From contig NZ_AUMC01000010.1 in the NCBI RefSeq assembly GCF_000443995.1, positions 806,001 to 870,000 on the forward strand: a DNA stretch of 64,000 bases, in the 5' to 3' direction. Made by a program: the position numbers and the translations under genes. Below the pieces are notes generated by a model that was given only the letters and a program-made list of their open reading frames with translations, was not told the origin of the DNA and searched no databases. Positions 1 to 64,000 of the stretch are shown here, piece by piece. Position 1 is the first letter of the stretch, and the number at the start of each line of letters is the position of its first letter. The DNA comes from Bacteriovorax sp. BAL6_X (lineage in GTDB: Bacteria > Bdellovibrionota > Bacteriovoracia > Bacteriovoracales > Bacteriovoracaceae).

Positions 1-107
1 AAAAATGGCGTGAGCGCATTGTTAAATAAGCATCCGCAGTATCTTGCGTAAGCAAGATATGATGTGGTGCTAGCTCACTAATACTTTAGCTAGAAAATTA
101 TATTCAA

Positions 108-133
108 CAAGCCTGCATTTATGCAGGCTTTGT
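108..133 (+). terminator. Probable intrinsic terminator of the upstream gene
   Basis: AGCCTGC (110-116) pairs with GCAGGCT (123-129) around a six-base loop, followed by a short T-rich run (TTTGTTGT). It lies just beyond both possible stop codons of a gene entering from the left. Confidence 0.55.
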
Positions 134-167
134 TGTCTCTGGAGCAATGGGAAGGGCTGCGTTATAC

Positions 168-189
168 TCAAATAGCTTCAGCTATTTGA
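168..189. repeat. 22-base near-perfect palindrome
   Basis: TCAAATAGCT and AGCTATTTGA are perfect 10-base inverted arms separated by TC. There is no T tract after it. It lies between the terminator and the promoter of the next gene, so it could be a REP-like palindromic unit or an operator. Confidence 0.55.
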
Positions 190-282
190 TGTTTCCTCAG
201 CGCAGAATACCCCAAAATGTTCCCCAAATAGACACTGTTTAAGATATATACGAGCTAACTCCCCAGAAATACATTAGATAAT

Positions 283-298
283 TGGCACACAAAGTGCA
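283..298 (+). promoter_or_regulatory. Candidate sigma-54 (-24/-12) promoter
   Basis: TGGCACACAAAGTGCA matches the RpoN consensus TGGCACG-N4-TTGCW at the GG (-24) and GC (-12) elements, with the required ten bases between them. Transcription would begin near 309, giving a leader of about 15 bases that holds the Shine-Dalgarno of the gene at 324. No enhancer-binding protein gene is visible nearby. Confidence 0.5.
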
Positions 299-323
299 TC
301 TCTATAGGTATAGAGGGGAAAAT

Positions 324-845
324 ATGAAAACACTTATCAAATCAATTTTAGTTCTATTTGTTGCACTTAACTCATTTGCTTACCAGCAAATCTTTGCAAC
401 TTCTGGTGATTTAAAAATTAGAACTAAGTACTATGGTGATCAAGATATTAGATCAATTAGAGTTTTCGGTGATACTGTAAGTGCTTATTCAAAAGATCCA
501 AATAGTAGAGATTATAATGATGTTCTTTTTAAAATTACAAAAGAATATGCACAGTACAAGGAGTTCCTATTTGATATTCTAGAAAAGGGTGATTTCGTTA
601 TCCTTCCTAATAAAACAGGTAAGATTGAAGATTTAGAGATTATCTATAATGGTAAAAAATATAGCTTTATTGAGGCGGCGCTTTTCTTAAATAGAAAAGA
701 TCTTTGCGGCCTAGGAATGGAGTGTCCAACAAGTAATGCTGCTATAAATGATGGAAGAAGAACAACTGCGCCAGGTACGCAAGGGCCACTAAGAAGAGCA
801 GACGCTAGAAAAGTTGATTACATGACAAGAGTAAATATCTTCTAA
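324..845 (+). CDS. Small exported protein of unknown function
   Basis: I do not recognise this 173-residue protein. It begins with a lysine followed by a hydrophobic stretch and a small-residue region (MKTLIKSILVLFVALNSFA), a typical Sec signal peptide, so the mature protein is probably periplasmic or secreted. The mature part is charged and soluble-looking, with a Cys pair near the end (CGLGMEC) and a basic tail. An ATG at 282 is in frame, but the ATG at 324 is preceded by GAGGGGAA and starts the signal peptide, so it is preferred. A sigma-54-like promoter lies directly upstream. The gene stands alone, and the next gene converges from the other strand 12 bases downstream. Confidence 0.75.
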   Translation: MKTLIKSILVLFVALNSFAYQQIFATSGDLKIRTKYYGDQDIRSIRVFGDTVSAYSKDPNSRDYNDVLFKITKEYAQYKEFLFDILEKGDFVILPNKTGKIEDLEIIYNGKKYSFIEAALFLNRKDLCGLGMECPTSNAAINDGRRTTAPGTQGPLRRADARKVDYMTRVNIF

Positions 846-857
846 TACGAATAAAGG

Positions 858-1577
858 TTAAGATAGTTCTTCAGCAAGTTTATTAATATGGGCAAGCATT
901 CTTTCACGAGTCTTGTACATGAGATCCCCAATATCATCCATCGTCAATCCCTCAGTTGAAATCGGCTCAAGAGCTTCAATGATAACTTTTCCAGGCTTAA
1001 GTTTTCTTAGGTCAAATGACTTTTCATATTCAGAAAATACGACAGGATAAATTGGGAGCTGTCCTTGGATGGCAACAACAAATGGGCCCTTTTTAAATGG
1101 TAGAAGTCCACGTCCTTTAGAGCGAGTTCCTTCTGGCATAATCCATACATTACAATTATCTTCTTTAATTGTACGGGCCACCTCCGCCATCGCTCTCCAG
1201 GCCTTCTTTCGGTTGGTACGATTAATTAAAATATTGCCTGCCAAGTAATACATTTGGCCAAAGATAGGAATCCATACTAGAGACTGTTTTCCTAATGAAA
1301 CTGTTCGTCTTGGTAGTGCCGGCCCAACAAAGAAGATATCGAGGTTGGATTGATGGTTAGAAATAATTACTGAATTTCTAACGTCTTTGTGGTCTTTCTT
1401 TACCCTTGCATCAATTTTAAGATGTAAAAATAAACGAGTTAGCCACGAGTAATAGTTGGCGATAAGATAAGTATTTCCTCGATTCGCCGGACGCAACATA
1501 CAGATTGGAATCCAGATTAAAGTTCCAATAACTAAGAATAATCCTGCTGTGAATAGACGAAAATACATTAAAAGCAT
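858..1577 (-). CDS. plsC: 1-acyl-sn-glycerol-3-phosphate acyltransferase (PlsC family)
   Basis: This is a membrane-bound acyltransferase that adds the second acyl chain to lysophosphatidic acid, giving phosphatidic acid for phospholipid synthesis. The 239 residues are the usual length. An N-terminal hydrophobic segment (about residues 8-28) anchors it. The catalytic H-X4-D motif is in NHQSNLD (74-80), and the phosphate-binding motif is PEGTRS (148-153). The start at 1577 has only a weak ribosome site, and a second ATG three codons later is equally possible. It is the last gene of a leftward run, about 75 bases after the transporter gene. The family call is secure; substrate preference cannot be read from the sequence. 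Confidence 0.92.
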   Translation of the reverse strand: MLLMYFRLFTAGLFLVIGTLIWIPICMLRPANRGNTYLIANYYSWLTRLFLHLKIDARVKKDHKDVRNSVIISNHQSNLDIFFVGPALPRRTVSLGKQSLVWIPIFGQMYYLAGNILINRTNRKKAWRAMAEVARTIKEDNCNVWIMPEGTRSKGRGLLPFKKGPFVVAIQGQLPIYPVVFSEYEKSFDLRKLKPGKVIIEALEPISTEGLTMDDIGDLMYKTRERMLAHINKLAEELS

Positions 1578-1653
1578 TTCTACTTTATAGCATAGGAATT
1601 ATCTGTGTCAGACTATAAAATTAAAGTGTATTAACGCTATTTATAAGTAACTG

Positions 1654-2100
1654 TTAAAACAGTGTGATTAATAGAACAGAGCCAATTGCCATAAGAATTC
1701 CAAGTCCCTTTGGCACAGTTAACGAGATATTTTCAACAAATATATCCCATAGGACACTTGTCACCATTTGGGCCGCAATTAGGCCTACTGTTGTTTTAAC
1801 GGCACCAAGCTCATAGATTCCAAGAGGCAGTCCAACAACGAATAAGAATCCAAAGAAGCCAGGGATGACATACCACCACTTAAATTGGAACTCTTTTAAG
1901 CGAACAAACTCAGGAAAGAGTTCAGGGTTGTGCTTAACGAAAAAGAAGAAGCCAGTACATACAACAAGAGTAACAAAATTTCCAAGAAGGGCCATCCATG
2001 TAAGGCCAATATCATTTGTCATTAATCGATTGAGGGCACCCTGAAGAATCCCAATACAACCAATAAATAGGGGAACGATTATCGCTAGGTTACTTGTCAT
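1654..2100 (-). CDS. DMT-superfamily membrane protein, YdcZ/DUF606 type
   Basis: A 148-residue integral membrane protein with about five hydrophobic helices, separated by a charged loop near the middle (KHNPELFPEF). The length, the opening with a small-residue-rich helix containing GALNRL, and the pattern with LVGNF-like and IAAQM-like stretches fit the DUF606 (YdcZ) half-size members of the drug/metabolite transporter superfamily. Such proteins usually act as pairs of small subunits; here only one copy is visible. The substrate is unknown. An AAGGATAAGAG sequence precedes the ATG, and the gene follows the methyltransferase after 13 bases, so the two are probably co-transcribed. Confidence 0.7.
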   Translation of the reverse strand: MTSNLAIIVPLFIGCIGILQGALNRLMTNDIGLTWMALLGNFVTLVVCTGFFFFVKHNPELFPEFVRLKEFQFKWWYVIPGFFGFLFVVGLPLGIYELGAVKTTVGLIAAQMVTSVLWDIFVENISLTVPKGLGILMAIGSVLLITLF

Positions 2101-2113
2101 CTACTCTTATCCT

Positions 2114-3331
2114 TTATTTCTTTAAAAGTGTTAATCCCTTAAGGTAGTCGCCTTCAATAAAGCCCTTGAGAGATGGACAATCACCAGTAAGTTTTAGAGA
2201 TCCTGTGATACTAATCTTACGGTTGCCAATATATTCTTTGATTTTATTTTCAAACTTCTTTCTTGTAATTGAATGAGTATTTAAAAAGATATGTGCCTTT
2301 CCACCCTTATTTAGAATCATATCAAATAGAGGAATCATATCTTTATACGCATCAATAGCTTTGGAAACTTTCTTTCCATCACTTGATGCACTTGGAGGGT
2401 CACAAATAATTAAATCAAACTTACGACCTTCTGATTTGAACTTTTCAAGTGCTTTAATTGTCGGCATACAAAGTGACTCATGATCCTCACTCATTTCATT
2501 AAGCACTAAATTTTCCTGTAACCAATCAAGGTACTTTTGTGAAAGATCTACACTTGTTACGTTTGTAGCGCCTTGCTTAAGGGCAAAGAGAGAGTAAGCT
2601 CCAGTATAGCTATAAAGGTTTAAAACACTTTTTTCATCAAAGTTGTCTTTTACACGGTCTCTAATGGCGGCCATGTCAGTGTATATACCAATATCATAGA
2701 ATTGATTAAGCTTTATCTGATACTTAACGCCAAACTCTTCTATAATGAAATTATCTTCTTTTAATTGTTTATTAGTAGCACAATAGAATTCTTTCTTGCG
2801 CTTAAGGTTTCTTTTTTGAACCCAAATCGTATCTTTAGGGTAGAAGTCTTTGACAATTTTTAGAACATCACTTTCAAAGTGGTTCCAAAAGTTTGCATAA
2901 AATTGAATTAAGATTCTATCCTTCAAACGTATAATAAATAATCCTGGTAAGTAATCCGACTCACCAAAAGCTAGGTAGTAGTTTTCTCGGTTGTCGATAT
3001 TTCCACGGGCCTCAAAACTTGCTTGCATACGCTCACGTAATTCAAAGTAAAACTCTTTTGGCCCTAGGTGTGAAGAGCCTTCACCAATCCTCCAAATTCT
3101 AGCAAGAACACTATCGTGAGTAGGATCATTAAGCATTACAACAAATTTCGCATCATCGTTCTTAACTTCATCAAGCTTAGCTGTAATAAAAGGAGATCCT
3201 TTTGGAAACTTTAGAGAATACTTATCTTTTGTAATCCAAGGATGGCCTTTGAAAATATATTTAACACTAGCAGGGTGTAGTTCTACCCTAGGTGTGCGAA
3301 TGCGTGGACGACCTGCGGTTTTCTTGTTCAT
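2114..3331 (-). CDS. Class I SAM-dependent rRNA methyltransferase, RlmI/RlmK-like
   Basis: A 405-residue protein with the layout of the RlmI (YccW) 23S rRNA m5C methyltransferases: an N-terminal PUA-like domain (about 15-100), an EEHUD-like middle part, and a C-terminal Rossmann methyltransferase. SAM motif I is VLNLYSYTGAYSLFA (236-250) and the catalytic-region motif IV is CDPPSAS (310-316). The family normally modifies a base in 23S rRNA; the exact target here is inferred only. The basic N-terminus (KKTAGRPRIRTPR) would aid RNA binding. It follows the small upstream gene after two bases, so these genes form an operon. Confidence 0.8.
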   Translation of the reverse strand: MNKKTAGRPRIRTPRVELHPASVKYIFKGHPWITKDKYSLKFPKGSPFITAKLDEVKNDDAKFVVMLNDPTHDSVLARIWRIGEGSSHLGPKEFYFELRERMQASFEARGNIDNRENYYLAFGESDYLPGLFIIRLKDRILIQFYANFWNHFESDVLKIVKDFYPKDTIWVQKRNLKRKKEFYCATNKQLKEDNFIIEEFGVKYQIKLNQFYDIGIYTDMAAIRDRVKDNFDEKSVLNLYSYTGAYSLFALKQGATNVTSVDLSQKYLDWLQENLVLNEMSEDHESLCMPTIKALEKFKSEGRKFDLIICDPPSASSDGKKVSKAIDAYKDMIPLFDMILNKGGKAHIFLNTHSITRKKFENKIKEYIGNRKISITGSLKLTGDCPSLKGFIEGDYLKGLTLLKK

Positions 3332-3333
3332 TG

Positions 3334-3624
3334 TTACTTTTCTTTTTCTATCTTAATACGATACTGAAGGTTGTTCTCTAGCAAGAGAAGAAGTTTATTT
3401 GTAATCTCAAAAGGATTTGAGAGTTCAAGAACGCCAAATTCTTGTAAGCGAAATTTCGTTTCAAGGTCCATATCACGGTATGGATCAAAATTTTGGCAAA
3501 AGAGTTGTAGCTCTTCTAGCAGCTCATCATTGAGATAGAAGTCAGGATGATTAATATCTTCTGATTGCTGTTTGATAGCATGCTTTTCATTTCGAATGTG
3601 AAATAACTCTTCTTTATTTTCCAT
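3334..3624 (-). CDS. Small acidic hypothetical protein
   Basis: I do not recognise this 96-residue soluble protein. It is rich in Glu, Leu and Asn, has no signal peptide or membrane segment, and looks mostly helical. It is the first gene of the leftward run (hypothetical, methyltransferase, transporter, plsC). Its start codon lies only about 50 bases from the start of the divergent membrane protein at 3677, so the two share a short promoter region. Its place directly before an rRNA methyltransferase gene suggests co-expression and no more. Confidence 0.55.
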   Translation of the reverse strand: MENKEELFHIRNEKHAIKQQSEDINHPDFYLNDELLEELQLFCQNFDPYRDMDLETKFRLQEFGVLELSNPFEITNKLLLLLENNLQYRIKIEKEK

Positions 3625-3676
3625 GGAATATTGTTATTTCAGATACATAGCGTTACGTCAAGATAGGAGGTCTATT

Positions 3677-4537
3677 TTGGCAATTTTATCTTTTATATCC
3701 ATCTCACTTATCGCTCTTTTCATCCCTGCTGAAAGAATAATTGAAAGGTTTAACTTATTGAAATTTCAAATGCGTTCAGAGTACCAAAGAGGTAAGGACT
3801 TATTAATTGAAGTATCCCAGCTTAATCTGATGGGAGATTTATCACAACTTTCAAAATATAAATTCTATGACTCACTAGTTTGTGAAATTGCTCAGATTGC
3901 AAAAGAATTTGGCGCTGCAACAAGTCGTACGCTTGCAAAAATGCGCCATGCTCTTTCAAATGATTTACAAATAGAGAAAAAGGTCTCAGGAACGATCAAT
4001 GAAACCCTATTTCAGTTTCTTATGGCCATGGGACTTACATTTGCTCTCAATATTTTTGCAACTAATATACTTGGGCTAAAGACTGATTACTTCTTTCTGG
4101 CCTTGGCCTTCCTCTATAATATGATTGGTGTAATTAGCTTCATTTTGTTGATCAAAAAACTAAAACATAAATTCCTCGCACCAATAAGTAAGATCTTAAA
4201 CTCCTACCTTGTCTTTAAGCTAATGTACGACGTTGGGACTCCCATCAATCAACTTATCCACCGTTCATCAATCAACTCAATTGTTGAGATGAACCAAAAC
4301 TTGGCAAAGGATTTATTTCGAAGACTCTCGGCCCTCATTGAGATGAAAAAGCATCAGGGAGCAGATATTTGTGAAGACCTTGAGTCAATTGAAATTAACT
4401 TGTGGGATGATTACCGAAGTGAAAATGAAGTATTTTTACAACGATTAAAGATATTCAAATTTGCGTGGCTTGTGATCTTCTTCTTTGTGCCTTATGTCGC
4501 AAACTTTTTCCGCTTAATAAGTCATTTAAATCTTTAA
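3677..4537 (+). CDS. Membrane protein, possibly a divergent TadB/TadC (T2SSF-like) component
   Basis: A 286-residue protein with one hydrophobic segment at the start, two adjacent ones in the middle, and one at the C-terminal end (FAWLVIFFFVPYVANFF). Between them lie amphipathic helical domains. This order (membrane anchor, cytoplasmic helices, paired helices, cytoplasmic helices, last helix) is that of T2SSF-domain proteins such as TadB and TadC. I see no diagnostic motif, so the assignment is tentative. An in-frame ATG at 3623 exists, but TTG at 3677 has AGGAGG at 3665-3670 six bases before it and is preferred. A Tad-like locus lies 3 kb away on the other strand and lacks an obvious TadB/TadC. 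Confidence 0.6.
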   Translation: MAILSFISISLIALFIPAERIIERFNLLKFQMRSEYQRGKDLLIEVSQLNLMGDLSQLSKYKFYDSLVCEIAQIAKEFGAATSRTLAKMRHALSNDLQIEKKVSGTINETLFQFLMAMGLTFALNIFATNILGLKTDYFFLALAFLYNMIGVISFILLIKKLKHKFLAPISKILNSYLVFKLMYDVGTPINQLIHRSSINSIVEMNQNLAKDLFRRLSALIEMKKHQGADICEDLESIEINLWDDYRSENEVFLQRLKIFKFAWLVIFFFVPYVANFFRLISHLNL

Positions 4538-4618
4538 GCTTATGAGCAGTTATAATTGATATTCTATCGTTTTGTAGGTACTTTATTTGGGTAATAAAAA
4601 AACAAATGGAGTCAGCTG

Positions 4619-6304
4619 ATGGCCTATCAAAATGATAAGCAAATTATTTATTCAATGAATCGTGTTGGAAAAGTTTATAAACAAAAGCACGTTCTAAAAA
4701 ATATCTCACTTTCTTATTTCTATGGAGCTAAGATCGGTGTCCTAGGTCTTAACGGTGCTGGTAAGTCAACACTTCTAAAGATTATGGCAGGGCTCGATCA
4801 AGACCACTTAGGTGAAACTCACTTAGCAAAGAACTATTCAGTTGGATACCTTGAGCAGGAGCCAAAACTAGATCCAGAGTTAACTGTTAGAGAAGTCGTG
4901 CAACAGGGTTGCCAAGAGACAGTTGATCTTCTTGCAAAATTTGATGAGATTTCTGCAAAATTTGCAGAACCTATGTCAGATGACGAAATGAATGACTTAT
5001 TAGATAAGCAGGCCAAGCTTCAAGATAAACTTGATGCAGCTGATGCTTGGACGCTTGATAATCAACTTGACCTTGCAATGGAAGCTTTAAATTGTCCTCC
5101 ATCAGAAGCTAAGTGTGGAAACCTTTCAGGTGGGGAAAAGAGAAGGGTAGCACTATGTCGTTTACTTCTTCAAAAACCAGATATTCTATTACTAGATGAG
5201 CCGACAAACCACCTTGATGCAGAGACTGTATGGTGGTTAGAAAGACACCTACAACAATATAAGGGAACGGTAATTGCTGTAACACACGACCGCTATTTCC
5301 TAGATAATGTTGCAGGATGGATTCTAGAACTTGACCGTGGACAAGGAATTCCTTTTGAAGGAAATTACACTGGTTGGCTAGAAACAAAAGCAAAGCGTTT
5401 AGCTCAAGAAGAAAAGACTGAGTCAAAGCGACAAAAGGCCATGAATGAAGAGCTTGAGTGGATTCGCTCCAACCCTAAGGCTCGTCAGGCGAAGTCAAAA
5501 GCTCGTATCAAAAATTATGAGGAAAGAGCAAAGATCTCAAGTGAGAAGAGAAATGAAACGAATGATCTTTTCATTCCTGCAGGACCTCGTCTTGGTAATA
5601 AGGTAATCGAAGCACATGGTGTTTCAAAAGCATTTGATGATAAATTACTTTATGAGAACTTAGAATTCTCTCTACCTCCTGGTGGGATCGTTGGTATTAT
5701 CGGTCCAAACGGTGCTGGTAAGACAACATTATTTAAAATGATTACTGGTCAAGAGCAGCCAACTTCAGGAACTTTTGATGTGGGTGATACTGTTAAACTT
5801 GCCTACGTTGATCAAGGACGTGATCTGGATCCAGATAAGACAATATATGATGTTGTTGCCGATGGAACTGAGTTCATCAATGTTGGTGGGCAAGAAGTAA
5901 ACTCTCGTGCCTATATCGCTAAATTCAACTTCTCTGGTGAAGACCAGAAGAAGAAAGTTTCTGAGCTTTCAGGTGGTGAGAGAAACCGTGTTCACCTTGC
6001 AAAGGTTCTTAAAGAAGGTGGGAATGTTCTCCTTTTAGATGAGCCGACAAACGACCTTGATGTAAATACGCTACAGGCCCTTGAAAAGGCCCTCGTTGAT
6101 TATGCTGGTTGTGCCGTTATTATTTCCCACGACCGTTTCTTCTTAGATCGTCTTGCTACGCATATCCTTGCCTTTGAAGGTGATGGTAAAGTTGTGTGGT
6201 TTGAAGGTAACTTTGATGAATATGAAGAAGATAAGAGAAAGCGTCTTGGTGATGCCGCTCTTAATCCTAAACGTTATACATACAAGAAGTTAACAAGAGA
6301 CTAG
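4619..6304 (+). CDS. ettA: Energy-dependent translational throttle protein EttA (ABC-F)
   Basis: A soluble tandem ABC ATPase of 561 residues, the normal EttA length. EttA binds the ribosomal E site and couples early elongation to the ATP/ADP ratio. Both nucleotide domains are intact: Walker A GLNGAGKST and GPNGAGKTT, signatures LSGGEKRR and LSGGERNR, Walker B LLLDEPTNHLD and LLLDEPTNDLD. The charged linker between them (LEWIRSNPKARQAKSKAR) is the P-site tRNA interaction motif region of ABC-F proteins. There is no membrane segment. The aspartokinase-like gene starts four bases after its stop, so both are probably translated from one message. Confidence 0.95.
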   Translation: MAYQNDKQIIYSMNRVGKVYKQKHVLKNISLSYFYGAKIGVLGLNGAGKSTLLKIMAGLDQDHLGETHLAKNYSVGYLEQEPKLDPELTVREVVQQGCQETVDLLAKFDEISAKFAEPMSDDEMNDLLDKQAKLQDKLDAADAWTLDNQLDLAMEALNCPPSEAKCGNLSGGEKRRVALCRLLLQKPDILLLDEPTNHLDAETVWWLERHLQQYKGTVIAVTHDRYFLDNVAGWILELDRGQGIPFEGNYTGWLETKAKRLAQEEKTESKRQKAMNEELEWIRSNPKARQAKSKARIKNYEERAKISSEKRNETNDLFIPAGPRLGNKVIEAHGVSKAFDDKLLYENLEFSLPPGGIVGIIGPNGAGKTTLFKMITGQEQPTSGTFDVGDTVKLAYVDQGRDLDPDKTIYDVVADGTEFINVGGQEVNSRAYIAKFNFSGEDQKKKVSELSGGERNRVHLAKVLKEGGNVLLLDEPTNDLDVNTLQALEKALVDYAGCAVIISHDRFFLDRLATHILAFEGDGKVVWFEGNFDEYEEDKRKRLGDAALNPKRYTYKKLTRD

Positions 6305-6308
6305 AAAC

Positions 6309-7349
6309 TTGAGAAGTGTATATAAATTTGGTGGCAGCTCTATTAAAAGTGCTGCTGCCATTAAGCAGATTGCAGACTTAATCCTAGTATGTCCAAATGA
6401 TGCACTCGTTGTACTATCTGCGACCTATAATTCAACTAACGAACTAGAATCAATTTATTTTAATGAAAACCCCGCTTCATTAGTTGAAGCTTTTTTTCAA
6501 AAGCATAGAGTAATCGTTGACGAACTAGAGCTTTCCGTTGATCTCTCTAGCTTTAAAAAAGAATTAATAGGTTATCTTGCACTTCCCAAATCAAGTGCCA
6601 CACTTGACTCTATCTACAGTATAGGAGAAAGAATCTCTACCTCGATTCTTGCAAGCTATCTTGAACAACAGGGAAGAGAGATCTTTCATGCTGATGCTCG
6701 TGATTATATTGTCACAAATCGAAACTTTAACGAGGCCAAGGTTCTCTTTAAGAACACGAAGGCAAATTGCAAAGAGTTAAATAAGCATGCTCTAATCATT
6801 ACTCAAGGATTTGTTGCACGAACAACTGATGGCCAGACGTCAACTCTTGGCCGTGAAGGATCTGATTACTCTGCTGCAATCTTTGCTTGGGCACTAGATG
6901 ATGTACAAGAACTTGTGATTTGGAAGGATGTAAAAGGGGTTTATGGACATGACCCTAAGGTTCTCAGTAATGCTCCGCTCATTCATAACCTTAGTTATCG
7001 CCAAACAAAGCTCCTAACTAATAAAGGAGCGAAGATACTTTTTCACAGAACGATGAATCCTTTGATTGAAGCTAATCTTCCGCTTATCGTAAAGAGTGTA
7101 TTTTATCCAAACGAGGCAGGTAGCTGTATTAGTGATGCCAAGGAAGATCACTTCTGTGCAATTTCTACTGAAGTAGATGAAGCCTCTCGAAACTTTATCA
7201 CTGTTTTCGGGCTTGCTCTTGAAGAGGCCAGCTTACTCGATAAGACTTTCCTATTAGACGAGAATAATGACGATTACTTTACGCTAGAAGTTGATCGCCA
7301 AGATCTTCGTGAGTGGATAGACCTTTTTGGTGATCAGTTATTTTCTTAG
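6309..7349 (+). CDS. lysC: Aspartokinase-family amino acid kinase
   Basis: Aspartokinase phosphorylates aspartate, the first step to lysine, threonine, methionine and diaminopimelate. The 346-residue protein begins with KFGGSS (residues 6-11; usually KFGGTS). It has the nucleotide and substrate region LGREGSDYSAA and IWKDVKGVYGHDPK, then GAKILFHRTMNP, all in family order. The kinase domain ends near residue 275. The roughly 70 remaining residues are too short for the usual two ACT domains, so feedback control may be reduced or different. The start codon is TTG. The last 71 bases overlap the convergent pilus ATPase gene. A homoserine-pathway role is likely but not proven. Confidence 0.8.
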   Translation: MRSVYKFGGSSIKSAAAIKQIADLILVCPNDALVVLSATYNSTNELESIYFNENPASLVEAFFQKHRVIVDELELSVDLSSFKKELIGYLALPKSSATLDSIYSIGERISTSILASYLEQQGREIFHADARDYIVTNRNFNEAKVLFKNTKANCKELNKHALIITQGFVARTTDGQTSTLGREGSDYSAAIFAWALDDVQELVIWKDVKGVYGHDPKVLSNAPLIHNLSYRQTKLLTNKGAKILFHRTMNPLIEANLPLIVKSVFYPNEAGSCISDAKEDHFCAISTEVDEASRNFITVFGLALEEASLLDKTFLLDENNDDYFTLEVDRQDLREWIDLFGDQLFS

Positions 7350-8445
7350 TTAATAAATAAAGTGTCGAATAAATTGGACGATCTGCTTCACTTCCGTGAA
7401 CTTCGATAATCTCCTTTATTTCTTTATTTTCAATAAAAACAACATGATCAACACTTTGACAAATAAGCCTAAGAATTTGATCGAAGTCTATTCCATTCTT
7501 GCTTTCTGAGAAAATTGAAAACAACGTTGTTAATCTCAGGAGTGTATCCTTTGCACTATTGGCGTGAATTGTACTCATCATTCCTTTGTGTCCAGTATTC
7601 ATGGCGAGTAAGAATGGAATAACTTCACTCGATCTAATTTCACCTAGAATGATTCTCTTGGGAGACATCCTTAGGGCATAGCTACAATAATCCTTTAGAC
7701 TTTTTCCTTCGCTTGGGTGTGATAAGAGGTGGGTTGAGTGAGAGATATCACCATCTATTTCTGCAACATCTTCTATGATGACATGATGTTCGCCTTCTTG
7801 GCACAATGATTTGCAAACCCTTAGAAAACTTGTTTTACCACTGGCCGTGGAACCAGCAATGACAATATTCTTGTGGTCTTCAATAAGTTGATTCATTAGC
7901 TTTTGTGCATTTATATCTGTTGTGAAGTTTGAAATTTTAAAAACCTCTTTTGAGTGAACTCGCAGAAATGCTTTTGCTTGTGACTTAGGCGAAAGACATG
8001 GGTGTGTAAGGCTGACACGAAGATCAACTTCAGTGCCACCAATTACTCGTGTATTTTTAAATGATGCAAATGGTGAATTAAAGTTCCAGTCGACACTAAG
8101 CTTTTGTGTTAGAAACACAAGGCTTAGAACAAAATCTTCATTACTTAGAAATTCAACTTTAAGATTTAGATTATCTTGTTTGTGAACTTCGATATCACTA
8201 GGTGAGTGAATAATGAACTCATTTGCTTCATATAGTTTTATAAGGTCGTCAATATAACTTTGATGATAAACCTTATTAAACCAATCTTTAATCTCTTCTA
8301 AATTTGAAATGTCATTGTCTTGTAAATTATTTCTTTCTAATGTCTCTTGAATAATTTCCTCAAAATTTAAATGAATAGTCTTTTTCGACTTTTCTGTTAG
8401 AAGAGTTTTAAATTCATTGAAGAAGTAATGATTAATTTGTGACAT
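7279..8445 (-). CDS. tadA: Type II/IV secretion ATPase, CpaF/TadA family
   Basis: A cytoplasmic hexameric ATPase that powers assembly of a Tad/Flp-type pilus. The 388-residue protein has a divergent N-terminal domain and a C-terminal RecA-like domain. Walker A is GSTASGKTS (198-206), the Asp box follows (VIIEDVAEI), the atypical Walker B is RIILGEIR (264-271), and the His box region is MMSTIHANSAKDTLLRL. TEVDLRVSLTHP before the ATPase core matches the CpaF-type arginine region. It lies nine bases after the secretin gene, so the two form an operon. Its last 71 bases run into the convergent aspartokinase gene. The family is clear; the subtype rests partly on context. Confidence 0.85.
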   Translation of the reverse strand: MSQINHYFFNEFKTLLTEKSKKTIHLNFEEIIQETLERNNLQDNDISNLEEIKDWFNKVYHQSYIDDLIKLYEANEFIIHSPSDIEVHKQDNLNLKVEFLSNEDFVLSLVFLTQKLSVDWNFNSPFASFKNTRVIGGTEVDLRVSLTHPCLSPKSQAKAFLRVHSKEVFKISNFTTDINAQKLMNQLIEDHKNIVIAGSTASGKTSFLRVCKSLCQEGEHHVIIEDVAEIDGDISHSTHLLSHPSEGKSLKDYCSYALRMSPKRIILGEIRSSEVIPFLLAMNTGHKGMMSTIHANSAKDTLLRLTTLFSIFSESKNGIDFDQILRLICQSVDHVVFIENKEIKEIIEVHGSEADRPIYSTLYLLTKKITDHQKGLSTHEDLGDQLLA

Positions 8446-8454
8446 ATATCTTTC

Positions 8455-9789
8455 CTATTTTAATTTTGCGATAGCAATAATTCTTTTGTACGTTTTAAAT
8501 TTAGCAGATGATGAAAATAACTTTCCAAGAATGGGGATCTGACCAAAAATGGGAAGTCTTCTGCCGGTATTGTCATCAGTTGTTAAATCGATTTCAAACA
8601 TTTGGATAGGAATACCTTTTTCGATTAGAAAACTTGACTCTTGTGCACTCCCGTTTATATAGGTATCACCATTTGTCTGTCCCATCGGTCTCGTTAGCTT
8701 TGTGCTATATTTTACTTTGTATCTGTTATTTACTTTTTCAAGAAGCATCTCAATTTTTAGTCCAGCAAATCGCCATTGAGTATTATTGCCGTTGTTGTTT
8801 GTTGTAGTTGTAAAGGGGATATCGGAACCCATTTGTACTGTTGATTTGTTATTTGTACGTAAAAGGATTTTTTGAGTTGCTAGTGTCGATACATTATAAT
8901 CAGTATTTCTAAAAACAATACTCTGACTTTTGGCGAGTGCTGATGCCCCCTCATCGAGTAAGTCAGAAAGACCGACGTCGACTTGATCAAGACCAAAATT
9001 AATCTCTTTTCCATCCATTCTTTCAATTTGTATAATTCTCATTTCGAGTTTATGGTTGACCAGATTTTCAAACCTTTGAGAGAGAAAGAACTTAACCATA
9101 AGCTTACTTTGTAGTGGCGCTAAGAACTTCTTATCCTTTAAGATCTCTTCGTTAGTAAAGCAGTGGATATCAATTTTTGATTTTTCACAGCGAATATCAT
9201 CGTAGTAATTTTGAAAAAAACTGTGATGAATTTCGCTAATAATTTTCTTTGCGACTTTCTCTTTAAGTTCGCCCTTAAAGATAATACTTTTATTCTTATT
9301 GAGAAGTGGCCTAAGAACTAGGTACTGATCAAGTGTCGTTATATCTTGGGAGATGATTAGTTTATCGCCTTTAACTTCTCCATTAATACCAAAGTGACGT
9401 AAGTTGTTTAACACTTCAAGTACTTTAAATTGACCTGATTTTGAGAGGACATAAACTTCATGTATCTTCTTCTTGCCTGAACTGGTCCAAAGTGTAACAA
9501 TCGATTGGCCCTGCATTTTTCCTTTAATAAAGAGTTTGTTCTGAGCTTGAATTGCTTTGCTCGATAAAACTTCTTTATTGGAAATACTGAAGTTTGATAT
9601 CCCTGATAATGAAATTTCAGTAACTTGGCCAATGGCCAGAGTAATTTGATTTGAGCCAGTTGCGTAAATATTGAAATTTACGATACATATTAAGCTAATG
9701 ACTTTGACAAAAGGCAGGAAACTTAGTAAAAAGCTATACTCGAAAACTGTTTTTAATTTAGATTTAAATATATTGAGGAGATTTATCAT
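8455..9789 (-). CDS. cpaC: Outer-membrane secretin of a Tad-like pilus (CpaC/RcpA family)
   Basis: It probably forms the ring through which the pilus leaves the cell. The N-terminal region has the pilus-type N domain (about residues 45-110: ITLAIGQVTEISL, later LFIKGKMQGQSIVTLW). A middle domain of mixed strands follows, then a C-terminal secretin domain with VQMGSDIPF, the Gly/Asn-rich gate loop (TTTTNNNGNNT), and RRLPIFGQIPILGKLFSSS near the end, typical of secretins. The start is uncertain. The ATG at 9789 lacks a good ribosome site and would give a long N-region before the signal peptide core. That ATG overlaps the ATG of the divergent gene at 9788. The ATPase gene follows nine bases downstream. 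Confidence 0.82.
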   Translation of the reverse strand: MINLLNIFKSKLKTVFEYSFLLSFLPFVKVISLICIVNFNIYATGSNQITLAIGQVTEISLSGISNFSISNKEVLSSKAIQAQNKLFIKGKMQGQSIVTLWTSSGKKKIHEVYVLSKSGQFKVLEVLNNLRHFGINGEVKGDKLIISQDITTLDQYLVLRPLLNKNKSIIFKGELKEKVAKKIISEIHHSFFQNYYDDIRCEKSKIDIHCFTNEEILKDKKFLAPLQSKLMVKFFLSQRFENLVNHKLEMRIIQIERMDGKEINFGLDQVDVGLSDLLDEGASALAKSQSIVFRNTDYNVSTLATQKILLRTNNKSTVQMGSDIPFTTTTNNNGNNTQWRFAGLKIEMLLEKVNNRYKVKYSTKLTRPMGQTNGDTYINGSAQESSFLIEKGIPIQMFEIDLTTDDNTGRRLPIFGQIPILGKLFSSSAKFKTYKRIIAIAKLK

Positions 9790-9913
9790 GGTATCAAGAA
9801 CTCGTATTACAAGAAACAAGCGTAATGCTAAAAAAACAAAAATGGGTGCTAAAAGAAAAGCGCATAACAGAAACAAGGGAACTACTCCTAAGTTTAAAAT
9901 TCATCTAGATTAA
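9788..9913 (+). CDS. Very basic 41-residue protein
   Basis: A small reading frame with GAGGAG about seven bases before its ATG, ending just before a strong terminator, so it looks like a real gene. Of 41 residues, 15 are Lys or Arg and two are His, spread along the chain (SRTRITRNKRN, KRKAHNRNK). There is no signal peptide or membrane segment. Such composition fits a nucleic-acid or ribosome-associated peptide, but I do not recognise a family. It overlaps the start codon of the divergent secretin gene in a shared CATG, so expression of the two may be linked. Confidence 0.7.
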   Translation: MVSRTRITRNKRNAKKTKMGAKRKAHNRNKGTTPKFKIHLD

Positions 9914-9942
9914 TATTTAATTATTTTTCAGATATATAAAGA

Positions 9943-9966
9943 GGGCCAAGACGTTGGCCCTTTTTT
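9943..9966 (+). terminator. Intrinsic terminator
   Basis: GGGCCAA (9943-9949) pairs with TTGGCCC (9954-9960) around GACG, followed by six T. It ends the basic-protein gene and, read in reverse, may also end the convergent gene whose stop is at 9965-9967. Confidence 0.88.
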
Positions 9967-10255
9967 ATTGCCCAAATGTGTTTTGAAGCACTCGCTTATC
10001 TTGTCTAACAACTAAAGGCTCGGCTTCTTCACCTCTAAAGCATATGTGAAGTAGGGCGCTTTTATAGATATCTTCACATGGGTTCTTTTTCTTTATAAAT
10101 CGAAAATCTTCTTTCTTGATTCCATTCTTTGCCATTAACTCGCTAAGTACTTCAAACATGTGGTTTTTATCAGAGTCGTATGTATAAACAATGACCTCTC
10201 GTGCATGAATGCTTGTACATAATAGGATAGTAATAAGGCTAAATTTCAATTTCAT
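9965..10255 (-). CDS. Small exported protein of the pilus locus
   Basis: I do not recognise this 96-residue protein. It starts with a signal peptide (MKLKFSLITILLCTSIHA) and the mature part has two Cys (PCEDIY and HICFRGEE), which could form a disulphide in the periplasm. A GGAGGAG site precedes its ATG. It overlaps the end of the upstream gene by 17 bases, so it belongs to the Flp operon read leftwards from 11880. The operon appears to end here at the terminator at 9943-9966. Its function is inferred only from position: a periplasmic accessory factor of the pilus. Confidence 0.65.
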   Translation of the reverse strand: MKLKFSLITILLCTSIHAREVIVYTYDSDKNHMFEVLSELMAKNGIKKEDFRFIKKKNPCEDIYKSALLHICFRGEEAEPLVVRQDKRVLQNTFGQ

Positions 10256-10739
10256 AAGCTCCTCCTCTGGATTTAGGTAGATCTGTAACTGGATAGGAAT
10301 CTAGCTCTAAAGTCTTGTAAGGAGCAATTCTATTCAAATCTGAAATGGAAATTTTTACGAGATAAATAGGGACTTCTTCTTCGTTTAGTTTTTTCACGAT
10401 CTTGGCCTTATTTGTGATGTGTGTAGGGCCTGCATATAAAGACACATACTCTTCACTTCCCACAAGATTGGTCATTTCATTTATTTTAAGCTTAAGAAGC
10501 CTCTCATCTTTTGCCACTGTAATGTGCTCTTTCGGAAGTGCCTGTGGTGAAGGAATTGAAAGGATATATGTGAAGATATTAGTAAGAACCAATGCAACCC
10601 AGAACCTAAGATAGAGGGCCTTCTTCATCTTTTCTTCCTTCTCTTTATTAAAGAGAAGTGGTGAGGAAGGGGAGTTGCTATTTGATTGAGTTCCAGGTTT
10701 TGATGAAGTTTTGGATTTCTCGTTGTTTAGAATTTTCAA
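10239..10739 (-). CDS. Membrane-anchored protein, possibly CpaB/RcpC-like
   Basis: A 166-residue protein with a long polar N-tail, one membrane helix (about residues 43-63: LRFWVALVLTNIFTYILSI), and a roughly 100-residue periplasmic part. In Tad loci the CpaB/RcpC protein has the same plan: an N-terminal anchor, then a SAF-type domain. The stretches around LLKLKINEMTNLVG and VPIYLVKISISDLNRI would fit small beta domains, but I see no diagnostic motif. The start at 10739 has GGAG seven bases upstream; a second ATG at 10628 also has an AGGA-like site and would remove the polar tail. Tentative assignment from context. Confidence 0.6.
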   Translation of the reverse strand: MKILNNEKSKTSSKPGTQSNSNSPSSPLLFNKEKEEKMKKALYLRFWVALVLTNIFTYILSIPSPQALPKEHITVAKDERLLKLKINEMTNLVGSEEYVSLYAGPTHITNKAKIVKKLNEEEVPIYLVKISISDLNRIAPYKTLELDSYPVTDLPKSRGGAYEIEI

Positions 10740-10775
10740 TTTTAATCTCCAGGTTAATCATAAGAATTAATGTAC

Positions 10776-11411
10776 TTACAAAAATTGAAGTCCATAGTAG
10801 TCCTTCAATTGTTGAATGCCCTTGGGTGCCATGTGCTTTGAGTTGAGAGTGAAATCGTCTAAGATTTTTCCCTCTTCGAGTTTGAACTTTAAGGTAATAA
10901 CGAATGAGTGATTTTCTGATAGGTTACTCCCGGTATAGTGAAAGGGCATAAAGGCCTTCCATTTTTTTTCAAAGACAGCTGAAGTATCGAGCCTTCTTTT
11001 GATTTTCCATATTTTCTTTCCTAACGGATCCGTTTTAAGAAGTCCTAGTATATTAGTTGCATCACACTCCGCTATTGTTAAGAGCTTGTAGCGTAGAAAG
11101 TAGCGAAGCGCACTTTGTAGATACATAAGTCCTTTGGCCCCATACTTCATAAATGGTTTTAGCCACGCTGCTAAAGGAAAGAATTGAGCGTAAAAAAGGC
11201 TTTTTAGGCCGACATTAATATAAGAAATTTTTTTGTAGAAGGACTTGTACTCAACAATTGCTTTCTTTGAGCAGATATAAGATTTATTGTAATACTTTAT
11301 AATTTGGAGCTCTTCGTAGGAGCGGGCCATATTTGAAAAGATAATGGCAATGAATGCCATAAAAAATAAGACCGCTATTAGGGAAGTACTACCTCTTTCA
11401 TCTAAGGCCAT
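10776..11411 (-). CDS. TadE/TadG-like pilus assembly protein with N-terminal prepilin-type helix
   Basis: A 211-residue protein that opens with a short polar stretch and one hydrophobic helix (residues about 8-28: GSTSLIAVLFFMAFIAIIF), then a basic, Tyr- and Lys-rich domain. This is the plan of TadE-family minor pilins, which carry a prepilin leader like the Flp pilin. The leader here (LDERGS before the helix) resembles the Gly-X-Ser type but lacks the conserved Glu at position 5. AGGA lies eight bases before the ATG. It overlaps the upstream gene by 14 bases and is part of the Flp operon. The exact subtype is uncertain. Confidence 0.6.
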   Translation of the reverse strand: MALDERGSTSLIAVLFFMAFIAIIFSNMARSYEELQIIKYYNKSYICSKKAIVEYKSFYKKISYINVGLKSLFYAQFFPLAAWLKPFMKYGAKGLMYLQSALRYFLRYKLLTIAECDATNILGLLKTDPLGKKIWKIKRRLDTSAVFEKKWKAFMPFHYTGSNLSENHSFVITLKFKLEEGKILDDFTLNSKHMAPKGIQQLKDYYGLQFL

Positions 11412-11700
11412 TTGAAAATCCTAAGTGATGCTTCTCTTTTCGATACTTCAGGTATTTTCCATTTTTATTTTTTACAAACTTAATCCGTGTTTTTGAATCA
11501 AACCACCTCTCAAGTGAGAGGAGGCTTTTACAAGAGAATGTTTTTGATGATTTTTTATTATTATGTGATTTTATTAAAGAGTGCACATAAGCTTGAAAGA
11601 CAATACTATTTTTACAACGATACTTTTCGCTAACAGCTGAGCTTGTGAGGAAGACAAAGACAATTAGAGTTATAGATAGAGTGTAAGAAAGTATTTTCAT
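11398..11700 (-). CDS. Small exported basic protein of the pilus locus
   Basis: A 100-residue protein with a Sec signal peptide (MKILSYTLSITLIVFVFLTSSAVS) and a strongly basic mature part with two Cys (YRCKNS and FSCKSL). I recognise no family. It lies ten bases after the pilin gene and overlaps the TadE-like gene by 14 bases, so translation is probably coupled. There is no clear Shine-Dalgarno before its ATG. As a basic periplasmic protein with a possible disulphide, it could be a pseudopilin-like or chaperone-like accessory part. That role is inferred from position only. Confidence 0.6.
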   Translation of the reverse strand: MKILSYTLSITLIVFVFLTSSAVSEKYRCKNSIVFQAYVHSLIKSHNNKKSSKTFSCKSLLSLERWFDSKTRIKFVKNKNGKYLKYRKEKHHLGFSNGLR

Positions 11701-11709
11701 ATTTGTGTA

Positions 11710-11880
11710 TTAATTTACTTTGATACTCTTTGTAATCTTATCAGATGCATCCTCTAGTCTTTTTTGAACTCTTGTTCCAAGGGTTTTTACAGCAGTAATA
11801 CAAATGATACCGACAAGGCTTGTGATAATCATATATTCCATAACACCTTGTCCTTTATTATTCTTTAAAATCTTTTTCAT
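11710..11880 (-). CDS. flp: Flp-type major pilin
   Basis: The structural subunit of a Flp/Tad pilus. The 56-residue prepilin starts MKKILKNNKGQGVMEYMII: a short basic leader, a Gly-Gln-Gly cleavage region, then E and Y five and six residues after the presumed cleavage, the hallmark of Flp pilins. A long hydrophobic helix follows, then an amphipathic tail (VQKRLEDASDKITKSIKVN). An in-frame ATG at 11901 exists, but GGGAG lies between it and the ATG at 11880, which is clearly the start. It is the first gene of the operon and probably the most highly translated one. A prepilin peptidase (TadV/CpaA) is not in this window. Confidence 0.85.
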   Translation of the reverse strand: MKKILKNNKGQGVMEYMIITSLVGIICITAVKTLGTRVQKRLEDASDKITKSIKVN

Positions 11881-12057
11881 TTTCTTTCTCCCATTTGGCA
11901 AAGTTCATAAAACTTTACGGGTTATAAAATAGAAAGTTAGGAGAGTCTTTATCCTGAGCCTCAATGTCGGGATATATTTCAATTATGAAATAAAGGATTA
12001 TTTTTCCTAGTATTTTCAGCAAGTTGCTAATAATTGTGGAGAGATTAAAATATCCTT

Positions 12058-12771
12058 ATGAACGATAAAAGTAACTTCTACGTATTTGAGAAAAAAGAAA
12101 TCCTATTGGTTGTCATCTTTGTCATCCTGGTTGCAATCACTTCATTCTTTTTTGGCCTTAAGATAGGATCTAATTATGCTTTTGAAAAGGCCGGACTAAG
12201 TAATAAAGAGGAAAAAGCTATTGTTGAGCCAATGGATGAGAAGCAAAAGATTGAGCTAACATCTCCTGAAGAGGAGAAGGTTAAAGAAATAGTTCAAGAC
12301 AAAGAGACAAAGAAAGTTTCAAAAGAAGAATTAAATAAGAGAATTGAAGAGTCATTAAAGCAAAAGATGGTTAATGAGTTTTCAAATGAGAATAAAGACT
12401 TCAATGATGTTGGTATTCAAGATGCACCAGTAAATGAAGTTGTTGAAGAAAGAGCTACAGAACCTGTTCAGCAGCAAGTAGTCGAGAGTAGTAGTATTGA
12501 GGAATCGGTTTCAAAAACTGATGAGTATACTGGTAAATACACTATTGTTGTCGGCTCATTTGAGTCAATTGATGATGCTAAGGAATTTGCAGAAGGTTTT
12601 AGAGTTTTAGGCTTTAGTCCAATCGTTAATGAAAAGGATGTGCCTGGAAAAGGTAATCGTTTCCGTGTTAGTCTTGGAGCATTTGAAAGAAGTATTGAAG
12701 CGAAGCAATATGTTAAGAAGCATCCATCTCTTTTTGCAGGGCGTGATTATTTCTTTACAAAATTCGATTAA
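12058..12771 (+). CDS. Inner-membrane protein with C-terminal SPOR domain
   Basis: A 237-residue protein with one membrane helix (about residues 15-37: EILLVVIFVILVAITSFFFGL), a long Glu/Lys-rich periplasmic linker, and a C-terminal SPOR domain (about 165-237: YTIVVGSFESIDDAKEFAEGF through RFRVSLGAF). SPOR domains bind denuded glycan strands of peptidoglycan, often at the division site, so this is probably a cell-wall or division protein. The layout is like FtsN or DedD, but the linker is too divergent to choose. The gene runs opposite to the Flp operon across a 177-base gap that must hold both promoters. Confidence 0.85.
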   Translation: MNDKSNFYVFEKKEILLVVIFVILVAITSFFFGLKIGSNYAFEKAGLSNKEEKAIVEPMDEKQKIELTSPEEEKVKEIVQDKETKKVSKEELNKRIEESLKQKMVNEFSNENKDFNDVGIQDAPVNEVVEERATEPVQQQVVESSSIEESVSKTDEYTGKYTIVVGSFESIDDAKEFAEGFRVLGFSPIVNEKDVPGKGNRFRVSLGAFERSIEAKQYVKKHPSLFAGRDYFFTKFD

Positions 12772-12807
12772 TTGACCATTTAGAACATTTACATTTTTTA
12801 TGATACG

Positions 12808-12837
12808 ATGCCCTTATACTATTTAAGGGCATTTTTT
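12808..12837 (+). promoter_or_regulatory. Hairpin with T tract that ends at the manC start codon and contains its Shine-Dalgarno
   Basis: ATGCCCTTA (12808-12816) pairs perfectly with TAAGGGCAT (12824-12832), followed by T up to 12837, and the manC ATG begins at 12838. It looks like an intrinsic terminator for the SPOR gene. The only Shine-Dalgarno-like sequence for manC, AAGGG (12825-12829), is inside the 3' arm. A TATGAT box at 12799-12804 could start transcripts near 12811 that lack the intact 5' arm. Confidence 0.6.
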
Positions 12838-13902
12838 ATGAATATTTACACACTTATTATGGCCGGTGGGAAGGGAACACGCCTATGGCCAGAGTCGACA
12901 GAATCAAAACCAAAGCAGTATCTATCTCTTGTTGGAAATGAAACTCTACTAGGTCAAACACTTGATCGTTTTGAAAAAAGTGTAGACTTAAAGAATCGAT
13001 TTATCATTACTACTCGTGATCAATCTGAGTTAGCTATTTCTTGCTCTAAAGATCAAATTCTTGAAGAACATATTATTTATGAACCTGCTGGTCGAAATAC
13101 GGCACCTTGTATTCTTCTATCTCTTGCTGCCATAGAGGCCGCTGGCGCAAATTCGGATGATATTATCGCTGTAATGCCTTCAGATCATGTCATTTTAAAT
13201 AAGTCTGGCTTTAAGGCGAGCTTTGAGAAGGCCGTAAAGCTTTCAAGTGATACGCAAACGATTACAACGATTGGGATTCCTCCTCACTTCCCACACACTG
13301 GTTATGGTTATATCAAAACAAGTGAGGCCGTTGGTGATGGATTCAAGGTTGATGAATTTGTTGAAAAGCCAAATTTTGAGAAGGCCAAGGAATACCTATC
13401 AACAGGGAGATATGTTTGGAACGCCGGGATGTTTATGGCGCCACTTGGTGTTTTTAAAGAAGAGTTTGCGGCCCATTCAGCGGAAATGTTTTCTTTCTAT
13501 GAAGAATTGAAGGCTAGTCTTGACGACGAGGCCAAGCTTGAAGAAGTTTATAATAAGATACCAAAGGACTCGATTGACTACGCTATTATGGAGAAATCAA
13601 GTCGCATCAGTTTAGTTAAAGCTGAGTTTGATTGGAATGATCTTGGTTCATGGGAGGCACTTGAACAAGTGGTTGACCGTGTGGAAGGAAACACTATAAT
13701 TGATAGTAATGGAACTTTTTTAAAGGATGCGACTGGGAATATAATTTATGCTCCTGATAAGCATGTTTCTTTAATTAATGTTCAAGATCTTGTTGTCGTT
13801 TCTAATGATAAGGCCGTAATGATAGTGCCAAAAGATGACTCACAACGAGTAAAAGAAATTGTTCAACACTTAAAAGATAATAAACGCAAAGAATTACTAT
13901 AG
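12838..13902 (+). CDS. manC: Mannose-1-phosphate guanylyltransferase
   Basis: It makes GDP-mannose from mannose-1-phosphate and GTP for polysaccharide or LPS synthesis. The 354-residue protein has the pyrophosphorylase signature MAGGKGTRLWPES at its N-terminus, the substrate motifs FVEKP and WNAGMFM, and the late DWNDLGSW stretch. The short form without a C-terminal isomerase domain is the common monofunctional type. An ATG at 12808 is in frame but would add ten residues encoded by the hairpin, so 12838 is preferred, matching the family start just before the GGxGxRLWP motif. A small gene follows after eight bases in what looks like an operon. Confidence 0.92.
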   Translation: MNIYTLIMAGGKGTRLWPESTESKPKQYLSLVGNETLLGQTLDRFEKSVDLKNRFIITTRDQSELAISCSKDQILEEHIIYEPAGRNTAPCILLSLAAIEAAGANSDDIIAVMPSDHVILNKSGFKASFEKAVKLSSDTQTITTIGIPPHFPHTGYGYIKTSEAVGDGFKVDEFVEKPNFEKAKEYLSTGRYVWNAGMFMAPLGVFKEEFAAHSAEMFSFYEELKASLDDEAKLEEVYNKIPKDSIDYAIMEKSSRISLVKAEFDWNDLGSWEALEQVVDRVEGNTIIDSNGTFLKDATGNIIYAPDKHVSLINVQDLVVVSNDKAVMIVPKDDSQRVKEIVQHLKDNKRKELL

Positions 13903-13910
13903 GAGAAGTC

Positions 13911-14111
13911 ATGGAAGTTGTTAAAAAATCTGGTGAGTACACTATCGTTAAAAAGAGATCTGGTCGTTTTGCTGTTAAAGATGCAAACGGTAAGTTCGTT
14001 AACAAAGAAGAAAAAGTTAAAATTTTAACTGATGCAGGACTTATAACTGCTCCAGTTGCAAAAGTAGAAGCACCAGCTGTTGAAGAAGAAACAGAAACTG
14101 CTGCTGAATAA
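13911..14111 (+). CDS. Small charged hypothetical protein
   Basis: A 66-residue protein with AGGAG six bases before its ATG and a terminator about 25 bases after its stop, so it is very likely real. The first 45 residues form a compact, basic, strand-rich unit (KSGEYTIVKKRSGRFAVKDANGK). The tail is Ala/Glu/Val-rich and acidic, probably flexible. It has no signal peptide. I do not recognise a named family. It follows manC closely, but its composition (short, highly charged) suggests a general cytoplasmic role rather than one in sugar metabolism. Confidence 0.7.
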   Translation: MEVVKKSGEYTIVKKRSGRFAVKDANGKFVNKEEKVKILTDAGLITAPVAKVEAPAVEEETETAAE

Positions 14112-14137
14112 CTAATTTAAAAATTAATAATAGAAGT

Positions 14138-14160
14138 GGCCCCATGCTAGGGCCTTTTCT
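14138..14160 (+). terminator. Intrinsic terminator
   Basis: GGCCC (14138-14142) pairs with GGGCC (14150-14154) around CATGCTA, followed by TTTTCTT. It ends the manC and small-protein transcript. Confidence 0.75.
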
Positions 14161-14186
14161 TACAACTTTTTAATAGGGAGTACTTT

Positions 14187-14471
14187 ATGCTAGTTCTTAT
14201 CGTTAATATTAAGGCCAAGCCTGAAAAAACAGAATTGATTAAAACTGAATTATTAAAACTAGTAGAAGAAACTTATAAAGAAGTTGGATGTACCAAATTC
14301 GACCCACATCAGGAAGAAGAAGATCCGTCGAGTTTTTGGTTGTATGAAATATGGGAAACAGAGGCACACTGGAAGGCCCATATGGAAACTGAGCATGTTA
14401 AGCACTTCTTAGCATTCTTTGATGAAAATGTTGAAAAATTTGATGTTAAAAGAGCAGAAAAATTAAGATAG
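14187..14471 (+). CDS. Antibiotic biosynthesis monooxygenase (ABM) domain protein
   Basis: A 94-residue single-domain protein of the dimeric alpha-beta barrel superfamily, like YgiN quinol monooxygenase. It opens with VLIVNIKAKPEKTELIKTELLKLVEET and has the family region CTKFDPHQEEEDPSSFWLYEIWETEAHWKAHMET split over strands and helices, with the usual HWKAH-type motif near residue 58. Such enzymes oxidise quinols or other aromatics without cofactors, or act as simple sensors; the substrate is unknown. It is flanked by terminators on both sides and so is probably a single-gene unit. GGGAG lies about eight bases before the ATG. Confidence 0.85.
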   Translation: MLVLIVNIKAKPEKTELIKTELLKLVEETYKEVGCTKFDPHQEEEDPSSFWLYEIWETEAHWKAHMETEHVKHFLAFFDENVEKFDVKRAEKLR

Positions 14472-14494
14472 CTCCCTATAAGGGAGCTTTTTAT
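14470..14494 (+). terminator. Intrinsic terminator overlapping a stop codon
   Basis: AGCTCCC (14470-14476) pairs with GGGAGCT (14482-14488) around a short loop, followed by a T-rich run. The stem begins inside the stop codon of the ABM gene. It may also serve the convergent queC operon. Confidence 0.88.
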
Positions 14495-14506
14495 TTATTT
14501 GTTATC

Positions 14507-15205
14507 TTAAGAAAGATAGTTTGGTCTTTGATCGTATTCAATTGGATCTTCAATTCCGGCTTTTTGAAAGCCTCTAAGCCTTAGAGCGCACGAATCACAA
14601 ACACCACAGGCCTTATCTCCACGAGCATAACAAGAATAAGAAAATTTAAGTGGTGCACCTAGGTCTACTGCTTTTTGAACAATTTCATTCTTTGCCATAT
14701 CAATAACTGGTGTGATGATTTCAATATCTCCATCTTTTGTTCCTTGCTTGATTAGCTCATTATAAGCTGCATAGTAGCTAGGACGACAGTCTGGATACCC
14801 TGATGAGTCTTCATTAACTGCGCCAATGTAAATATTTTTTGCACCAACTACTTCTGACCAAGATACGGCCATCGCAATGATGTGAGTATTTCTAAATGGT
14901 ACGTAGCTATCAGGGATCTCTTCTGATTCACCTTTGTATTGTTTAACATCAATTCCATCATCAGTTAGTGAGCTCCCACCAATCTGTTTAAGAAAAGATA
15001 CGTCAATTACTTTACGAAGTGATTTGTCGACTCCGTAATAATCTGCGATTTTTTGGAAACAATCTAATTCGCGTTCTTCAGTTTTTTGTCCGTAGTTAAG
15101 ATGAAGAAACGCAAGATTCTTATGCTTCTCATTTGCAATTGCAGCACAAACCAACGAATCCATACCACCACTAACTAGAACAACTGCAAGTTTATCACTT
15201 TTCAA
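14507..15205 (-). CDS. queC: 7-cyano-7-deazaguanine synthase QueC
   Basis: It converts 7-carboxy-7-deazaguanine to preQ0 with ATP and ammonia, a step to the tRNA base queuosine. The 232 residues match the family length. The PP-loop SGGMDSLVCAA lies near the N-terminus, followed by HLNYGQKTEERE. The C-terminus has the four zinc-binding Cys in CYARGDKACGVCDSC. The start codon is TTG (15203-15205) with TAAGGAG about eight bases before it. It lies 18 bases after the phosphoglucomutase gene and is probably co-transcribed with it. The later pathway enzyme queG is also in this window at 31454. Confidence 0.95.
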   Translation of the reverse strand: MKSDKLAVVLVSGGMDSLVCAAIANEKHKNLAFLHLNYGQKTEERELDCFQKIADYYGVDKSLRKVIDVSFLKQIGGSSLTDDGIDVKQYKGESEEIPDSYVPFRNTHIIAMAVSWSEVVGAKNIYIGAVNEDSSGYPDCRPSYYAAYNELIKQGTKDGDIEIITPVIDMAKNEIVQKAVDLGAPLKFSYSCYARGDKACGVCDSCALRLRGFQKAGIEDPIEYDQRPNYLS

Positions 15206-15223
15206 AATTATTACTCCTTAACC

Positions 15224-16990
15224 TTATAGTCCTTCAGCTGTTTCATTAATGAACGCTAGGAACTCTTCGGTTACTTTTGAAGCCTTAGCTTTCTTCTCTG
15301 AAAGTACGCCTTCTTTTTCTTGAATCATAATGTAGAACTTAATTTTTGGTTCAGTTCCTGATGGGCGAAGATACAGGCGGTTTCCATTTTTAAAGTGGTA
15401 ACCAATTACATTACTGACTGGATAGTCCAATTTTGACTCATCACCTGATTCAAGGTCTTTTACAATACCTGTTTGGTAATCTTCTATAACGCGAATATCC
15501 TGTCCGCACAAGCTTGTGGGAGCTAAGTCTCTAAAATGACTCATTATTCGTGTAATTTTTTCGGCCCCTTCTTTACCTTGGTAAACAAGATTTAGGAGAG
15601 ACTCTTGGCTAAAGCCAAATTCTTCGTAGATTTTATCAAGGGCCTGGATAAGATTTAGGCCTTGTTTTTTGAAGTAAAGAGTAACTTCAGACATGAATGT
15701 GATTGAGGCAACACCGTCCTTATCACGTACAAACTCGTGTGGTAGATAACCAAAAGACTCTTCGGTACCAAATAGGAAGTTAGCAGAAGGATCTTCTTTT
15801 TCAATTTTATTCATAAGCCCACAGATCCACTTGAAACCTGTTAAAGTTGAGTAAGACTTAACTCCGTACTTATCTGCAATAAGCTCCTGAAGCGGAGTTG
15901 TTACAACTGTTTTCACAAAGTATGGATTAGCTGGCATTGTTCCATTTTCTTTAAGATTGTGAAGCATGTAGTAGAGCATCAGGATTCCGATTTGGTTTCC
16001 ATTGATATATTGAGTCTCTCCTTCATGTTCAAAAGCTACTCCAAGTCTATCTGTATCTGGGTCAGAGCCAAATGCAATATCTGCACCAGTATTCTTCATA
16101 AGATCAACGGCCATTTTCATTGCAGAAGGATTCTCTGGGTTAGGGGAGCTTACTGTTGGGAAGGCTGAGTCAGGTTGTGCTTGCTCTTTAACAACTTCAA
16201 CATTTGTAAATCCAAGTTGAGCAAGTGCTGTTGTACATGGAATAAGCCCTGTACCGTGAATTGGTGTATAAACGATCTTAAGGTCTTTTCCATCTTGCTT
16301 ACACATTTCAGGATTTACTGTTTTAGACAGGATGTCGTTATAGAAGCTTTGTTCTACATCTTCACCAACCCAGCTAATGAATCCATCTTTTTCAGCTTGA
16401 GCGAAGTCCATGAATTTAACTGCATCGTACGAAGTAATATCGTAGTAACGATTGATAATATTTTTGTCATTTGGTGGAGTAACTTGTGCACCATCATTCC
16501 AGTATACTTTGTAACCATTATACTCAGGAGGATTGTGAGAAGCTGTCACCATTACTCCGGCCTGGGCCTTGTGGTATCTTACTGAGTAAGAAAGCATTGG
16601 CACTGGATTTAGCCTCTTGTAGATATAAGACTTAATTCCATTGGCGGCCATGACACTGCAGACTTCCTTAGCAAATTCAAAAGAGAATTTACGAGAATCA
16701 TAACTTACTGCGATCGATGGGTTAGTTACTCCTGATTTATTACTGTGATCTAGAATTTCACCAGCAAGGGCCTGTGTTGCTCTACGTACTGTATACTTGT
16801 TAATACGATTATTTCCAGCGCCAAGGATAGAGCGTAGCCCACCTGTTCCAAATTCTATATCTTTATAAAATCTTTCTTCGATCTCTTTCATGTCATCTGC
16901 GTCAATTAATCTTTGGATCTCTGCGCGTGACTCTTCATCAAAATATGGGTTATTGGCCCAAGCATTAGCTTTTTCAAGGCTCGTCGTCAT
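15224..16990 (-). CDS. Alpha-phosphoglucomutase / phosphomannomutase (long form)
   Basis: It interconverts hexose 1- and 6-phosphates. At 588 residues it is the long PgcA/PGM2-like type. The catalytic serine loop is TASHNPPEYNGYKVYW, the metal-binding loop is SDPDTDRLGV, the sugar-specificity loop is GTEESFGY, and the phosphate-binding loop near the end is RPSGTEPKIKFY, all in order and intact. It could supply glucose-1-phosphate, or mannose-1-phosphate for the nearby manC; the sequence alone does not decide. A CAGGAG-like site lies about eight bases before the ATG. It is the first gene of a two-gene operon with queC. Confidence 0.9.
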   Translation of the reverse strand: MTTSLEKANAWANNPYFDEESRAEIQRLIDADDMKEIEERFYKDIEFGTGGLRSILGAGNNRINKYTVRRATQALAGEILDHSNKSGVTNPSIAVSYDSRKFSFEFAKEVCSVMAANGIKSYIYKRLNPVPMLSYSVRYHKAQAGVMVTASHNPPEYNGYKVYWNDGAQVTPPNDKNIINRYYDITSYDAVKFMDFAQAEKDGFISWVGEDVEQSFYNDILSKTVNPEMCKQDGKDLKIVYTPIHGTGLIPCTTALAQLGFTNVEVVKEQAQPDSAFPTVSSPNPENPSAMKMAVDLMKNTGADIAFGSDPDTDRLGVAFEHEGETQYINGNQIGILMLYYMLHNLKENGTMPANPYFVKTVVTTPLQELIADKYGVKSYSTLTGFKWICGLMNKIEKEDPSANFLFGTEESFGYLPHEFVRDKDGVASITFMSEVTLYFKKQGLNLIQALDKIYEEFGFSQESLLNLVYQGKEGAEKITRIMSHFRDLAPTSLCGQDIRVIEDYQTGIVKDLESGDESKLDYPVSNVIGYHFKNGNRLYLRPSGTEPKIKFYIMIQEKEGVLSEKKAKASKVTEEFLAFINETAEGL

Positions 16991-17114
16991 TTTAAAAATC
17001 TCCTGTGAAATTTATGATTGAGTATCTTGTGCTATATTCTCAAATCTAGTAGACTTAGGCAAAATATAATCAATGAAATATTGTGTTGTGTGTTAATAAA
17101 ATCAAGGAGTTAAC

Positions 17115-17363
17115 ATGGCAAATAAAGAAATGAAGCACAAAGATAATGTTGCTGGAAAGTGGTATTGTACAGATCCAGACGACGATAACGGAGAAGGATG
17201 CATTGCATGTAACGTGTGTTATACAGGTGCTCCTGAATTTTTCGCTGAAGATGAAGATGGGAATGCGTATATCGCTAAGCAACCTTCAACTCCTGAAGAA
17301 GAAGAGTTATGTCAAGAGCAGATGGATGCTTGTCCAGTTGCTTCTATTGGAAATGACGGTTAA
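17115..17363 (+). CDS. Small single-cluster ferredoxin
   Basis: An 82-residue electron carrier. It has CIACNVC (CxxCxxC) in the middle and a final CPVASI after about 40 residues, the pattern of monocluster [4Fe-4S] ferredoxins of the Bacillus type, with an acidic stretch (AEDEDGNAY) between them. The N-terminal part (GKWYCTDPDDDNGEG) carries an extra Cys. AAGGAG lies about six bases before the ATG. It is a single gene, convergent with the envelope protein gene seven bases beyond its stop. Its redox partner is not evident from the neighbours. Confidence 0.9.
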   Translation: MANKEMKHKDNVAGKWYCTDPDDDNGEGCIACNVCYTGAPEFFAEDEDGNAYIAKQPSTPEEEELCQEQMDACPVASIGNDG

Positions 17364-17370
17364 TTCTTGA

Positions 17371-18831
17371 CTAGAATTTCATATCAAAAGAAATGTAGGC
17401 AGAGGTACGGTCAACATTGACGCCTCTGTCTTTCGTCGAATGCTGAACTTCCATTGTGATATTAGCATCATCAAATACTTCAAATGACCTTTGTGCTCTG
17501 AAATCAACTTCTCCTTGGGAGTTAATCACTGTACCAGTTTTAATAATAGTTGTTCCTTGGAATCTAAAATCGTTTGCAATTGTCGTTGTCTGATTTGTGT
17601 CGTAACTCATATCTGTTTCAATATCAAAGTTTTGAAACTCTGGAGTCGCAACAGTAACTCCAGCAAGAAAGTAACCGTCTGCTCTTGCTACGGCCCTGGC
17701 CGTGGATTTCCCTTGGTGTGCTAAGTTTAAGTCAAGTTGCTGCTTGTCCGTAGAGATATCTGCATTGCTATCAATTGTGATTTCCTCGCTATAACGATTG
17801 GATAACTTAAGATTTAGATTTTGATTATTTGGCCTGATGTCGAGGTGGCCATCTAGAGTTGTGTCTTCAGTTAGTTGACTGTTTAGGTCGACATTAATTC
17901 TTTGTTTCTTATCATTAATTTCAACTTTACTAGTAAGTGTTGTGCTTTCTCCGAGGCTACTTTCTGTTTCCATTTCCAATAAAGTTAGAGAAGTAGGGAT
18001 ATAGTAGCTTTGTTCTAATAGGAGGGCCTTATTGATTTTTACTTTCCCAATAAAAGTATCGTATTCTTGATCTTTTATAAGGGCCATTTCAGATTCATTA
18101 CTTGTCTCTAGGGTTACACCTTCTGGAATACTTCTTTCTATATCTGTTGGCTTTGTTGGATCAACATAAGTGTCATGTGGGTAGTAGATCTGAAAATATG
18201 GCTCTTTGTCTTTTATAAAAACTACTTTTATAAAGATATCTTCACCAACTTCATCAGTGGAGCGAAACCAAGTAATTCTAGTCTTTGTTTGAGTACTAGA
18301 AGCAAGACTCAGTGATGAGAATTCACTAATTGCGATTTCAGAGGTAAAAACTAATTCGAAGTCATCAAAATCTCTTGTGTTATAACGCTCTTTACCGCTA
18401 TCAAAGTCACTTTTTAGACAAGTCACTTCTCCTAATTTATCAACCGCTTCAATATAGGTGGCAACGGCCTTAAGTTTTAAGGCCTTTTGTTTGACTTTAA
18501 TACTAGGCTTTGGATTATTCTCGTTGGCCTTAGTGACGATATCTGAAATATTGGAAGCTAGCTCGGCCATATCTCGACATTGAATACAAATTTCTGCGCT
18601 AGCGGTGTTATGCCTTGGAATATCGTCAGTAAGTTCTTTTTCACGACTAATCGGAATATATTTAGGAGATTTAGATTTTGTAATTCTGACAATATCTTTT
18701 ACTAAGTCTTTGGCCTTTATCTGCCTTCCATTAACGTCAATTTCTTCTTTGAAGAAACTTGGCTCAATGGCCATTGCATTGACTACAACTGAAAATGCAA
18801 GAATGGTGATAGAGAATTTTTTTATTAGCAC
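17371..18831 (-). CDS. Exported envelope protein with three tandem 27-residue beta repeats
   Basis: I do not recognise this 486-residue protein. It has a signal peptide (MLIKKFSITILAFSVVVNAMA), a CxxC pair (EICIQCRDM, residues about 81-84) and a second Cys at CLKSD. The C-terminal third is made of alternating polar and hydrophobic strands and ends in SFDMKF, with the terminal Phe typical of outer-membrane barrels. Residues 294-320, 321-347 and 348-374 are three tandem 27-residue units of the pattern T-x-x-S-x-x-x-I-x-x-x-x-Q-x-x-x-x-L. Together this suggests an outer-membrane or periplasmic beta protein. It is a single gene, divergent from the antiporter gene. Confidence 0.7.
   Translation of the reverse strand: MLIKKFSITILAFSVVVNAMAIEPSFFKEEIDVNGRQIKAKDLVKDIVRITKSKSPKYIPISREKELTDDIPRHNTASAEICIQCRDMAELASNISDIVTKANENNPKPSIKVKQKALKLKAVATYIEAVDKLGEVTCLKSDFDSGKERYNTRDFDDFELVFTSEIAISEFSSLSLASSTQTKTRITWFRSTDEVGEDIFIKVVFIKDKEPYFQIYYPHDTYVDPTKPTDIERSIPEGVTLETSNESEMALIKDQEYDTFIGKVKINKALLLEQSYYIPTSLTLLEMETESSLGESTTLTSKVEINDKKQRINVDLNSQLTEDTTLDGHLDIRPNNQNLNLKLSNRYSEEITIDSNADISTDKQQLDLNLAHQGKSTARAVARADGYFLAGVTVATPEFQNFDIETDMSYDTNQTTTIANDFRFQGTTIIKTGTVINSQGEVDFRAQRSFEVFDDANITMEVQHSTKDRGVNVDRTSAYISFDMKF
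17710..17952 (-). repeat. Three tandem 81-base coding repeats
   Basis: These encode residues 294-374 of the envelope protein as three 27-residue units. The match is clear in the spacing of Thr, Gln and Leu, but the DNA copies have diverged. Confidence 0.55.
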
Positions 18832-18907
18832 AAATTCTTATCGGAGCTGGTTTAGAAAAAGTTTACAAAAATAGTAAATTATTTTAAGTGTGTGGAAATT
18901 TCAGTAC

Positions 18908-18936
18908 TTGCGCACCTTTGCCGACAAGAATAAAAT
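18908..18936 (+). promoter_or_regulatory. Candidate sigma-70 promoter of the antiporter gene
   Basis: TTGCGC (18908-18913) and TAAAAT (18931-18936) are separated by 17 bases. The -10 matches TATAAT at five of six positions and the -35 at three of six. The start would be near 18943, with the ATG at 18968. Confidence 0.35.
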
Positions 18937-18967
18937 AAAGAGGATCACAATTTACAAAGGAAGTATC

Positions 18968-20287
18968 ATGAATCCAACAAATCTACAGCTTGTAGGGACG
19001 ATTCTATTCGCATGTGCTATTTTGCACACATTTTTAGTTTCAAAAATTCAACACTTAGCTCACAAGTATCCGGAAGGATCGATGATGGAAAATCTTCTTC
19101 ACTTCTTAGGTGAAGTCGAAGCAGTATTCGGTATGTGGGCCGCGGCCTTTATTGTTTACTATAGCGCCACTCAAGGTTTTGCAGTTTATGATAATGCACA
19201 CCAAGTTATTGGTGGGGCACTGAAATATCTTGAGCAAGATGTAAACTACACTGAAGCAGCATTCGTTTTCGTTATTATGTGTATGGCAGGGACGAGGCCA
19301 ATCATTATGCTTGCTGAAAAAATCATTGGTATGATTGCAAAGCTTCTTCCGTTTCCAGGAAAAATGGCGTTCTATATTTCGGCCCTTATTGTTGGTCCGA
19401 TACTAGGGTCTTTTATTACTGAGCCAGCTGCTATGACGGTTACTGCTCTAATTCTTTTAGATTACTTCTTCTCTGATGAGAAAATGAGTCTTAAGTTTAA
19501 GTATGCAACGATTGGTCTACTTTTTGTAAACGTATCAATCGGTGGAACACTTTCTCACTTTGCTGCACCTCCTGTACTTATGGTTGCTTCAAAGTGGCAC
19601 TGGGGATTTGTTCACATGATTACAAACTTTGGTTATAAGGCAACAATTTCAATTATCATTGGAACTTTAATTATTGCATTCATGTTTAAAAATGAACTTC
19701 AAGGAAAGCTTGAAATTAAACAAAAGCATGAAAATTGGATGGCACCAACTTGGTGGATGACTCTAGTTCACATTATCTTTATGGGGCTTGTTGTTTTCTC
19801 TGCTCACCACATGGTTTTCTTCCTTGCACTTTTCCTATTCTTCTTAGGTTTCACGACTGTTACAAAAGAGTACCAAGACGAAATCAAGCTAAAAGAATCA
19901 CTTCTTGTTGGTTTCTTCCTTGCTGGTCTAGTAACTCTAGGTGGACAACAAGGTTGGTGGCTACAACCAATTTTATCTAAGCTTGGTGACTTTGTTCTTT
20001 TCGTAGGTGCAACTTCACTTACTGCTATTACAGATAACGCAGCTCTTACTTATTTAGGGACTCTGGTTGATCTAACTGATTCAGCTAAGTACAACCTTGT
20101 TGCTGGTGCTGTTGCTGGTGGTGGTTTAACTGTTATTGCTAACGCTCCAAACCCTGCGGGATTTGGTATCCTTAAAGGAACATTTGGAAAAGAGGGGATT
20201 AATCCTGGAAAGCTTCTGCTTGGAGCACTTTTCCCAACAATCCTTGCAATGGTTATGTTTCAAATTCTTCCAAATCTAGCGAAGTAA
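18968..20287 (+). CDS. Putative Na+/H+ antiporter (ion transporter superfamily)
   Basis: A 439-residue inner-membrane protein with about eleven hydrophobic helices. The stretches MAGTRPIIMLAEKIIG, GSFITEPAAMTVTALIL, GGTLSHFAAPPVLMV and ITDNAALTYLGTLV have paired small-residue and acidic motifs in the two halves, as in the putative Na+/H+ antiporter family PF07399. It probably exports sodium in exchange for protons, which suits a marine cell. The ATG at 18968 has AAAGGAAG about six bases upstream and is preferred over an upstream in-frame start. It is transcribed alone and ends at a strong terminator. The ion is inferred from the family. Confidence 0.8.
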   Translation: MNPTNLQLVGTILFACAILHTFLVSKIQHLAHKYPEGSMMENLLHFLGEVEAVFGMWAAAFIVYYSATQGFAVYDNAHQVIGGALKYLEQDVNYTEAAFVFVIMCMAGTRPIIMLAEKIIGMIAKLLPFPGKMAFYISALIVGPILGSFITEPAAMTVTALILLDYFFSDEKMSLKFKYATIGLLFVNVSIGGTLSHFAAPPVLMVASKWHWGFVHMITNFGYKATISIIIGTLIIAFMFKNELQGKLEIKQKHENWMAPTWWMTLVHIIFMGLVVFSAHHMVFFLALFLFFLGFTTVTKEYQDEIKLKESLLVGFFLAGLVTLGGQQGWWLQPILSKLGDFVLFVGATSLTAITDNAALTYLGTLVDLTDSAKYNLVAGAVAGGGLTVIANAPNPAGFGILKGTFGKEGINPGKLLLGALFPTILAMVMFQILPNLAK

Positions 20288-20293
20288 AAATAC

Positions 20294-20320
20294 AAAGGCC
20301 CTCAATTGAGGGCCTTTTTT
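20294..20320 (+). terminator. Bidirectional intrinsic terminator
   Basis: AAAGGCCCTC (20294-20303) pairs with GAGGGCCTTT (20308-20317) around AATT, with T on the right and A on the left. It serves the antiporter gene and the convergent ilvE gene. Confidence 0.92.
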
Positions 20321-20333
20321 ATTTTAAAAATAC

Positions 20334-21386
20334 TTATAGATCTACAACCCAGTTAAACGGGTCTTCAATTGTTTTTTCTTGAATACCGAGTAGGGTCTCA
20401 CGTAGCTCCTTTGAAACCGGCCCAAACTCTTCTTGAATATTATAGAATTCACCAGACTCTTCATGTAAAGAACAAATCGGCGTGATAATAGCAGCAGTTC
20501 CACAAGAGAAGCATTCTGTACATTTCTTTGACTTGATATCTTCAATTAGTTCATCAATGCTAATCTTTCTTTCAACGACTTTATACCCTTTGTGGCGAGC
20601 AATATCGATAAGTGAACGACGAGTGATTCCATCAAGAATTGTTTCTGTTAGTTCAGGAGTGTGAATTTCTCCGTCAATAACTGCAAAGAAGTTCATTCCG
20701 CTTAATTCCTCAATCGACTTACGATCACTTGCAGAGAGCCAAAGAGTTTGATGTAATCCTAGTTTTAGAGTTCTAACTCCAGCGTTAAGAGCACCAGCAT
20801 AATTACCACCAGTTTTTGCCGTTCCCATACCTCCTGCACATGCACGAATCATATTTCTTTCAATTAGAAGCTTATAGCTTCCACCTGAGAAGTATGATTC
20901 AACAGGTGAGGCAATAACCATGAAAAGAAATTCCTCACTAGGCTTAATACCTAAATTATTTTCTGTGGCAATCATAAATGGCCTAATATACAGAGATTCA
21001 CCACCACGCTTAGGGATATAATTTTCACCCATTTTAGTGATTGTATTTACAGCAGCTGTAAAAATATCTTTTGGAACTTCTGGCATTGCCATTCGTTTTG
21101 CTGAGTGATTGAAACGTCTGTAATTTTCAAGAGGCCTAAAAAGATTTGGTCCATTACCTTTAAAGTTATAGGCCTTCATTCCTTCAAATATTTCTTGTCC
21201 GTAGTGTAGAACCTTGCATGTTGGATCCAGCTCCAATTTGCCATAAGGCTTAATTTCAAGTTCTCCCCATTCTCCACGTTTGTATTCACATGTTGCCATG
21301 ATTGGAAGTAGTACTTTTCCAAATCCTACGTGGTCAGGCATTGTGAAATTTTCGATTGCTTTCTTTGCACTATCTAAAATTATCAT
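20334..21386 (-). CDS. ilvE: Branched-chain amino acid aminotransferase
   Basis: A PLP enzyme that makes or degrades leucine, isoleucine and valine. The 350 residues match the eukaryote-like (type II) BCAT family. GKVLLPIMATCEY and YGQEIFEGMKAYNF are in the N-domain, the PLP lysine lies in AKTGGNYAGAL, and the C-domain has FSCGTAAIITPI, which binds the cofactor phosphate. AAGGA lies eight bases before the ATG. A lipoprotein gene lies just upstream on the same strand, 15 bases away, so the two could be one transcript although their functions look unrelated. Confidence 0.93.
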   Translation of the reverse strand: MIILDSAKKAIENFTMPDHVGFGKVLLPIMATCEYKRGEWGELEIKPYGKLELDPTCKVLHYGQEIFEGMKAYNFKGNGPNLFRPLENYRRFNHSAKRMAMPEVPKDIFTAAVNTITKMGENYIPKRGGESLYIRPFMIATENNLGIKPSEEFLFMVIASPVESYFSGGSYKLLIERNMIRACAGGMGTAKTGGNYAGALNAGVRTLKLGLHQTLWLSASDRKSIEELSGMNFFAVIDGEIHTPELTETILDGITRRSLIDIARHKGYKVVERKISIDELIEDIKSKKCTECFSCGTAAIITPICSLHEESGEFYNIQEEFGPVSKELRETLLGIQEKTIEDPFNWVVDL

Positions 21387-21401
21387 TAAAAATCCTTATT
21401 T

Positions 21402-21689
21402 TTATTTACAGTGGTAACCAAGTCCAAAGACCTTCCAGATATTTCCTTCGTTTACAGATTCTTTTATCCAGATTGTGTCTCCACCTTCATCTGCAACTTG
21501 GTTAATAGCATGGTTAACGGCAAGGTCCTTAATTCCGTTCTCATTTTCACCAACAACATTTGTAAAAGGCTTACAGTTTTTATGACGTGGCTTTTGATAT
21601 GTTACTTTTAACTTTTCTCCAGCTGGAGTCAGTTTTGTTTTAGAAACAGCACAACTAGATAGAATTAATATCATAATAATATTTTTCAT
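21402..21689 (-). CDS. Small lipoprotein, possibly DUF4156-like
   Basis: A 95-residue lipoprotein: MKNIIMILILSSCAVSK has a short hydrophobic core and a lipobox ending in LSSC. The ATG at 21689 has GGAGG six bases upstream and gives a proper signal, so an in-frame start further upstream is rejected. The mature part has two Cys (HKNCKPF and GYHCK near the end) and the stretch GGDTIWIKES, which recalls DUF4156/RcsF-like small lipoproteins. That family link is tentative. It lies 15 bases before ilvE and is probably transcribed from a promoter next to the divergent tRNA-Val gene. Confidence 0.65.
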   Translation of the reverse strand: MKNIIMILILSSCAVSKTKLTPAGEKLKVTYQKPRHKNCKPFTNVVGENENGIKDLAVNHAINQVADEGGDTIWIKESVNEGNIWKVFGLGYHCK

Positions 21690-21815
21690 TATTCCTCCAT
21701 GATTTTTAGTTATACTAGCAAAATTGCAACGATGTTGCTTAGGTTTGTGCGTCAATTTTATCTTTTGACGAGTTTAGTGAATTAGAATATTATTTTCCTA
21801 CTTTAAGACACTTGT

Positions 21816-21886
<71 letters not shown>

Positions 21887-21892
<6 letters not shown>

Positions 21893-22037
21893 TCTTTGTT
21901 TTTCCTTATATATTGCTTATTGATTTAGTTTGCTGATACCGATATCAACTCAGCGCCAAAACATGCCTTTGGGCATCTTTTGATCGCAGGTTGTAACTAC
22001 CATCTTTGTTTTTCCTTATACATTGCTTATTGATTTA
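21887..22037. repeat. 41-base direct repeat beginning at the tRNA-Val 3' end
   Basis: Copies at 21887-21927 and 21997-22037 differ at one base (T21911/C22021). The first includes the tRNA end CTACCA; the second runs into the last codons of the convergent histidine kinase gene. The 69 bases between hold a small terminator-like hairpin. It is either a local tandem duplication of 110 bases or the scar of an integration event at the tRNA. Confidence 0.8.
21963..21981 (+). terminator. Weak terminator of tRNA-Val
   Basis: ATGCC (21963-21967) pairs with GGCAT (21972-21976), then CTTTT. It is short and lies about 70 bases after the tRNA. Confidence 0.45.
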
Positions 22038-22911
22038 CCTCGCGCAAAGGTTTTCTCTTTTGTTTAGGATCGGTTTTTGATTTCTCAATGGTATTTTGAT
22101 TATTTAATGCTGCGTTAACGAATGTCATTGTGAAAGTTGAGCCTATGCCATCAATATTATTAAATGCTTTGATATTTCCTCCATAGAATTTCATATATTT
22201 TTTTACAACCGGTAGACCAAACCCTGAGCCTTCTTCTCCGTGAGTCCCTTCGCGATGGGTTTCATTAGTAAAAGAGAAGAGACTTTTTATCATTGTTTCA
22301 GGAATGCCAATTCCCTGGTCGGTAATATCAACTCGGATAACAGAGTTTCGTTCAGTAACTCTTACAAAAATCTCTGAGCCTTCTGGTGAGAATTTAGAAG
22401 CATTGGTAAGAAGATTGCTAAAGACACTATGACAAAGTGACGATGGCTCCGCCATGACCTGAGCATCTTGCTCTTCAAACTCAACACGAATATGCTGACT
22501 CTTTTTTTCAATCCTTTTTCTAATGAGCTGTATCGAATTTTCAATGGACTCTTTCAATGGGACTGGTTCTAATTTTATATTTGATTTACCGGATTCAATT
22601 GATTGGATTTTACGAATATGTTGAATAAGCTCGGCCATGTTCTCAATGACTCCACTAACGCGGCCAAGATTTTGTAATATACCATCTTTGTCTTTCATGG
22701 CCAATAAGGACGAGTCGCTGAGTAATGAAAGAAGGGTCGTGGAATTGGATAAGTCATGGAATAAAACGGAGAGTAAATGTTGCTTTTCTTCTAGTTTTCG
22801 CGAGAGGTCTCGGCCTTCAACTTCAAGCTGTTTAATTTTGATCGCTTGATGTGTGATGACCATAATTGAACAGATAATTAAAATTGTTAGTAAACTTACG
22901 AGATAGATCAC
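22027..22911 (-). CDS. Membrane-anchored sensor histidine kinase
   Basis: A 294-residue kinase. One N-terminal membrane helix (residues about 2-22) is followed by a short coiled coil, then a HisKA domain with the phospho-acceptor in LFHDLSN (H52), and a HATPase domain with N box NLLTNASKFS, G1 box DQGIGIPE and G2 box GFGLPVVKKYM. There is no periplasmic sensor domain, so it probably senses through the membrane segment or a partner. No response regulator gene is adjacent. Its last three sense codons and stop lie in the second copy of the tRNA-linked repeat, so its C-terminus may have been altered by that duplication. Confidence 0.9.
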   Translation of the reverse strand: MIYLVSLLTILIICSIMVITHQAIKIKQLEVEGRDLSRKLEEKQHLLSVLFHDLSNSTTLLSLLSDSSLLAMKDKDGILQNLGRVSGVIENMAELIQHIRKIQSIESGKSNIKLEPVPLKESIENSIQLIRKRIEKKSQHIRVEFEEQDAQVMAEPSSLCHSVFSNLLTNASKFSPEGSEIFVRVTERNSVIRVDITDQGIGIPETMIKSLFSFTNETHREGTHGEEGSGFGLPVVKKYMKFYGGNIKAFNNIDGIGSTFTMTFVNAALNNQNTIEKSKTDPKQKRKPLREVNQ

Positions 22912-23097
22912 TTTCTTTCCTTAAGCATAGTTTTTCTGAAACCAATTAATTTTGTAGGATTTTAGCTAGCTTTATTCCTATAACCAAGTTTGAGAAGGTA
23001 AATTTAACTTAAATTAAGAATGTATTTTCACATTTCAATTGTCCCTACAGGAAACAGAAGGGTGACTGATGGGTGTAATTCAAGTAGACTTGCTGGA

Positions 23098-24753
23098 ATG
23101 AAAGACTATCTTAATAAAAAGTTAACATCACTGGTGGTGACGCAGTTTGTCCATTACTGGTATTTCTATATTGGGGCCTTTATTTGCCTCTACCTTACTC
23201 ACAATATCCAAAGTGAATTACCTTTTATAGCAAAGGATTTGGCCGAGAAAATCTCTAAAGGAATTTCTATTCCTGTTGGGCACTTATTCTTATTGGCCTT
23301 GGGAATTATTGTATTTAGAACTTCATCGAGACTTTTATTCTTTTATCCTGCAAGAGTACTACAAAAGATTCTACGTTTTGATTTAATGAAGAAACTAGAG
23401 AAGGTGAGTCCTTCTCGTTATAAAGATTATCCAAAGGGACAAATCTTCCAAATCATTGGTGGTGACTTAGAGCATGTAAGAGCACTGATTGGCTTTGCTC
23501 TTTTACAAATTGCAAATATTATTATCGCACTTTCAATTCTTGTTCCTAAACTCCTAAACTTTAATAAAGAGCTCTTTATTGCACTTCTTCCAATGTTTGT
23601 AGCATTTATTATTTTTAGCGCGATTGTTTCAACAAATCGAAAATTCTATCGTCAAACTCAAGATCTTCAAGGTGAAGTTCAAAATATTATTATTGAAACT
23701 TACGCTGGAAAGAAGACTATTAAAAATTTTCACGCGGAGAAGGCCTTCATTGATCTCTTTGCAAAGAAGTCCTTGGAAGAACTTGATAACTTTTATGAAG
23801 CCGGTAAGCGTGTTGGAATTTCAATTCCTCTAATGCCTACAGGTGTTGGCCTATCTCTGATTTGGGGAGCCTATATTATTTTTACTGAACAATTAGGGGC
23901 ATCTTCGCTAATTTTATTTTCAGGTTTTGTTTATTTATTCTTAGAACCAATTATGTTTCTAGCCTGGATTGGAGTTGTCTTTACTCGTTCGGCAGGAGCG
24001 TGGGCACGAGTAAGAGAGCTAGTTGCTGTCTTAGATAAAGAAAGCGAGCTTGAGACAATGCTTAAAAGAGAATTTTCTTTTAAAGAGAAGAGTGAGTCGT
24101 TTGAATTACAACTACCATTTTGGGATAACGATATTAATCTAAAGATCTGGAAAGATGAAAAAAATGCAATCGTTGGAAAAACTGGTTGTGGAAAGTCTGA
24201 ACTACTCGTCAAAATTTCAGAAGTCTTAAAGATGCAAGATCGTAGTACAAGCTACGTTGCTCAAGATCCATATCTTTATAATGGAACTATTTTAGAAAAC
24301 TTGGCCCTAGGAAGAGACTTCAATGAAGAGCAACTTTCTAAAGCATATGAGCTACTAAAAATCTTTGGCCTTGATTATCTAGCATCCGATCGCAAGAGTT
24401 TGTTTAATCTTGTTGTTGGAGAAAACGGGAAGAGACTATCTGGTGGTCAAATTAAACGTGTATCTTTAATCAAATCGCTGCTTTTTGAAAGTGAGTTTAT
24501 TATTTGGGATGATCCTTTTTCTTCAGTTGATGTTGTTCTAGAAAGAGAAATCTTAAGTCAATTAAATGCAATGAAGATTTTCGAAGGCCGAACTCTCATT
24601 ATGTCCACTCATAGATATACAACAGCAGTGCAATGTGATCACTTAAGTTTAATTTGCGAAAGTGAAGGGCTAAGAGAAGAGTCAAAAGTTATCGACTTTA
24701 CACAAAAACAAGAAGGAGGAATTTATGAGCACTTTAGAAAACAACTCATCTAA
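23098..24753 (+). CDS. ABC exporter half, degenerate-site subunit
   Basis: A 552-residue ABC-B type half transporter with six membrane helices (about residues 1-290) and one ATPase domain. Walker A is GKTGCGKSE and the signature LSGGQIKRV is normal. The residue after Walker B is Asp (IIWDDP, codon 24511-24513), where a catalytic Glu is usual. The H loop is STHRYT. The start is uncertain: ATG 23098 has only CTGGA before it, GTG 23062 has AGAAGG, and an ATG at 23020 has no ribosome site. Its end overlaps the next subunit gene by 29 bases, so the two form a heterodimer. The substrate is unknown. Confidence 0.85.
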   Translation: MKDYLNKKLTSLVVTQFVHYWYFYIGAFICLYLTHNIQSELPFIAKDLAEKISKGISIPVGHLFLLALGIIVFRTSSRLLFFYPARVLQKILRFDLMKKLEKVSPSRYKDYPKGQIFQIIGGDLEHVRALIGFALLQIANIIIALSILVPKLLNFNKELFIALLPMFVAFIIFSAIVSTNRKFYRQTQDLQGEVQNIIIETYAGKKTIKNFHAEKAFIDLFAKKSLEELDNFYEAGKRVGISIPLMPTGVGLSLIWGAYIIFTEQLGASSLILFSGFVYLFLEPIMFLAWIGVVFTRSAGAWARVRELVAVLDKESELETMLKREFSFKEKSESFELQLPFWDNDINLKIWKDEKNAIVGKTGCGKSELLVKISEVLKMQDRSTSYVAQDPYLYNGTILENLALGRDFNEEQLSKAYELLKIFGLDYLASDRKSLFNLVVGENGKRLSGGQIKRVSLIKSLLFESEFIIWDDPFSSVDVVLEREILSQLNAMKIFEGRTLIMSTHRYTTAVQCDHLSLICESEGLREESKVIDFTQKQEGGIYEHFRKQLI

Positions 24754-26485
24754 ATTCCTATTATATAAAGGTAGCGGGAAGTACTTAATAAGCATGGTGG
24801 TATGCCTTATTATCTCAAGTGCGCTTGGTGCTGCACTTCCACAATTAATTACAAAGCTTACTGCAAATTATGAAATTGAAGAAGTTTATCGTCAGACTCT
24901 TGTAGTCATGACGTTTATCTTTTTGGCAACAGCTTTGAATCGTGCTGTCTATAATTTAATCATCAATCGATATGTTGTGGGCCTAGTTCAATTTGTTAGA
25001 ACTCATTGTTATGGCAAGTGGCTTTCTAGTGTTGAACTTCAAACATCAAAAGAGAACCGTAATGATCGCTACCCTCAAGGGGAAGTTCTTGCCCGTATTA
25101 TGAGTGATACGGAAAGTTTGAGAGAGCTTGTGACTTCAGGTACATTTGGAATCATTATTGATATCTTCTTTGTCGTTGCTTCGCTAATTAGTTTTGTGAG
25201 TCTTAATGCCGTTGCTGGAATATATCTTGCTGCAATTCAATTTGGGGCCTGCTTTGTACTAATTTGGTGCTCTAAGTATATGCGTGCTGTTTTCTTAAGT
25301 GTGAGAAATTCACGAGCTAAACTTTACCGCGTTGTTGCAGACCTGATTGGTGGCGTGAGAGAGAATTACTATAACCCGGCAGATCAATATACGTCGAAAA
25401 AGTCTTTATTTGTTTTTGATGAATTTCTTAAGAAGATCCTTTCTTCAAATGTTTGGGATGCTTCTTACTATTCATTTGCTGAGTCTCTCTTTCCGGTATT
25501 CTTGGCCTGTGCCATCTTTATCATTCCAAATAGTGGGATTACTCAAGTTGCATTAATCTTTGCTCTTATCGATTTAATTCAACGTTCAATCAATCCGATT
25601 AAAGATGTTTCATCTAAAGTTGCTAATATTCAAAGAGCTGCGACTGGTGTTGGACGTATAAACGAATTCCTTGTTGACCTTGATAAAGAGAAGTCTTCAG
25701 ATATTAATGCAAAGAGACGTCAATATGATGTTGAAAAAATGCATATTGAAATTCAAAAGTTTACTTATCCTGCAAAAGGAGAGAATTCGACACCATTTAC
25801 ATTAGAAGATATTTCTTTTGACTGTCGCCAAGGTGATCTCATTGGTATTGTGGGATTGTCGGGAAGTGGAAAGTCGACTCTTTTAAATATTATGGCGGCA
25901 AATATTATTCCTGATGAAGGAAAGGTATTTGTTGAAAATCACAGTGGAGTTAAGAAAGAATATAACTTTGATTATATTGATGACTTTAACGAATACCGCG
26001 AATTAATTGGAATTGTATCGCAGGACTCACATATATTTTCTGAGACTGTTGAGTTTAATATTACAATGGGGCAAGCGGGCTTTGGAAACTTTGATGCTTT
26101 CTGGAGTGATGTTTGTGAACAGATCTCTTATCTTTCAAAATGGGGGATTAAGCCAGATACTGTACTTGATCAAAACGAAATCTCACTTGGTCAAAAGCAG
26201 CTTATATCGGCGATTCGCTCATGTTATCTAAAGAAGCCAATTGTTCTTTTTGATGAAATATCTTCTTCCTTAGATAGCGATCTTGAAGAAGCTCTTCGTA
26301 AAATGATTCTCTTTGTTCAAAAGCAGGCAGTAACAATTATTGTGGCCCATCGAGTAGAAACAATACTTGATGCTCAGCAGATAATTGTTATGGAAGGTGG
26401 CAGAGTAATTGCTAAGGGAGTCCATGAAGAGCTTAAAAATATTTCGCCGCAGTATGATCTATTTGTGAAGCAATTGTCGAATTGA
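24725..26485 (+). CDS. ABC exporter half, catalytic subunit
   Basis: A 586-residue partner of the preceding gene, with six membrane helices and an ATPase domain. Walker A VGLSGSGKST is normal and Walker B IVLFDEISSSLD keeps the catalytic Glu. The signature, however, is ISLGQKQ instead of LSGGQ (codons 26180-26194). In TM287/288- and BmrCD-like heterodimers the degenerate site combines a Walker B Asp of one subunit with an altered signature of the other, exactly as here. AAGGAGG lies before its ATG, inside the end of the upstream gene, so the two are translationally coupled. It probably exports lipids, peptides or drugs. Confidence 0.88.
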   Translation: MSTLENNSSKFLLYKGSGKYLISMVVCLIISSALGAALPQLITKLTANYEIEEVYRQTLVVMTFIFLATALNRAVYNLIINRYVVGLVQFVRTHCYGKWLSSVELQTSKENRNDRYPQGEVLARIMSDTESLRELVTSGTFGIIIDIFFVVASLISFVSLNAVAGIYLAAIQFGACFVLIWCSKYMRAVFLSVRNSRAKLYRVVADLIGGVRENYYNPADQYTSKKSLFVFDEFLKKILSSNVWDASYYSFAESLFPVFLACAIFIIPNSGITQVALIFALIDLIQRSINPIKDVSSKVANIQRAATGVGRINEFLVDLDKEKSSDINAKRRQYDVEKMHIEIQKFTYPAKGENSTPFTLEDISFDCRQGDLIGIVGLSGSGKSTLLNIMAANIIPDEGKVFVENHSGVKKEYNFDYIDDFNEYRELIGIVSQDSHIFSETVEFNITMGQAGFGNFDAFWSDVCEQISYLSKWGIKPDTVLDQNEISLGQKQLISAIRSCYLKKPIVLFDEISSSLDSDLEEALRKMILFVQKQAVTIIVAHRVETILDAQQIIVMEGGRVIAKGVHEELKNISPQYDLFVKQLSN

Positions 26486-26564
26486 CAAAAAAATGACGTG
26501 AACACTAATGCATTATTTCTTTTTTTTACATATAATTAGTTTAAATTGATGTAAGGAGATCATT

Positions 26565-27611
26565 ATGTTTAAAAAATCCAAGCTAGCTCTTGGCCTAGTT
26601 GCTATTTCTGCAATTGGAATGATGGCGTGTACGAGCGATGTAAATTCAAAACCAAATTTCTTATTTAAAAAGGCTCCAAATGCCACTGCTGTGATTAAGT
26701 TCAATGGAAAAGAAGTTAGTCACGATGAACTTTTTAAAGGTTCTGAAGCAGAATTATATGAGGCCCAATTAAAAGTTTATGAAATGAAACTAGGAAAGGT
26801 TAAGGCCTATCTTTTAGAGAATTTTAAAAACGAAGATCCTGCAAGAAGTTCAATGTCTATGGAGCAATTTATTGATGTTGTTGTTGCTAAAGATGTAAAG
26901 GTTTCAGATAAGGAAATTAATGATTTTGCTAAGGAAAGAAATATTCCTGACCTAAACCCTCAGCTGAAGGCGAGAATTGTTGATTTCTTAAAGAACACAA
27001 AAAAACGTGATGCGATTGAAGCTTACTTAACACAAAAAACTAAGAATAGCCCGGTTGAAGTTTATCTTGAAAAACCAAAGAGACCTCGTTTTGAAATTCC
27101 TGTAACAGGTAAAGAGCCAATGTTTGGTGGAAAAGATGCGGCCGTTGTTATTGCTGAATACTCTGACTTTCAGTGTCCATACTGCGCTAAGGGTGTTGAG
27201 ATTATGAATGAGATCAAGAAAACTTATGGAAATAAAGTTAAGATCGTTTTCAAAAATTTCCCACTAAACTTCCATAAAGACGCAGCAAAAGCTGCGGAAG
27301 CTGCACTTTGTGCAAATGAGCAAGCGAGTGAAAAGTTTTGGAAGCTTCACGATTCAATGTTTGCTGACCAAGCGGGATTATCAGTATCTGCACTTAAGGC
27401 AAAAGCGAAAGCTGTTGGCCTAGATCAGAAGAAATTTGATGAATGTCTTGATTCTGGACGTATGAAACCAGAGGTTGATGCTACTGTTAAAGAAGGTGTT
27501 GATGTAGGTGTTAAATCAACTCCAACATTCTATGTGAACGGTATGCTAATTAATGGTGCACAACCATTTGAAGTATTCAAAGAGCTTATCGATTCTGAAT
27601 TAGGAAAATAG
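26565..27611 (+). CDS. DsbA-family thiol oxidoreductase lipoprotein
   Basis: A 348-residue periplasmic protein with a lipobox (GMMAC, Cys22). The N-terminal half (about 40-160) is helical and opens with AVIKFNGKEVSHDELF, like the chaperone region of SurA/PrsA proteins. The C-terminal half is a DsbA/DsbG-type thioredoxin fold with CPYC (204-207) and the cis-Pro loop KSTPTFYVNG. It probably oxidises or isomerises disulphides in exported proteins, of which this window has many Cys-bearing examples. CPYC is typical of DsbG/DsbC-like and ScsC-like members. AAGGAG lies before the ATG; a strong terminator follows. Confidence 0.9.
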   Translation: MFKKSKLALGLVAISAIGMMACTSDVNSKPNFLFKKAPNATAVIKFNGKEVSHDELFKGSEAELYEAQLKVYEMKLGKVKAYLLENFKNEDPARSSMSMEQFIDVVVAKDVKVSDKEINDFAKERNIPDLNPQLKARIVDFLKNTKKRDAIEAYLTQKTKNSPVEVYLEKPKRPRFEIPVTGKEPMFGGKDAAVVIAEYSDFQCPYCAKGVEIMNEIKKTYGNKVKIVFKNFPLNFHKDAAKAAEAALCANEQASEKFWKLHDSMFADQAGLSVSALKAKAKAVGLDQKKFDECLDSGRMKPEVDATVKEGVDVGVKSTPTFYVNGMLINGAQPFEVFKELIDSELGK

Positions 27612-27655
27612 TTTAGAAATACACTACTAAAATAGTCTGAAAGACTGAAAATACT

Positions 27656-27686
27656 AAGGCCGGGGCATTTATTCCCGGCCTTTTTA
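27656..27686 (+). terminator. Intrinsic terminator
   Basis: AAGGCCGGG (27656-27664) pairs with CCCGGCCTT (27674-27682), followed by TTTAT. It separates the DsbA-like gene from coiled-coil gene 1. Confidence 0.92.
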
Positions 27687-27754
27687 TATTGGGCATAATT
27701 GATAGAATAGAGGGGGTATATAATATCTTATTGCATCTAAATCGGAAGAAAAAT

Positions 27755-29725
27755 ATGGACGTTAGAGATTATTCAAAGAGACTTTCACAACACCGCGAAA
27801 ATTTTCAGAACACTATTGATGAGCAGCGAAAGAACCATAATCGTGAGGTAGGTGAATTAAAAGATACTCAAGAATATCGTTTAAATAAGCAGCGTCAAGC
27901 CTATGATAACTCTCTTGGTAAAATTGAAGAGAGACAAGATCAATTTCGAGAAACAGCTAGTGCTGATACAAAGAGAAGAATAGAAGAGCAGCAAAAAGAA
28001 TATCTAAGTAAAATAGATGGGAATAAGCGTGAGTTTGAACGTGATCGTAAGGATATTAAGGATCAGTTTGATACACGTTTTAAAAATATTCGTGAAGCTT
28101 ATGAGACAAAAGGGATGGCCGATCGCTCTAATATGGATCACCGTCTTTCTTCGCAACAAAGAAGATTTGACTCGACAATGGGAAAGATGAACGACCACTT
28201 CAATGAAACTATTGATAAGGTTTACCGCGATTCGCGAGATAAGGCCCATTCGCATGAGTTGGAAACGAAGAAGAATCGCCGTGAACTTATTTCAAGTTAT
28301 GAAAATGAAATGAGAGATCAACTAAAAGAAAGTGGTGAAAAACGTGCTCGTTTATATGAGAAATTTAATGATGATGTTGATGGATTAAGACGAACGCATA
28401 AAGGAAGAGAGGAGTCTCTTAAGGATTATCAAGAGCAACGAATTTCAGATATGACTGCTCAAAAAGATAAGCAACTTTCTGATAATCAAAAAAGCTTTAA
28501 GAATTCAATTGAAGAAATAAATGATAGAAACTCTAGAAAGCGACAAGTTGAACAAAGAGATTTCTCTCAAAATGCAAAGGACCTTGAGAACCGTCATGCA
28601 AAAGAGTTATATCGTGCAAGACGTGAGATGAATCAGAAGTTATCTGGTGGAAGCCGTGAAGACGTTTTCAATGACAAACTGGAGCAAACTCAAAGAGGAT
28701 ATGAGACTCGAATTAAAAATATACGTGATCAAATTGATACGGACCGTTTTAATGCTGATATCCAAGAAAGACGTCGTGCTCAGTCAACTAAAGAAGCTCT
28801 TAGTTCACAAAAACAAAAGTCATCTGAGTATATTGCCGAGCTTGAAAAAGATATGTCAAAGTTTAAGAGTGATACTCTAAGTGATATCAATATTGAGCTA
28901 AATAAAGATGTTGAAGAATTACAAGGAAGCTTTAAACGCCAAATAAGAGACAAAGAGCTTGAAGCGTATAATGATAAAGAACAATCTAAAAAAATTCTAG
29001 AAAGACAAAGAGCTCAATTTGGGGAAACCGTTCAGAAAATGAGTGATCGCAACACTGAAGCTGTTTCTCAAATGCAAGCTGATTTTGCAGATGAGTCAAA
29101 GAAATTTATTCAAGATACACATATGAAGCATTCGCAAGAAATGCAAGAAGCTAAAGAGCATTTTATAGAGAGTAAAGATAAACTTGCTAAGTCATTGTCC
29201 CAAAAAATTGAACAATTAGAAGAGACAAACGAAAAGTTAATTTCTTCTTATGAATCAAAGTTAAATCGACTTAAAAAAGCAAATGCTAAAGAGATAGAAA
29301 GAATACGTATGACTCATGGACTAGAGTCTAATCAACTTAAGGAAGTGACGAGAAATGCAATTGCATTGAAAGATCGTGAAAATCACAGTAATCTATCTAA
29401 CTTACGAGGTGAATTTGATAAGAGACTTTCTCAAGTTAAACAAAGAGCAGACATTCAAGTAAAAAGAATGGTAGAGTACTATGAAGATATGATTACTCGA
29501 GAAAGAGACGAGTCTCAAAGAAAGTATGTTTCAAAAGTTACTGAACTTGAGAATCAATACAATACTCTTTATGAAAACTCAAAACTTGAAAGATCGAATC
29601 TAATTAATCAGTATGAGAATCGCATGGAAGAAATTCGAGCGGCAAATGCTGAGGCTTTAGAAGAGAGGTCTAGCGAGATTAGAAGTGGTATGTTCTCTGA
29701 TCAACAAGATTCTCGAAAAGCATAA
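27755..29725 (+). CDS. Long coiled-coil protein 1
   Basis: A 656-residue, highly charged protein that looks like continuous coiled coil from end to end, rich in Lys, Glu, Arg, Gln and Ser with few hydrophobic positions. It has no signal peptide, membrane segment or globular domain. It opens MDVRDYSKRLSQH, closely like MKVEDYSKKITQM of the 643-residue protein at 60944, so the two are paralogs. That match and GGAAG about eight bases upstream fix the start at 27755 rather than at an upstream TTG. Such rods often act as filaments or cytoskeletal scaffolds; a role in cell shape or polarity is inference. The pyruvate kinase gene follows after 37 bases. Confidence 0.8.
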   Translation: MDVRDYSKRLSQHRENFQNTIDEQRKNHNREVGELKDTQEYRLNKQRQAYDNSLGKIEERQDQFRETASADTKRRIEEQQKEYLSKIDGNKREFERDRKDIKDQFDTRFKNIREAYETKGMADRSNMDHRLSSQQRRFDSTMGKMNDHFNETIDKVYRDSRDKAHSHELETKKNRRELISSYENEMRDQLKESGEKRARLYEKFNDDVDGLRRTHKGREESLKDYQEQRISDMTAQKDKQLSDNQKSFKNSIEEINDRNSRKRQVEQRDFSQNAKDLENRHAKELYRARREMNQKLSGGSREDVFNDKLEQTQRGYETRIKNIRDQIDTDRFNADIQERRRAQSTKEALSSQKQKSSEYIAELEKDMSKFKSDTLSDINIELNKDVEELQGSFKRQIRDKELEAYNDKEQSKKILERQRAQFGETVQKMSDRNTEAVSQMQADFADESKKFIQDTHMKHSQEMQEAKEHFIESKDKLAKSLSQKIEQLEETNEKLISSYESKLNRLKKANAKEIERIRMTHGLESNQLKEVTRNAIALKDRENHSNLSNLRGEFDKRLSQVKQRADIQVKRMVEYYEDMITRERDESQRKYVSKVTELENQYNTLYENSKLERSNLINQYENRMEEIRAANAEALEERSSEIRSGMFSDQQDSRKA

Positions 29726-29762
29726 AGTACAGACATAGCATAAAAGAATTCAGGGAGAGATA

Positions 29763-31457
29763 ATGGGAATGGGCAAAGTCCGTCGCGCTAAAATTGTTGC
29801 GACTTTAGGGCCATCTTCTAATACAGTTGAAATGATTGAAAAACTCATCATGGCCGGTGTTAACGTAACACGTGTTAATATGAGTCACGGAACTCATGAG
29901 TCACATGCCCAACTCATCTCTAATATTCGCCAAGCATCTAAAAATATCGGCAGAGAAGTTGCCATTCTGATTGACTTACAAGGGCCAAAGATTCGTACTG
30001 ATAAATTACCTAATGGCCTACAATTAGAAAATGGTCAGACATGGGTTATCGGTCCAAGTTCGAAGCAAGCAGATTATCCAGAATATAAAGATTGTTATAT
30101 CCCAACGATTTACGAAAAACTTGTTGATGACTGTCATGACGGTGCAAGAATTCTATTTGACGATGGAAAGTTAATTGCAAAGGCAATAACAAGGGATCGT
30201 GATGTCTATAAAATTGAAGTTCTTGTTGGGGGAGAGTTAAAGTCGAATAAAGGAATTAACCTTCCGGACTGTGAAGTTTCAGCACCTGCATTTACAGATA
30301 AAGATGAAGCAGACTTAATGTTTGCGCTTAAACATAATATTGATTATATCGCTCTTTCTTTTGTACGTAAGAAAGAGGATATTATATCGGTTAAGGCCCT
30401 ACTTCATAAATTGAAAGTTAGGGTTCCAATTATTTCTAAAATTGAAAAGCCACAGGCCCTTGATAATATCGAAGAAATTTTAGATGTTACAGACGTTATT
30501 ATGGTTGCACGTGGTGATATGGGAGTTGAAGTAGGAAATCACCTCGTTCCTTCAATTCAAAAAGAGCTCATTCAAAAGTGTAATGATCGTATGATTCCTG
30601 TTATTACTGCAACGCAAATGCTTGAGAGTATGACTGATGCGCCAACTCCTACAAGAGCAGAAGCAAGTGATGTTGCCAATGCTATTTGGGATGGAACTGA
30701 TGCTGTTATGTTATCTGGTGAATCTGCTTCCGGGGCCTATCCAGTTGAGGCCGTTCAAATGATGAATGACATTATTTATGAAGCAGAGAAGACACCAAAA
30801 GAAAGGCCACTGCTTAGAAATATAGACCTTTCATCTGTTAACTCGTCTGTCATGGTTGCTGCTTCAATGATTGCTGAAAAAGTTGAAGCGAAACGAATTC
30901 TTGCTGTAACGGAAGGGGGAAACTCTTGTCGTAAGGTTTCGATGTTTAGGCCACAAACTCCAGTTGCTGGAGTAACTCATAATCTTAGAACAGCAAGGCG
31001 TATTTGTCTTTACTGGGGAGTCTACCCATATCTTGTTGATGAGGAAGTGCAGGATACTGGATCTTACGTAAAGTATATTGTTTCTCATGCTAAAGAAAAG
31101 ATGGGCCTATACAACGGTGATAAAATTGTTGTGACGTTAGGGGATGGAAAGATCTTTTCTAAAGGTTATTCTAACTCTGTGAAGGTTGAGATTATTAAGG
31201 AAGCTCGTCACCACGAAGAAGCCGGTGAAGAGACTTTTGAAGTAGGGGAAGATAAAAAAAAAAGAATTCTTCTAGACCATAATATATGTTCGACTTGTCA
31301 AAATTGTGTTTCTATTTGTCCTCATGAAATTTGGGTTGCAGATAAGAAGACAAAACTTACAAAACTAAATCAGGATCAAATTAAGCACTGTACGCTAGAC
31401 TATGAATGTATAAGAGTATGTCCAACAGGTGCGATTGAGATTATTGATAAATCATGA
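29763..31457 (+). CDS. pyk: Pyruvate kinase fused to a C-terminal ferredoxin-like iron-sulphur domain
   Basis: Residues 1-490 are a complete pyruvate kinase: RRAKIVATLGPSS, VNMSHG, the Mg2+ and substrate stretch ARGDMGVEV, ITATQMLESM, and a full C-terminal domain. Residues 501-564 add a 2[4Fe-4S]-type domain with C509, C512, C515, C519-P and C543, D546, C549, C553-P. In the second motif Asp546 stands where Cys is usual. The two parts are joined by a charged linker with a run of ten A (31254-31263) coding for KKK. The ATG at 29763 has GGGAG upstream. The end overlaps queG by four bases. The kinase converts PEP to pyruvate; the role of the iron-sulphur domain is unknown. Confidence 0.93.
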   Translation: MGMGKVRRAKIVATLGPSSNTVEMIEKLIMAGVNVTRVNMSHGTHESHAQLISNIRQASKNIGREVAILIDLQGPKIRTDKLPNGLQLENGQTWVIGPSSKQADYPEYKDCYIPTIYEKLVDDCHDGARILFDDGKLIAKAITRDRDVYKIEVLVGGELKSNKGINLPDCEVSAPAFTDKDEADLMFALKHNIDYIALSFVRKKEDIISVKALLHKLKVRVPIISKIEKPQALDNIEEILDVTDVIMVARGDMGVEVGNHLVPSIQKELIQKCNDRMIPVITATQMLESMTDAPTPTRAEASDVANAIWDGTDAVMLSGESASGAYPVEAVQMMNDIIYEAEKTPKERPLLRNIDLSSVNSSVMVAASMIAEKVEAKRILAVTEGGNSCRKVSMFRPQTPVAGVTHNLRTARRICLYWGVYPYLVDEEVQDTGSYVKYIVSHAKEKMGLYNGDKIVVTLGDGKIFSKGYSNSVKVEIIKEARHHEEAGEETFEVGEDKKKRILLDHNICSTCQNCVSICPHEIWVADKKTKLTKLNQDQIKHCTLDYECIRVCPTGAIEIIDKS

Positions 31458-32446
31458 TCAAAAAAGACGACATTCAAAATATTTTAAGTACCCAAGGGCT
31501 TGAAGTATGGGGTGTCGTCGCTGAATCTAAACCGAAGTCCTTAGAACGCTTCAAAACTTGGATTAAAGATGGCCTTCATGGTGCTCTAAGCTACCTTGCC
31601 GATGATCGGGCTATCAAAAGAGAAGATCTAAAAAACTACTACCCCGATATTAAATCCACACTTGTTATCGCTTTTGATTACTCTCATATCGCTCGTAGTG
31701 CTAAGAAGTTCTATGATAGTGGAGAGAGTAATGGTCTAAAAATCGCTAACTACGTCGTCGGTTTTCAAGGACGCGACTATCACTATGAAGTGAGAGATAA
31801 ATTACAGGTAATAGGAGAGGAGTTACAAAAACTCGACCCTGAGTTAGAGTTTAAATTCTCTCTTGATACACAACCAATTCTAGAGCGTGACTTTGCTTAT
31901 CAGTCAGGACTAGGCTGGTATGGCAAGAACTCAATGCTTATTAATCGCCACATTGGTAGCTACTTTATCATTGGCTCTCTCTTACTTAATAAAGAAGTTG
32001 AGGCCCCAAATGATAAATTTGAAACAGATCACTGTGGTAAGTGCACACGTTGTGCGGATGCATGCCCAACAGATGCCATTGATTTAGAAAAGCGTACAAT
32101 TATTGCTGATAAGTGCATCTCAACTTTCACTATCGAACACTTTAAAGAGATTGAAGCACCTGTTGGTTTTGATAAGGCACATGGTGAGATCTTTGGCTGT
32201 GATATTTGCCAGGATGTTTGTCCTTGGAATATGCGCTTAGAGAGAAAGCTTGAAACAGATTCTGAAGCGTTTAAAGAAAGTGGTAAGCAATTTATCGACT
32301 TCTTTTTAACAAGGCCTGTAAGTGTAATCATTGAAGAATTAGAGGCCATGAGTAACCGTGAGTATCGTCGCCAATTTAAAGGCACCCCACTAGAGCGTAC
32401 TGGACGTGTGGGGATGCTTAAAAATCTTAAGTATTATCTAGATTAG
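31454..32446 (+). CDS. queG: Epoxyqueuosine reductase QueG
   Basis: The last step of queuosine synthesis: reduction of epoxyqueuosine in tRNA using cobalamin and two [4Fe-4S] clusters. The 330 residues match the family. The N-terminal half is the cobalamin-binding domain. The cluster Cys lie in CGKCTRCADACPTDAID and GCDICQDVCPWN, and the C-terminal HEAT-like part ends in REYRRQFKGTPLERTGR, typical of QueG. It starts inside the stop of the pyruvate kinase-ferredoxin gene (ATGA overlap), so the two are translationally coupled. This coupling makes a link between the fused ferredoxin and QueG worth testing, though it may be chance. Confidence 0.95.
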   Translation: MIKKDDIQNILSTQGLEVWGVVAESKPKSLERFKTWIKDGLHGALSYLADDRAIKREDLKNYYPDIKSTLVIAFDYSHIARSAKKFYDSGESNGLKIANYVVGFQGRDYHYEVRDKLQVIGEELQKLDPELEFKFSLDTQPILERDFAYQSGLGWYGKNSMLINRHIGSYFIIGSLLLNKEVEAPNDKFETDHCGKCTRCADACPTDAIDLEKRTIIADKCISTFTIEHFKEIEAPVGFDKAHGEIFGCDICQDVCPWNMRLERKLETDSEAFKESGKQFIDFFLTRPVSVIIEELEAMSNREYRRQFKGTPLERTGRVGMLKNLKYYLD

Positions 32447-33232
32447 ACCTATCTTCTTCGCATACTTTTTAATAAAACTTCCGGCCATATCTGGTAGGTG
32501 GTGGCCAAGCTTCTTTGGTTTCTCTATCGTTACGATATTGACAAGATCTTCTAAAAGTTTTGCGAAGTTTTCCATGCCTTCTTTTCCAACAACTACATCA
32601 TCTTCACCTGAGATAAGGTGAATGTTGTGACCGCTTAAACTCATATTGTGCTTTTGCTCTTTGATCCATGGAAACATTGTATCAGGAGCTAGGTGAGTTG
32701 AGACAAGTTCTGCGCGTGCTCTTACTGTTGCTTGATAAAATGGAGTATCAAAGACATGTGTGACACCTTCTGGTGGAACACCGAAGCCAACACCGCAGTG
32801 GAATGTTTCATAACCATCAAAGATTCCGTTTTGAACCGCAAGAAGTGAAGTGAGGGCCCCTAGAGAGTGGCCACCAACTAAAACTTTGTTACTTTGGTTA
32901 GGGTAAGCTTCTTTTAATTTAGTTAGAGCCTGAATAAACAAATTAGGTGCATCATTTTTAAAGTCTTCGAAAGATGCCACATCATGAAATGACCCGGTAA
33001 AATGACCTGGTTGGTCAAAAATTAAAGTAGGGACTCCATCATCACAAAGTTTCTGTGCCCAAGAGAAGATACTTATCTTGTGAGACGTGTAACCATGAGT
33101 AAAAATGGCGTATCCCGTATCTTTAAGCTTTGTGCTTGGTGGTCTAAAGAGGAGGGCGTTAACTGTTGTTTGCCCTTGAGTTAAAATAATTTTATCGATA
33201 CTTAAAAACTTTTCATTCATAGCGGATATCAT
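32438..33232 (-). CDS. Alpha/beta hydrolase
   Basis: A 264-residue serine hydrolase of unknown substrate. The nucleophile elbow is GGHSLGALTS, the oxyanion region is TRGYTSH-like (FTHGYTSHKISIFSW), an acidic residue follows in SGEDDVVV, and the catalytic His is in LGHHLPDM near the C-terminus, all in family order. There is no signal peptide, so it is cytoplasmic. The last nine bases overlap the end of queG on the other strand. The promoter region lies between this gene and tRNA-Phe. It could act on short acyl esters or lipids, but nothing in the sequence decides this. Confidence 0.85.
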   Translation of the reverse strand: MISAMNEKFLSIDKIILTQGQTTVNALLFRPPSTKLKDTGYAIFTHGYTSHKISIFSWAQKLCDDGVPTLIFDQPGHFTGSFHDVASFEDFKNDAPNLFIQALTKLKEAYPNQSNKVLVGGHSLGALTSLLAVQNGIFDGYETFHCGVGFGVPPEGVTHVFDTPFYQATVRARAELVSTHLAPDTMFPWIKEQKHNMSLSGHNIHLISGEDDVVVGKEGMENFAKLLEDLVNIVTIEKPKKLGHHLPDMAGSFIKKYAKKIGLI

Positions 33233-33328
33233 AATTAAAGATATCTCAAATTAAAATTAAAAAACTTTTTAATTTTCTATTGACGAAGGAGAGATAAACC
33301 ATTAATTTAATGGAACCAAATCATTTAT

Positions 33329-33404
33329 GCCCTGATAGCTCAGTTGGTAGAGCAAAGGACTGAAAATCCTTGTGTCCGTGGTTCGAATCCGCGTCGGGGC
33401 ACCA
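33329..33404 (+). tRNA. tRNA-Phe (anticodon GAA)
   Basis: A complete 76-base cloverleaf with acceptor GCCCTGA/TCGGGGC (one G-T pair), D stem GCTC/GAGC, anticodon stem AGGAC-TGAAAAT-with GAA in the loop, T arm with GGTTCGAATCC, and encoded ACCA. Its last 20 bases are repeated with one extra G at 33683-33703, and its GGGGCACCATAAAAA end and flank recur at 34397-34411. Confidence 0.96.
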
Positions 33405-33405
33405 T

Positions 33406-33439
33406 AAAAAAGCTACTTCTTTGAAGTAGCTTTTTTTTT
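33406..33439 (+). terminator. Terminator of tRNA-Phe
   Basis: AAAGCTACTTC (33409-33419) pairs with GAAGTAGCTTT (33423-33433) around a three-base loop, followed by more T. Confidence 0.92.
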
Positions 33440-33677
33440 GCCTTTTTTCCACCCAAACATCGCACACTACAAATCCAAAAAGGATTTTCAGGACTTTGCT
33501 CGTTTGAGCAACCTGACCGAAAAAACGTGCCCAAAGCGCACGTTTTTACTTCTTAAGTAATAAGTAAAAAGACAGTCAATGTTAGTGCGAGTTCGGGCAG
33601 GCCGTAGCCCACGATGGGCGGAGGTGTCCAACGAGCAGGATGCGGTGAACTTTATACAAGGGAATTTTCTGGATGAT

Positions 33678-33703
33678 TGGTTAATCCGCGTCGGGGGCAC
33701 CAT
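33678..33703 (+). repeat. Partial copy of the tRNA-Phe 3' end (att-like)
   Basis: TGGTT-AATCCGCGTCGGGGGCACCAT matches tRNA-Phe 33381-33405 except for a missing CG and one extra G. A copy of only the 3' part of a tRNA next to the intact gene is what tRNA-targeting integration leaves behind. No integrase gene is seen between the copies. Confidence 0.8.
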
Positions 33704-33720
33704 CTTTTAGAATCGCTTAA

Positions 33721-33747
33721 AAAGCCGGTCTTGGTACTGGCTTTTTT
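33721..33747 (+). terminator. Intrinsic terminator after the tRNA 3' copy
   Basis: AAAGCCGGT (33721-33729) pairs with ACTGGCTTT (33736-33744), with one G-T pair, followed by T. It stands at the same relative place to the tRNA copy as the other terminator to the tRNA, and may be the original tRNA-Phe terminator. Confidence 0.82.
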
Positions 33748-33829
33748 TATTTCTTTCAGATACTTATATTAGTTCGAATATTTACTTAATTTTAATACCC
33801 TTGGCGGTCGAGTCAAATTAGAGGTTACT

Positions 33830-34396
33830 ATGAGTTCATTTTCTATATTTGAAGAAAATGGATTAGGTCTACTTAGAGATAATAGAGTACGTTTAGTAGA
33901 ACACAATCCAAACTGGTCAAAAGTCTTTGATGTTGAGTCTAAAAGAATTTTAAATGCTTTAAATCTTGATTCTCTTAAACTGTACCATTGTGGAAGTACG
34001 GCCATAACTGGAATTGTAGCGAAGCCAATTTTAGATATTGTTGGAGAGGTTAAAAATCTGGATGAATTAGATAAAAAGAAGAATGCACTTGTCGCTATTG
34101 GATATGAGTATAAAGGCGAGTATGGGATTGAGGGGCGAAGATACTCAGTTCTTTACAATGAGGATAAAACAATTGGATATTCTCACTTACATATTTTTAA
34201 GTCTGGCAGTAGTGAGCTTTTTAATCATGTCTTATTTAAAGATTATTTACAGCAGAACTTTGATGCTGCGCTTAGATATGAAACCGTTAAGAAGTCTCTT
34301 GATGTACCTCGAAATGAATACTCTGATGCAAAAACAAAAAATATTTTAGAATTAGTTGAAGAGGCAAAATCCTATTTTTCGAAATTCGTCTATTAA
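33830..34396 (+). CDS. GrpB-family (UPF0157) nucleotidyltransferase-fold protein
   Basis: A 188-residue protein with the family signature: VEHNPNWSKVFDVE near the start, then HCGSTAITGIVAKPILDIVGEV (residues about 48-69), the GS-x-D-x-nucleotidyltransferase-like motif of GrpB proteins. Its biochemical role is not well established. GAGG lies about six bases before the ATG. The gene sits between partial copies of the tRNA-Phe 3' end, with its stop codon inside the left arm of the hairpin at 34393-34442, so it looks like cargo of a small inserted unit. Its base composition is close to that of its neighbours. Confidence 0.88.
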   Translation: MSSFSIFEENGLGLLRDNRVRLVEHNPNWSKVFDVESKRILNALNLDSLKLYHCGSTAITGIVAKPILDIVGEVKNLDELDKKKNALVAIGYEYKGEYGIEGRRYSVLYNEDKTIGYSHLHIFKSGSSELFNHVLFKDYLQQNFDAALRYETVKKSLDVPRNEYSDAKTKNILELVEEAKSYFSKFVY

Positions 34397-34442
34397 GGGG
34401 CACCATAAAAATCATCTACTTTTTATGGCCCTCCCCCCTTAA
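34393..34442. repeat. 50-base two-part inverted repeat containing a tRNA-Phe 3' end copy
   Basis: TTAAGGGG (34393-34400) pairs with CCCCTTAA (34435-34442), and inside it CCATAAAAA (34403-34411) pairs with TTTTTATGG (34420-34428). GGGGCACCATAAAAA (34397-34411) is identical to the end of tRNA-Phe plus its flank (33397-33411). GGCACCAT recurs at 34450-34457. It may be a terminator, a folded attachment site or an element end. Confidence 0.8.
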
Positions 34443-34570
34443 TGGTTTAGGCACCATTATACACTTGTTACAAATTAATACTTATTAGTCTTAAATTGAC
34501 TCATTTTAAGTTGTTCTAAATTCAAGAAGTTAATAATATTTTTTATGTTCTAAGTGAAAAGGAGATAAGT

Positions 34571-36103
34571 ATGAGTCAACCACAAGAGACTAAAGTTCAT
34601 AAATTAATCTATGGTGTTTTAGGTGTAATTATTCTTGGCCTTGTTATAGTATATTTTCAAGATACAAATAAAAATAAAGTGTCTACTATATCAACTTTGA
34701 ATAGTCGTATTGATAAAATTAAAGAAACAGACATTAATCGAAATTATGAAATCAGTGATGAAGAGGCACAGAGAATTGCGACCGAGGCCTATATATATCT
34801 CTATCCATTGATCACAATGGATTTAACTAGAAGGCAGCAGACATTATCTCCAAAAGGGTCTCGACCTGGAGCAGGCCCTATTAATAACTTTCATCATATG
34901 AGAGAATACCCTGATTCTAGTTTTAGAGATGTAGTAAGACCTAATTTTGATACACTTTATTCTATCGCCTGGCTTGATTTAACAGCTGGGCCAGTTAAGA
35001 TTTCGATACCCAGTTCAGAAGGTCGGTTTTTCTTGATGCCATTTTACGATATGTTTACAGATTCATACGCGGTGTTAGGAAGCCGTACAACGGGACATGA
35101 AAAACAAGATGTATTTGTTGTGGGCCCTAATTTTAACGGTGAGGTACCTGAGGGGTATACGCTAGTTAAGTCTCCAACTTTTATGACTTGGGTTATAGGT
35201 AGAACACAAACTAATGGAGCAAAGGATTATAAAGCTGTCCGTAGTTTTCAAAATGGTATGAAGATAACGAGTGTGTTGAGTGAGGATCATTTAACAATTG
35301 AGCAACTATCTCAAAAACTAAAATTTCCAGATGTTGATATTGAACGATCACCACTTAAAATTGTAAATGAAATGGATTCAATTACATACTTTAAGTATGG
35401 CATGGACCTTTTGAAACTACATGCTCCTCATTTAACTGATACTGATATCATTTTGAGAATGAAAAGAATCGGATTAAATATTAATGAAAAATTAAATATT
35501 GATAATCTCCCGTCAAACATACAGTCTGCTTTATCTAGCTCACGCGAAGTTGCACAAGCTTTTATGAAGGAGGCAAAGCCTAAACTTGCAAATATTGTAA
35601 ATGGCTGGCAGATGAATACAACAAGCATGGGGACTTACGGTAACTTTTATTTAAAACGTGCTCTAGTTTGTTTTATTGGCCTAGGGGCATTACCTGCTCA
35701 AGATGCAATCTATCCACTCAATTTTATGGACTCTAACGGTGATATTTTGCAAGCTAGCAACGATTATATAATAAAATTTGAAAAAGGAGAGTTACCACCG
35801 GCCAAGGCGTTTTGGTCAATTACAATGTACGATGAAGAGGGCTTTGCTGTTGATAATGAACTTGACCGATACGTGATTGGCTCTCGTGATGATTTGAAAT
35901 TTAATGAAGATGGTTCTTTAAATATTTACATTCAAGCGGAGAGACCAAGTGAAGATAAGGTTGGAAATTGGCTTCCATCTGCAAAGAAAGGTGTTATGGG
36001 TGTTACACTACGCTTGTATAACCCTGAGGTTTCTGCTTTAGATGGAAAATGGTCACCGCCTAAAGTCATTAAGTCAGTTTCTAGAAATCTTGCATCTGAA
36101 TGA
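34571..36103 (+). CDS. DUF1254/DUF1214 protein
   Basis: A 510-residue membrane-anchored protein. An N-terminal helix (about residues 10-28: KLIYGVLGVIILGLVIVYF) is followed by a DUF1254 domain starting near AYIYLYPLITMDLTRRQ and a C-terminal DUF1214 domain with PPAKAFWSITMYDEEGF, RYVIGSRDDLKFNEDGS and NWLPSAKKGVMGVTLRLYNP. The family is widespread, often in cell envelopes, but its function is not established. AAAGGAG lies about six bases before the ATG. It lies next to the tRNA-Phe island and could be further cargo. The last codons form a hairpin with the following T-rich region. Confidence 0.88.
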   Translation: MSQPQETKVHKLIYGVLGVIILGLVIVYFQDTNKNKVSTISTLNSRIDKIKETDINRNYEISDEEAQRIATEAYIYLYPLITMDLTRRQQTLSPKGSRPGAGPINNFHHMREYPDSSFRDVVRPNFDTLYSIAWLDLTAGPVKISIPSSEGRFFLMPFYDMFTDSYAVLGSRTTGHEKQDVFVVGPNFNGEVPEGYTLVKSPTFMTWVIGRTQTNGAKDYKAVRSFQNGMKITSVLSEDHLTIEQLSQKLKFPDVDIERSPLKIVNEMDSITYFKYGMDLLKLHAPHLTDTDIILRMKRIGLNINEKLNIDNLPSNIQSALSSSREVAQAFMKEAKPKLANIVNGWQMNTTSMGTYGNFYLKRALVCFIGLGALPAQDAIYPLNFMDSNGDILQASNDYIIKFEKGELPPAKAFWSITMYDEEGFAVDNELDRYVIGSRDDLKFNEDGSLNIYIQAERPSEDKVGNWLPSAKKGVMGVTLRLYNPEVSALDGKWSPPKVIKSVSRNLASE

Positions 36104-36117
36104 TGCAAGATTTTCTT
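36087..36117 (+). terminator. Terminator that includes the stop codon region
   Basis: ATCTTGCATC (36087-36096) pairs with GATGCAAGAT (36102-36111), followed by TTTCTTT. The left arm encodes the last residues of the DUF1254 protein. Confidence 0.85.
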
Positions 36118-36214
36118 TGTAAATATTTTGTATTACTGACTTAAATTACTTTTAGTAACAACGTACCATTGTGACAATCATTGTTTCTATTCATAATTCC
36201 TACTGTTGATAGGT

Positions 36215-36718
36215 TTAGTATGCACCATCTGAGTAAGTTAATTCGTAACTATGACTATAGATTTCTAGAATGTTACCAAAAGGGTCTTCCATATAAATCA
36301 TACGGTATGGCTTTTCTCCTGGATAATAGTAACGTGGTTTTTCCATTCTTTTCTTTCCGCCAGCTACGACGATTTTTTCTGCAAGCTCTTCAAGATTCGG
36401 ATCTTGTACACAAAAGTGAAAGACGCCTGTTTTCCAGTATTCAAAATTATCTTCTGGGTTTTCTTGATTTTTAAATTCAAAGATTTCAACACCAATTCGG
36501 TCACCTGTTGATAGGTGTGCAATTTTAAAGCTTTCCCATCCTGAACCAAATACATCGGTACACATCTCTCCAATTGGAGACTTTTCTTCTTTTATTACTG
36601 TTGGCTTCATAATTAAATACCAACCTAGGACTTCTGTGTAGAATTCGACTGCCTTCTCTAAGTCTGGGACCGATATTCCAATATGAGAAAATGTTCTAGG
36701 GTAAGTTTTATTTGTCAT
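36215..36718 (-). CDS. Glyoxalase/bleomycin resistance (VOC) protein
   Basis: A 167-residue VOC-superfamily metalloenzyme or binding protein. It opens with FSHIGISVPDLEKAVEFYTEVLGW; the second module has FHFCVQDPNLEELAEKI and ends with YMEDPFGNILEIYSH, with metal-ligand His and Glu in the usual places. The ATG at 36718 has GGAGG six bases before it, so the upstream in-frame ATG (36730) is rejected. Substrate unknown. It is divergent from the LysR-family gene at 36814, across 95 bases, the classic layout of a LysR regulator and its target. Confidence 0.88.
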   Translation of the reverse strand: MTNKTYPRTFSHIGISVPDLEKAVEFYTEVLGWYLIMKPTVIKEEKSPIGEMCTDVFGSGWESFKIAHLSTGDRIGVEIFEFKNQENPEDNFEYWKTGVFHFCVQDPNLEELAEKIVVAGGKKRMEKPRYYYPGEKPYRMIYMEDPFGNILEIYSHSYELTYSDGAY

Positions 36719-36813
36719 AATGACCTCCATTTTTCTTCCATTATATTTTCAAGTAGTGATAATATAAAATTATTATTTGTTATTGTTTTGATAATTATAT
36801 GTTATAGTGTTGC

Positions 36814-37698
36814 ATGGTTAATAGTCAGTGGTTACAGACATTTACGACCCTAGTTGAACAAGGTCATTTTACTAAGACTGCACATAAGTTGAACATGACT
36901 CAGCCAGGGGTCAGTCAGCATCTACAAAAGCTTGAAGAGTCCATTGGATATAAGCTATTAAATAAAGTAGGTAAGGGCCTTGAGCTTACTCGTGAAGGCC
37001 AGATTTTATACGACTATGCTTTGGAGAAGATCGAACTTGAAGCGGGAATGTTTGATAGGCTAGACTCTGAAGACGAATATTCTGGAAGTATTAAAATTGC
37101 ATGTTCAGGATCATTGGCCATGTTGATCTATCCATTATTCTTAGAACGACAAATCAAATATCCAAATTTAAAAATTAGTGTTGAGGCCGTCCCAAATTAT
37201 TTGGTAAAAAGTAAAGTGATGAATAATGAAGTTGATATTGGAATATCGACATCTGCATTCAATTCACATTTACTTGAAGAAAGAAAAATCGGTGCAGAAG
37301 AGTTGTGCATAGTTTATCCAAAAGGATTACGTCTTACACATAGTTCTTTATATGATTCTTTAGCGAAACTGGGCTTCATTGATCATCCTGATGGTAAGTT
37401 TTATTTGGAGAGATTTTTAAATGAAAACTTGGATGTTACAGGTAATATTAAAGAGATTCAATCAGTTACTTATATTAATCAAATAAATCAAATACTCATT
37501 CCTGTATCGATGGGTCTTGGTTTTACTGTTATGCCTAGAAAGTATGTTGAGTCCATATCTTTACGTTCAAAGGTTTCAATCTTTACAAGCAAGAAGCCTA
37601 TCTACGACCCTTATTTTCTTATTCATAAGAAGAATAAAGTCTTTGGTAAGAGATACAATTGGTTTATGGATCAGATTATTAATATTGTTTCAAAGTAG
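36814..37698 (+). CDS. LysR-family transcriptional regulator
   Basis: A 294-residue regulator. The N-terminal helix-turn-helix (about residues 1-60) has the family pattern FTTLVEQGHFTKTAHKLN, TQPGVSQHLQKLEESIG and LLNKVGKGLELTREGQ. The C-terminal half is a periplasmic-binding-protein-like effector domain (IKIACSGSLAMLIYPL onwards). It probably controls the divergent VOC gene. The effector is unknown. The ATG has no Shine-Dalgarno; a TATAGT box at 36803-36808 would start transcription at or next to the A of ATG, so the message may be leaderless. Confidence 0.92.
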   Translation: MVNSQWLQTFTTLVEQGHFTKTAHKLNMTQPGVSQHLQKLEESIGYKLLNKVGKGLELTREGQILYDYALEKIELEAGMFDRLDSEDEYSGSIKIACSGSLAMLIYPLFLERQIKYPNLKISVEAVPNYLVKSKVMNNEVDIGISTSAFNSHLLEERKIGAEELCIVYPKGLRLTHSSLYDSLAKLGFIDHPDGKFYLERFLNENLDVTGNIKEIQSVTYINQINQILIPVSMGLGFTVMPRKYVESISLRSKVSIFTSKKPIYDPYFLIHKKNKVFGKRYNWFMDQIINIVSK

Positions 37699-37766
37699 AA
37701 ATATAAAATCTGTTTCATTTGTTTATTTGCGATATAACAATACAGAAAAAAACTTAATGTATGCAG

Positions 37767-37797
37767 TCTTTGAAGTGCCAAATCGGCACTTCAAAGA
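37767..37797. terminator. 13-base perfect inverted repeat between convergent genes
   Basis: TCTTTGAAGTGCC (37767-37779) pairs with GGCACTTCAAAGA (37785-37797) around AAATC. No T tract follows directly on either side, but a run of A at 37746-37752 would give T on the minus strand. It probably ends the LysR and/or helicase transcripts. Confidence 0.55.
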
Positions 37798-37816
37798 ATA
37801 CATCTTTAATCAGTAT

Positions 37817-39790
37817 TTATGCTAATGTAATTTGGATTTTCTTCATTCGGCCTTCACCGATTGAGACTGTTTTAACTTCTTTGTGCTTATCAAGATGTTG
37901 ATGAACAAGCCTACGATCAGAAGCATTTAGTGCTTTTAGTGTCACCGGCTCGCGAGAGTCTAGAACTTTTGCAGTCTCACGTTCTACCATTTTAATAAGA
38001 GAGTCTTCTTGGTTCTTAAGGCCCTTACACTTGAAATTTAGTCTAACTTCTCTAGGAACTTTAACACTGTTGTATAGGTGCAGCCTTGTTAGGTGCTCAA
38101 GCGCTTGAAGAAGTTCATTATTGTCTTTAGTTAACATTTTCTCATCTGCTCCCGAAAAGAAGACTTTAATATTCTTTCCATTGAACGAGAACTTGGCAAA
38201 TAGCTTCAAGCCTGTCTTTTTAATAAGAGCGATAATAAATGGCATCACGATCTTTTTATAAGTTGGTCGAAGACTATAAGTGAACTTAGTAAGCCTCTTG
38301 CCAAATAGGAAGTACTTCTTACGTCCCAGAGTCGATTCATCAAGGTTTAGTTGAGAATCATGCTTTATTTTAAAGAATGCAAGAGCGGCTTTTTTAGCAC
38401 TTTCTTGAGAATCTGTTTGAATCGTAAAGGTTGGTGTACTTGGTTTCTTTTCAATTTTTGCAACTGGTTTGCTTATCGATTTTTCAGTTACAGTATTTGT
38501 ATCTACTCTTTTTTGAGCTTTCTTCTTAGGTTTCCTCTGAGGTTTCTTACGCTTATCTTTTTCCTCTTGAGTTAGAGGCTTACCTGTCGCTCGATCGACT
38601 ACTTTAAAAGTTTTGCGATCAATGAATGGCTTCTTTGATAGTTGCTTTGAAATATCTTCTGGAGCAATTTCTAATTTTGGAATTTTATCACCAATAAATT
38701 CTTGGATTGGGTCTAAGTATTCACAGTCATCAAATGAACAAAAACTTATTGCTTCACCTTCTGAGCCTGCTCGCCCTGTTCGACCTATTCGGTGAACATA
38801 GTTAGCAGCATCTTGTGGAAGATCATAGTTGATAACAAGATTAACATCTTTAATATCGAGACCTCGTGCCGCAACATCCGTACAGACAAGGATTGTCGTC
38901 TCTTTAGATCTAAAATCTTTAATTAATTTGGTTCTCTTACTCTGAGAGAGGCCACCTGAGATTGCTTTCGCTTTGAAGTTCATTGCGATCAGCCATTCAG
39001 CAACTAAGTGCGTTTGAAATTTTGTATTACAGAAGACTAGAGCGTATGCATCTTCATGATTTCGGATGGTACTTACGAGAAGGCCCATTTTTTCGTTTGC
39101 ATTAATCATCGCTAGTTTATGATCGATATGATCAACAACCATATTATCTTCGTTCAACTTAAGTTCGATTGGGGTTGAATTGAACTTATAGGCCGTATTT
39201 AAAACTGCCATATTAGTCGTAGCTGAAACCATGATTAATTGTCTGTCATCTGGCATTTGGCCAAGAGTGTATTCGACATCTTTTTGGAAGCCCATATCAA
39301 ATAATCGGTCTGCTTCATCAAACACGATTCCATAAGTACGATCAATAAGGACGGCCTTTTGCTTAAGTAGATCTACTAAGCGCCCAGGAGTTGCAACAAT
39401 GATATGTGCGCCTTTACTTATTTGTTCTTTTTGCCTTTCGAGGCTTTCACCACCGATAACGCAAACTGTTTTTATTCCTGAGTCTTTACCAAGATCATTG
39501 AAGACCTTTTCTGTTTGTTGGGCCAACTCTCTTGTGGGAGATAGGACAACGTAGTGAACCTCATCAACTTTAACAAGATCATCATGGATGATATGCTCGA
39601 TGATTGGGATGGCAAATGACGCAGTCTTTCCAGATCCTGTTTCTGCTAGGGCAAGGATATCTTTACCTTCTAGAATTGGATCTATTGTTAGTTCTTGGAT
39701 GGCGCTTGCTGTTGTGAAACCACATTTTTCAATGGAATCAAGAAGTGCGGGGCTTAAATTAAAGTCTTTAAATGGTATATTATTTGTCAT
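37817..39790 (-). CDS. DEAD-box RNA helicase fused to a Jag/KhpB-like (Jag_N-KH-R3H) RNA-binding module
   Basis: A 657-residue protein. Residues 1-375 are a complete DEAD-box helicase: AETGSGKT (49-56), PTRELA, DEAD (158-161), SAT (189-191) and HRIGRTGRAG (333-342). A basic linker (KRKKPQRKPKKKAQKR) follows. The last 200 residues match KhpB/Jag: a Jag_N-like part with ESAKKAALAFF and KKYFLFGKR, a KH domain with FFSGADEKMLTKDNNELLQALEHL, and an R3H domain with RRLVH (RxxxH) and the final VKTVSIGEGRMKKIQI. The KH GxxG loop is replaced by KDNN. It probably remodels RNA. The ATG at 39790 is preferred over a TTG at 39799. Confidence 0.93.
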   Translation of the reverse strand: MTNNIPFKDFNLSPALLDSIEKCGFTTASAIQELTIDPILEGKDILALAETGSGKTASFAIPIIEHIIHDDLVKVDEVHYVVLSPTRELAQQTEKVFNDLGKDSGIKTVCVIGGESLERQKEQISKGAHIIVATPGRLVDLLKQKAVLIDRTYGIVFDEADRLFDMGFQKDVEYTLGQMPDDRQLIMVSATTNMAVLNTAYKFNSTPIELKLNEDNMVVDHIDHKLAMINANEKMGLLVSTIRNHEDAYALVFCNTKFQTHLVAEWLIAMNFKAKAISGGLSQSKRTKLIKDFRSKETTILVCTDVAARGLDIKDVNLVINYDLPQDAANYVHRIGRTGRAGSEGEAISFCSFDDCEYLDPIQEFIGDKIPKLEIAPEDISKQLSKKPFIDRKTFKVVDRATGKPLTQEEKDKRKKPQRKPKKKAQKRVDTNTVTEKSISKPVAKIEKKPSTPTFTIQTDSQESAKKAALAFFKIKHDSQLNLDESTLGRKKYFLFGKRLTKFTYSLRPTYKKIVMPFIIALIKKTGLKLFAKFSFNGKNIKVFFSGADEKMLTKDNNELLQALEHLTRLHLYNSVKVPREVRLNFKCKGLKNQEDSLIKMVERETAKVLDSREPVTLKALNASDRRLVHQHLDKHKEVKTVSIGEGRMKKIQITLA

Positions 39791-39940
39791 AGTAACCAAT
39801 ATACGCTAATCGTCACACTAATCTAAGTGTTTTCTTTATTTTCATTATATTACTTAACTGAGTGTTTTTTATTGTCTTCTTTTAACTATATAACGCAAGT
39901 AGTAGATTTTATTGAAGAGTAATGAGGAGCCAGAAATAGT

Positions 39941-40333
39941 TTAAGAAATTGGTTTCTCTATTTGATGATCAGTTGGTTGTGGAGTTACCACCATAATCTT
40001 TACACCTTCAGGGACTTCAAAACGGTGCCAGATATTTTCGGGAACAACTGCAAACTCTAAACTGTTAAGTTCAATTCTTTTTTCGTGCCCATCTATAAGT
40101 AGAATTAAGTTTGCCATTCCATCAACGACCATAACGATTTCATCGCCGTGAGGGTGTCTTTCCCATTCCGAGTTACCGGCATATTGGCCGGCATAGATAC
40201 CACCATTTCTGTATTCAGATAGTGTACAAAAAGTTTCGTTCATTTCTTCAGGTGGAGTATCTGGTTTTCTGTTTGGAAAAAAAATAGTGGAATTTATTTT
40301 ATCTAAAATTGAAATTTTTTCTGCTTTTGGCAC
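39941..40333 (-). CDS. Cupin-domain protein
   Basis: A 130-residue single-domain cupin. Motif 1 is in RHPHGDEIVMVVDGMANL (two His, one Glu) and motif 2 in VPENIWHRFEVPEG, the usual metal-binding pair. Such proteins include small dioxygenases, isomerases and sensors; the substrate is unknown. The start codon is GTG (40331-40333) with GAGG about seven bases upstream. It is divergent from the gene at 40442 and stands alone. The family call is secure and nothing more specific can be read. Confidence 0.85.
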   Translation of the reverse strand: MPKAEKISILDKINSTIFFPNRKPDTPPEEMNETFCTLSEYRNGGIYAGQYAGNSEWERHPHGDEIVMVVDGMANLILLIDGHEKRIELNSLEFAVVPENIWHRFEVPEGVKIMVVTPQPTDHQIEKPIS

Positions 40334-40441
40334 ACTGACCTCTATAAAATTCTTTTGGGGTTCTTATTTTAGTTTGATAGTATATTTAATAGGGGCGGTT
40401 GTCTTTATCAATTTTTTTATGTCTTGTTAGGAGTATTCAAT

Positions 40442-40891
40442 ATGGAATCAAAAGATACTTACAATTCACTTATAAACTTCTTAATAGGTAAATGGGATAA
40501 TGTGAGTTTTGAAGTGTCAGATGGAAAGCCTATTAAGAGGGAGTCTTATCCGGAGACTATGATTGGTAAAAGTAAGCATGTTATTACTATCACTGCACAT
40601 GGATATAAAGAAGGTAAAGATCTAACTAGGGATATGAATCTAGAGATTAGCGATGGCCAAATCACAATGAGCCAAGGTGATTTTTCTGCAAAAGGTAGCG
40701 TTGAAGGCAATGTTTATTATTTAAAAGGTAATCACAAAGATGTTGAATTTAGGTTTAGGCTTTATACGATGGGTGATAAATATGTATTTCATAGAGAGAC
40801 TTGGAAAGATGGAAAGGCCCAGCAAGTAGATATGTCCTATCTTATTAGGAAGACTAAAGAAAGAGAATATTATGGAATTAAGAAAACCTAA
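40442..40891 (+). CDS. Small protein, possibly lipocalin-like
   Basis: A 149-residue soluble protein, strand-rich by eye, with a Gly-Lys-Trp near the start (FLIGKWDNVSFEV), which recalls the first strand motif of lipocalin-like or DUF1579-type beta barrels. Several alternating polar and hydrophobic stretches follow (QITMSQGDFSAKGSVEG, YVFHRETWKDGK). No signal peptide. Family assignment is tentative. AGGAG lies about eight bases before the ATG, so an in-frame ATG at 40424 is rejected. Its end overlaps the acetyltransferase gene by 20 bases. Confidence 0.65.
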   Translation: MESKDTYNSLINFLIGKWDNVSFEVSDGKPIKRESYPETMIGKSKHVITITAHGYKEGKDLTRDMNLEISDGQITMSQGDFSAKGSVEGNVYYLKGNHKDVEFRFRLYTMGDKYVFHRETWKDGKAQQVDMSYLIRKTKEREYYGIKKT

Positions 40892-41309
40892 GTTGTCAGA
40901 AGTTGAGCAGCTATTTCAAATCGAGTTGGAAAACTACGGGGCAGACGAATCAACAGAGATGGAAACTTTTCAAGCATTAGTAGAATTCCCTGAGGATTAT
41001 CCAGGCTATCAACTTATAACTTTAGTTGATGAAGATGTCTTAGGCTTTTATTGTACTATTGAAGAAGATGATTATGTTGAGCTCGTTGATATTGCAGTTA
41101 AGAAAGATTATCAAGGTAGAGGACTAGGTTTAAAACTACTTGAACACTGTGTTAGTGCGCAAGGTATGATGACAATTGGACTGACTGTTAGAGAGGATAA
41201 TCGTAGTGCTATCGCCCTCTATAAAAAGTTGGGTTTTCATCAAGTCGAAGTTGTTGAAGACTATTACGATGATTGTAATGGATTGCGATTTGAAAGATCG
41301 ATTTTATAA
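40872..41309 (+). CDS. GNAT-family N-acetyltransferase (RimI-like)
   Basis: A 145-residue acetyl-CoA-dependent acetyltransferase. The acetyl-CoA loop is in DIAVKKDYQGRGLGLKLLEHC (Q/RxxGxG/A) and the second half has LTVREDNRSAIALYKKLGFHQVEV, the pattern of RimI-type protein N-acetyltransferases, which modify ribosomal protein S18. RimI itself is not certain; other small-molecule acetyltransferases share the motif. It overlaps the upstream gene by 20 bases and lplA begins 11 bases after it, so these three genes form one operon. Confidence 0.85.
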   Translation: MELRKPKLSEVEQLFQIELENYGADESTEMETFQALVEFPEDYPGYQLITLVDEDVLGFYCTIEEDDYVELVDIAVKKDYQGRGLGLKLLEHCVSAQGMMTIGLTVREDNRSAIALYKKLGFHQVEVVEDYYDDCNGLRFERSIL

Positions 41310-41320
41310 GTAGGAATATT

Positions 41321-42346
41321 ATGAGTAAGAAAGTAAAAATTTTTGTAGCTGAGCAGTACGATCCATATTTTAACCTCGCCACAGAGAATTGGATTTTTAA
41401 TGATATGGACACAGATTCACATGTTCTCTTTCTTTGGCAAAATGATGAAACTGTTGTCATTGGAAAGCACCAAAACCCATGGACAGAATGTATCACAAGC
41501 AAGATGGAAGAAGACGGAGTGAAACTTGCCAGGCGTCAAAGTGGCGGTGGAGCCGTTTTCCATGACTTGGGAAATACCAATTTTACTTTTATGTCTTCAA
41601 AAGATTCATATGACAAAGACGCAAATAATAAGATCATCACAAATGCTTTAAAAGCGTTTGGTGTTGATGCCTTTGCTAATGGAAGAAATGATATTGAAGT
41701 AAAAATAGAGAATGAAGAAGGATCAAGAAAGATTTCTGGTTCGGCCTTTAAAGTGAAAAGAGACCGAAGTTTTCATCACGGAACGCTACTTATAAATGCA
41801 GATCTTAGTAAGCTTGCAAACTACTTAAACCCTAATAAGAAGAAATTAGAATCAAAGGGGATTAAGTCAGCACGCGCTCGTGTAATCAATCTTGCTGAAA
41901 TTAATTCTAAAATCACTCATGAGACTCTCTCAGGTGCGATTATTGAAGAATTCTGTCGTTTCTATGATGCACAAGCGCAAGTCGAGGTTTTAAATTACGA
42001 CTTCCTAAAGTCTGTTCCTAAAGTTAATGAATACTATGATGAATTAAAAGACTGGAATTGGCTCTACGGAAAGACGCCGAAATTTAATCATCAATTTGAA
42101 GAGCGCTTTACTTGGGGAGGAGTTGAAGTTCATATCAATTCTAATAAAGGGATAATGGAAGAGGTGACAATCTTTAGTGACTGCCTTCATCCGCCTTTAA
42201 TCGAATCTTTTGCGGAAACTTTAAAAGGTGTTCAATATGACGCTAAGGCCGTGGAAGAAACTCTTACTAAGTTGAAGGATGAATTTCAAGATCATCACGG
42301 TGAAGTGGATGACTTCACACAGTGGCTAATTTCAAATATTCGATAA
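41321..42346 (+). CDS. lplA: Lipoate-protein ligase A
   Basis: It attaches free lipoate to the E2 subunits of 2-oxoacid dehydrogenases and to GcvH. The 341-residue protein has the catalytic-domain motifs RRQSGGGAVFHDLGNTNFTF and KISGSAFKV, and the accessory C-terminal domain of the LplA type, so it can probably both activate and transfer lipoate. The ATG at 41321 has TAGGAA about five bases upstream. It is the last gene of an operon with the small protein and the acetyltransferase, and converges with the kinase-fold gene after four bases. Confidence 0.92.
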   Translation: MSKKVKIFVAEQYDPYFNLATENWIFNDMDTDSHVLFLWQNDETVVIGKHQNPWTECITSKMEEDGVKLARRQSGGGAVFHDLGNTNFTFMSSKDSYDKDANNKIITNALKAFGVDAFANGRNDIEVKIENEEGSRKISGSAFKVKRDRSFHHGTLLINADLSKLANYLNPNKKKLESKGIKSARARVINLAEINSKITHETLSGAIIEEFCRFYDAQAQVEVLNYDFLKSVPKVNEYYDELKDWNWLYGKTPKFNHQFEERFTWGGVEVHINSNKGIMEEVTIFSDCLHPPLIESFAETLKGVQYDAKAVEETLTKLKDEFQDHHGEVDDFTQWLISNIR

Positions 42347-42350
42347 ATTA

Positions 42351-43652
42351 TTAAGAGTTTAGAATATTTGATAGGACTTCTTGGCAGCTTTGCGCAGGCC
42401 TTAAGTACTCGCTAGCATTTTCAAGAACTTGCTTTGAAAGGTAGCCGATGAGTCCGTAGCTTTGTAATAGCTTTTCAATATCTTTTGATGTCTGTGGTGA
42501 ATCTATCGTATTAGAGATGATTCTTTTTATATGATTTGCAATAATATCAGAGATATCATCTTCAAGCTCTTCATCAAGGCCTATTTCATTCATCTTATTA
42601 TAAATAAACATAAAGGACTCAAGGTCATAAATATTGGCCATAACTTTTTCAGCAAATTGAGAAAAGTAAAATGGTGAGAACTTTCCTAGGTGGTTCATTA
42701 AGAGCTCTAGTTCTTGCTTCTTTATTTCTCCTGCAGGAAATTTTGTTAAGTGATTTGTAATGAAATCTTTTTGCAACTGTGTGTAAAATGACATCATATG
42801 ATTCGTTCTAAGTTCACTGTAGACTTCGATGATCTTCTTATAGTCTGCTATTTCACTTAGCTTTTGCTTTATCTTTTCAAGTTCAATATTATCAAGCTCA
42901 ACTTGTTTTGCTCTCTGTTCGCTTACTGCTTCATTTAAGCGATTCATGAGATCTCTTTCATATTCAGTAGTAGAGCGTTCACTATTGGTAAAGAAATGAT
43001 CAGAAAATAATGTCGGTGAAGAGGGCAGTCTTGCAAGAGTGTGTCCCGATGACCAATCAAGTAGGTACCACTTCTTTAATGCTTTTGAGTATACGATTTG
43101 TTCACTATGAAAGTCTCCGATTGACTGATAAATAGCACTCTTCTTTGCAAAGTCAATTAAGGCATCCTCAACTTCAGTTTTTTCAATATTAGTCATTGAA
43201 CTACTTTTTGAAAGATACTCTTTTAGATCATAGTCATTCTCAATGAGATCGACGAGAAGGTAGGCACTCTTTTCATAATCGTGAATCTTTGGAATTGAAA
43301 GCTTTGATTCATCTAATTCTTCAAAGCCTTGGTAGGAGTAATCAATGAATTTTTTGCCATCAAAGATCGTGTAGCGTTTTTCTTGATTGCCATGAGGTAG
43401 TCTTAGAGCAAGCTCTCTTTGTAATTCTTCGTCATAGACTTTTAAAATGATTGTTGTATTTCCACTTCCAAGTATTTCTTTGAAGATAACATTCTTATCT
43501 TTTAAATGGATTACTTCATTAGCTTTAAGATCTCCCGATAAAATACTCTGTGCAAAGTTGTCATTAAAGCTTTCATCTGCATTAAACAGATGAAGATCTG
43601 CTGACCAGACCGAGAGGTTTAGGATGAATAGAAGAAAGATAGATTTACACAT
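42351..43652 (-). CDS. Exported protein with a kinase-like fold
   Basis: A 433-residue protein with a Sec signal peptide (MCKSIFLLFILNLSVWSA). It then shows a glycine-rich loop (EILGSGNTTIILKV, 59-72), ALRLP (82-86, Arg where kinases have Lys), a hinge-like YLLVDLI (131-137), a catalytic-loop-like IGDFHSEQIVYS (178-189) and LLDW (197-200), matching HGDxHxxN and DW/DFG of aminoglycoside phosphotransferase or Ser/Thr kinase folds. First His, Lys and Asn are changed, so it could be a pseudokinase. The rest is helical. Being outside the cytoplasm it lacks ATP, unless it acts in another cell. It converges with lplA. Confidence 0.65.
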   Translation of the reverse strand: MCKSIFLLFILNLSVWSADLHLFNADESFNDNFAQSILSGDLKANEVIHLKDKNVIFKEILGSGNTTIILKVYDEELQRELALRLPHGNQEKRYTIFDGKKFIDYSYQGFEELDESKLSIPKIHDYEKSAYLLVDLIENDYDLKEYLSKSSSMTNIEKTEVEDALIDFAKKSAIYQSIGDFHSEQIVYSKALKKWYLLDWSSGHTLARLPSSPTLFSDHFFTNSERSTTEYERDLMNRLNEAVSEQRAKQVELDNIELEKIKQKLSEIADYKKIIEVYSELRTNHMMSFYTQLQKDFITNHLTKFPAGEIKKQELELLMNHLGKFSPFYFSQFAEKVMANIYDLESFMFIYNKMNEIGLDEELEDDISDIIANHIKRIISNTIDSPQTSKDIEKLLQSYGLIGYLSKQVLENASEYLRPAQSCQEVLSNILNS

Positions 43653-43827
43653 CGATATTATATCAGCATGATCTATGCCAGTTTTTTTGAGTAATTTCGG
43701 TAGTTTATATGCTGTTAAGTGCCTAAGTTATTGACATGTGTATTGAGAATGTCGCACGTAAGATTAGGAGTGGCGAAACATAGATTTGAAATTTGGCCCC
43801 TGTGTCTGACAAGGACCTTTGCATTTT

Positions 43828-44310
43828 TTAGTAATCTAGAATGAGTGATTCAACAGGGTCAATACATGACTCAAGAATTGTTGTATATAGATATTCTTGT
43901 TTATCATTATCGTACTCTGCAAGTGCTTCATTATTAAGGCCAAAAAGTGTACATGTAATATTCACAGAAGCTCTTTGCTTACTTTCTAATTGATAATTTT
44001 CGAACTTAAGTGACGAGTTTAGACTACGAAATTGTTTAGGCTTACCACTTAGCGCTTTAAGAAGGTCTGCATCAAACGAATCAGCTGCATTATTCCAAGT
44101 ATATGCTTTATACGAGATTGTGCATTTATCGCCGCTACAATTCATACCCTGTGTATACCAATTGATTTCACCACCACAGTATGTGTCCATACAGATATCG
44201 TCCATATACTTATTGATCTCTTTTGCCTCTGATTTAGATAAGAAATCAGTTTGAGCTGAAACAGCTGTTGATAGTAATATAAATAGTAGAAAAGATTTAA
44301 GACCTTTCAT
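43828..44310 (-). CDS. Exported protein with several Cys
   Basis: I do not recognise this 160-residue protein. It has a clear signal peptide (MKGLKSFLLFILLSTAVSA) and a mature part with about seven Cys (DICMDTYCGGE, GMNCSGDKCTISY, NITCTLF and LESCIDP), which probably form disulphides. It is likely periplasmic or secreted. AGGGAG lies about eight bases before the ATG. It is a single gene, with about 175 bases of non-coding DNA on its 3' side. The multiple Cys would make it a client of the DsbA-like protein at 26565. Confidence 0.65.
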   Translation of the reverse strand: MKGLKSFLLFILLSTAVSAQTDFLSKSEAKEINKYMDDICMDTYCGGEINWYTQGMNCSGDKCTISYKAYTWNNAADSFDADLLKALSGKPKQFRSLNSSLKFENYQLESKQRASVNITCTLFGLNNEALAEYDNDKQEYLYTTILESCIDPVESLILDY

Positions 44311-44484
44311 TTGTTACTCCCTGTGAAACTTATTTTTCATTTATATAGCGAGAATGACGTGCTGTGCAAAGAGGGGTAGATAATATTTACTTATAAGGGC
44401 CTAGAGAGTTTTGATTGTAAAGTATTGAAACTTAAAACACAAAGGATGTACGTTTTAAAATTTTATGATATATTCTGCGTCCTT

Positions 44485-44931
44485 ATGGATCATTACGAGT
44501 ATAAAGAATATTCACAAATCTCAGATGAGGTCTTTGAGATCGTTTCACAGACGAATTCGCAGATCTTTAGTACGCCGTATTGTATTGATAGAATGTACTC
44601 AAAAACAAAAGACTGCTCTAAATTCCTTGCCCAATTTTATTTTGATGGAAGCCTGCCTATTGCTTTTAAAGTTGGCTATGATTGTGGAGACTACTTCTAC
44701 AGCTGGGTCGGAGGTGTTGTCCCATTTTATCGTGGCCAGAAATTGGCGACAAAACTGATGGAAAGACAACATGCGTGGGCCAAGGAGCAAGGTTTTTTTA
44801 AGGTTCGAACCCATACAGATGCTCGTTATCCAGAAATGATTGAACTCAATGAAAAGTTTGGTTTTAGATTAATAGATACGAGAATCAAGGAAAATCAAAT
44901 AAAACAGCTAATTCTAGAAAGAAGCTTATAG
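44485..44931 (+). CDS. GNAT-family N-acetyltransferase
   Basis: A 148-residue acetyltransferase with the family core GGVVPFYRGQKLATKLMERQHAW (acetyl-CoA loop RGQKLA) and RTHTDARYPEMIELNEKFGFRLIDTR near the end. Substrate unknown. Three in-frame starts are possible: TTG 44425, ATG 44446 (AAAGG directly adjacent) and ATG 44485. I chose 44485 because the GNAT domain begins there and because TATATT boxes just upstream could give a near-leaderless message; confidence in the start is low. It is a single gene before the peroxiredoxin. Confidence 0.8.
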   Translation: MDHYEYKEYSQISDEVFEIVSQTNSQIFSTPYCIDRMYSKTKDCSKFLAQFYFDGSLPIAFKVGYDCGDYFYSWVGGVVPFYRGQKLATKLMERQHAWAKEQGFFKVRTHTDARYPEMIELNEKFGFRLIDTRIKENQIKQLILERSL

Positions 44932-45016
44932 TTACACAACTTTAACAAACTCCTGACAATTAATTTCTCTCCTAGGGATACCCTATTATAAATTTTAACT
45001 TTATAAAGGAATCTTA

Positions 45017-45697
45017 GTGAAAAAAATTACAATATTAAGCTTATTCGCGCTGTCGTTCTCATCTTTTGCGAACAGCGCTCTTCAAGATCGACTTGATGAA
45101 AGAAGAGAGAATGCGAATAAGAAAAGAACTGCTGAAGTAACAAAGGTTATGGATGAAGCTCTTCAGCATCTTAAAGACTCAGGCATTGTAGAGGAGAGTA
45201 TAAAGAAGGGAACTAAAGTCCCTAGTTTTAATATTGGTGGTAAGGATATTAGCGAATATTACAAGGATGGAAGTATTATTATAAGTTTCTACCGTGGAAG
45301 TTGGTGCCCTTACTGTATGATCCAATTAAAAGAGTATCAAAAATACTATCGTGAAATTCAAAAGAAAGGTGCAAAGCTCATCGTCCTTGCTCCTGATACT
45401 AAGAAAGAAATTGCAAAAACAAAAAGAAATCATAAATTAGAATTTCCTATTTTCTCGGATGTTGATAATCAAATTGCAAAAAAATTTGGACTCGCATTTA
45501 AGCTGGAGGAAAGACTAAAAGAAGTTTATGCGAAATTTGGTATCGATATTCAAAAAAATCAAAATAGTGAAAAATATGAGCTTCCTTTACCTGGAACTTA
45601 TATCGTTAATAAAGATGGAAAGATTATCTATGCTTTTGCAGATGCTGATTATACGAAAAGGGCCGATCCTAAAGATTTACTAAAATATTTAAAATAG
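45017..45697 (+). CDS. Exported peroxiredoxin-like (AhpC/TSA) protein
   Basis: A 226-residue protein of the redoxin superfamily with a signal peptide (KKITILSLFALSFSSFANS). The active-site stretch is FYRGSWCPYCMIQLKEYQ; the CPYC pair and the following KLIVLAPDT fit peroxiredoxin-like AhpC/TSA proteins of the Prx-Q/thiol-disulphide type. The C-terminal part has LPGTYIVNKDGKIIYAF. It probably reduces peroxides or disulphides in the periplasm. The start codon is GTG (45017) with AAAGGAA upstream. It is a single gene; katG, the cytoplasmic peroxide enzyme, lies 0.6 kb further on. Confidence 0.88.
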   Translation: MKKITILSLFALSFSSFANSALQDRLDERRENANKKRTAEVTKVMDEALQHLKDSGIVEESIKKGTKVPSFNIGGKDISEYYKDGSIIISFYRGSWCPYCMIQLKEYQKYYREIQKKGAKLIVLAPDTKKEIAKTKRNHKLEFPIFSDVDNQIAKKFGLAFKLEERLKEVYAKFGIDIQKNQNSEKYELPLPGTYIVNKDGKIIYAFADADYTKRADPKDLLKYLK

Positions 45698-45827
45698 TAG
45701 CTCTACTTTAATAGTGCGGTCATTAAGCTTAACTAAAGACTGTATATTGTTTTATTTTGTGTGGTCATTAACTAATTGTTGATCAAACATTTTTCTTTTA
45801 TAATTTTAGAAACGATAAAGGATATTT

Positions 45828-46199
45828 ATGCATTTAGATTTTGAGCCGAGTGCTCCATCTCTTGAAGATATAGATTTTAGCAAATTTTTAGAAGTCGATA
45901 TGAGAATCGGTGAAGTGGTCGAAGTTCAAGACTTTCCAGAGGCGAAAAAACCTAGCTATAAACTTAAGGTCGACTTTGGAGAAGGCGTAGGTGTGAAGAA
46001 ATCTAGTGCTCAAATCACAGTTCATTATAATAAAGAAGAGCTTATCGGTAAGAAAGTCTTGGCAGTTGTTAACTTTCCTCCAAGACAAATAGGAAAGTTC
46101 ATGTCTGAAGTTCTAGTTATGGGTTTCTCGGACTCAAATAACGATATTGTTTTGTTTAATCTTGATAAAGATGTACCAAATGGTGCACGCCTACATTAA
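45828..46199 (+). CDS. csaA: CsaA-like tRNA-binding-domain protein
   Basis: A 123-residue single tRNA_bind (OB-fold) protein. It has FLEVDMRIGEVVEVQDFPEAKKP at the start, then VGVKKSSAQITVHY, VLAVVNFPPRQIGKFMSEVLVMGF and VPNGARLH at the end, close to the CsaA family, which is described as an export-related chaperone that binds peptides. AAAGGA lies before the ATG. It is a single gene between two non-coding gaps, ended by a terminator shared with katG. Confidence 0.9.
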   Translation: MHLDFEPSAPSLEDIDFSKFLEVDMRIGEVVEVQDFPEAKKPSYKLKVDFGEGVGVKKSSAQITVHYNKEELIGKKVLAVVNFPPRQIGKFMSEVLVMGFSDSNNDIVLFNLDKDVPNGARLH

Positions 46200-46238
46200 T
46201 AAAGTAGTCATTGCCAAGTTAGAATGTGTTCTAAAATA

Positions 46239-46270
46239 AAAGGTCTATCATTTAGATAGACCTTTATATT
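46239..46270 (+). terminator. Bidirectional terminator
   Basis: AAAGGTCTATC (46239-46249) pairs with GATAGACCTTT (46255-46265) around ATTTA, with T on the right and A on the left, between csaA and the convergent katG. Confidence 0.88.
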
Positions 46271-46285
46271 TAAGTATAATTACTT

Positions 46286-48424
<2,139 letters not shown>

Positions 48425-48552
48425 TTAGGTAGTTTTTGTTTATATTATATCTAAAAATAAAACTATTTATATCTTTAATTTTTGTTTATTCTTTTAATCA
48501 TGTACTTTACTTGAGTGGCCACTGTGGTCGTATAATTATAAAGGGATGATAT

Positions 48553-48924
48553 ATGCGTTGTGCGTTGGCTCTTTGGGCCATTTTCGTTACGAGTTATTCG
48601 TACGCTTCTAATAATTATAATAAGAGTTATGATGAGCTTCTTTGTGCAGTTGAGTCAGCAACTTACTATAAAAGGGTCCTAGAGTCTCAAAACTTAGAAG
48701 TTGATAAGTATAAGCATTGTACAGTGTCTTGTATCGTCGGTATTGAGTGTGGTCTCAGTTCTTCTGCTATTATTGGTGTCGCAAAAGAGATTTATGATTT
48801 ATTTGGTGGAGGACATGCACAGTGGCGTGATCTTTTGGCCAATATTAATGGCCTTCGCTTAAGTCAACGAGTTGATATTCAAAATTTTGAAGATTGCTCT
48901 GCTTCCTGTAAAAGTATTTATTAA
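48553..48924 (+). CDS. Small exported Cys-rich protein
   Basis: A 123-residue protein with a signal peptide (MRCALALWAIFVTSYSYA) and a mature part with seven Cys arranged as C, then CTVSC-IVGIEC, then CSASC near the end. The two CxxxC pairs suggest disulphides. I recognise no family. AAAGGGATGATAT precedes the ATG, and a TATAAT-like box at 48531-48536 lies upstream. It is followed after 18 bases by the DUF6151-like gene and could be co-transcribed with it. Confidence 0.65.
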   Translation: MRCALALWAIFVTSYSYASNNYNKSYDELLCAVESATYYKRVLESQNLEVDKYKHCTVSCIVGIECGLSSSAIIGVAKEIYDLFGGGHAQWRDLLANINGLRLSQRVDIQNFEDCSASCKSIY

Positions 48925-48942
48925 GTAAGAAGGGGCGGTAAG

Positions 48943-49551
48943 GTGAGTAAAGAAATTGTTTTATTAAAGTGTGAATGTGGCTCAGTTGAAGGTGAGCTAG
49001 TAGTTAATAAGAATTTGAGTAATCATGTTGTTTGTTGCTGTGATGATTGTCAGACTTATACACAATATCTTGGTCGTAGAGATTTATTAGATAAGTATGA
49101 TGGCACAGAGCTTTTTCAAACAGCACCACATTATATAAAGATTACGAAAGGTCATGAGCATATATCATGCCTAAGATTAAGCCCAAAAGGTCTCTATCGT
49201 TGGTATGCAGGTTGTTGTAACTTTCCAATGGTAAATACTCTTGATGCAAAGATTCCGTTTAATGGCCTCGTTTGTGCTTTTGTCAGTGATGGAGGAAAGT
49301 CTAAGTTAGGTAATATCCAATCTTATAATATGATGAAGTACTCATCAGTTGGTCGCAAAAGTTGGCCAAAAAATGGCTTTCAGAAATTCTCAAAGATGGC
49401 AGGTTTAATTCTTTTAAAACTCATTTCTATCGGGTCTATATTAAGATTAACAAGGCCTAATTCATTCTTTGATATTGACTCTGGCCTACCTAAAGTTGAG
49501 CCTCAAATTCTATCTTTAAATAAAAAAGGGCACCTAAACAGTGCCCCTTAA
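48943..49551 (+). CDS. Zinc-binding GFA/DUF6151-like protein
   Basis: A 202-residue protein. The N-terminal half has paired Cys motifs (LKCECGSVEGEL, VVCCCDDCQTY and YAGCCNFP) like glutathione-dependent formaldehyde-activating (GFA) family or DUF6151 zinc proteins, which bind zinc through such Cys. The C-terminal part is basic and has one hydrophobic segment (about residues 148-163). Function unknown. The start codon is GTG (48943). The end of the gene contains a hairpin (49528-49546) that seems to serve the convergent nuclease gene as terminator. Confidence 0.75.
   Translation: MSKEIVLLKCECGSVEGELVVNKNLSNHVVCCCDDCQTYTQYLGRRDLLDKYDGTELFQTAPHYIKITKGHEHISCLRLSPKGLYRWYAGCCNFPMVNTLDAKIPFNGLVCAFVSDGGKSKLGNIQSYNMMKYSSVGRKSWPKNGFQKFSKMAGLILLKLISIGSILRLTRPNSFFDIDSGLPKVEPQILSLNKKGHLNSAP
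49522..49549 (-). terminator. Intrinsic terminator of the nuclease gene, inside the neighbouring coding region
   Basis: Read on the minus strand, GGGGCAC (loop TGTTTAG) GTGCCC is followed by TTTTTTA. It lies about 26 bases beyond the nuclease stop and inside the last codons of the convergent gene. Confidence 0.78.
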
Positions 49552-49574
49552 CTCTCTTTTATATTTAAATTACT

Positions 49575-50321
49575 TTAGAAGTCTGTAATTCTTGAAACTA
49601 GATCTGGAGCATCAATAAATGGGTTTCTATTTCCCTGGATATTTTCAATTCTATCGTTTCTTAAGCGTTCATCTTCATCAACTGGGTCAAGTTCATGCCA
49701 CTTACGAAGAGTTTCTTCCATTTGTGAATTGATTTTTCGATCATAACGAACGGCAAAGTAGAACATCGCTCTTGCAACATTTCCTTTGTGGTAAGTTGGT
49801 GGCTCGTATGTATTTCCATCAAATTTAGAAGCAGGACAGTAGTCTAGTCTTGAATTTTTAGCATCTACTTTTCCAAAGTTATAATTCCCACGAGTGCTAT
49901 TTGCTCTGTTTTGAGAAGGGTATAGGTGGTGAAGATCACCAACTTGGTATTTTGATAGGCCACCACGATCAAATTTTGATTGTGGCCAAGTGTGTTCGCA
50001 GTTCACAACTTCATGGTTAGGAATTCTTCCTTTACCAATTTTTCCAATGCGAGGAGTTGAATTTGTGTAAACTTCATCACAATAGACATCGCGAATATAA
50101 GCTCCATTGCTGTTGTCCCTTTCAAGGTGAAGAGTTCCAAATAGGTGCTTTCTTGCTGTTTTATAAGAGTTTCTTGTGTGTCCCTTAGTTGTTAGTCTTT
50201 GAAGGTCATAGCGAACGCCAATAGAAGTATTTGAGCTTGCTAGGATTGCCACGGCCTTCTCGAGCTTAGTCGAAGAGTATGCGCAAAGGCATAGCAGGGA
50301 TACAATTAGAAGTTTAAACAT
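49575..50321 (-). CDS. endA: Secreted endonuclease I (EndA/NucM family)
   Basis: A 248-residue non-specific nuclease with a signal peptide (MFKLLIVSLLCLCAYSS). The catalytic motif is VNCEHTWPQSKFD, followed by VGDLHHLYPSQNRANSTRGNYNFG, the His-Me (beta-beta-alpha metal) finger layout of periplasmic and secreted endonuclease I. It probably degrades extracellular or prey DNA. TTGGAG lies about six bases before the ATG. It is a single gene; its terminator overlaps the end of the convergent gene. Confidence 0.92.
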   Translation of the reverse strand: MFKLLIVSLLCLCAYSSTKLEKAVAILASSNTSIGVRYDLQRLTTKGHTRNSYKTARKHLFGTLHLERDNSNGAYIRDVYCDEVYTNSTPRIGKIGKGRIPNHEVVNCEHTWPQSKFDRGGLSKYQVGDLHHLYPSQNRANSTRGNYNFGKVDAKNSRLDYCPASKFDGNTYEPPTYHKGNVARAMFYFAVRYDRKINSQMEETLRKWHELDPVDEDERLRNDRIENIQGNRNPFIDAPDLVSRITDF

Positions 50322-50520
50322 TCAATTCTCCAAGTCTTTTTTTTGTGTGTGTAAAATTGTTATAGTTGAACGTTATTAAAATGTCTAATGATTAAAATTA
50401 GCTGAGTCTAATGTGGATATTTACTTACGAAGCACTAATGGGTTTGCTTTGCGCCATAAAATAATCTTATCCTAGTGATCGAGTTTATTCATTTTTTTTA
50501 TTAAATTGAATTAACTAAAG

Positions 50521-50558
50521 TCTCTTAAACCAAAATAGTTTTGGCCTGGTTAAGGAGA
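50521..50558 (+). promoter_or_regulatory. Inverted repeat around a Shine-Dalgarno
   Basis: TCTCTTAAACC (50521-50531) pairs with GGTTAAGGAGA (50548-50558), with small bulges, so AAGGAG of the next gene is inside the stem. A competing hairpin CCAAAA/TTTTGG (50530-50544) lies within the loop. The two folds exclude each other. Confidence 0.45.
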
Positions 50559-50563
50559 GTATT

Positions 50564-50881
50564 ATGAAAAAAGTAATTTTAGGTGTTACAGCGGTATTAA
50601 GTTTCTCTAGTTCGGTATATGCGCAAGAAGTTATAATTCCACAAAATTCGATAAGTTTATACGTAGGCTCATTTTCAAATATGGAAGCTGAATTAAAAGA
50701 AAAGATCTTTGAAGCCGCTACTGAAAAGTGTGGGGAGTTAGATAATGCACATATTGGCCGAACAGAAATCAATTTAACTTTAAGAAATGTTTTTAAATAT
50801 CCAATTCAAGGAAGAGTTGAAGCTATTGATGGTTCTTACCCTCAAGTTAGTGCCGTTACAGATATTTCTTGTTACAAGTAA
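50564..50881 (+). CDS. Small exported protein of unknown function
   Basis: A 105-residue protein with a signal peptide (MKKVILGVTAVLSFSSSVYA) and a compact mature domain. The mature part has two Cys (EKCGELD and ISCYK at the end), probably a disulphide. I recognise no family. AAGGAG lies about six bases before the ATG and is partly buried in an inverted repeat (50521-50558). It is a single gene before the hybrid kinase. The 242-base gap upstream has no gene. Confidence 0.7.
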   Translation: MKKVILGVTAVLSFSSSVYAQEVIIPQNSISLYVGSFSNMEAELKEKIFEAATEKCGELDNAHIGRTEINLTLRNVFKYPIQGRVEAIDGSYPQVSAVTDISCYK

Positions 50882-50951
50882 ATATTGGTAAATTGTAGTA
50901 CTGATTAGTACGTCAGAATCTTAAGTTAAGTTCACAGCAAACAAGGACGAT

Positions 50952-52937
50952 TTGTTTGCTGTGAAACTTGGCCTGTCAAAAATCTCATTAACAATTCTAA
51001 TCCTAGGAATATCGTTCCTCTCTCTTCTCTATTATCAAAGAGAGCAATTTTTAAGAGAAAAGTACGAAGAAGAATTTAAAAGTAGTGCTCAAGAAATTAT
51101 TTCAACAATCCATGCGAATCGAGGTGTTCGCGGAGAGGCCTTAGTTGCGATCTCACACTTCTTTGCTTCATCTTTAAATGTCAATCAGTGGGAGTTTAAT
51201 AATTTTACAAAACCAACTTTGAAAAATTTAAATATTTCTGCCATTTGTTATAGTGGAGAAAATGGAACACTTTATGAAACGCTACAGTCTAAAGGAAAGA
51301 CTTGTGGAAAGTTTGGAAAAAATAATAAGGTCATCTTTGATACTGCAACATCAGATATTATCTTACAAGAATTTGTAAGCTCTGTTGATGGAACAAAGGG
51401 GAGGGCCTATATGATATTCTCGTTCTCCTCTTTATTACCTAAAAAATTAAAAAGTGATGATAATTCAAATTATCGAGTGAATCTTGATATTGGTTACGGG
51501 GCCGGTGAAAAGAGTTATAACTTTTACCGACACGAGGAACCATTTGCTACGGATGGAAGTACTAATTATTATCTGACAGTTTCTGGACCAAGAATTCAGT
51601 CAACTCTTACGGTCTCTTTTGATTATATTGTTAACCTTGCACTTTTTTTATTCATTGTCGTGTTAACGGTTTATATCATCGAAGCTGGAAGAAGAAGAGA
51701 ATATCTCATTTCTAAGAAAGTTAAAAGACAAGAAAGGGCGATAAAAAAGCAGTATGAAGAATTAGGGCGGCAAAAGAAACTTGTTAGTCAAAATGAAAGA
51801 TTGGCATCTATAGGAATATTGGCCGCAGGTATTGGTCATGAAATAAATAATCCATTAACAATTATTCTAGGCCATTTAAAGTCACTTAAGAAAAGAATTG
51901 GAGAGGCAAATAGTAAAGAGTTATTAGAGAAAGTGGAGAAGTCTGAGGCTGCGGCCCAACGAATAGAGAAAATTGTATCTGGACTAAGAAAATTTTCAAG
52001 ACAGGCCCAAGACGAAGAGCCTAGGGACTTTAGTGTCGTAAATATTTTTAAAGATACTGTGTCTATGCTAAAGGACTTTTATGACAAGGATAATATTCAT
52101 TTAAGTCTTTATATGAATGTTAGTGAAAAGGCATTAATCAAAGGCGAAAGAGGAAAGTTTCAACAGGTATTAATTAACCTTATTTCTAATGCTCGAGATG
52201 CAGTAGAAGGTAAGGTTGATGGAAAGATCAATATTATTGTCAAGGAAAGCAATGAACGTATAACCTTCAAGGTTGAGGATAACGGACACGGTATTAGTGA
52301 AGAGGATCGTTCAAGAGTGTTTGACTTATTTTATACCACCAAGGATATCGGTAAGGGGACGGGGATGGGGCTTTCTATTGCCCATGGTTTCATTAAAGAT
52401 GAGTTTAACGGAAAGATGGCAATGAAGAGTGTAGTAGGGATAGGAACAGTATTTAAAGTATCGCTACCAATTCATTATGGTGAAGAGTTATCTTCTAGAC
52501 AGGAGAGTAAGATGCTAAGCTTAAGTGATTTTAAGATGAAGTTTCGTGCGATTGTTGTTGATGATGAAGAAGGAATTAGAGACCTTCTCGAAGAGATTTT
52601 ACAAGATATCGGGATTACTGTTTCCTTAGCTGAGAATGGCAAGATTGCTTATGAGATGTATGTTGCAAGTCCTGACAGTTATGATTTAATTATTACTGAT
52701 ATGAAGATGCCTGTGATGAATGGACCTAAGCTAATTAAGAGTATTAGAAGTAATAAACTAATTAAACAGCCTCGAATTCTTATTACTACAGGCTGTGTAA
52801 ATATAAATCTCGAGGGTGAAGATAGACAAGCTTCATCTATGGTTGATGGTTTTTTATATAAGCCATTTTCAGAAGAAGATATCGTAAGAGAAATTAGTAA
52901 GGCCATGGGTGGGGGAGTTGAAAAGAAAGTTGCGTAA
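50952..52937 (+). CDS. Hybrid sensor histidine kinase with CHASE-type sensor and receiver domain
   Basis: A 661-residue membrane sensor. The first helix (about residues 10-28) and the second (about 226-245) enclose a periplasmic domain whose ALVAISHFFASSLNVNQWEFNNF resembles CHASE domains, which bind small ligands. A coiled coil leads to HisKA (IGHEINNPLTIILGH), HATPase (NLISNARDAVEG, DNGHGI, GKGTGMGLSIAHG) and a C-terminal receiver (VDDEEG, Asp in DLIITDMKMPVMNG). No DNA-binding regulator is adjacent, so the receiver may pass phosphate on. The start is TTG 50952 or GTG 50961. Confidence 0.9.
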   Translation: MFAVKLGLSKISLTILILGISFLSLLYYQREQFLREKYEEEFKSSAQEIISTIHANRGVRGEALVAISHFFASSLNVNQWEFNNFTKPTLKNLNISAICYSGENGTLYETLQSKGKTCGKFGKNNKVIFDTATSDIILQEFVSSVDGTKGRAYMIFSFSSLLPKKLKSDDNSNYRVNLDIGYGAGEKSYNFYRHEEPFATDGSTNYYLTVSGPRIQSTLTVSFDYIVNLALFLFIVVLTVYIIEAGRRREYLISKKVKRQERAIKKQYEELGRQKKLVSQNERLASIGILAAGIGHEINNPLTIILGHLKSLKKRIGEANSKELLEKVEKSEAAAQRIEKIVSGLRKFSRQAQDEEPRDFSVVNIFKDTVSMLKDFYDKDNIHLSLYMNVSEKALIKGERGKFQQVLINLISNARDAVEGKVDGKINIIVKESNERITFKVEDNGHGISEEDRSRVFDLFYTTKDIGKGTGMGLSIAHGFIKDEFNGKMAMKSVVGIGTVFKVSLPIHYGEELSSRQESKMLSLSDFKMKFRAIVVDDEEGIRDLLEEILQDIGITVSLAENGKIAYEMYVASPDSYDLIITDMKMPVMNGPKLIKSIRSNKLIKQPRILITTGCVNINLEGEDRQASSMVDGFLYKPFSEEDIVREISKAMGGGVEKKVA

Positions 52938-53095
52938 AATCAAGATACCTTTAGCAAATTGTTATGTTTTTGTTAAGTATGTTAATTTTTGAATAAGTAA
53001 TTGCCGGGCCCTTTCGCCCGCTATAGAAGTGGATTACAATAGAATAGTAAAACGAATAATTCGTTTACATGGTTTAAGAAAATTAGGAGTATAGG

Positions 53096-53326
53096 ATGAA
53101 ACGTTTATTTATTCTTGCTATTTTCTTAACTTCTCCACTTTCTTTTGCAGCTAACGATCGAAGAATTAATAGTTCGGAAGACTATAATGCGCCAAAGAGT
53201 AAAGTGAATGAATTAAGCAATTATGCAAATGGAAAAAAAAGTCATCAGAGAAAGAATTACAAGAGAAGTTTTGATGACATCCAGGATTACCAAGAGGTAC
53301 TTCAGACAGAAACAAGAGAACGTTAA
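53096..53326 (+). CDS. Small exported basic protein
   Basis: A 76-residue protein with a signal peptide (MKRLFILAIFLTSPLSFA) and a polar, basic, Ser/Asn/Lys-rich mature part of about 58 residues (GKKSHQRKNYKRSFDD). There is no Cys and no clear fold; it looks unstructured. I recognise no family. TTAGGAG lies about six bases before the ATG. A strong terminator follows directly after its stop, so it is a small single-gene unit. Confidence 0.7.
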   Translation: MKRLFILAIFLTSPLSFAANDRRINSSEDYNAPKSKVNELSNYANGKKSHQRKNYKRSFDDIQDYQEVLQTETRER

Positions 53327-53330
53327 AAAA

Positions 53331-53357
53331 AAAGGCTACTTAAAGTAGCCTTTTTTA
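53331..53357 (+). terminator. Bidirectional terminator
   Basis: AAGGCTACT (53332-53340) pairs with AGTAGCCTT (53344-53352), followed by TTTT and preceded by a run of A. It serves the genes on both sides. Confidence 0.9.
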
Positions 53358-53651
53358 TTACATAAGCGAAAGTTCGAAACTTACTACATCACATCTTTCA
53401 TCAATCACTGTATCCAGTTTAAATGCTCCTGAATAAGTATTGAAATAGGCAGAGTAAAGGTCTTGCCCATCTTCATTAATTCCTACAAATGAAATATTTG
53501 TTTGGTACTCGTTATAAACTTCATCATAAGTTACTGCTAGCTCTTGAGCTAGGATGTCCATTGATTGAAGTTCTACTTCAAGGCGACATGAAGCATATGT
53601 GCTTGAAAGTGTAATAACAGAAACTAGTAATAGTTTAATTAGTGAATTCAT
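53358..53651 (-). CDS. Small exported protein
   Basis: A 97-residue protein with a signal peptide (MNSLIKLLLVSVITLSSTYAS) and an acidic mature domain with two Cys (ASCRLEVE and ERCDVVSF). Alternating hydrophobic residues (YEVYNEYQTNISFVG, LYSAYFNTY) suggest beta structure. I recognise no family. AGGAG lies before the ATG. It is one of several small exported proteins in this part of the window. Confidence 0.68.
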   Translation of the reverse strand: MNSLIKLLLVSVITLSSTYASCRLEVELQSMDILAQELAVTYDEVYNEYQTNISFVGINEDGQDLYSAYFNTYSGAFKLDTVIDERCDVVSFELSLM

Positions 53652-53754
53652 AAGGGCTCCTCAAAGTGATTTTAAGGAGCTTATATGAATTTTGTTTTAA
53701 TCGGTCAATTGTCATTAAGCATATATGAAAAAAATAATGGAATCTTGTTAAATA

Positions 53755-54099
53755 TCAGGGAGCTTGCATAATACTCTTCACTTTCGATTGAATATCTTTA
53801 AACTGTTTTGAATTGAAATCGATATTGTGAGCAGCACTATCAACGCTTAGGTCTACATTGCCATTTGCGATTTGTTGAGAGGCCAGCTTTCTGCCTAATT
53901 CACTTAATTGGCCCCACTCTTGATCTGGCATGGCCGTAAGTTTTGACTTGGCCTGTTCTGCTTCGTGCTTTCCTATAATTCCTCTTGCAACCATTTGGTC
54001 AATCATTGAAGCAGTCGTATTTCGATCAATCTCTCCAGCGAAGACAAAAGCAGATAGTTTAAGTGATAAAGTAACGATAAGTAACCTTAAATGATTCAT
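53755..54099 (-). CDS. Small exported helical protein
   Basis: A 114-residue protein with a signal peptide (NHLRLLIVTLSLKLSAFVFA) and a helical mature part of about 90 residues (DRNTTASMIDQMVARGIIGKHEAEQAKSKL). No Cys, no membrane segment. The stretch MIDQMVARGIIGKHEAEQAKSKLTAM looks like a helical hairpin. I recognise no family. GAGGGCCAAAT precedes the ATG. It is a single gene, divergent from the glyoxalase-like gene. Confidence 0.65.
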   Translation of the reverse strand: MNHLRLLIVTLSLKLSAFVFAGEIDRNTTASMIDQMVARGIIGKHEAEQAKSKLTAMPDQEWGQLSELGRKLASQQIANGNVDLSVDSAAHNIDFNSKQFKDIQSKVKSIMQAP

Positions 54100-54237
54100 A
54101 TTTGGCCCTCTTTAAAATTATGCAGAAATTATAAATGATATTAAAAATTGACCAAAAGCTAACGAAATTTTAGTACTTTATATGGATAAATCTTGTTAAA
54201 GTAGTACTAAATTTGACAACTAATTATGGAGGTTGAA

Positions 54238-54696
54238 ATGAAGTTTCTCCACACAATGGTTCGTGTAAGTAACCTAGATGAAAGTATGGATTTCTATTGC
54301 AATAAACTTGGACTCAAAGAAGTTCATCGTATTGAAAGTGAAGCAGGGAAGTTCTCTCTTGTGTATTTAAGTGCACCCGAAGATGAAGAGAAAGCAAAAG
54401 TAGAACAAGCTCCACTGGTTGAGCTTACTTATAATTGGCCTGATGATAATGGCAACACTGAGAAGTTGCCTGTTAGTAGTCGTAACTGGGGCCATTTAGC
54501 ATTTCGTGTCGATGACATCTATGAGACTTGTCAGAAGCTTATGGATCAAGGTGTGACTATCAACCGTCCACCAAGAGATGGTTATATGGCCTTCTTAAAA
54601 TCACCTGATGATATCTCTATTGAGCTACTTCAAAAAGGTGAGCCTCTTTCTCCTGCCACTCCTTGGAAGGATATGGAAAATACAGGCTCTTGGTAA
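54238..54696 (+). CDS. Lactoylglutathione lyase-like (VOC) protein
   Basis: A 153-residue VOC protein close to glyoxalase I. It opens MKFLHTMVRVSNLDESMDFYCNKLGLKEVHR, has ELTYNWPDDN in the middle, GHLAFRVDDIYETC and ends with KSPDDISIELLQKGEP. The metal-ligand positions (His, Glu, His, Glu) fit glyoxalase I, which detoxifies methylglyoxal with glutathione. ATG 54238 has GGAGG six bases before it and is preferred over an in-frame ATG at 54226. It lies about 47 bases before the CLC gene, so the two may be one transcript. Confidence 0.88.
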   Translation: MKFLHTMVRVSNLDESMDFYCNKLGLKEVHRIESEAGKFSLVYLSAPEDEEKAKVEQAPLVELTYNWPDDNGNTEKLPVSSRNWGHLAFRVDDIYETCQKLMDQGVTINRPPRDGYMAFLKSPDDISIELLQKGEPLSPATPWKDMENTGSW

Positions 54697-54743
54697 AATT
54701 CATAATGATAGACGCTGCTATATTTCTAACTTAGAATGGAAAT

Positions 54744-55958
54744 ATGGCAGCAGATATTACTAATGATAGTCGCAATCTAAAATATTATTTTTCTTTTATC
54801 GTATTAGGTGTCCTTACAGGGATTTCTTCCTCTGTTTTTTTACATCTGTTAAAACTAGTAACAACCATTAGATTCAAATATAGTTATCTCATTTATTTTT
54901 TACCAATTGCTATGGTTGCAGTTAACTTCTGCTATAAGAAATGGTCTCCAATTAGTGAGAAGGGAAATAATCTTATTATTGATGAAGTTCATCACCCTAA
55001 AAGAGATATTCCGCTAGTTATGATACCTCTAATTCTTTTTTCCACATTAGTTTCTCATCTATTTGGTGCAAGTGTTGGACGAGAAGGAAGTGCCGTGCAG
55101 ATGGGGGGAGCAATTGGGAACTATTTAGCAAAATTATTTAAATATTCAAAAAGAAAGAGAGCGGTTCTTTTAATGGCCGGATGTGGGGCCGGGTTTGGTA
55201 CTGCAATCGGTGCTCCTTTTGCTGGTGCTATCTTTGGGATTGAAGCAATCTACTTAAATGCTAGGATCAAGATATCTACTTTTCTTGAATGCTTAATTGC
55301 TTCTTATATTGGTTTTTACACGACTCATTTACTCTATACACCTCACTCGGTATATATACGAATTACTCAATTAGAGTTTTCATGGAAGCTCGTCTTTTAT
55401 GCACTTATTGCAGGTGCCGGCTTTGGCCTAGTTGCAAGACTATTTGTTCTTTCTGTTGAGAAGTCGAAAGATAGAATTAAATCCCTTGGTCGGCCACTAC
55501 TTATAACGTTTCTGGGCTGTCTTATTTTGCTATTTTTTTACTATGTACTTAATGATTTCTATAAACAGCGTTACACTGGGCTAGGGATTGAAGTTATTCA
55601 ACAGGCCCTAACAGAAATAGTATCGATTAAAGATTTCATTTTAAAATTTATACTTACAGTAATTTCTCTCGTCTCAGGAATCAAAGGAGGTGAATTCACA
55701 CCGCTTGTTTATATAGGAACAACAATGGGCTCATGGATGTCGTCTATTGTTTCAATTAATCCTAATTTTCTAGCGGCCCTTGGATTTTGTGTTGTCTTTG
55801 GTAGTGCTTCTAATACACCTCTTGCGTGTATTGCCATGGGCGCCGAGATCTTTGGCCATGAGTTACTACCTTATCTCTTTATTGCCATGGTTATCGGACA
55901 GATCGCTTCGGGTAAAGAGACAATCTATTCAGCACAAATCGTTAAGAAATTTAAATAG
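54744..55958 (+). CDS. CLC-family antiporter of the fluoride-exporting (CLC-F) type
   Basis: A 404-residue membrane protein with about twelve to sixteen helical segments. The core motif is GREGSAVQMGGAIG (112 onwards), with the gating Glu of GREG and Ser for Pro. GNNLIIDEVHHPKRDIP (74-90) stands where Cl- CLCs have GSGIP; this stretch and the VQMGG motif resemble CLC-F proteins, which export fluoride in exchange for protons. Later motifs are FAGAIFGIEA and GIKGGEFTPLVYIG. It probably protects against fluoride. There is no obvious fluoride riboswitch in the 47 bases upstream. Ion choice is inferred. Confidence 0.82.
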   Translation: MAADITNDSRNLKYYFSFIVLGVLTGISSSVFLHLLKLVTTIRFKYSYLIYFLPIAMVAVNFCYKKWSPISEKGNNLIIDEVHHPKRDIPLVMIPLILFSTLVSHLFGASVGREGSAVQMGGAIGNYLAKLFKYSKRKRAVLLMAGCGAGFGTAIGAPFAGAIFGIEAIYLNARIKISTFLECLIASYIGFYTTHLLYTPHSVYIRITQLEFSWKLVFYALIAGAGFGLVARLFVLSVEKSKDRIKSLGRPLLITFLGCLILLFFYYVLNDFYKQRYTGLGIEVIQQALTEIVSIKDFILKFILTVISLVSGIKGGEFTPLVYIGTTMGSWMSSIVSINPNFLAALGFCVVFGSASNTPLACIAMGAEIFGHELLPYLFIAMVIGQIASGKETIYSAQIVKKFK

Positions 55959-56076
55959 TTGACTAAAATACTTTCTAATTAATTCTGGCAAGTTAATTTT
56001 TTTCTTCACAGAGTGTTTTTTTAATTTCTATAATGACTTGTTTATATTTAATTATGTACTTTCAGGGAGGAAAGAG

Positions 56077-56946
56077 ATGAGAAAATCTACTCTAATGATT
56101 GCATTAGTAGCTGCAATCTTTTCAATTCAATCTTATTCATGTGATATTCACGGAAAAACAGGAATCATGCCAGAAAATGATCTATATCGTGGTGTTGATG
56201 CACTAACGGGCAATGGAATGACTGAAGAGTTATTCAATATCATTATCGATCGTGCAAACGAAGTTTACGCTCCAGTTGTTGAAACTGAAGGTGCAAGACT
56301 TAAGTTTCACCGTAAATGGGAAGATGGAACAGTAAATGCTTACGCTAACCAAGGTGGAGGTGTTTGGAATGTTCACATGTTTGGTGGTCTTGCTCGTCAC
56401 GAGCTAGTATCTCCAGATGGATTTGCTCTTGTTGTATGTCACGAACTAGGTCACCACCTAGCTGGTGCTCCAAAAATCAAAAGATTTTGGATTCCATCAT
56501 GGGCATCAAACGAAGGTCAATCTGATTACTGGGCATCACTTAAGTGTTTCAGAAGAATCTTTCAAGATGATGACAACGCACGTATCGTATCAAAAATGGA
56601 TATCGATCCACAAGTTGAGTCAAAGTGTAATGCTGTATGGTCTGATTCAAACGAAAATGCTCTATGTAAGAGAATGGCTCAAGCTGCAAAAGGTCTAGCG
56701 ACACTTCTTAATTCAGGTCGTTCAGTATCTTTTACAACTCCAGATATGTCAGTTGTTAGAAAAACTGATGACAAGCACCCAGCTGGTCAGTGTCGTTTAG
56801 ATACTTACTTCCAAGGTGCACTATGTGACAAAGACCTAAATGATGATGTATCTAAAACGGATGCTCTAGCTGGTACTTGTAACAGAGTTGATGATTACGA
56901 AACTGGTATTAGACCACTATGTTGGTATAAGCCAAAGACAATGTAA
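56077..56946 (+). CDS. Secreted zinc metalloprotease-like protein
   Basis: A 289-residue exported protein with a signal peptide (RKSTLMIALVAAIFSIQSYS). The zinc-site motif HELGHH (122-127) lies in VVCHELGHHLAGAP, and NEGQSDYWAS (145-154) would supply the third ligand Glu. Several Cys in the C-terminal part (CNAVW, CKRMAQ, CRLDTYF, CDKDL, CNRVDD, CWYK) probably form disulphides. I do not assign a peptidase family. ATG 56077 has GGGAGG six bases upstream. The strong ribosome site suggests high expression. It is a single gene with its own terminator. Confidence 0.8.
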   Translation: MRKSTLMIALVAAIFSIQSYSCDIHGKTGIMPENDLYRGVDALTGNGMTEELFNIIIDRANEVYAPVVETEGARLKFHRKWEDGTVNAYANQGGGVWNVHMFGGLARHELVSPDGFALVVCHELGHHLAGAPKIKRFWIPSWASNEGQSDYWASLKCFRRIFQDDDNARIVSKMDIDPQVESKCNAVWSDSNENALCKRMAQAAKGLATLLNSGRSVSFTTPDMSVVRKTDDKHPAGQCRLDTYFQGALCDKDLNDDVSKTDALAGTCNRVDDYETGIRPLCWYKPKTM

Positions 56947-56969
56947 TTAATTCAAATTACCGATAAATG

Positions 56970-56998
56970 AAAGGCAGGTTTTATACCTGCCTTTTTTA
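56970..56998 (+). terminator. Bidirectional terminator
   Basis: AAAGGCAGGT (56970-56979) pairs with ACCTGCCTTT (56985-56994), followed by more T, between the protease gene and the convergent phosphodiesterase gene. Confidence 0.9.
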
Positions 56999-57001
56999 TT
57001 T

Positions 57002-58291
57002 CTATTGATTGATGATGTCTTGAATTGCTTCGATCTTTCCATCGATTTGATAATGATTATCGAGCCCTAAAAGTCTCAGAACAAGAGGGAAGATGTGAAT
57101 ATTCTCTTTTGACTCAGCTATATAATTCTTCTTAAAATCAGGTCCCTGAGCATAGAAAATTCCATGCATATCCATATCACTAAACTGATCCCAACCGTGA
57201 CTTGCTTTAGGAGAGTTTAAGTCTGTAGCAGCAATCCACCAGCCCGATTTAGCTATACAAGCAATTGAGCCAACTCGTACATTTCCTCTAAAGTTTAGTC
57301 TTTTTGGAGTATTGTCCTTATTGTAACATTTAAAATTTTCGGCCTTAGCATTTAGCGCTACGATATCTTTTTCGACATCTCTTCCCTTGGCCTTTAGGTA
57401 GAATTGAGTAATAGGGCCTGCACCATAAATTCTATAATCTTCTTTTATCTGCATCAGGTCATCATTCTTTAAGATGATTTCTTTCTTCTTCTCATCGACA
57501 TTCTTCATTCCATGGTCAGAGACAATGATAATATTTAAATTTGGCGTAAGCTCTGTTGCTTGAGTAATAAATTTTTCTAATGTTTCATCAACTTTAGTGA
57601 TGGCCTCTTTGACTTCCTTAGACTTTGTACCGTGATGATGGCCAGCGGAGTCTATGTCTGGAAAGTAGAGAGTCATAAAATATGGCCTTTGCTTTGGAGG
57701 TAGTTTTAACCATTTTAGAACTTGGTCGACTCGATCTTTGTGTGGCATTGAGTGAATATAGTCATACCAATAAGAAGGCCTAACTCCTGAAATATCAGCT
57801 TCAGAGCCTGGCCAAAATAGTGTTGCAGTCTTTAGTCCTTGTTCTTCTGCGGCCACCCATATAGTAGGTGAGAGGTAGAAATTTTTATTTTTAATTGCCT
57901 TACGATCTTTTAGAGAATAGCTCTGTTCAAGGTCTGGGGCGTAGAAGTGATTTGCTACAATCCCATGGTTCATCGGATAGCGGCCTGTTGCAATTGATAG
58001 GTGATTTGGAAATGTTTTAGTAGGGTACGAAGGAATAAGACTTTTTAACTGGGCCCCTTCATTTGAAAATTTTGATAAGAACTTTGGTTGATATTTCTTT
58101 GTGTAATCGTAGCGGTAGCCATCTAAGGAGATAAGAAGTACAGGATTAATATTTTGTAATTCTTCAACAGAAGCGGTGTTCTGACTTGATTGTTCAATAT
58201 GGTAACTATTCTTGTATGTCGAACTGTTCTTTGTACAGGACGTGTATGCGAATAGTGTTATTAATGCTAATGGTACGAGTAGCTTTTTCAT
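57002..58291 (-). CDS. Exported nucleotide pyrophosphatase/phosphodiesterase (alkaline phosphatase superfamily)
   Basis: A 429-residue protein with an N-terminal signal (KKLLVPLALITLFAYTSC) that may be a lipoprotein signal with Cys19. Metal motifs are LLISLDGYRYDY (Asp) and the nucleophile PTKTFPNHLSI (Thr), then TLYFPDIDSAGHHHG, IIVSDHGM and GWDQFSD, the order of NPP-type type I phosphodiesterases, which split nucleotides or phospholipid head groups outside the cell. It probably scavenges nucleotides or phosphate. The start is at 58291, and its ribosome site AAGGGA is inside a 12-base inverted repeat. Confidence 0.88.
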   Translation of the reverse strand: MKKLLVPLALITLFAYTSCTKNSSTYKNSYHIEQSSQNTASVEELQNINPVLLISLDGYRYDYTKKYQPKFLSKFSNEGAQLKSLIPSYPTKTFPNHLSIATGRYPMNHGIVANHFYAPDLEQSYSLKDRKAIKNKNFYLSPTIWVAAEEQGLKTATLFWPGSEADISGVRPSYWYDYIHSMPHKDRVDQVLKWLKLPPKQRPYFMTLYFPDIDSAGHHHGTKSKEVKEAITKVDETLEKFITQATELTPNLNIIIVSDHGMKNVDEKKKEIILKNDDLMQIKEDYRIYGAGPITQFYLKAKGRDVEKDIVALNAKAENFKCYNKDNTPKRLNFRGNVRVGSIACIAKSGWWIAATDLNSPKASHGWDQFSDMDMHGIFYAQGPDFKKNYIAESKENIHIFPLVLRLLGLDNHYQIDGKIEAIQDIINQ

Positions 58292-58292
58292 T

Positions 58293-58341
58293 GGTTAATC
58301 CCTTGTAAATCAATATTTACTTAAATTGTAAGGGATTAACC
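58293..58341 (-). promoter_or_regulatory. Inverted repeat with the Shine-Dalgarno of the phosphodiesterase gene
   Basis: On the minus strand GGTTAATCCCTT and AAGGGATTAACC are perfect 12-base arms (58341-58330 and 58304-58293), and GTAAAT/ATTTAC (58320-58315, 58310-58305) makes an inner stem. AAGGGA seven bases before the ATG is in the arm next to the gene. It could be a translational switch, an RNA thermometer or a regulator site. Confidence 0.65.
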
Positions 58342-58361
58342 GTGTTCTTGTATATTAGGAA

Positions 58362-58523
58362 TTAATAACAGTTATAATCATCAAAATCGATTTCCGAAAA
58401 TCTAAATTTTAATGTTCTAATGTGCTCAAGTGGAATGTCGTATTCTTGACGAAAAAGACCATCTAAATCTTTTGTAAAAATAATTCCTTCTTCAACTCTG
58501 TATTCAACAGCTTCAATTGTCAT
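58362..58523 (-). CDS. Small acidic hypothetical protein
   Basis: A 53-residue soluble protein with a beta-rich start (MTIEAVEYRVEEGIIFT) and an acidic, aromatic tail (FSEIDFDDYNCY). ATG 58523 has AAGGAG about nine bases before it; an upstream in-frame ATG at 58544 overlaps that site and is rejected. I recognise no family. It is close to the size limit of what can be trusted, but the ribosome site and codon use favour a real gene. Confidence 0.6.
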   Translation of the reverse strand: MTIEAVEYRVEEGIIFTKDLDGLFRQEYDIPLEHIRTLKFRFSEIDFDDYNCY

Positions 58524-58640
58524 AACACTTTTCTCCTTCTTCATAGAGAAATTTTAAGACAATTTAGTAAAGGTGAACAAGTAAAGATTTTCTTAAGAAA
58601 AGCTCTAAAGCCCCGTTTCTTAAGGTTATCTTAAGGTTTG

Positions 58641-59633
58641 TTAGCGTTGGAAAAGTGGGTGAGTTCCGACACCCGTGTATTCACTAGTGATGTAGATAGA
58701 TGCCACAATAAATGATGTTACGATTATAGTTGATAGTAGGAGTGTAACATTTTCTGACATTCCTTTCTCTTCTAAATAATCTACGAGTCTTGCCTGTCCC
58801 CAGATACCAAAAACGATCGTGATTACAAAGAGAATCCCTGTTGAAACCAGTGTTAGGGCAATGTTTGAAATCTCTGTATAATCACTATCTGGTGCAATAT
58901 TGGCCGTTGTGTTCTTTGTAATTTTACCATTTGGTAGAATGAGCGGCCCTCCGGATGTCTTAGCATCCAGAGAGACGTTTCTTTTTACTGTATCTGTAGG
59001 AAGATAGAAGCGAGAGAAGGCCGGTTTGTCATTTGACTGATAGGCCTCAATCGTAAACTTAATGATTACTTCTTCACCTACAACAAGTCCGCCATCAAAG
59101 TTCTTGCTCCAGTTGATACCGAAGTCAAAACGGTTGATTTTAAAACTTCCTTCAAAGTAAATACCATCTTTATTTGTCCAAGGGTCTGTACGCTTACCTA
59201 AGTACTTAAAGCTAATAGGTACAGTCTTTGTTTTATCTTTTACCGTAAGAGTAAGCTTTGTATTAGCTTTATTATCTTTTAAAACAATAGCTTCAGTATT
59301 TTTAAATTTTATAATTGGAAAGTTCTCTGCATTGAAGAAATCATTCTTTTTTAAATGCTGATCTCTCTTCTTATCAAAAGTGTTGATACTTTTAACAATA
59401 ATCTCACCCTGAATCTCACTGATCTTATTCTCATCCTTCTTAAAGTAGATTGTGTAGTCATCAAATTGGCCTTCAACGTCAGTCAGTGCCATATACTTGA
59501 TGCTAAACTTAAGCTTAGAGTGCTCTTTATTTACAATATAAGAAGTTGAACCAAAAGTATTAAGGGAAATTAATAGGGTAATAAAAAGGTGCCCAATCAG
59601 GCACCATTTGTAATTATTTAACAAATTTCTCAT
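58641..59633 (-). CDS. YceI-like lipid-binding protein with C-terminal membrane helices
   Basis: A 330-residue protein. The N-terminus is a signal sequence or anchor (LIGHLFITLLISLNTFGS). Residues about 30-195 form a YceI domain (YIVNKEHSKLKFSIKYMALTDVEGQF, FNAENFPIIKF, RFDFGINWS), a beta barrel that binds isoprenoid lipids in periplasmic proteins. After a spacer come two membrane helices (about 255-277 and 300-320). The two added C-terminal helices are unusual for YceI. The start overlaps the end of the pyrophosphatase gene by 20 bases, so the two are coupled. Confidence 0.82.
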   Translation of the reverse strand: MRNLLNNYKWCLIGHLFITLLISLNTFGSTSYIVNKEHSKLKFSIKYMALTDVEGQFDDYTIYFKKDENKISEIQGEIIVKSINTFDKKRDQHLKKNDFFNAENFPIIKFKNTEAIVLKDNKANTKLTLTVKDKTKTVPISFKYLGKRTDPWTNKDGIYFEGSFKINRFDFGINWSKNFDGGLVVGEEVIIKFTIEAYQSNDKPAFSRFYLPTDTVKRNVSLDAKTSGGPLILPNGKITKNTTANIAPDSDYTEISNIALTLVSTGILFVITIVFGIWGQARLVDYLEEKGMSENVTLLLSTIIVTSFIVASIYITSEYTGVGTHPLFQR

Positions 59634-60270
59634 TATAGTCTTCTATTCCGAGGTTGATAACTTTCATCGCAGTTTCTGCATTGTAAGTTTCTGTGATTTC
59701 AACTTTAGCTTCGCCTTCTTTTACAGGGATTTCCTTATAAGTTAAGAAGTAGTGCTTAAGCTCTGCTAAAACTGGTGCTGGAACTTGATCGATATCAGTG
59801 ATGTGACCAAACATTGCATCGTCTTTTAGAACAGCAATAATCTTATCATCAATCTCTCCGCCATCAAGCATTCTGAAACCACCAACTGGAATACAGTTTA
59901 CTAGGATGTCACCTTGAACAATATTCTTTTCAGCAAGTACGCAAATATCGATTGGATCAAGATCACCAACAATTCCTGTGCGTCCTGTTTCTGCTTGAGC
60001 AAAGTTTGCAGATTTTTCATCTGAGTATGTACGTGGGATTAATCCATATAGCTGTGGAATAATATTTGAGAACTTCTGTGGGCGATCGACCATTAGATAA
60101 CCGCTTTCTTTATGAACTTCATATTTCACACGATCATTTGGAGTAATTTCGATATAAGCGTTTAGAACTTTCTTGTCTTCATCGTCCCAAGTCTTGATAC
60201 CATGCCATGGATTTGGCCTAAACATTTTTCCATATTTCTCTAAGAAATCATTAAGTTCTGAGTTAGTCAT
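59614..60270 (-). CDS. ppa: Inorganic pyrophosphatase (family I)
   Basis: It hydrolyses pyrophosphate and pulls biosynthetic reactions forward. The 218-residue protein has the family metal-binding region GIVGDLDPIDICVLAE and an NDRVKYEVHKESGYLMVDRP substrate loop, with the acidic cluster GGEIDDKIIAVLKDD later. The length and motif order fit family I soluble enzymes. ATG 60270 has AAGGA about eight bases upstream and is preferred over an upstream in-frame start. It is the first gene of an operon with the YceI-like protein. Confidence 0.93.
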   Translation of the reverse strand: MTNSELNDFLEKYGKMFRPNPWHGIKTWDDEDKKVLNAYIEITPNDRVKYEVHKESGYLMVDRPQKFSNIIPQLYGLIPRTYSDEKSANFAQAETGRTGIVGDLDPIDICVLAEKNIVQGDILVNCIPVGGFRMLDGGEIDDKIIAVLKDDAMFGHITDIDQVPAPVLAELKHYFLTYKEIPVKEGEAKVEITETYNAETAMKVINLGIEDYNEKFVK

Positions 60271-60364
60271 TATTAATCCTTTTTGTGAATATTTTGGCAA
60301 TAACTTAGCACAAAGTGGATCGTCTAGGAAGTTTTATCAGGCCCAATAGAAAGCTATCGAGTGG

Positions 60365-60829
60365 CTATTTTGAAAAGAAGCGGATGATCTCTGAAAATAC
60401 ACTTCTTGGGCCTTTTTCCTGATCATTTACATGGTTTTTGTTGAGCTCACTAATAGTGTGAGCACTTTGAGTCGTTGCGTTGAGAATACCGATTTTTGCT
60501 TCGATATCATCAAGAATTTTCTTTAAGAATACCTCTTCTTTTGGGTCAAGTTCATCAGATCGAAACAGAACGTTTGCCAAGTGGTGAAGTTGGCTTAGGT
60601 GAGCAGGATAATTTACTTTATGAATGAACTCATCGGGGCGGTGCCTTTGATCAAGATCATCATTTAATAACGCCCTATCTTCCTCTTCAAGCTTTGCATT
60701 GAGGATGAAGTCTTGTATCAGAGCTTTTTCCTGTTGTGAGACAATATTGTCGAGGTGTGTCAGAGAAACTAATGTTCTCCACATATTTAGAAAACTTTCG
60801 TATTTTTTTTCATCGCTTAGGTTATTCAT
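60365..60829 (-). CDS. TerB-like helical protein
   Basis: A 154-residue soluble helical protein. TLVSLTHLDNIVSQQEKALIQDFI in the first half and LANVLFRSDELDPKEEVFLKKILDDI in the second half show the paired acidic helix-turn-helix units of TerB/TerB-like proteins, which bind metals in some members. The assignment is tentative. The C-terminus is basic (GPRSVFSEIIRFFSK). It is a single gene, divergent from coiled-coil gene 2, so the two share a 114-base promoter region. Confidence 0.65.
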   Translation of the reverse strand: MNNLSDEKKYESFLNMWRTLVSLTHLDNIVSQQEKALIQDFILNAKLEEEDRALLNDDLDQRHRPDEFIHKVNYPAHLSQLHHLANVLFRSDELDPKEEVFLKKILDDIEAKIGILNATTQSAHTISELNKNHVNDQEKGPRSVFSEIIRFFSK

Positions 60830-60943
60830 TGAATAATTTTATCATAGCTGCAAAATCAGGTGTTTAGGTATGATACTCTTTGCCTAGTGAACGAGAGTCT
60901 ATAAAGAAGGTATAATTTTATGGACGGGCGGTAGCGTAAATTT

Positions 60944-62875
60944 ATGAAAGTCGAAGATTATTCAAAGAAAATTACTCAAATGAATCAAGAGCAGCGAAAG
61001 CAGCTCAACCATATTCGTGAAGGCTACCAGTCCAATCTTCAAAATATTCAAAATAAGAATGCTCATAAGATTGATAATATCAAACATGAGCATGCTAAGA
61101 AGCAGCAGGCCCTTATCGAAGATAATCAAGAAAAGCTTGATGAGGCCGCAAAAAAGGCCAAGCTTGCAATGGCCAAGTCTAAAGATTTTTTTCGTGAAAA
61201 GAACGAAGAGATTAGAGAAGATTTCCACAAAACTTCAACGCAACAAAAATCAAAATTCGATGAGAAGCTTGCCAATCTAAAGCAAGCCTATGCTGATACG
61301 ATTGAACAAAGAGATACCACTTATCAAAGTAATCTCGAAGCACAAAATAAGAGATCACAAGAGCGTATTGACTTAAATCAAGACCGCTTCCAGGCTACAA
61401 TTAAACAACTTAGTGAGCACACGACAGAATCAAATCAGAAATTAAATGCCGACTTCGCAGCACGTGAAAAAGCACAAGTGAGAAGGAATCGTGAGCAATT
61501 AAATGAGCTTAAGTCAGAATTTTCTCTTGAAAACCGTGATCTTAAAAACACTGCGGATAAGAATCTAAGAAAGGTTGCTGATGAAGGAAAGAGGCGAGAG
61601 GATTTTCTAGTCGCTTCTAAAAAGAATGCCTTGGAAGAAGCAAATCAGTCTTATCTACGTCAAGTAAATGAGAAGCAAGCAGGTGTTGATCAACTTGCCC
61701 GTGATCTACATATAAAGACTCAAAAGTCATTGCAAGACCAAAGGCTTAATCACGAAAAGGAAGTATCGCAACTTCTAAGAGATCAGGTCAGCAAGAGAGA
61801 AGACATCAAAGGTGATCATGACCTTGATATTGCTCGCTTTAAGAGCTCTCAGTCAATGAACCAAATGGAGCAAAGAGGTGTTGAAGATAAGTTTCAACAA
61901 AAAATTGATCGCCTAAAACAACTTAACTCAGAAATCATTAAAGACTTTGAAAATAAACTTGTTGAAAAAGATAATGCTGTAACAAAAAGAGTAAAGGATC
62001 AGTCTCGAGAGCAGCAGACCCGTATGGCCGAGTTTAAGAATGAAACAAGAGCAAATGCTGATGCTATTCAAGCTCGCTCTCAAAGACAGCACGAAATAAA
62101 AAAGTCTCAATATAATAGAAATATCACTCACGAAAAGAAAGTTGCTGAAGATAGTGTTGTTCAGAAAGAAAATCAATTTCGTGAGTTAATGGATAACCAA
62201 AGGGATCACTTTAGAGATAATTTGGTTCGCACAGAAGAAAAAAATATTGAAACAGTTAAGTCACTTCAAGACTCTTTTAGAGAAGAAAAAGAAGAGATCA
62301 ATGCTCGTAATCATGAGATGTATGCGGAGACTCTTAAGTCGCACCGTCAGGAAATGGATAAGAGAATTTCTGATATTCAAGCTTCATATGAAGGTAAGTT
62401 TCAATTACAAGAAGAGCAGTTAAAAAAGTCTATCGCTGATGCAGAAGAAAAGCTCTATATGCTGAGGACTTCTTCTAAGAGAAAACAGCAATCTGAAAGT
62501 GAGTTCTTTCAAGAACAGTCTCGTATGCAAAGAACAGAAATGAAAGAAAGCCTTGATCATATTAAAGATCAATATGAAAAAAGGTTTCAGGCGCTTCGTG
62601 ATGACTTCAATACACGTTTAAAAATGGTTAAAAGAGAAAATGAAGTTAAATCATCTCGCATGACTCATAATCATAATCTTGAAAAGCAGAAGATGACAGC
62701 TGATCACAATACAGATATGAGAAGAAAGCTTAATCTTGCCCAAAAGAAACTAGAGAGACAAATGAGCGACTCTCAAAGACTCAGAGATCAACTTGTTTCA
62801 AGCTATGAAGAGAAGATTAAGAATTTAAAAAAGCAATATGAATTGAAACAAATTGAAGAGTATAAGCAGAGTTAA
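60944..62875 (+). CDS. Long coiled-coil protein 2
   Basis: A 643-residue charged protein of continuous coiled-coil character, Lys/Glu/Gln/Arg-rich, with no signal, membrane segment or globular domain. Its N-terminus (MKVEDYSKKITQM) matches that of the 656-residue protein at 27755 (MDVRDYSKRLSQH), and both have the same length and composition, so they are paralogs. GGGCGG lies upstream of the ATG. Its last base overlaps the first base of dtd (TAATG). A filament or scaffold role is inferred. Confidence 0.8.
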   Translation: MKVEDYSKKITQMNQEQRKQLNHIREGYQSNLQNIQNKNAHKIDNIKHEHAKKQQALIEDNQEKLDEAAKKAKLAMAKSKDFFREKNEEIREDFHKTSTQQKSKFDEKLANLKQAYADTIEQRDTTYQSNLEAQNKRSQERIDLNQDRFQATIKQLSEHTTESNQKLNADFAAREKAQVRRNREQLNELKSEFSLENRDLKNTADKNLRKVADEGKRREDFLVASKKNALEEANQSYLRQVNEKQAGVDQLARDLHIKTQKSLQDQRLNHEKEVSQLLRDQVSKREDIKGDHDLDIARFKSSQSMNQMEQRGVEDKFQQKIDRLKQLNSEIIKDFENKLVEKDNAVTKRVKDQSREQQTRMAEFKNETRANADAIQARSQRQHEIKKSQYNRNITHEKKVAEDSVVQKENQFRELMDNQRDHFRDNLVRTEEKNIETVKSLQDSFREEKEEINARNHEMYAETLKSHRQEMDKRISDIQASYEGKFQLQEEQLKKSIADAEEKLYMLRTSSKRKQQSESEFFQEQSRMQRTEMKESLDHIKDQYEKRFQALRDDFNTRLKMVKRENEVKSSRMTHNHNLEKQKMTADHNTDMRRKLNLAQKKLERQMSDSQRLRDQLVSSYEEKIKNLKKQYELKQIEEYKQS

Positions 62876-63309
62876 TGAAAATAGTTATCCAACGAGTCTC
62901 AAGTTCCAATGTAAAAGTTAATAATGATGTAGTTGCTCAGATTGAGAGAGGACTTCATTTACTTGTTTGTATTGAACATGAAGACAGTCAGCAAACACTC
63001 AAGAAAGCAGCAGATAAGATTTTGGCCTTAAGAATATTTGCGGATGAGCAAGGACGGATGAATCGTTCTGTTGTTGATATCCAAGGAAGCATTCTTGCTG
63101 TTTCACAGTTTACTCTTTCTTGGAATGGTAAAAAAGGTAATCGTCCAAGCTTTGATGGAAGTGCAAAACCAGATATAGCAAATAAGATGTTTAATGAATT
63201 TATTGAGATACTACAAAGCACTGTCCCTGTAGAGAAGGGAGTCTTTGGAGAAAGCATGGCCGTCGAAATACATAACGACGGGCCAGTGACTTTTCATATT
63301 GAATTCTAA
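62875..63309 (+). CDS. dtd: D-aminoacyl-tRNA deacylase
   Basis: It removes D-amino acids wrongly attached to tRNA. The 144 residues match the family. The start MKIVIQRVSSSNVKVN, the conserved SQFTLSWNGKKGNRPSF (SQFTL motif) and the Gly-cisPro motif region NDGPVTFHIEF at the end are all present. The ATG overlaps the stop of coiled-coil gene 2 by one base, so it is translationally coupled to it. It converges with a small membrane-protein gene. Confidence 0.94.
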   Translation: MKIVIQRVSSSNVKVNNDVVAQIERGLHLLVCIEHEDSQQTLKKAADKILALRIFADEQGRMNRSVVDIQGSILAVSQFTLSWNGKKGNRPSFDGSAKPDIANKMFNEFIEILQSTVPVEKGVFGESMAVEIHNDGPVTFHIEF

Positions 63310-63531
63310 TTAAGCAGTAACTTTTGACTTAGATCCTTCTTTTTCTCTTCTTTCCATCCTGACAGCTGTTTTCCAAATTCCAGCAAAGATAAAGGCAAAG
63401 ATCACAAAGAAAGTCATAACGTGAAGAACTTCAATCGTTAGAGAAGATGCAACATATGCAGTATCTCTAACTGGCTCTAGCATTTCACCTTTAGGAACAA
63501 TAGACGTCTCGTAAACTTTAGTGTTTTCCAT
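63310..63531 (-). CDS. Small single-helix membrane protein
   Basis: A 73-residue protein with one hydrophobic helix (about residues 30-55: SLTIEVLHVMTFFVIFAFIFAGIW, split in my reading) and a basic C-tail (RMERREKEGSKSKVTA). The N-tail is acidic to neutral, so the C-tail probably faces the cytoplasm. I recognise no family. The stop lies directly next to the stop of dtd. A GGAGAC-like sequence precedes the ATG. Confidence 0.68.
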   Translation of the reverse strand: MENTKVYETSIVPKGEMLEPVRDTAYVASSLTIEVLHVMTFFVIFAFIFAGIWKTAVRMERREKEGSKSKVTA

Positions 63532-63754
63532 GGGGTCTCCGTTTAAGTAGTCGATATTGCGTCAATATTAAACAATTTTAGAAAATTGTCCAGTTTTAAC
63601 TTACTACAAATATGAAATATAAAACATGTTCTCTATCAGCTTTTTGTTTAGTCCCGAAATAAGTATAAATTTCATGTCAATTATGCAAGTATGGACAATC
63701 CATTTTTTGTGTTTTAAATACAATTTATTTTAATGTTCGTCATATGGAGGGGAT

Positions 63755-64000
63755 ATGAGATTTTTTACATTTGCCTTGTTACTAGGGCTACTAGTTGGTT
63801 GTAAGACTGAATTCAAGGGGACACTTTCTGTTGATTCAGAAGTAGAGCTTAAGTCAAAAGACGATAATATTTCACTTGCTAAAGGTGAGTACAATGCAAA
63901 GCTTAAGTTCATTGGAAAAAGAAAACTTAAGATTTTAGTTGCTGGTGAAAAGTTAACAGTTAAGTTTGATGAAAAGTTTAAACTTCCAAGAAACGGAGAG
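63755..64000 (+). CDS. Lipoprotein, cut by the window end
   Basis: The first 82 codons of a gene that runs beyond the window. MRFFTFALLLGLLVGC is a lipoprotein signal with the lipobox LVGC, and the mature start CKTEFKGTLSV is followed by a beta-rich, Lys-rich stretch with alternating short strands (KLKFIGKRKLKILVAG). GGAGGGG lies about four bases before the ATG. I recognise no family from this part. The 223 bases upstream hold no other gene. Confidence 0.82.
   Translation, partial: MRFFTFALLLGLLVGCKTEFKGTLSVDSEVELKSKDDNISLAKGEYNAKLKFIGKRKLKILVAGEKLTVKFDEKFKLPRNGE

Follow-up and report, generated by a model that had tools for sequence, protein, structure and literature searches.

The stretch of Bacteriovorax sp. 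BAL6_X DNA analysed here (64,000 nucleotides, called the window) contains a tRNA-Phe gene that is followed by partial copies of its own 3′ end, and the question raised by this locus is by what process such copies came to lie there. According to the original prediction, they record two nested or serial integrations by integrases that use tRNA 3′ ends, none of which is left in the window. Comparison of the sequence with that of relatives suggests a different answer, in which the locus is rather probably the decayed remnant of a tRNA-anchored gene-cassette array, to which a recombinase acting in trans would have added the cassettes one after another at tRNA 3′ ends.

The tRNA-Phe locus of the window

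The presumed array in the window consists of a non-coding tail module, with a layout like that of rttR in Escherichia coli, and one probable GrpB cassette. Its anchor is an intact tRNA-Phe(GAA) gene (33329..33404, plus strand), recognized by both ARAGORN and Rfam where it had been predicted. Immediately 3′ of the gene lies an intrinsic terminator (33406..33441, plus strand), composed of a 14-bp perfect inverted repeat and a T run. The left flank, upstream of the tRNA, holds an alpha/beta-hydrolase-like gene (32438..33232, minus strand) which is conserved in ten loci, the window included; its homologues upstream of tRNA-Phe in the nine compared loci are 41-48% identical. The right flank holds glyoxalase-type and LysR-type genes (36215..37698), for which 88% and 60% identical proteins are encoded in genome G081, 3.3-3.9 kb behind tRNA-Phe. 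This flank is common to G081 only, and the right-flank test therefore yields no clean empty/filled pair; no such strain pair was found among the compared loci.

Unit 1 (33405..33702, plus strand) is a gene-free module of 298 bp, resembling a sequence of Bacteriovorax sp. DB6_IX. Besides the tRNA terminator it contains a copy of the anticodon arm in inverted orientation and a G+C-rich stretch, and it is closed by a tRNA tail. The inverted copy (33480..33501, minus strand) reproduces the D/anticodon arm of the tRNA-Phe over 22 nt, with 91% complementarity to 33350-33371, and had been overlooked in the original prediction. Two further features had likewise escaped attention, namely the tail repeats behind tRNA-Gly and tRNA-Leu of the same genome, considered below, and a 182-bp stretch in the middle of unit 1 that is 92% identical to sequence behind the tRNA-Phe of DB6_IX (G004, same genus), with one match per genome in both. 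This middle part has a match at an E-value of 0.001 in 5 of the 368 genomes of the phylum, and an exact-pattern scan of genome contigs matched DB6_IX only. Non-coding stretches resembling unit 1 come first behind tRNA-Phe in G010, G017, G019 and G090 as well, their tails resembling the tRNA of each respective genome.

The tail that closes unit 1 (33679..33702, plus strand) is a mutated copy of the tRNA-Phe 3′ end, which corresponds to the predicted partial copy of 26 nt and confirms it as real, 14 nt being exact. Its sequence, GGTTAATCCGCGTCGGGGGCACCA, is the tRNA 3′ end minus two T-loop bases and plus one extra G, and these indels render it invisible to a gapless search with up to three mismatches. 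Its arm score, by the profile of the cassette site described below, is -72.2, and it is therefore not a cassette site. No match was obtained by blastn of 33446-33760 against plasmids and phages or of 33470-33665 against E. coli, and exact-pattern scans of IMG/VR with two patterns gave 0 matches. A cmscan search of 33000-34800 (E up to 1) returned the tRNA and three weak sub-gathering matches, with no Rfam family of rttR type at unit 1. A minus-strand ORF of 71 aa was considered as a real gene and dropped; it had no Pfam family and one plasmid tblastn match at E 0.5.

As a separate observation, the motif GAGCAGGATGCG is shared by several G+C-rich non-coding modules situated behind or near tRNA genes, in the window (33590-33660) and in loci L070, L137 (3467-3560), L139 and L045. 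The places concerned are tRNA-Phe and tRNA-Leu of the present genome, the arrays of both G083 and G087, and a locus of G098 in which units of ~190 bp are repeated in tandem behind tRNA-Val.

Unit 2 (33703..34405, plus strand) is a probable GrpB gene cassette, judged by its gene, its closing site and a homologue that is a cassette in G083. It opens with a terminator-like hairpin and T run (33724..33748, plus strand), visible in the sequence and by eye resembling a cassette start in G019. The gene that follows (33830..34396, plus strand) encodes a protein of 188 aa whose assignment to the GrpB family was borne out (PF04229, E 2.3e-37). This protein is 68% identical to that of the G083 cassette gene and 67% identical to that of a gene located 1.9 kb behind tRNA-Phe in G020, where no site is recognisable. 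Directly 3′ of the GrpB stop codon lies the next tail copy (34397-34411): the sequence GGGGCACCATAAAAA occurs exactly twice in the window, here and at 33396-33410, and in none of 100 dinucleotide shuffles. The copy belongs to a degenerate cassette site (34377..34405, plus strand), composed of an arm followed by an GGGGCACCA tail.

The observation with which the analysis began thus stands for the tRNA-Phe, for the copies at 33679 and 34397 and for the GrpB gene; the third copy, GGCACCAT at 34450-34457, is a chance occurrence. This word is found 5 times in the window versus 0.74 expected, and the sequence preceding the copy at 34450 scores -36.7 with the site profile, similar to the -33.5 obtained for an unrelated occurrence at 59600.

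The cassette site and its arrays in relatives

The cassette site is ~41 bp long, with the consensus TtaAGtATtGCAGTTCGATAATCGtCCACgTCGGGGCACCA, and shares only its last 6-11 nt with the anchor tRNAs. Relatives carry it in series of up to six copies, placed on one strand downstream of tRNA-Phe and tRNA-Leu, and successive copies are usually separated by one or a few small genes. A strict pattern (up to 3 mismatches) was found in 28 of the 129 family genomes and a looser one in 36 of the 368 phylum genomes, 10 of those 36 being outside the family; the reversed controls gave 0/129 and 0/368, respectively. None of the six genomes of the window's own genus carries the strict pattern.

A profile was built from 54 sites, for which reversed sequence (1.49 million positions, both strands) served as the null and gave a maximum of 0.66. 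The window site has six mismatches to the pattern and is therefore outside the training set of this profile. It scores 15.0, above the null maximum, as compared to 40-67 in most relatives. Among the 127,938 positions of the window, its arm taken by itself comes in at rank 21, and the score of this arm is not reached by any of the 295 other GGCACCA words in the loci examined, yet the arm falls below the range of relatives; the site is therefore classed as degenerate. The site of the GrpB cassette in the window is probably no longer functional.

When sites below a profile score of 12 are ignored, and L141 is omitted because it overlaps L204, 95 sites remain in 46 loci, and in 45 of these loci all sites are on one strand. 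Conservation across the 95 sites begins at T(-12), ends at CCA and drops at once beyond; the outermost conserved bases (-12, -9 and -6) were in no search pattern. Arms are also seen without the tail in L193, L137, L191 and L251, where the arm is present and the GGGGCACCA part is replaced; these may mark breakpoints or decay.

Among 32 loci fetched by means of the site, a tRNA-Phe or tRNA-Leu lies upstream on the same strand in 18 and another tRNA in 2, while the piece contains no tRNA in 12, many of these being on short contigs. One of the clearest arrays is that of G018, where a 2-Mb contig carries six sites within 3.8 kb behind tRNA-Leu; others are those of G019, G073, G126 and G083. Beyond the family, the sites are preceded by tRNA-Leu in L247, L248, L251, L253 and L254 (L247 being the same place as L251) and by tRNA-Arg in L255. 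A tail-only scan behind tRNA-Phe in 18 relatives, extending up to 20 kb, found small genes closed by GTTCGATAAYCG...GGGGCACCA in G007, G010, G017 and G019. Two observations of another sort were made in these surveys. In L097 (G106 C2:12000-28000), a tRNA-Asp has two exact 16-nt copies of its tail 4.6 and 7.6 kb downstream. A similar stretch occurs behind tRNA-Phe in two genera (L085 of G015 and L007 of G005), and may belong to an insertion element.

The content of the arrays was assessed in 22 chosen loci, which provided 47 site-to-site intervals and 109 ORFs of at least 80 aa. The median interval is ~1.2 kb. Exactly one ORF is present in 22 of the 47 intervals and two in 8; altogether, 25 hold more than one or none. 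Of the ORFs, 73 of the 109 ORFs are on the strand of the site. An intrinsic terminator is located within the first 75 nt in 18 of the 47 intervals, compared to 1 of 235 control windows. A typical cassette starts after CACCA, often with an intrinsic terminator, and continues with a gene and then the ~41-bp site that repeats the tRNA end. The genes are diverse, with Pfam names that include GFA, GrpB, ORF6N, glyoxalase, SnoaL, AHSA1, cupin, GNAT, DUF1330 and Rce1-like, in addition to a HigB-like toxin (below cut-off), which has an HTH partner, and a nucleotidyltransferase accompanied by HEPN.

Proposed cassette mobility and alternative origins of the arrays

Several genes appear in more than one array. 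GFA is present in four different arrays, and ORF6N in arrays behind tRNA-Phe and tRNA-Leu, at a locus behind tRNA-Met and three times within a single array. Among 67 DNA matches of at least 150 bp, all wholly within the array spans of 37 chosen loci, 10 stop no more than 10 bp from a tail in each of the two partners, where random placement averages 0.01; conservation of the site as such partly favours match ends at tails. In the comparison that included left flanks (130 matches of at least 180 bp), homology between these flanks ends just past the tRNA, within about 60 bp of its 3′ end, and different genes follow. The recurrence of the same genes in different arrays and the ending of homology at tails point, indirectly, to mobility of the cassettes.

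The interpretation first given to the locus is therefore retained in part. Support for serial insertion at the 3′ end of tRNA-Phe comes from the left flanks and from the arrays of relatives, which reach six tail-closed units and among which the layout of the window is not fixed; this support does not extend to nesting. The proposal that both copies are of the same kind and stem from an ordinary tRNA integrase found no support, as the copy at 33679 is a mutated tRNA tail on a non-coding module and that at 34397 is part of a different, widespread site of ~41 bp.

The analysis demonstrates the site together with its strand and its position behind tRNA ends, as well as the re-use of genes across arrays and the stopping of homology at tails. 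To account for these, a mechanism may be proposed in which small cassettes would be inserted successively where a tRNA-Phe or tRNA-Leu ends. Strands would be exchanged within the shared GCACCA/GGGGCACCA by a site-specific recombinase, most likely one of the tyrosine type that acts in trans; the exchange is placed there because the preceding bases differ between site and tRNA. Exchange at this position would leave the body of the tRNA intact, and a new terminator would arrive with the cassette. The recombinase could, speculatively, be one of the tRNA-Phe/Leu integrases of the family, or a resident one. Weighing against the array reading are the degenerate site of the window and the absence of the strict pattern from its genus, the fetched loci that have no tRNA-Phe or tRNA-Leu upstream, the intervals with several ORFs or none, and the weak co-occurrence of the G110-type integrase with the sites, detailed below.

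The view of the original prediction, whereby the copies are whittled-down remnants of ordinary, serially inserted elements that carried an integrase and used tRNA-Phe, is unlikely. In its favour, tRNA tail copies are the classic scar of such events, and integrases next to tRNA-Phe, relevant to a search that had been advised, were found: a tyrosine integrase lies directly behind and antisense to tRNA-Phe, intact in L190 (G110 C52) and interrupted by a stop in L189 (G085 C64). The integrase of the G110 type was located in 30 loci, next to tRNA-Leu in 13, tRNA-Phe in 2 and others in 3, with no tRNA in the piece in 12, and it co-occurs weakly with sites (15 of 28 site genomes versus 37 of 101 others). 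Searches with PF00589, TIGR02249 and the G110 integrase, however, revealed among the matches listed none that co-locates with the sites. Among the PF00589 matches listed for 21 site genomes, which are draft assemblies, only that in G090 is within 20 kb of a site, and it adjoins a neighbouring tRNA-Leu. Within this family, the ordinary islands with an integrase at tRNA-Leu exhibit a longer identity with the tRNA end and flank and have no arm, in the four of six loci whose far end was found. Conservation of the cassette site extends to places with no integrase nearby. The lack of an integrase noted in the window is typical of the arrays, almost none of which carries a recombinase, rather than a peculiarity of this locus.

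It is improbable that the arrays represent tail repeats only, in which slippage or unequal exchange amplified the tRNA end as in rttR and genes were trapped by chance. Such a process fits unit 1 and other repeats of the same genome, in which a tail scan (30 loci of 31 tRNAs found) detected an exact downstream tail copy of at least 12 nt at three loci: Phe, Gly and Leu. The tRNA-Leu (L070, C10:128788-128870) is followed by two identical 145-bp units and then a third tail with a terminator, the tRNA-Gly (L064, C3:394379-394451) has a tandem tail repeat of ~119 bp, and GGCGCTAACGCTTG is common to the spacers of both. A similar scan with 11-nt words recovers the known tyrV/rttR of E. coli, with three 19-nt copies 178 bp apart; unit 1 accordingly represents a variant of a layout already known. 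Amplification leaves unexplained, however, the common arm that precedes the tail beside unrelated genes in many genera, as well as the same genes in different arrays.

Quite improbable is the suggestion that the site is an RNA signal, for tRNA-like 3′ processing or termination at mRNA ends, and not a recombination site. In favour of such a signal, the site often follows a stop codon at a short distance, with a median of 29 nt over 33 cases. Conservation nevertheless ends at CCA and homology between arrays ends at tails, and the 7 of 47 intervals holding only genes of the opposite strand argue against an mRNA 3′-end signal.

An integron-derived array devoid of its integrase (CALIN) is very improbable. 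Small, varied genes, toxin-antitoxin pairs included, and the prevalence of one orientation would be in keeping with it, but no integron integrase over the TIGR02249 cut-off was detected in the 129 family genomes, and seven tested sites show no attC-like folding better than that of shuffles (z -1.59 to +1.00). The accidental sharing of short words, of which the copy at 34450 is a case, is a negligible explanation, refuted for the two main copies by the absence of matches in shuffled and reversed controls and by the low maximum of the profile null.

If the array reading preferred here is extended beyond the window, it is possible, though somewhat less likely than not, that the Bdellovibrionota have a gene-capture system of their own. 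Such a system would employ gene-sized cassettes, a ~41-bp recombination site with a tRNA-like GGGGCACCA end, placement behind tRNA-Phe or tRNA-Leu, and a recombinase other than IntI; replacement terminators would spare the essential tRNA, and the whole would be a counterpart of the integron derived from tRNA-targeting recombination. To our knowledge, no system other than integrons has been well described in which single genes are stockpiled at one fixed place on the chromosome. If true, a second stockpile, anchored at tRNAs, would show another route to an integron-like design, and would account for the way in which predatory bacteria acquire accessory genes and toxin-antitoxin pairs. The defined sequence of the site would offer a handle for finding the recombinase. 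The locus is also a reminder that a partial tRNA tail behind a tRNA gene is not necessarily the scar of an island since lost. What the window preserves is a worn remnant, and its interest lies in the phylum-wide system that it indicates.

Comparison with known systems

Tycheposons are tRNA-associated integrative elements of marine bacteria; they are larger and possess their own recombinases, and are set apart from the present arrays by this description. One review mentions them (PMC11389934). A search of the open-licence PubMed Central literature, judged by titles and the starts of abstracts, found no description of tRNA-tail gene cassettes.

The nearest precedent found is that of the tandem ssrA islands of Dehalococcoides. 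These are tandem units bounded by copies of the 3′ end of the RNA gene, with direct repeats of 20 bp; 16 have an integration module with serine recombinases and 15 do not (PMC3146451). The ssrA islands and cis-mobilizable elements are like the arrays in their tandem units, bounded by RNA-gene tails and in some cases devoid of integration genes, while the arrays differ in having gene-sized units, a separate conserved arm and no module found (PMC3146451). Cis-mobilizable or accretion arrays resemble them in that the tail-bounded units here are without recombination genes; the integrase islands examined are without the arm. Islands of the G110 type target the same tRNAs, tRNA-Phe and tRNA-Leu, within the same family, but differ in having their own integrase, a longer identity between attachment sites and no arm. 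The tyrT/tyrV rttR of E. coli, in which a tRNA tail and a non-coding spacer are repeated behind a tRNA, is a fitting parallel for unit 1 and for the tRNA-Gly and tRNA-Leu repeats of the same genome, although, unlike the arrays, it contains no genes having their own site.

Integron arrays and CALINs share with the present arrays the serial small cassettes, the predominance of one orientation, a common closing site and the varied accessory genes, although the arrays are looser than textbook integrons. They differ in that the arrays are anchored at a tRNA rather than at attI, have no IntI over the cut-off and use a site that is neither palindromic nor foldable, and also in that many of the cassettes begin with a terminator. 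In a published study, Integron Finder is reported to have detected no integrons in a Bacteriovorax genome (PMC12642874). The arrays would function like those of integrons and are built on the targets of tRNA islands, departing from the former in the features of IntI and a foldable attC, and from integrase islands in that of an integrase of their own.

Follow-up and report, generated by a model that had tools for sequence, protein, structure and literature searches.

KhpB (also Jag or EloR) is a widespread RNA-binding protein with few known working partners. In the window analysed here, a stretch of 64,000 nucleotides from Bacteriovorax sp. BAL6_X (contig NZ_AUMC01000010.1, positions 806,001 to 870,000), a single reading frame had been read as a DEAD-box RNA helicase ending in a KhpB-like module, which raises the question of whether the two are truly one protein and what such a protein might do. 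The frame occupies positions 37817-39790 on the minus strand, as do all features of the gene given below, with the ATG at 39790 and the stop codon at 37817-37819, and encodes 657 amino acids. Sequence profiles and structural models confirmed that it comprises a DEAD-box helicase, a basic disordered linker, and a complete Jag_N-KH-R3H (KhpB/Jag/EloR) module. It follows from the families of these parts that one polypeptide would couple RNA unwinding to RNA recognition.

The helicase core spans residues 1-384 (38639-39790). In agreement with the original prediction of a full core, motifs Q (24-32), I (AETGSGKT, 49-56), Ia (PTRELA, 85-90), Ib (TPGR, 134-137), II (DEAD, 158-161), III (SAT, 189-191), IV (251-256), V (305-312), and VI (HRIGRTGR, 333-340) were all intact and in order, and the Pfam models DEAD (residues 30-193, E 9.5e-46) and Helicase_C (234-342, E 7.3e-32) matched significantly. 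The motif residues were nearly all invariant across 22 fusion proteins. This motif set places the core among the DEAD-box (SF2) proteins, for which RNA-dependent ATPase and unwinding activities are predicted. The top-scoring curated models were those of CshA (NF053631, 362 bits) and DbpA (NF008744, 328 bits), both scores lying below the equivalog cut-offs of 646 and 524 bits, respectively. DbpA also has a C-terminal RNA-binding domain, which takes the core to its substrate by a similar logic, whereas the C-terminal domain of the fusion is not an RRM. The linker that follows (residues 385-453; 38432-38638) is basic, as had also been proposed, with 24 K/R against 8 D/E. Residues 401-451 were mostly below a pLDDT of 50 in the full-length AlphaFold2 model, in which the helicase and KhpB parts showed no confident mutual packing (pTM 0.48).

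The C-terminal module was assigned as a Jag_N domain (residues about 454-510; 38261-38431), a type II KH domain (residues about 511-588; 38027-38260), and an R3H domain (residues 598-655; 37826-37999). The Pfam R3H model was significant alone (E 1.4e-10), and the R3H signature RxxxH lies at Arg626-His630 (37901-37915), exactly where it had been placed, both residues being invariant in the family alignment. The NCBIfam Jag_EloR model (NF041568) matched residues 460-655 almost end to end (model positions 6-202 of 203, E 9.4e-16 to 7e-17) at 58-62 bits, short of its curated cut-off of 145 bits, which was reached by no match in 192 genomes of the phylum. Pfam Jag_N (PF14804) gave no match in the fusion sequence taken alone and was matched in 14 of 34 members of the family (best E 1.9e-6). 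When the C-termini of these 34 members were combined into a profile, only Jag proteins were retrieved from the PDB, led by 3gku (positions 2-207 of 208, E 4.3e-30), and the profile also matched Thermus thermophilus KhpB (E 4e-17).

The predicted fold led to the same assignment. AlphaFold2 modelled residues 454-657 with a mean pLDDT of 91, and a Foldseek search with this model placed 3gku (E 1e-14, 207 columns) and T. thermophilus KhpB at the top. All six matches with E < 0.001 were chains of 3gku, Thermus KhpB (one of them RNA-bound), or HP1451 (2pt7_G, E 2.5e-5). The N-terminus of 3gku accounted for the Jag_N domain in both profile and fold, and the KH domain was recovered in the Foldseek alignments to 3gku and 9lrg as well as in the NF041568 match. 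The TM-scores were only about 0.5, probably owing to differing domain orientation, and the assignment is carried by the E-values and coverage. The proposed Jag_N-KH-R3H C-terminus thus held in sequence profile, predicted fold, and conservation; neither an absence of Jag, KH, or R3H matches nor a structure unlike KhpB was found.

Compared with known KhpB/Jag/EloR proteins (solved as 3gku, 9lrg, and 9lri), the fusion has the same domain order, predicted fold, and RxxxH signature, and here too the KhpA gene stands next to rpsP. It differs in being attached to a helicase C-terminus, in lying away from the yidC-mnmE site, in the lack of a canonical GxxG loop, and in its sub-cut-off score. The eukaryotic proteins IGHMBP2 and YTHDC2 likewise carry a helicase and an R3H domain in one chain, but they belong to other helicase classes and have no Jag_N-KH module.

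The KH loop was examined across the family. In the BAL6_X protein KDNN stands in place of GxxG at residues 555-558 (38117-38128), exactly as predicted, and a canonical GxxG was found in none of the 34 family modules. Position 556 is Asn in 29 of 34 modules (Asp in the BAL6_X protein), and position 559 is Glu in 30. The loss of GxxG is not a product of the fusion, to judge from the alignments, because the first Gly of the loop is already absent in all 18 separate Jags of the sister families, in which the last Gly is kept (G..G in 0 of 18). Leu567 (38090-38092) corresponds by position to Leu239 of EloR, which contacts Ile61 of KhpA; KhpA is no longer bound when this Leu is replaced by Tyr (PMC6403258). 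Of the 34 family members, 33 have Leu, Ile, or Val at this position, where separate Jags often have Phe or Tyr. The KhpA of BAL6_X is a separate protein of about 80 amino acids encoded beside rpsP, with an intact GKQG loop and Ile at the dimer position. Because Leu567 matches EloR Leu239 and KhpA keeps its GKQG loop, we infer that the KH domain of the fusion has been kept for docking KhpA, not for an RNA grip of its own. The replacement of GxxG in the original prediction therefore stood, whereas its suggestion that RNA binding may rest on R3H and Jag_N is less well supported than KhpA docking; Jag_N has no known RNA-binding role (PMC6403258).

KhpA was found in 73 of 76 family genomes, including members without the fusion, and hence does not depend on it. 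In genera g14 and g24 (e.g. genomes G018 and G215), KhpA persists in the absence of any KhpB or R3H protein and must therefore function in its own right in these genera. In locus L074 (8393-9292), a gene close to khpA encodes a histone H1-like protein bearing an extended tail of AKKTAKKVAKK repeats.

Next, we asked whether BAL6_X has a separate khpB, as the original prediction had left to be checked. The genome is 99.98% complete and contains one R3H domain only; no second R3H and no second full Jag match was found in it. In the sister families jag sits between yidC and mnmE. At the corresponding site in locus L071, the mnmE frame begins at 7261, directly after the end of yidC at 7257, leaving no room for jag; the module resides instead in the fusion. 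Since the genome has a single R3H domain and yidC abuts mnmE, the fusion has, on sequence evidence, replaced the normal jag/KhpB gene and is the only KhpB of the cell. Separately, the second half of the mnmE frame of this locus (7261-8799) is interrupted by a low-complexity insert (GPIGPDTQSGSIEPVKKDLGPMGASHK...).

The spread of the fusion was surveyed in 77 genomes, each at least 90% complete, of Bacteriovoracaceae/Halobacteriovoraceae, a family of marine bacteria of the predatory type. The module was clearly present in 36 of them (E below 1e-60) and otherwise absent at E 1e-4, and a fused frame of 649-718 amino acids was found in 34. This single architecture spans more than 20 genera. Helicase and Jag also shared one reading frame in all 28 evaluable named loci, e.g. 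in Bacteriovorax sp. BSW11_IV and Halobacteriovorax marinus 36_234_T64. Every such locus bears the label of Bacteriovoracaceae, Halobacteriovoraceae, or a wider group including these; the scan that yielded the loci used a 13-row alignment subset and family-derived patterns, which independent fusions elsewhere could escape. Its sole match outside the family, the Acidobacteria contig L154, proved to be an ordinary Jag frame between yidC and mnmE. In genome G050, the apparently separate tail was rejected as a gene of its own, since it begins where one contig starts or ends and its helicase counterpart is cut off at the edge of a different contig. The neighbourhood gave no operon evidence: across 29 named loci, any one neighbouring gene recurred in 5 at most.

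In the tree of helicase cores, 33 fused proteins formed one clade (SH-aLRT 99), adjoined by a clade of Jag-less orthologs to which the phylum's other families contribute one helicase per genome. In the simplest history suggested by this tree, the parts fused a single time near the family's base and the fusion was then lost repeatedly. Sixteen family genomes without the fusion contained no R3H domain at all, and in 17 fusion-less genomes tested, the best DEAD-box match fell outside the ortholog clade; by these sequence searches, such members have lost helicase and KhpB both. The fusion is missing from roughly half of the family members and so is not essential there. The module was also seen without a detectable ortholog helicase in G034, G035, and G046, two of which are incomplete genomes; in G046 it stands alone. 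The helicase-less Jag_N-KH-R3H modules of three family genomes lie at L072 (2783-3541), L073 (2082-3086), and L032 (992-2007, split over two overlapping frames). The fusion can have been undone, or the helicase lost, in G034, G035, and G046, whose weakly supported placement in the Jag tree does not separate fission from retention.

Outside the family, the two parts were found as separate genes. Of 30 such genomes, 19 had both the helicase ortholog and Jag, 2 Jag only, 1 the helicase only, and 8 neither (Fisher p 6e-5, which overstates independence, since the genomes are related and the pattern follows deep branches). Because they are fused here and co-occur there, helicase and Jag probably share their RNA targets in the sister families. 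The separate Jags are homologous to the fused module in KH and R3H (hhalign probability 99.9) with GxxG already degenerate, but they lie as genes of their own between yidC and mnmE, lack Jag_N, and begin with a short motif, MxGFFxKLFGG, such as MAGFFSKLFGGG. The orthologous helicases (L096-L116), sister to the fused ones and 40-45% identical to them, have no Jag module; they carry long Arg/Gly-rich tails, most of which end in a basic amphipathic stretch (KVKGFFKKIFG or KVKSFFQKIFG). In loci L089-L105 (e.g. L090, 2022-3707, and L094, 2900-3511), the helicase end KVKSFFQKIFG resembles the Jag start MAGFFSKLFGG.

A fixed pattern recovered the amphipathic end in 14 of 19 orthologs; it matched 1 of the 32 other DEAD-box proteins and 17 of the 119 remaining frames from these loci, and shuffled tails gave a mean of 5.4 and a maximum of 12 over 2000 trials; the pattern was picked after the tails had been viewed, so this result is a lead only. 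The similarity of the two motifs points to possible common targeting to a membrane or partner. Around the orthologs, an alpha/beta hydrolase gene adjoins the helicase in L089-L091, L098-L100, L102, L104, L105, L107, and L115, and a divergent poly(A)-polymerase/CCA-type nucleotidyltransferase gene lies beside it at no fewer than 8 of the 19 loci; this gene order is absent at the fused gene of BAL6_X. The fusion joins the C-terminus of the helicase to the N-terminus of Jag, and neither amphipathic motif stands at the junction. A wider reading, which we consider rather unlikely, is that KhpA/KhpB normally works with a DEAD-box helicase: in other Bdellovibrionota matching tags (KVKGFFKKIFG and MxGFFxKLFGG) would bring the two together in one place, and the fusion, by joining those very ends, would have made the tags needless.

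For the fused protein itself, the reading that we favour, and judge somewhat probable, is a single-chain helicase, the product of one fusion close to the family's base, whose KhpB part would serve with docked KhpA as an RNA-anchoring adaptor. In this model the R3H domain would grip RNA, the third helix of the KH domain (Leu567) would dock KhpA, and KhpA would bring the GxxG loop missing from the fused KH domain; on its flexible tether, the ATP-driven core would then open nearby RNA structure (sRNA, UTR, tRNA-precursor, or rRNA). KhpB ligands in other bacteria include sRNAs, tRNAs or their precursors, and UTRs, with hints of RNA processing (PMC10117718). By analogy, these classes are candidate substrates of the fusion.

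It is also conceivable, if doubtful, that the Jag module is chiefly regulatory or protein-binding, restraining the helicase by autoinhibition or positioning it by docking to a partner at the envelope or the ribosome, and not an RNA anchor. Such a tail would fit the loss of GxxG in all members, a Jag_N without a known RNA role (PMC6403258), and the PDB entry that shows the Jag-fold protein HP1451 in complex with the ATPase HP0525 and whose title calls HP1451 an inhibitory protein; against it stand the invariance of Arg626 and His630, the long, basic, disordered linker, and the lack of confident packing in the full-length model. Improbable to the same degree is a merely historical join, in which deletion or translocation brought together two RNA proteins of overlapping expression whose parts remain independent, the tail keeping the older KhpB/EloR task of controlling cell elongation with KhpA and the helicase doing general RNA work. 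In streptococci, KhpB and KhpA do act together in elongation (PMC6403258); the linker varies and is flexible, and the module stands alone in three genomes (G046, G034, and G035); however, the same architecture has persisted over more than 20 genera, the ortholog and Jag co-occur as separate genes too, and both parts are gone in fusion-less family members, though loss of one gene accounts for the last point. An artefact of assembly or gene prediction, with two genes read through as one, has a negligible chance of being correct, as no support for it was found and, although many of the sequences come from metagenome bins, it is refuted by the unbroken 649-718 amino acid frames in dozens of independent assemblies, cultured isolates included.

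Our literature search found no KhpB-helicase fusion and no work on a Halobacteriovorax RNA helicase. The components are known, their combination was not found in the papers searched, and the fusion is real, conserved, and a replacement for jag. The KH domains without GxxG that retain the docking position would, from their sequences, set a KhpA-docking role apart from RNA binding. KhpB is among the commonest bacterial RNA-binding proteins, and its effect on the RNAs that it binds is an open question (PMC10117718). A conserved, jag-replacing fusion to an ATP-driven helicase suggests that both jobs belong together and points to the ortholog helicase as a candidate KhpB partner in sister bacteria, e.g. 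Bdellovibrio-type predators. It thereby offers a testable answer, namely that KhpA/KhpB may pick RNAs for remodelling.
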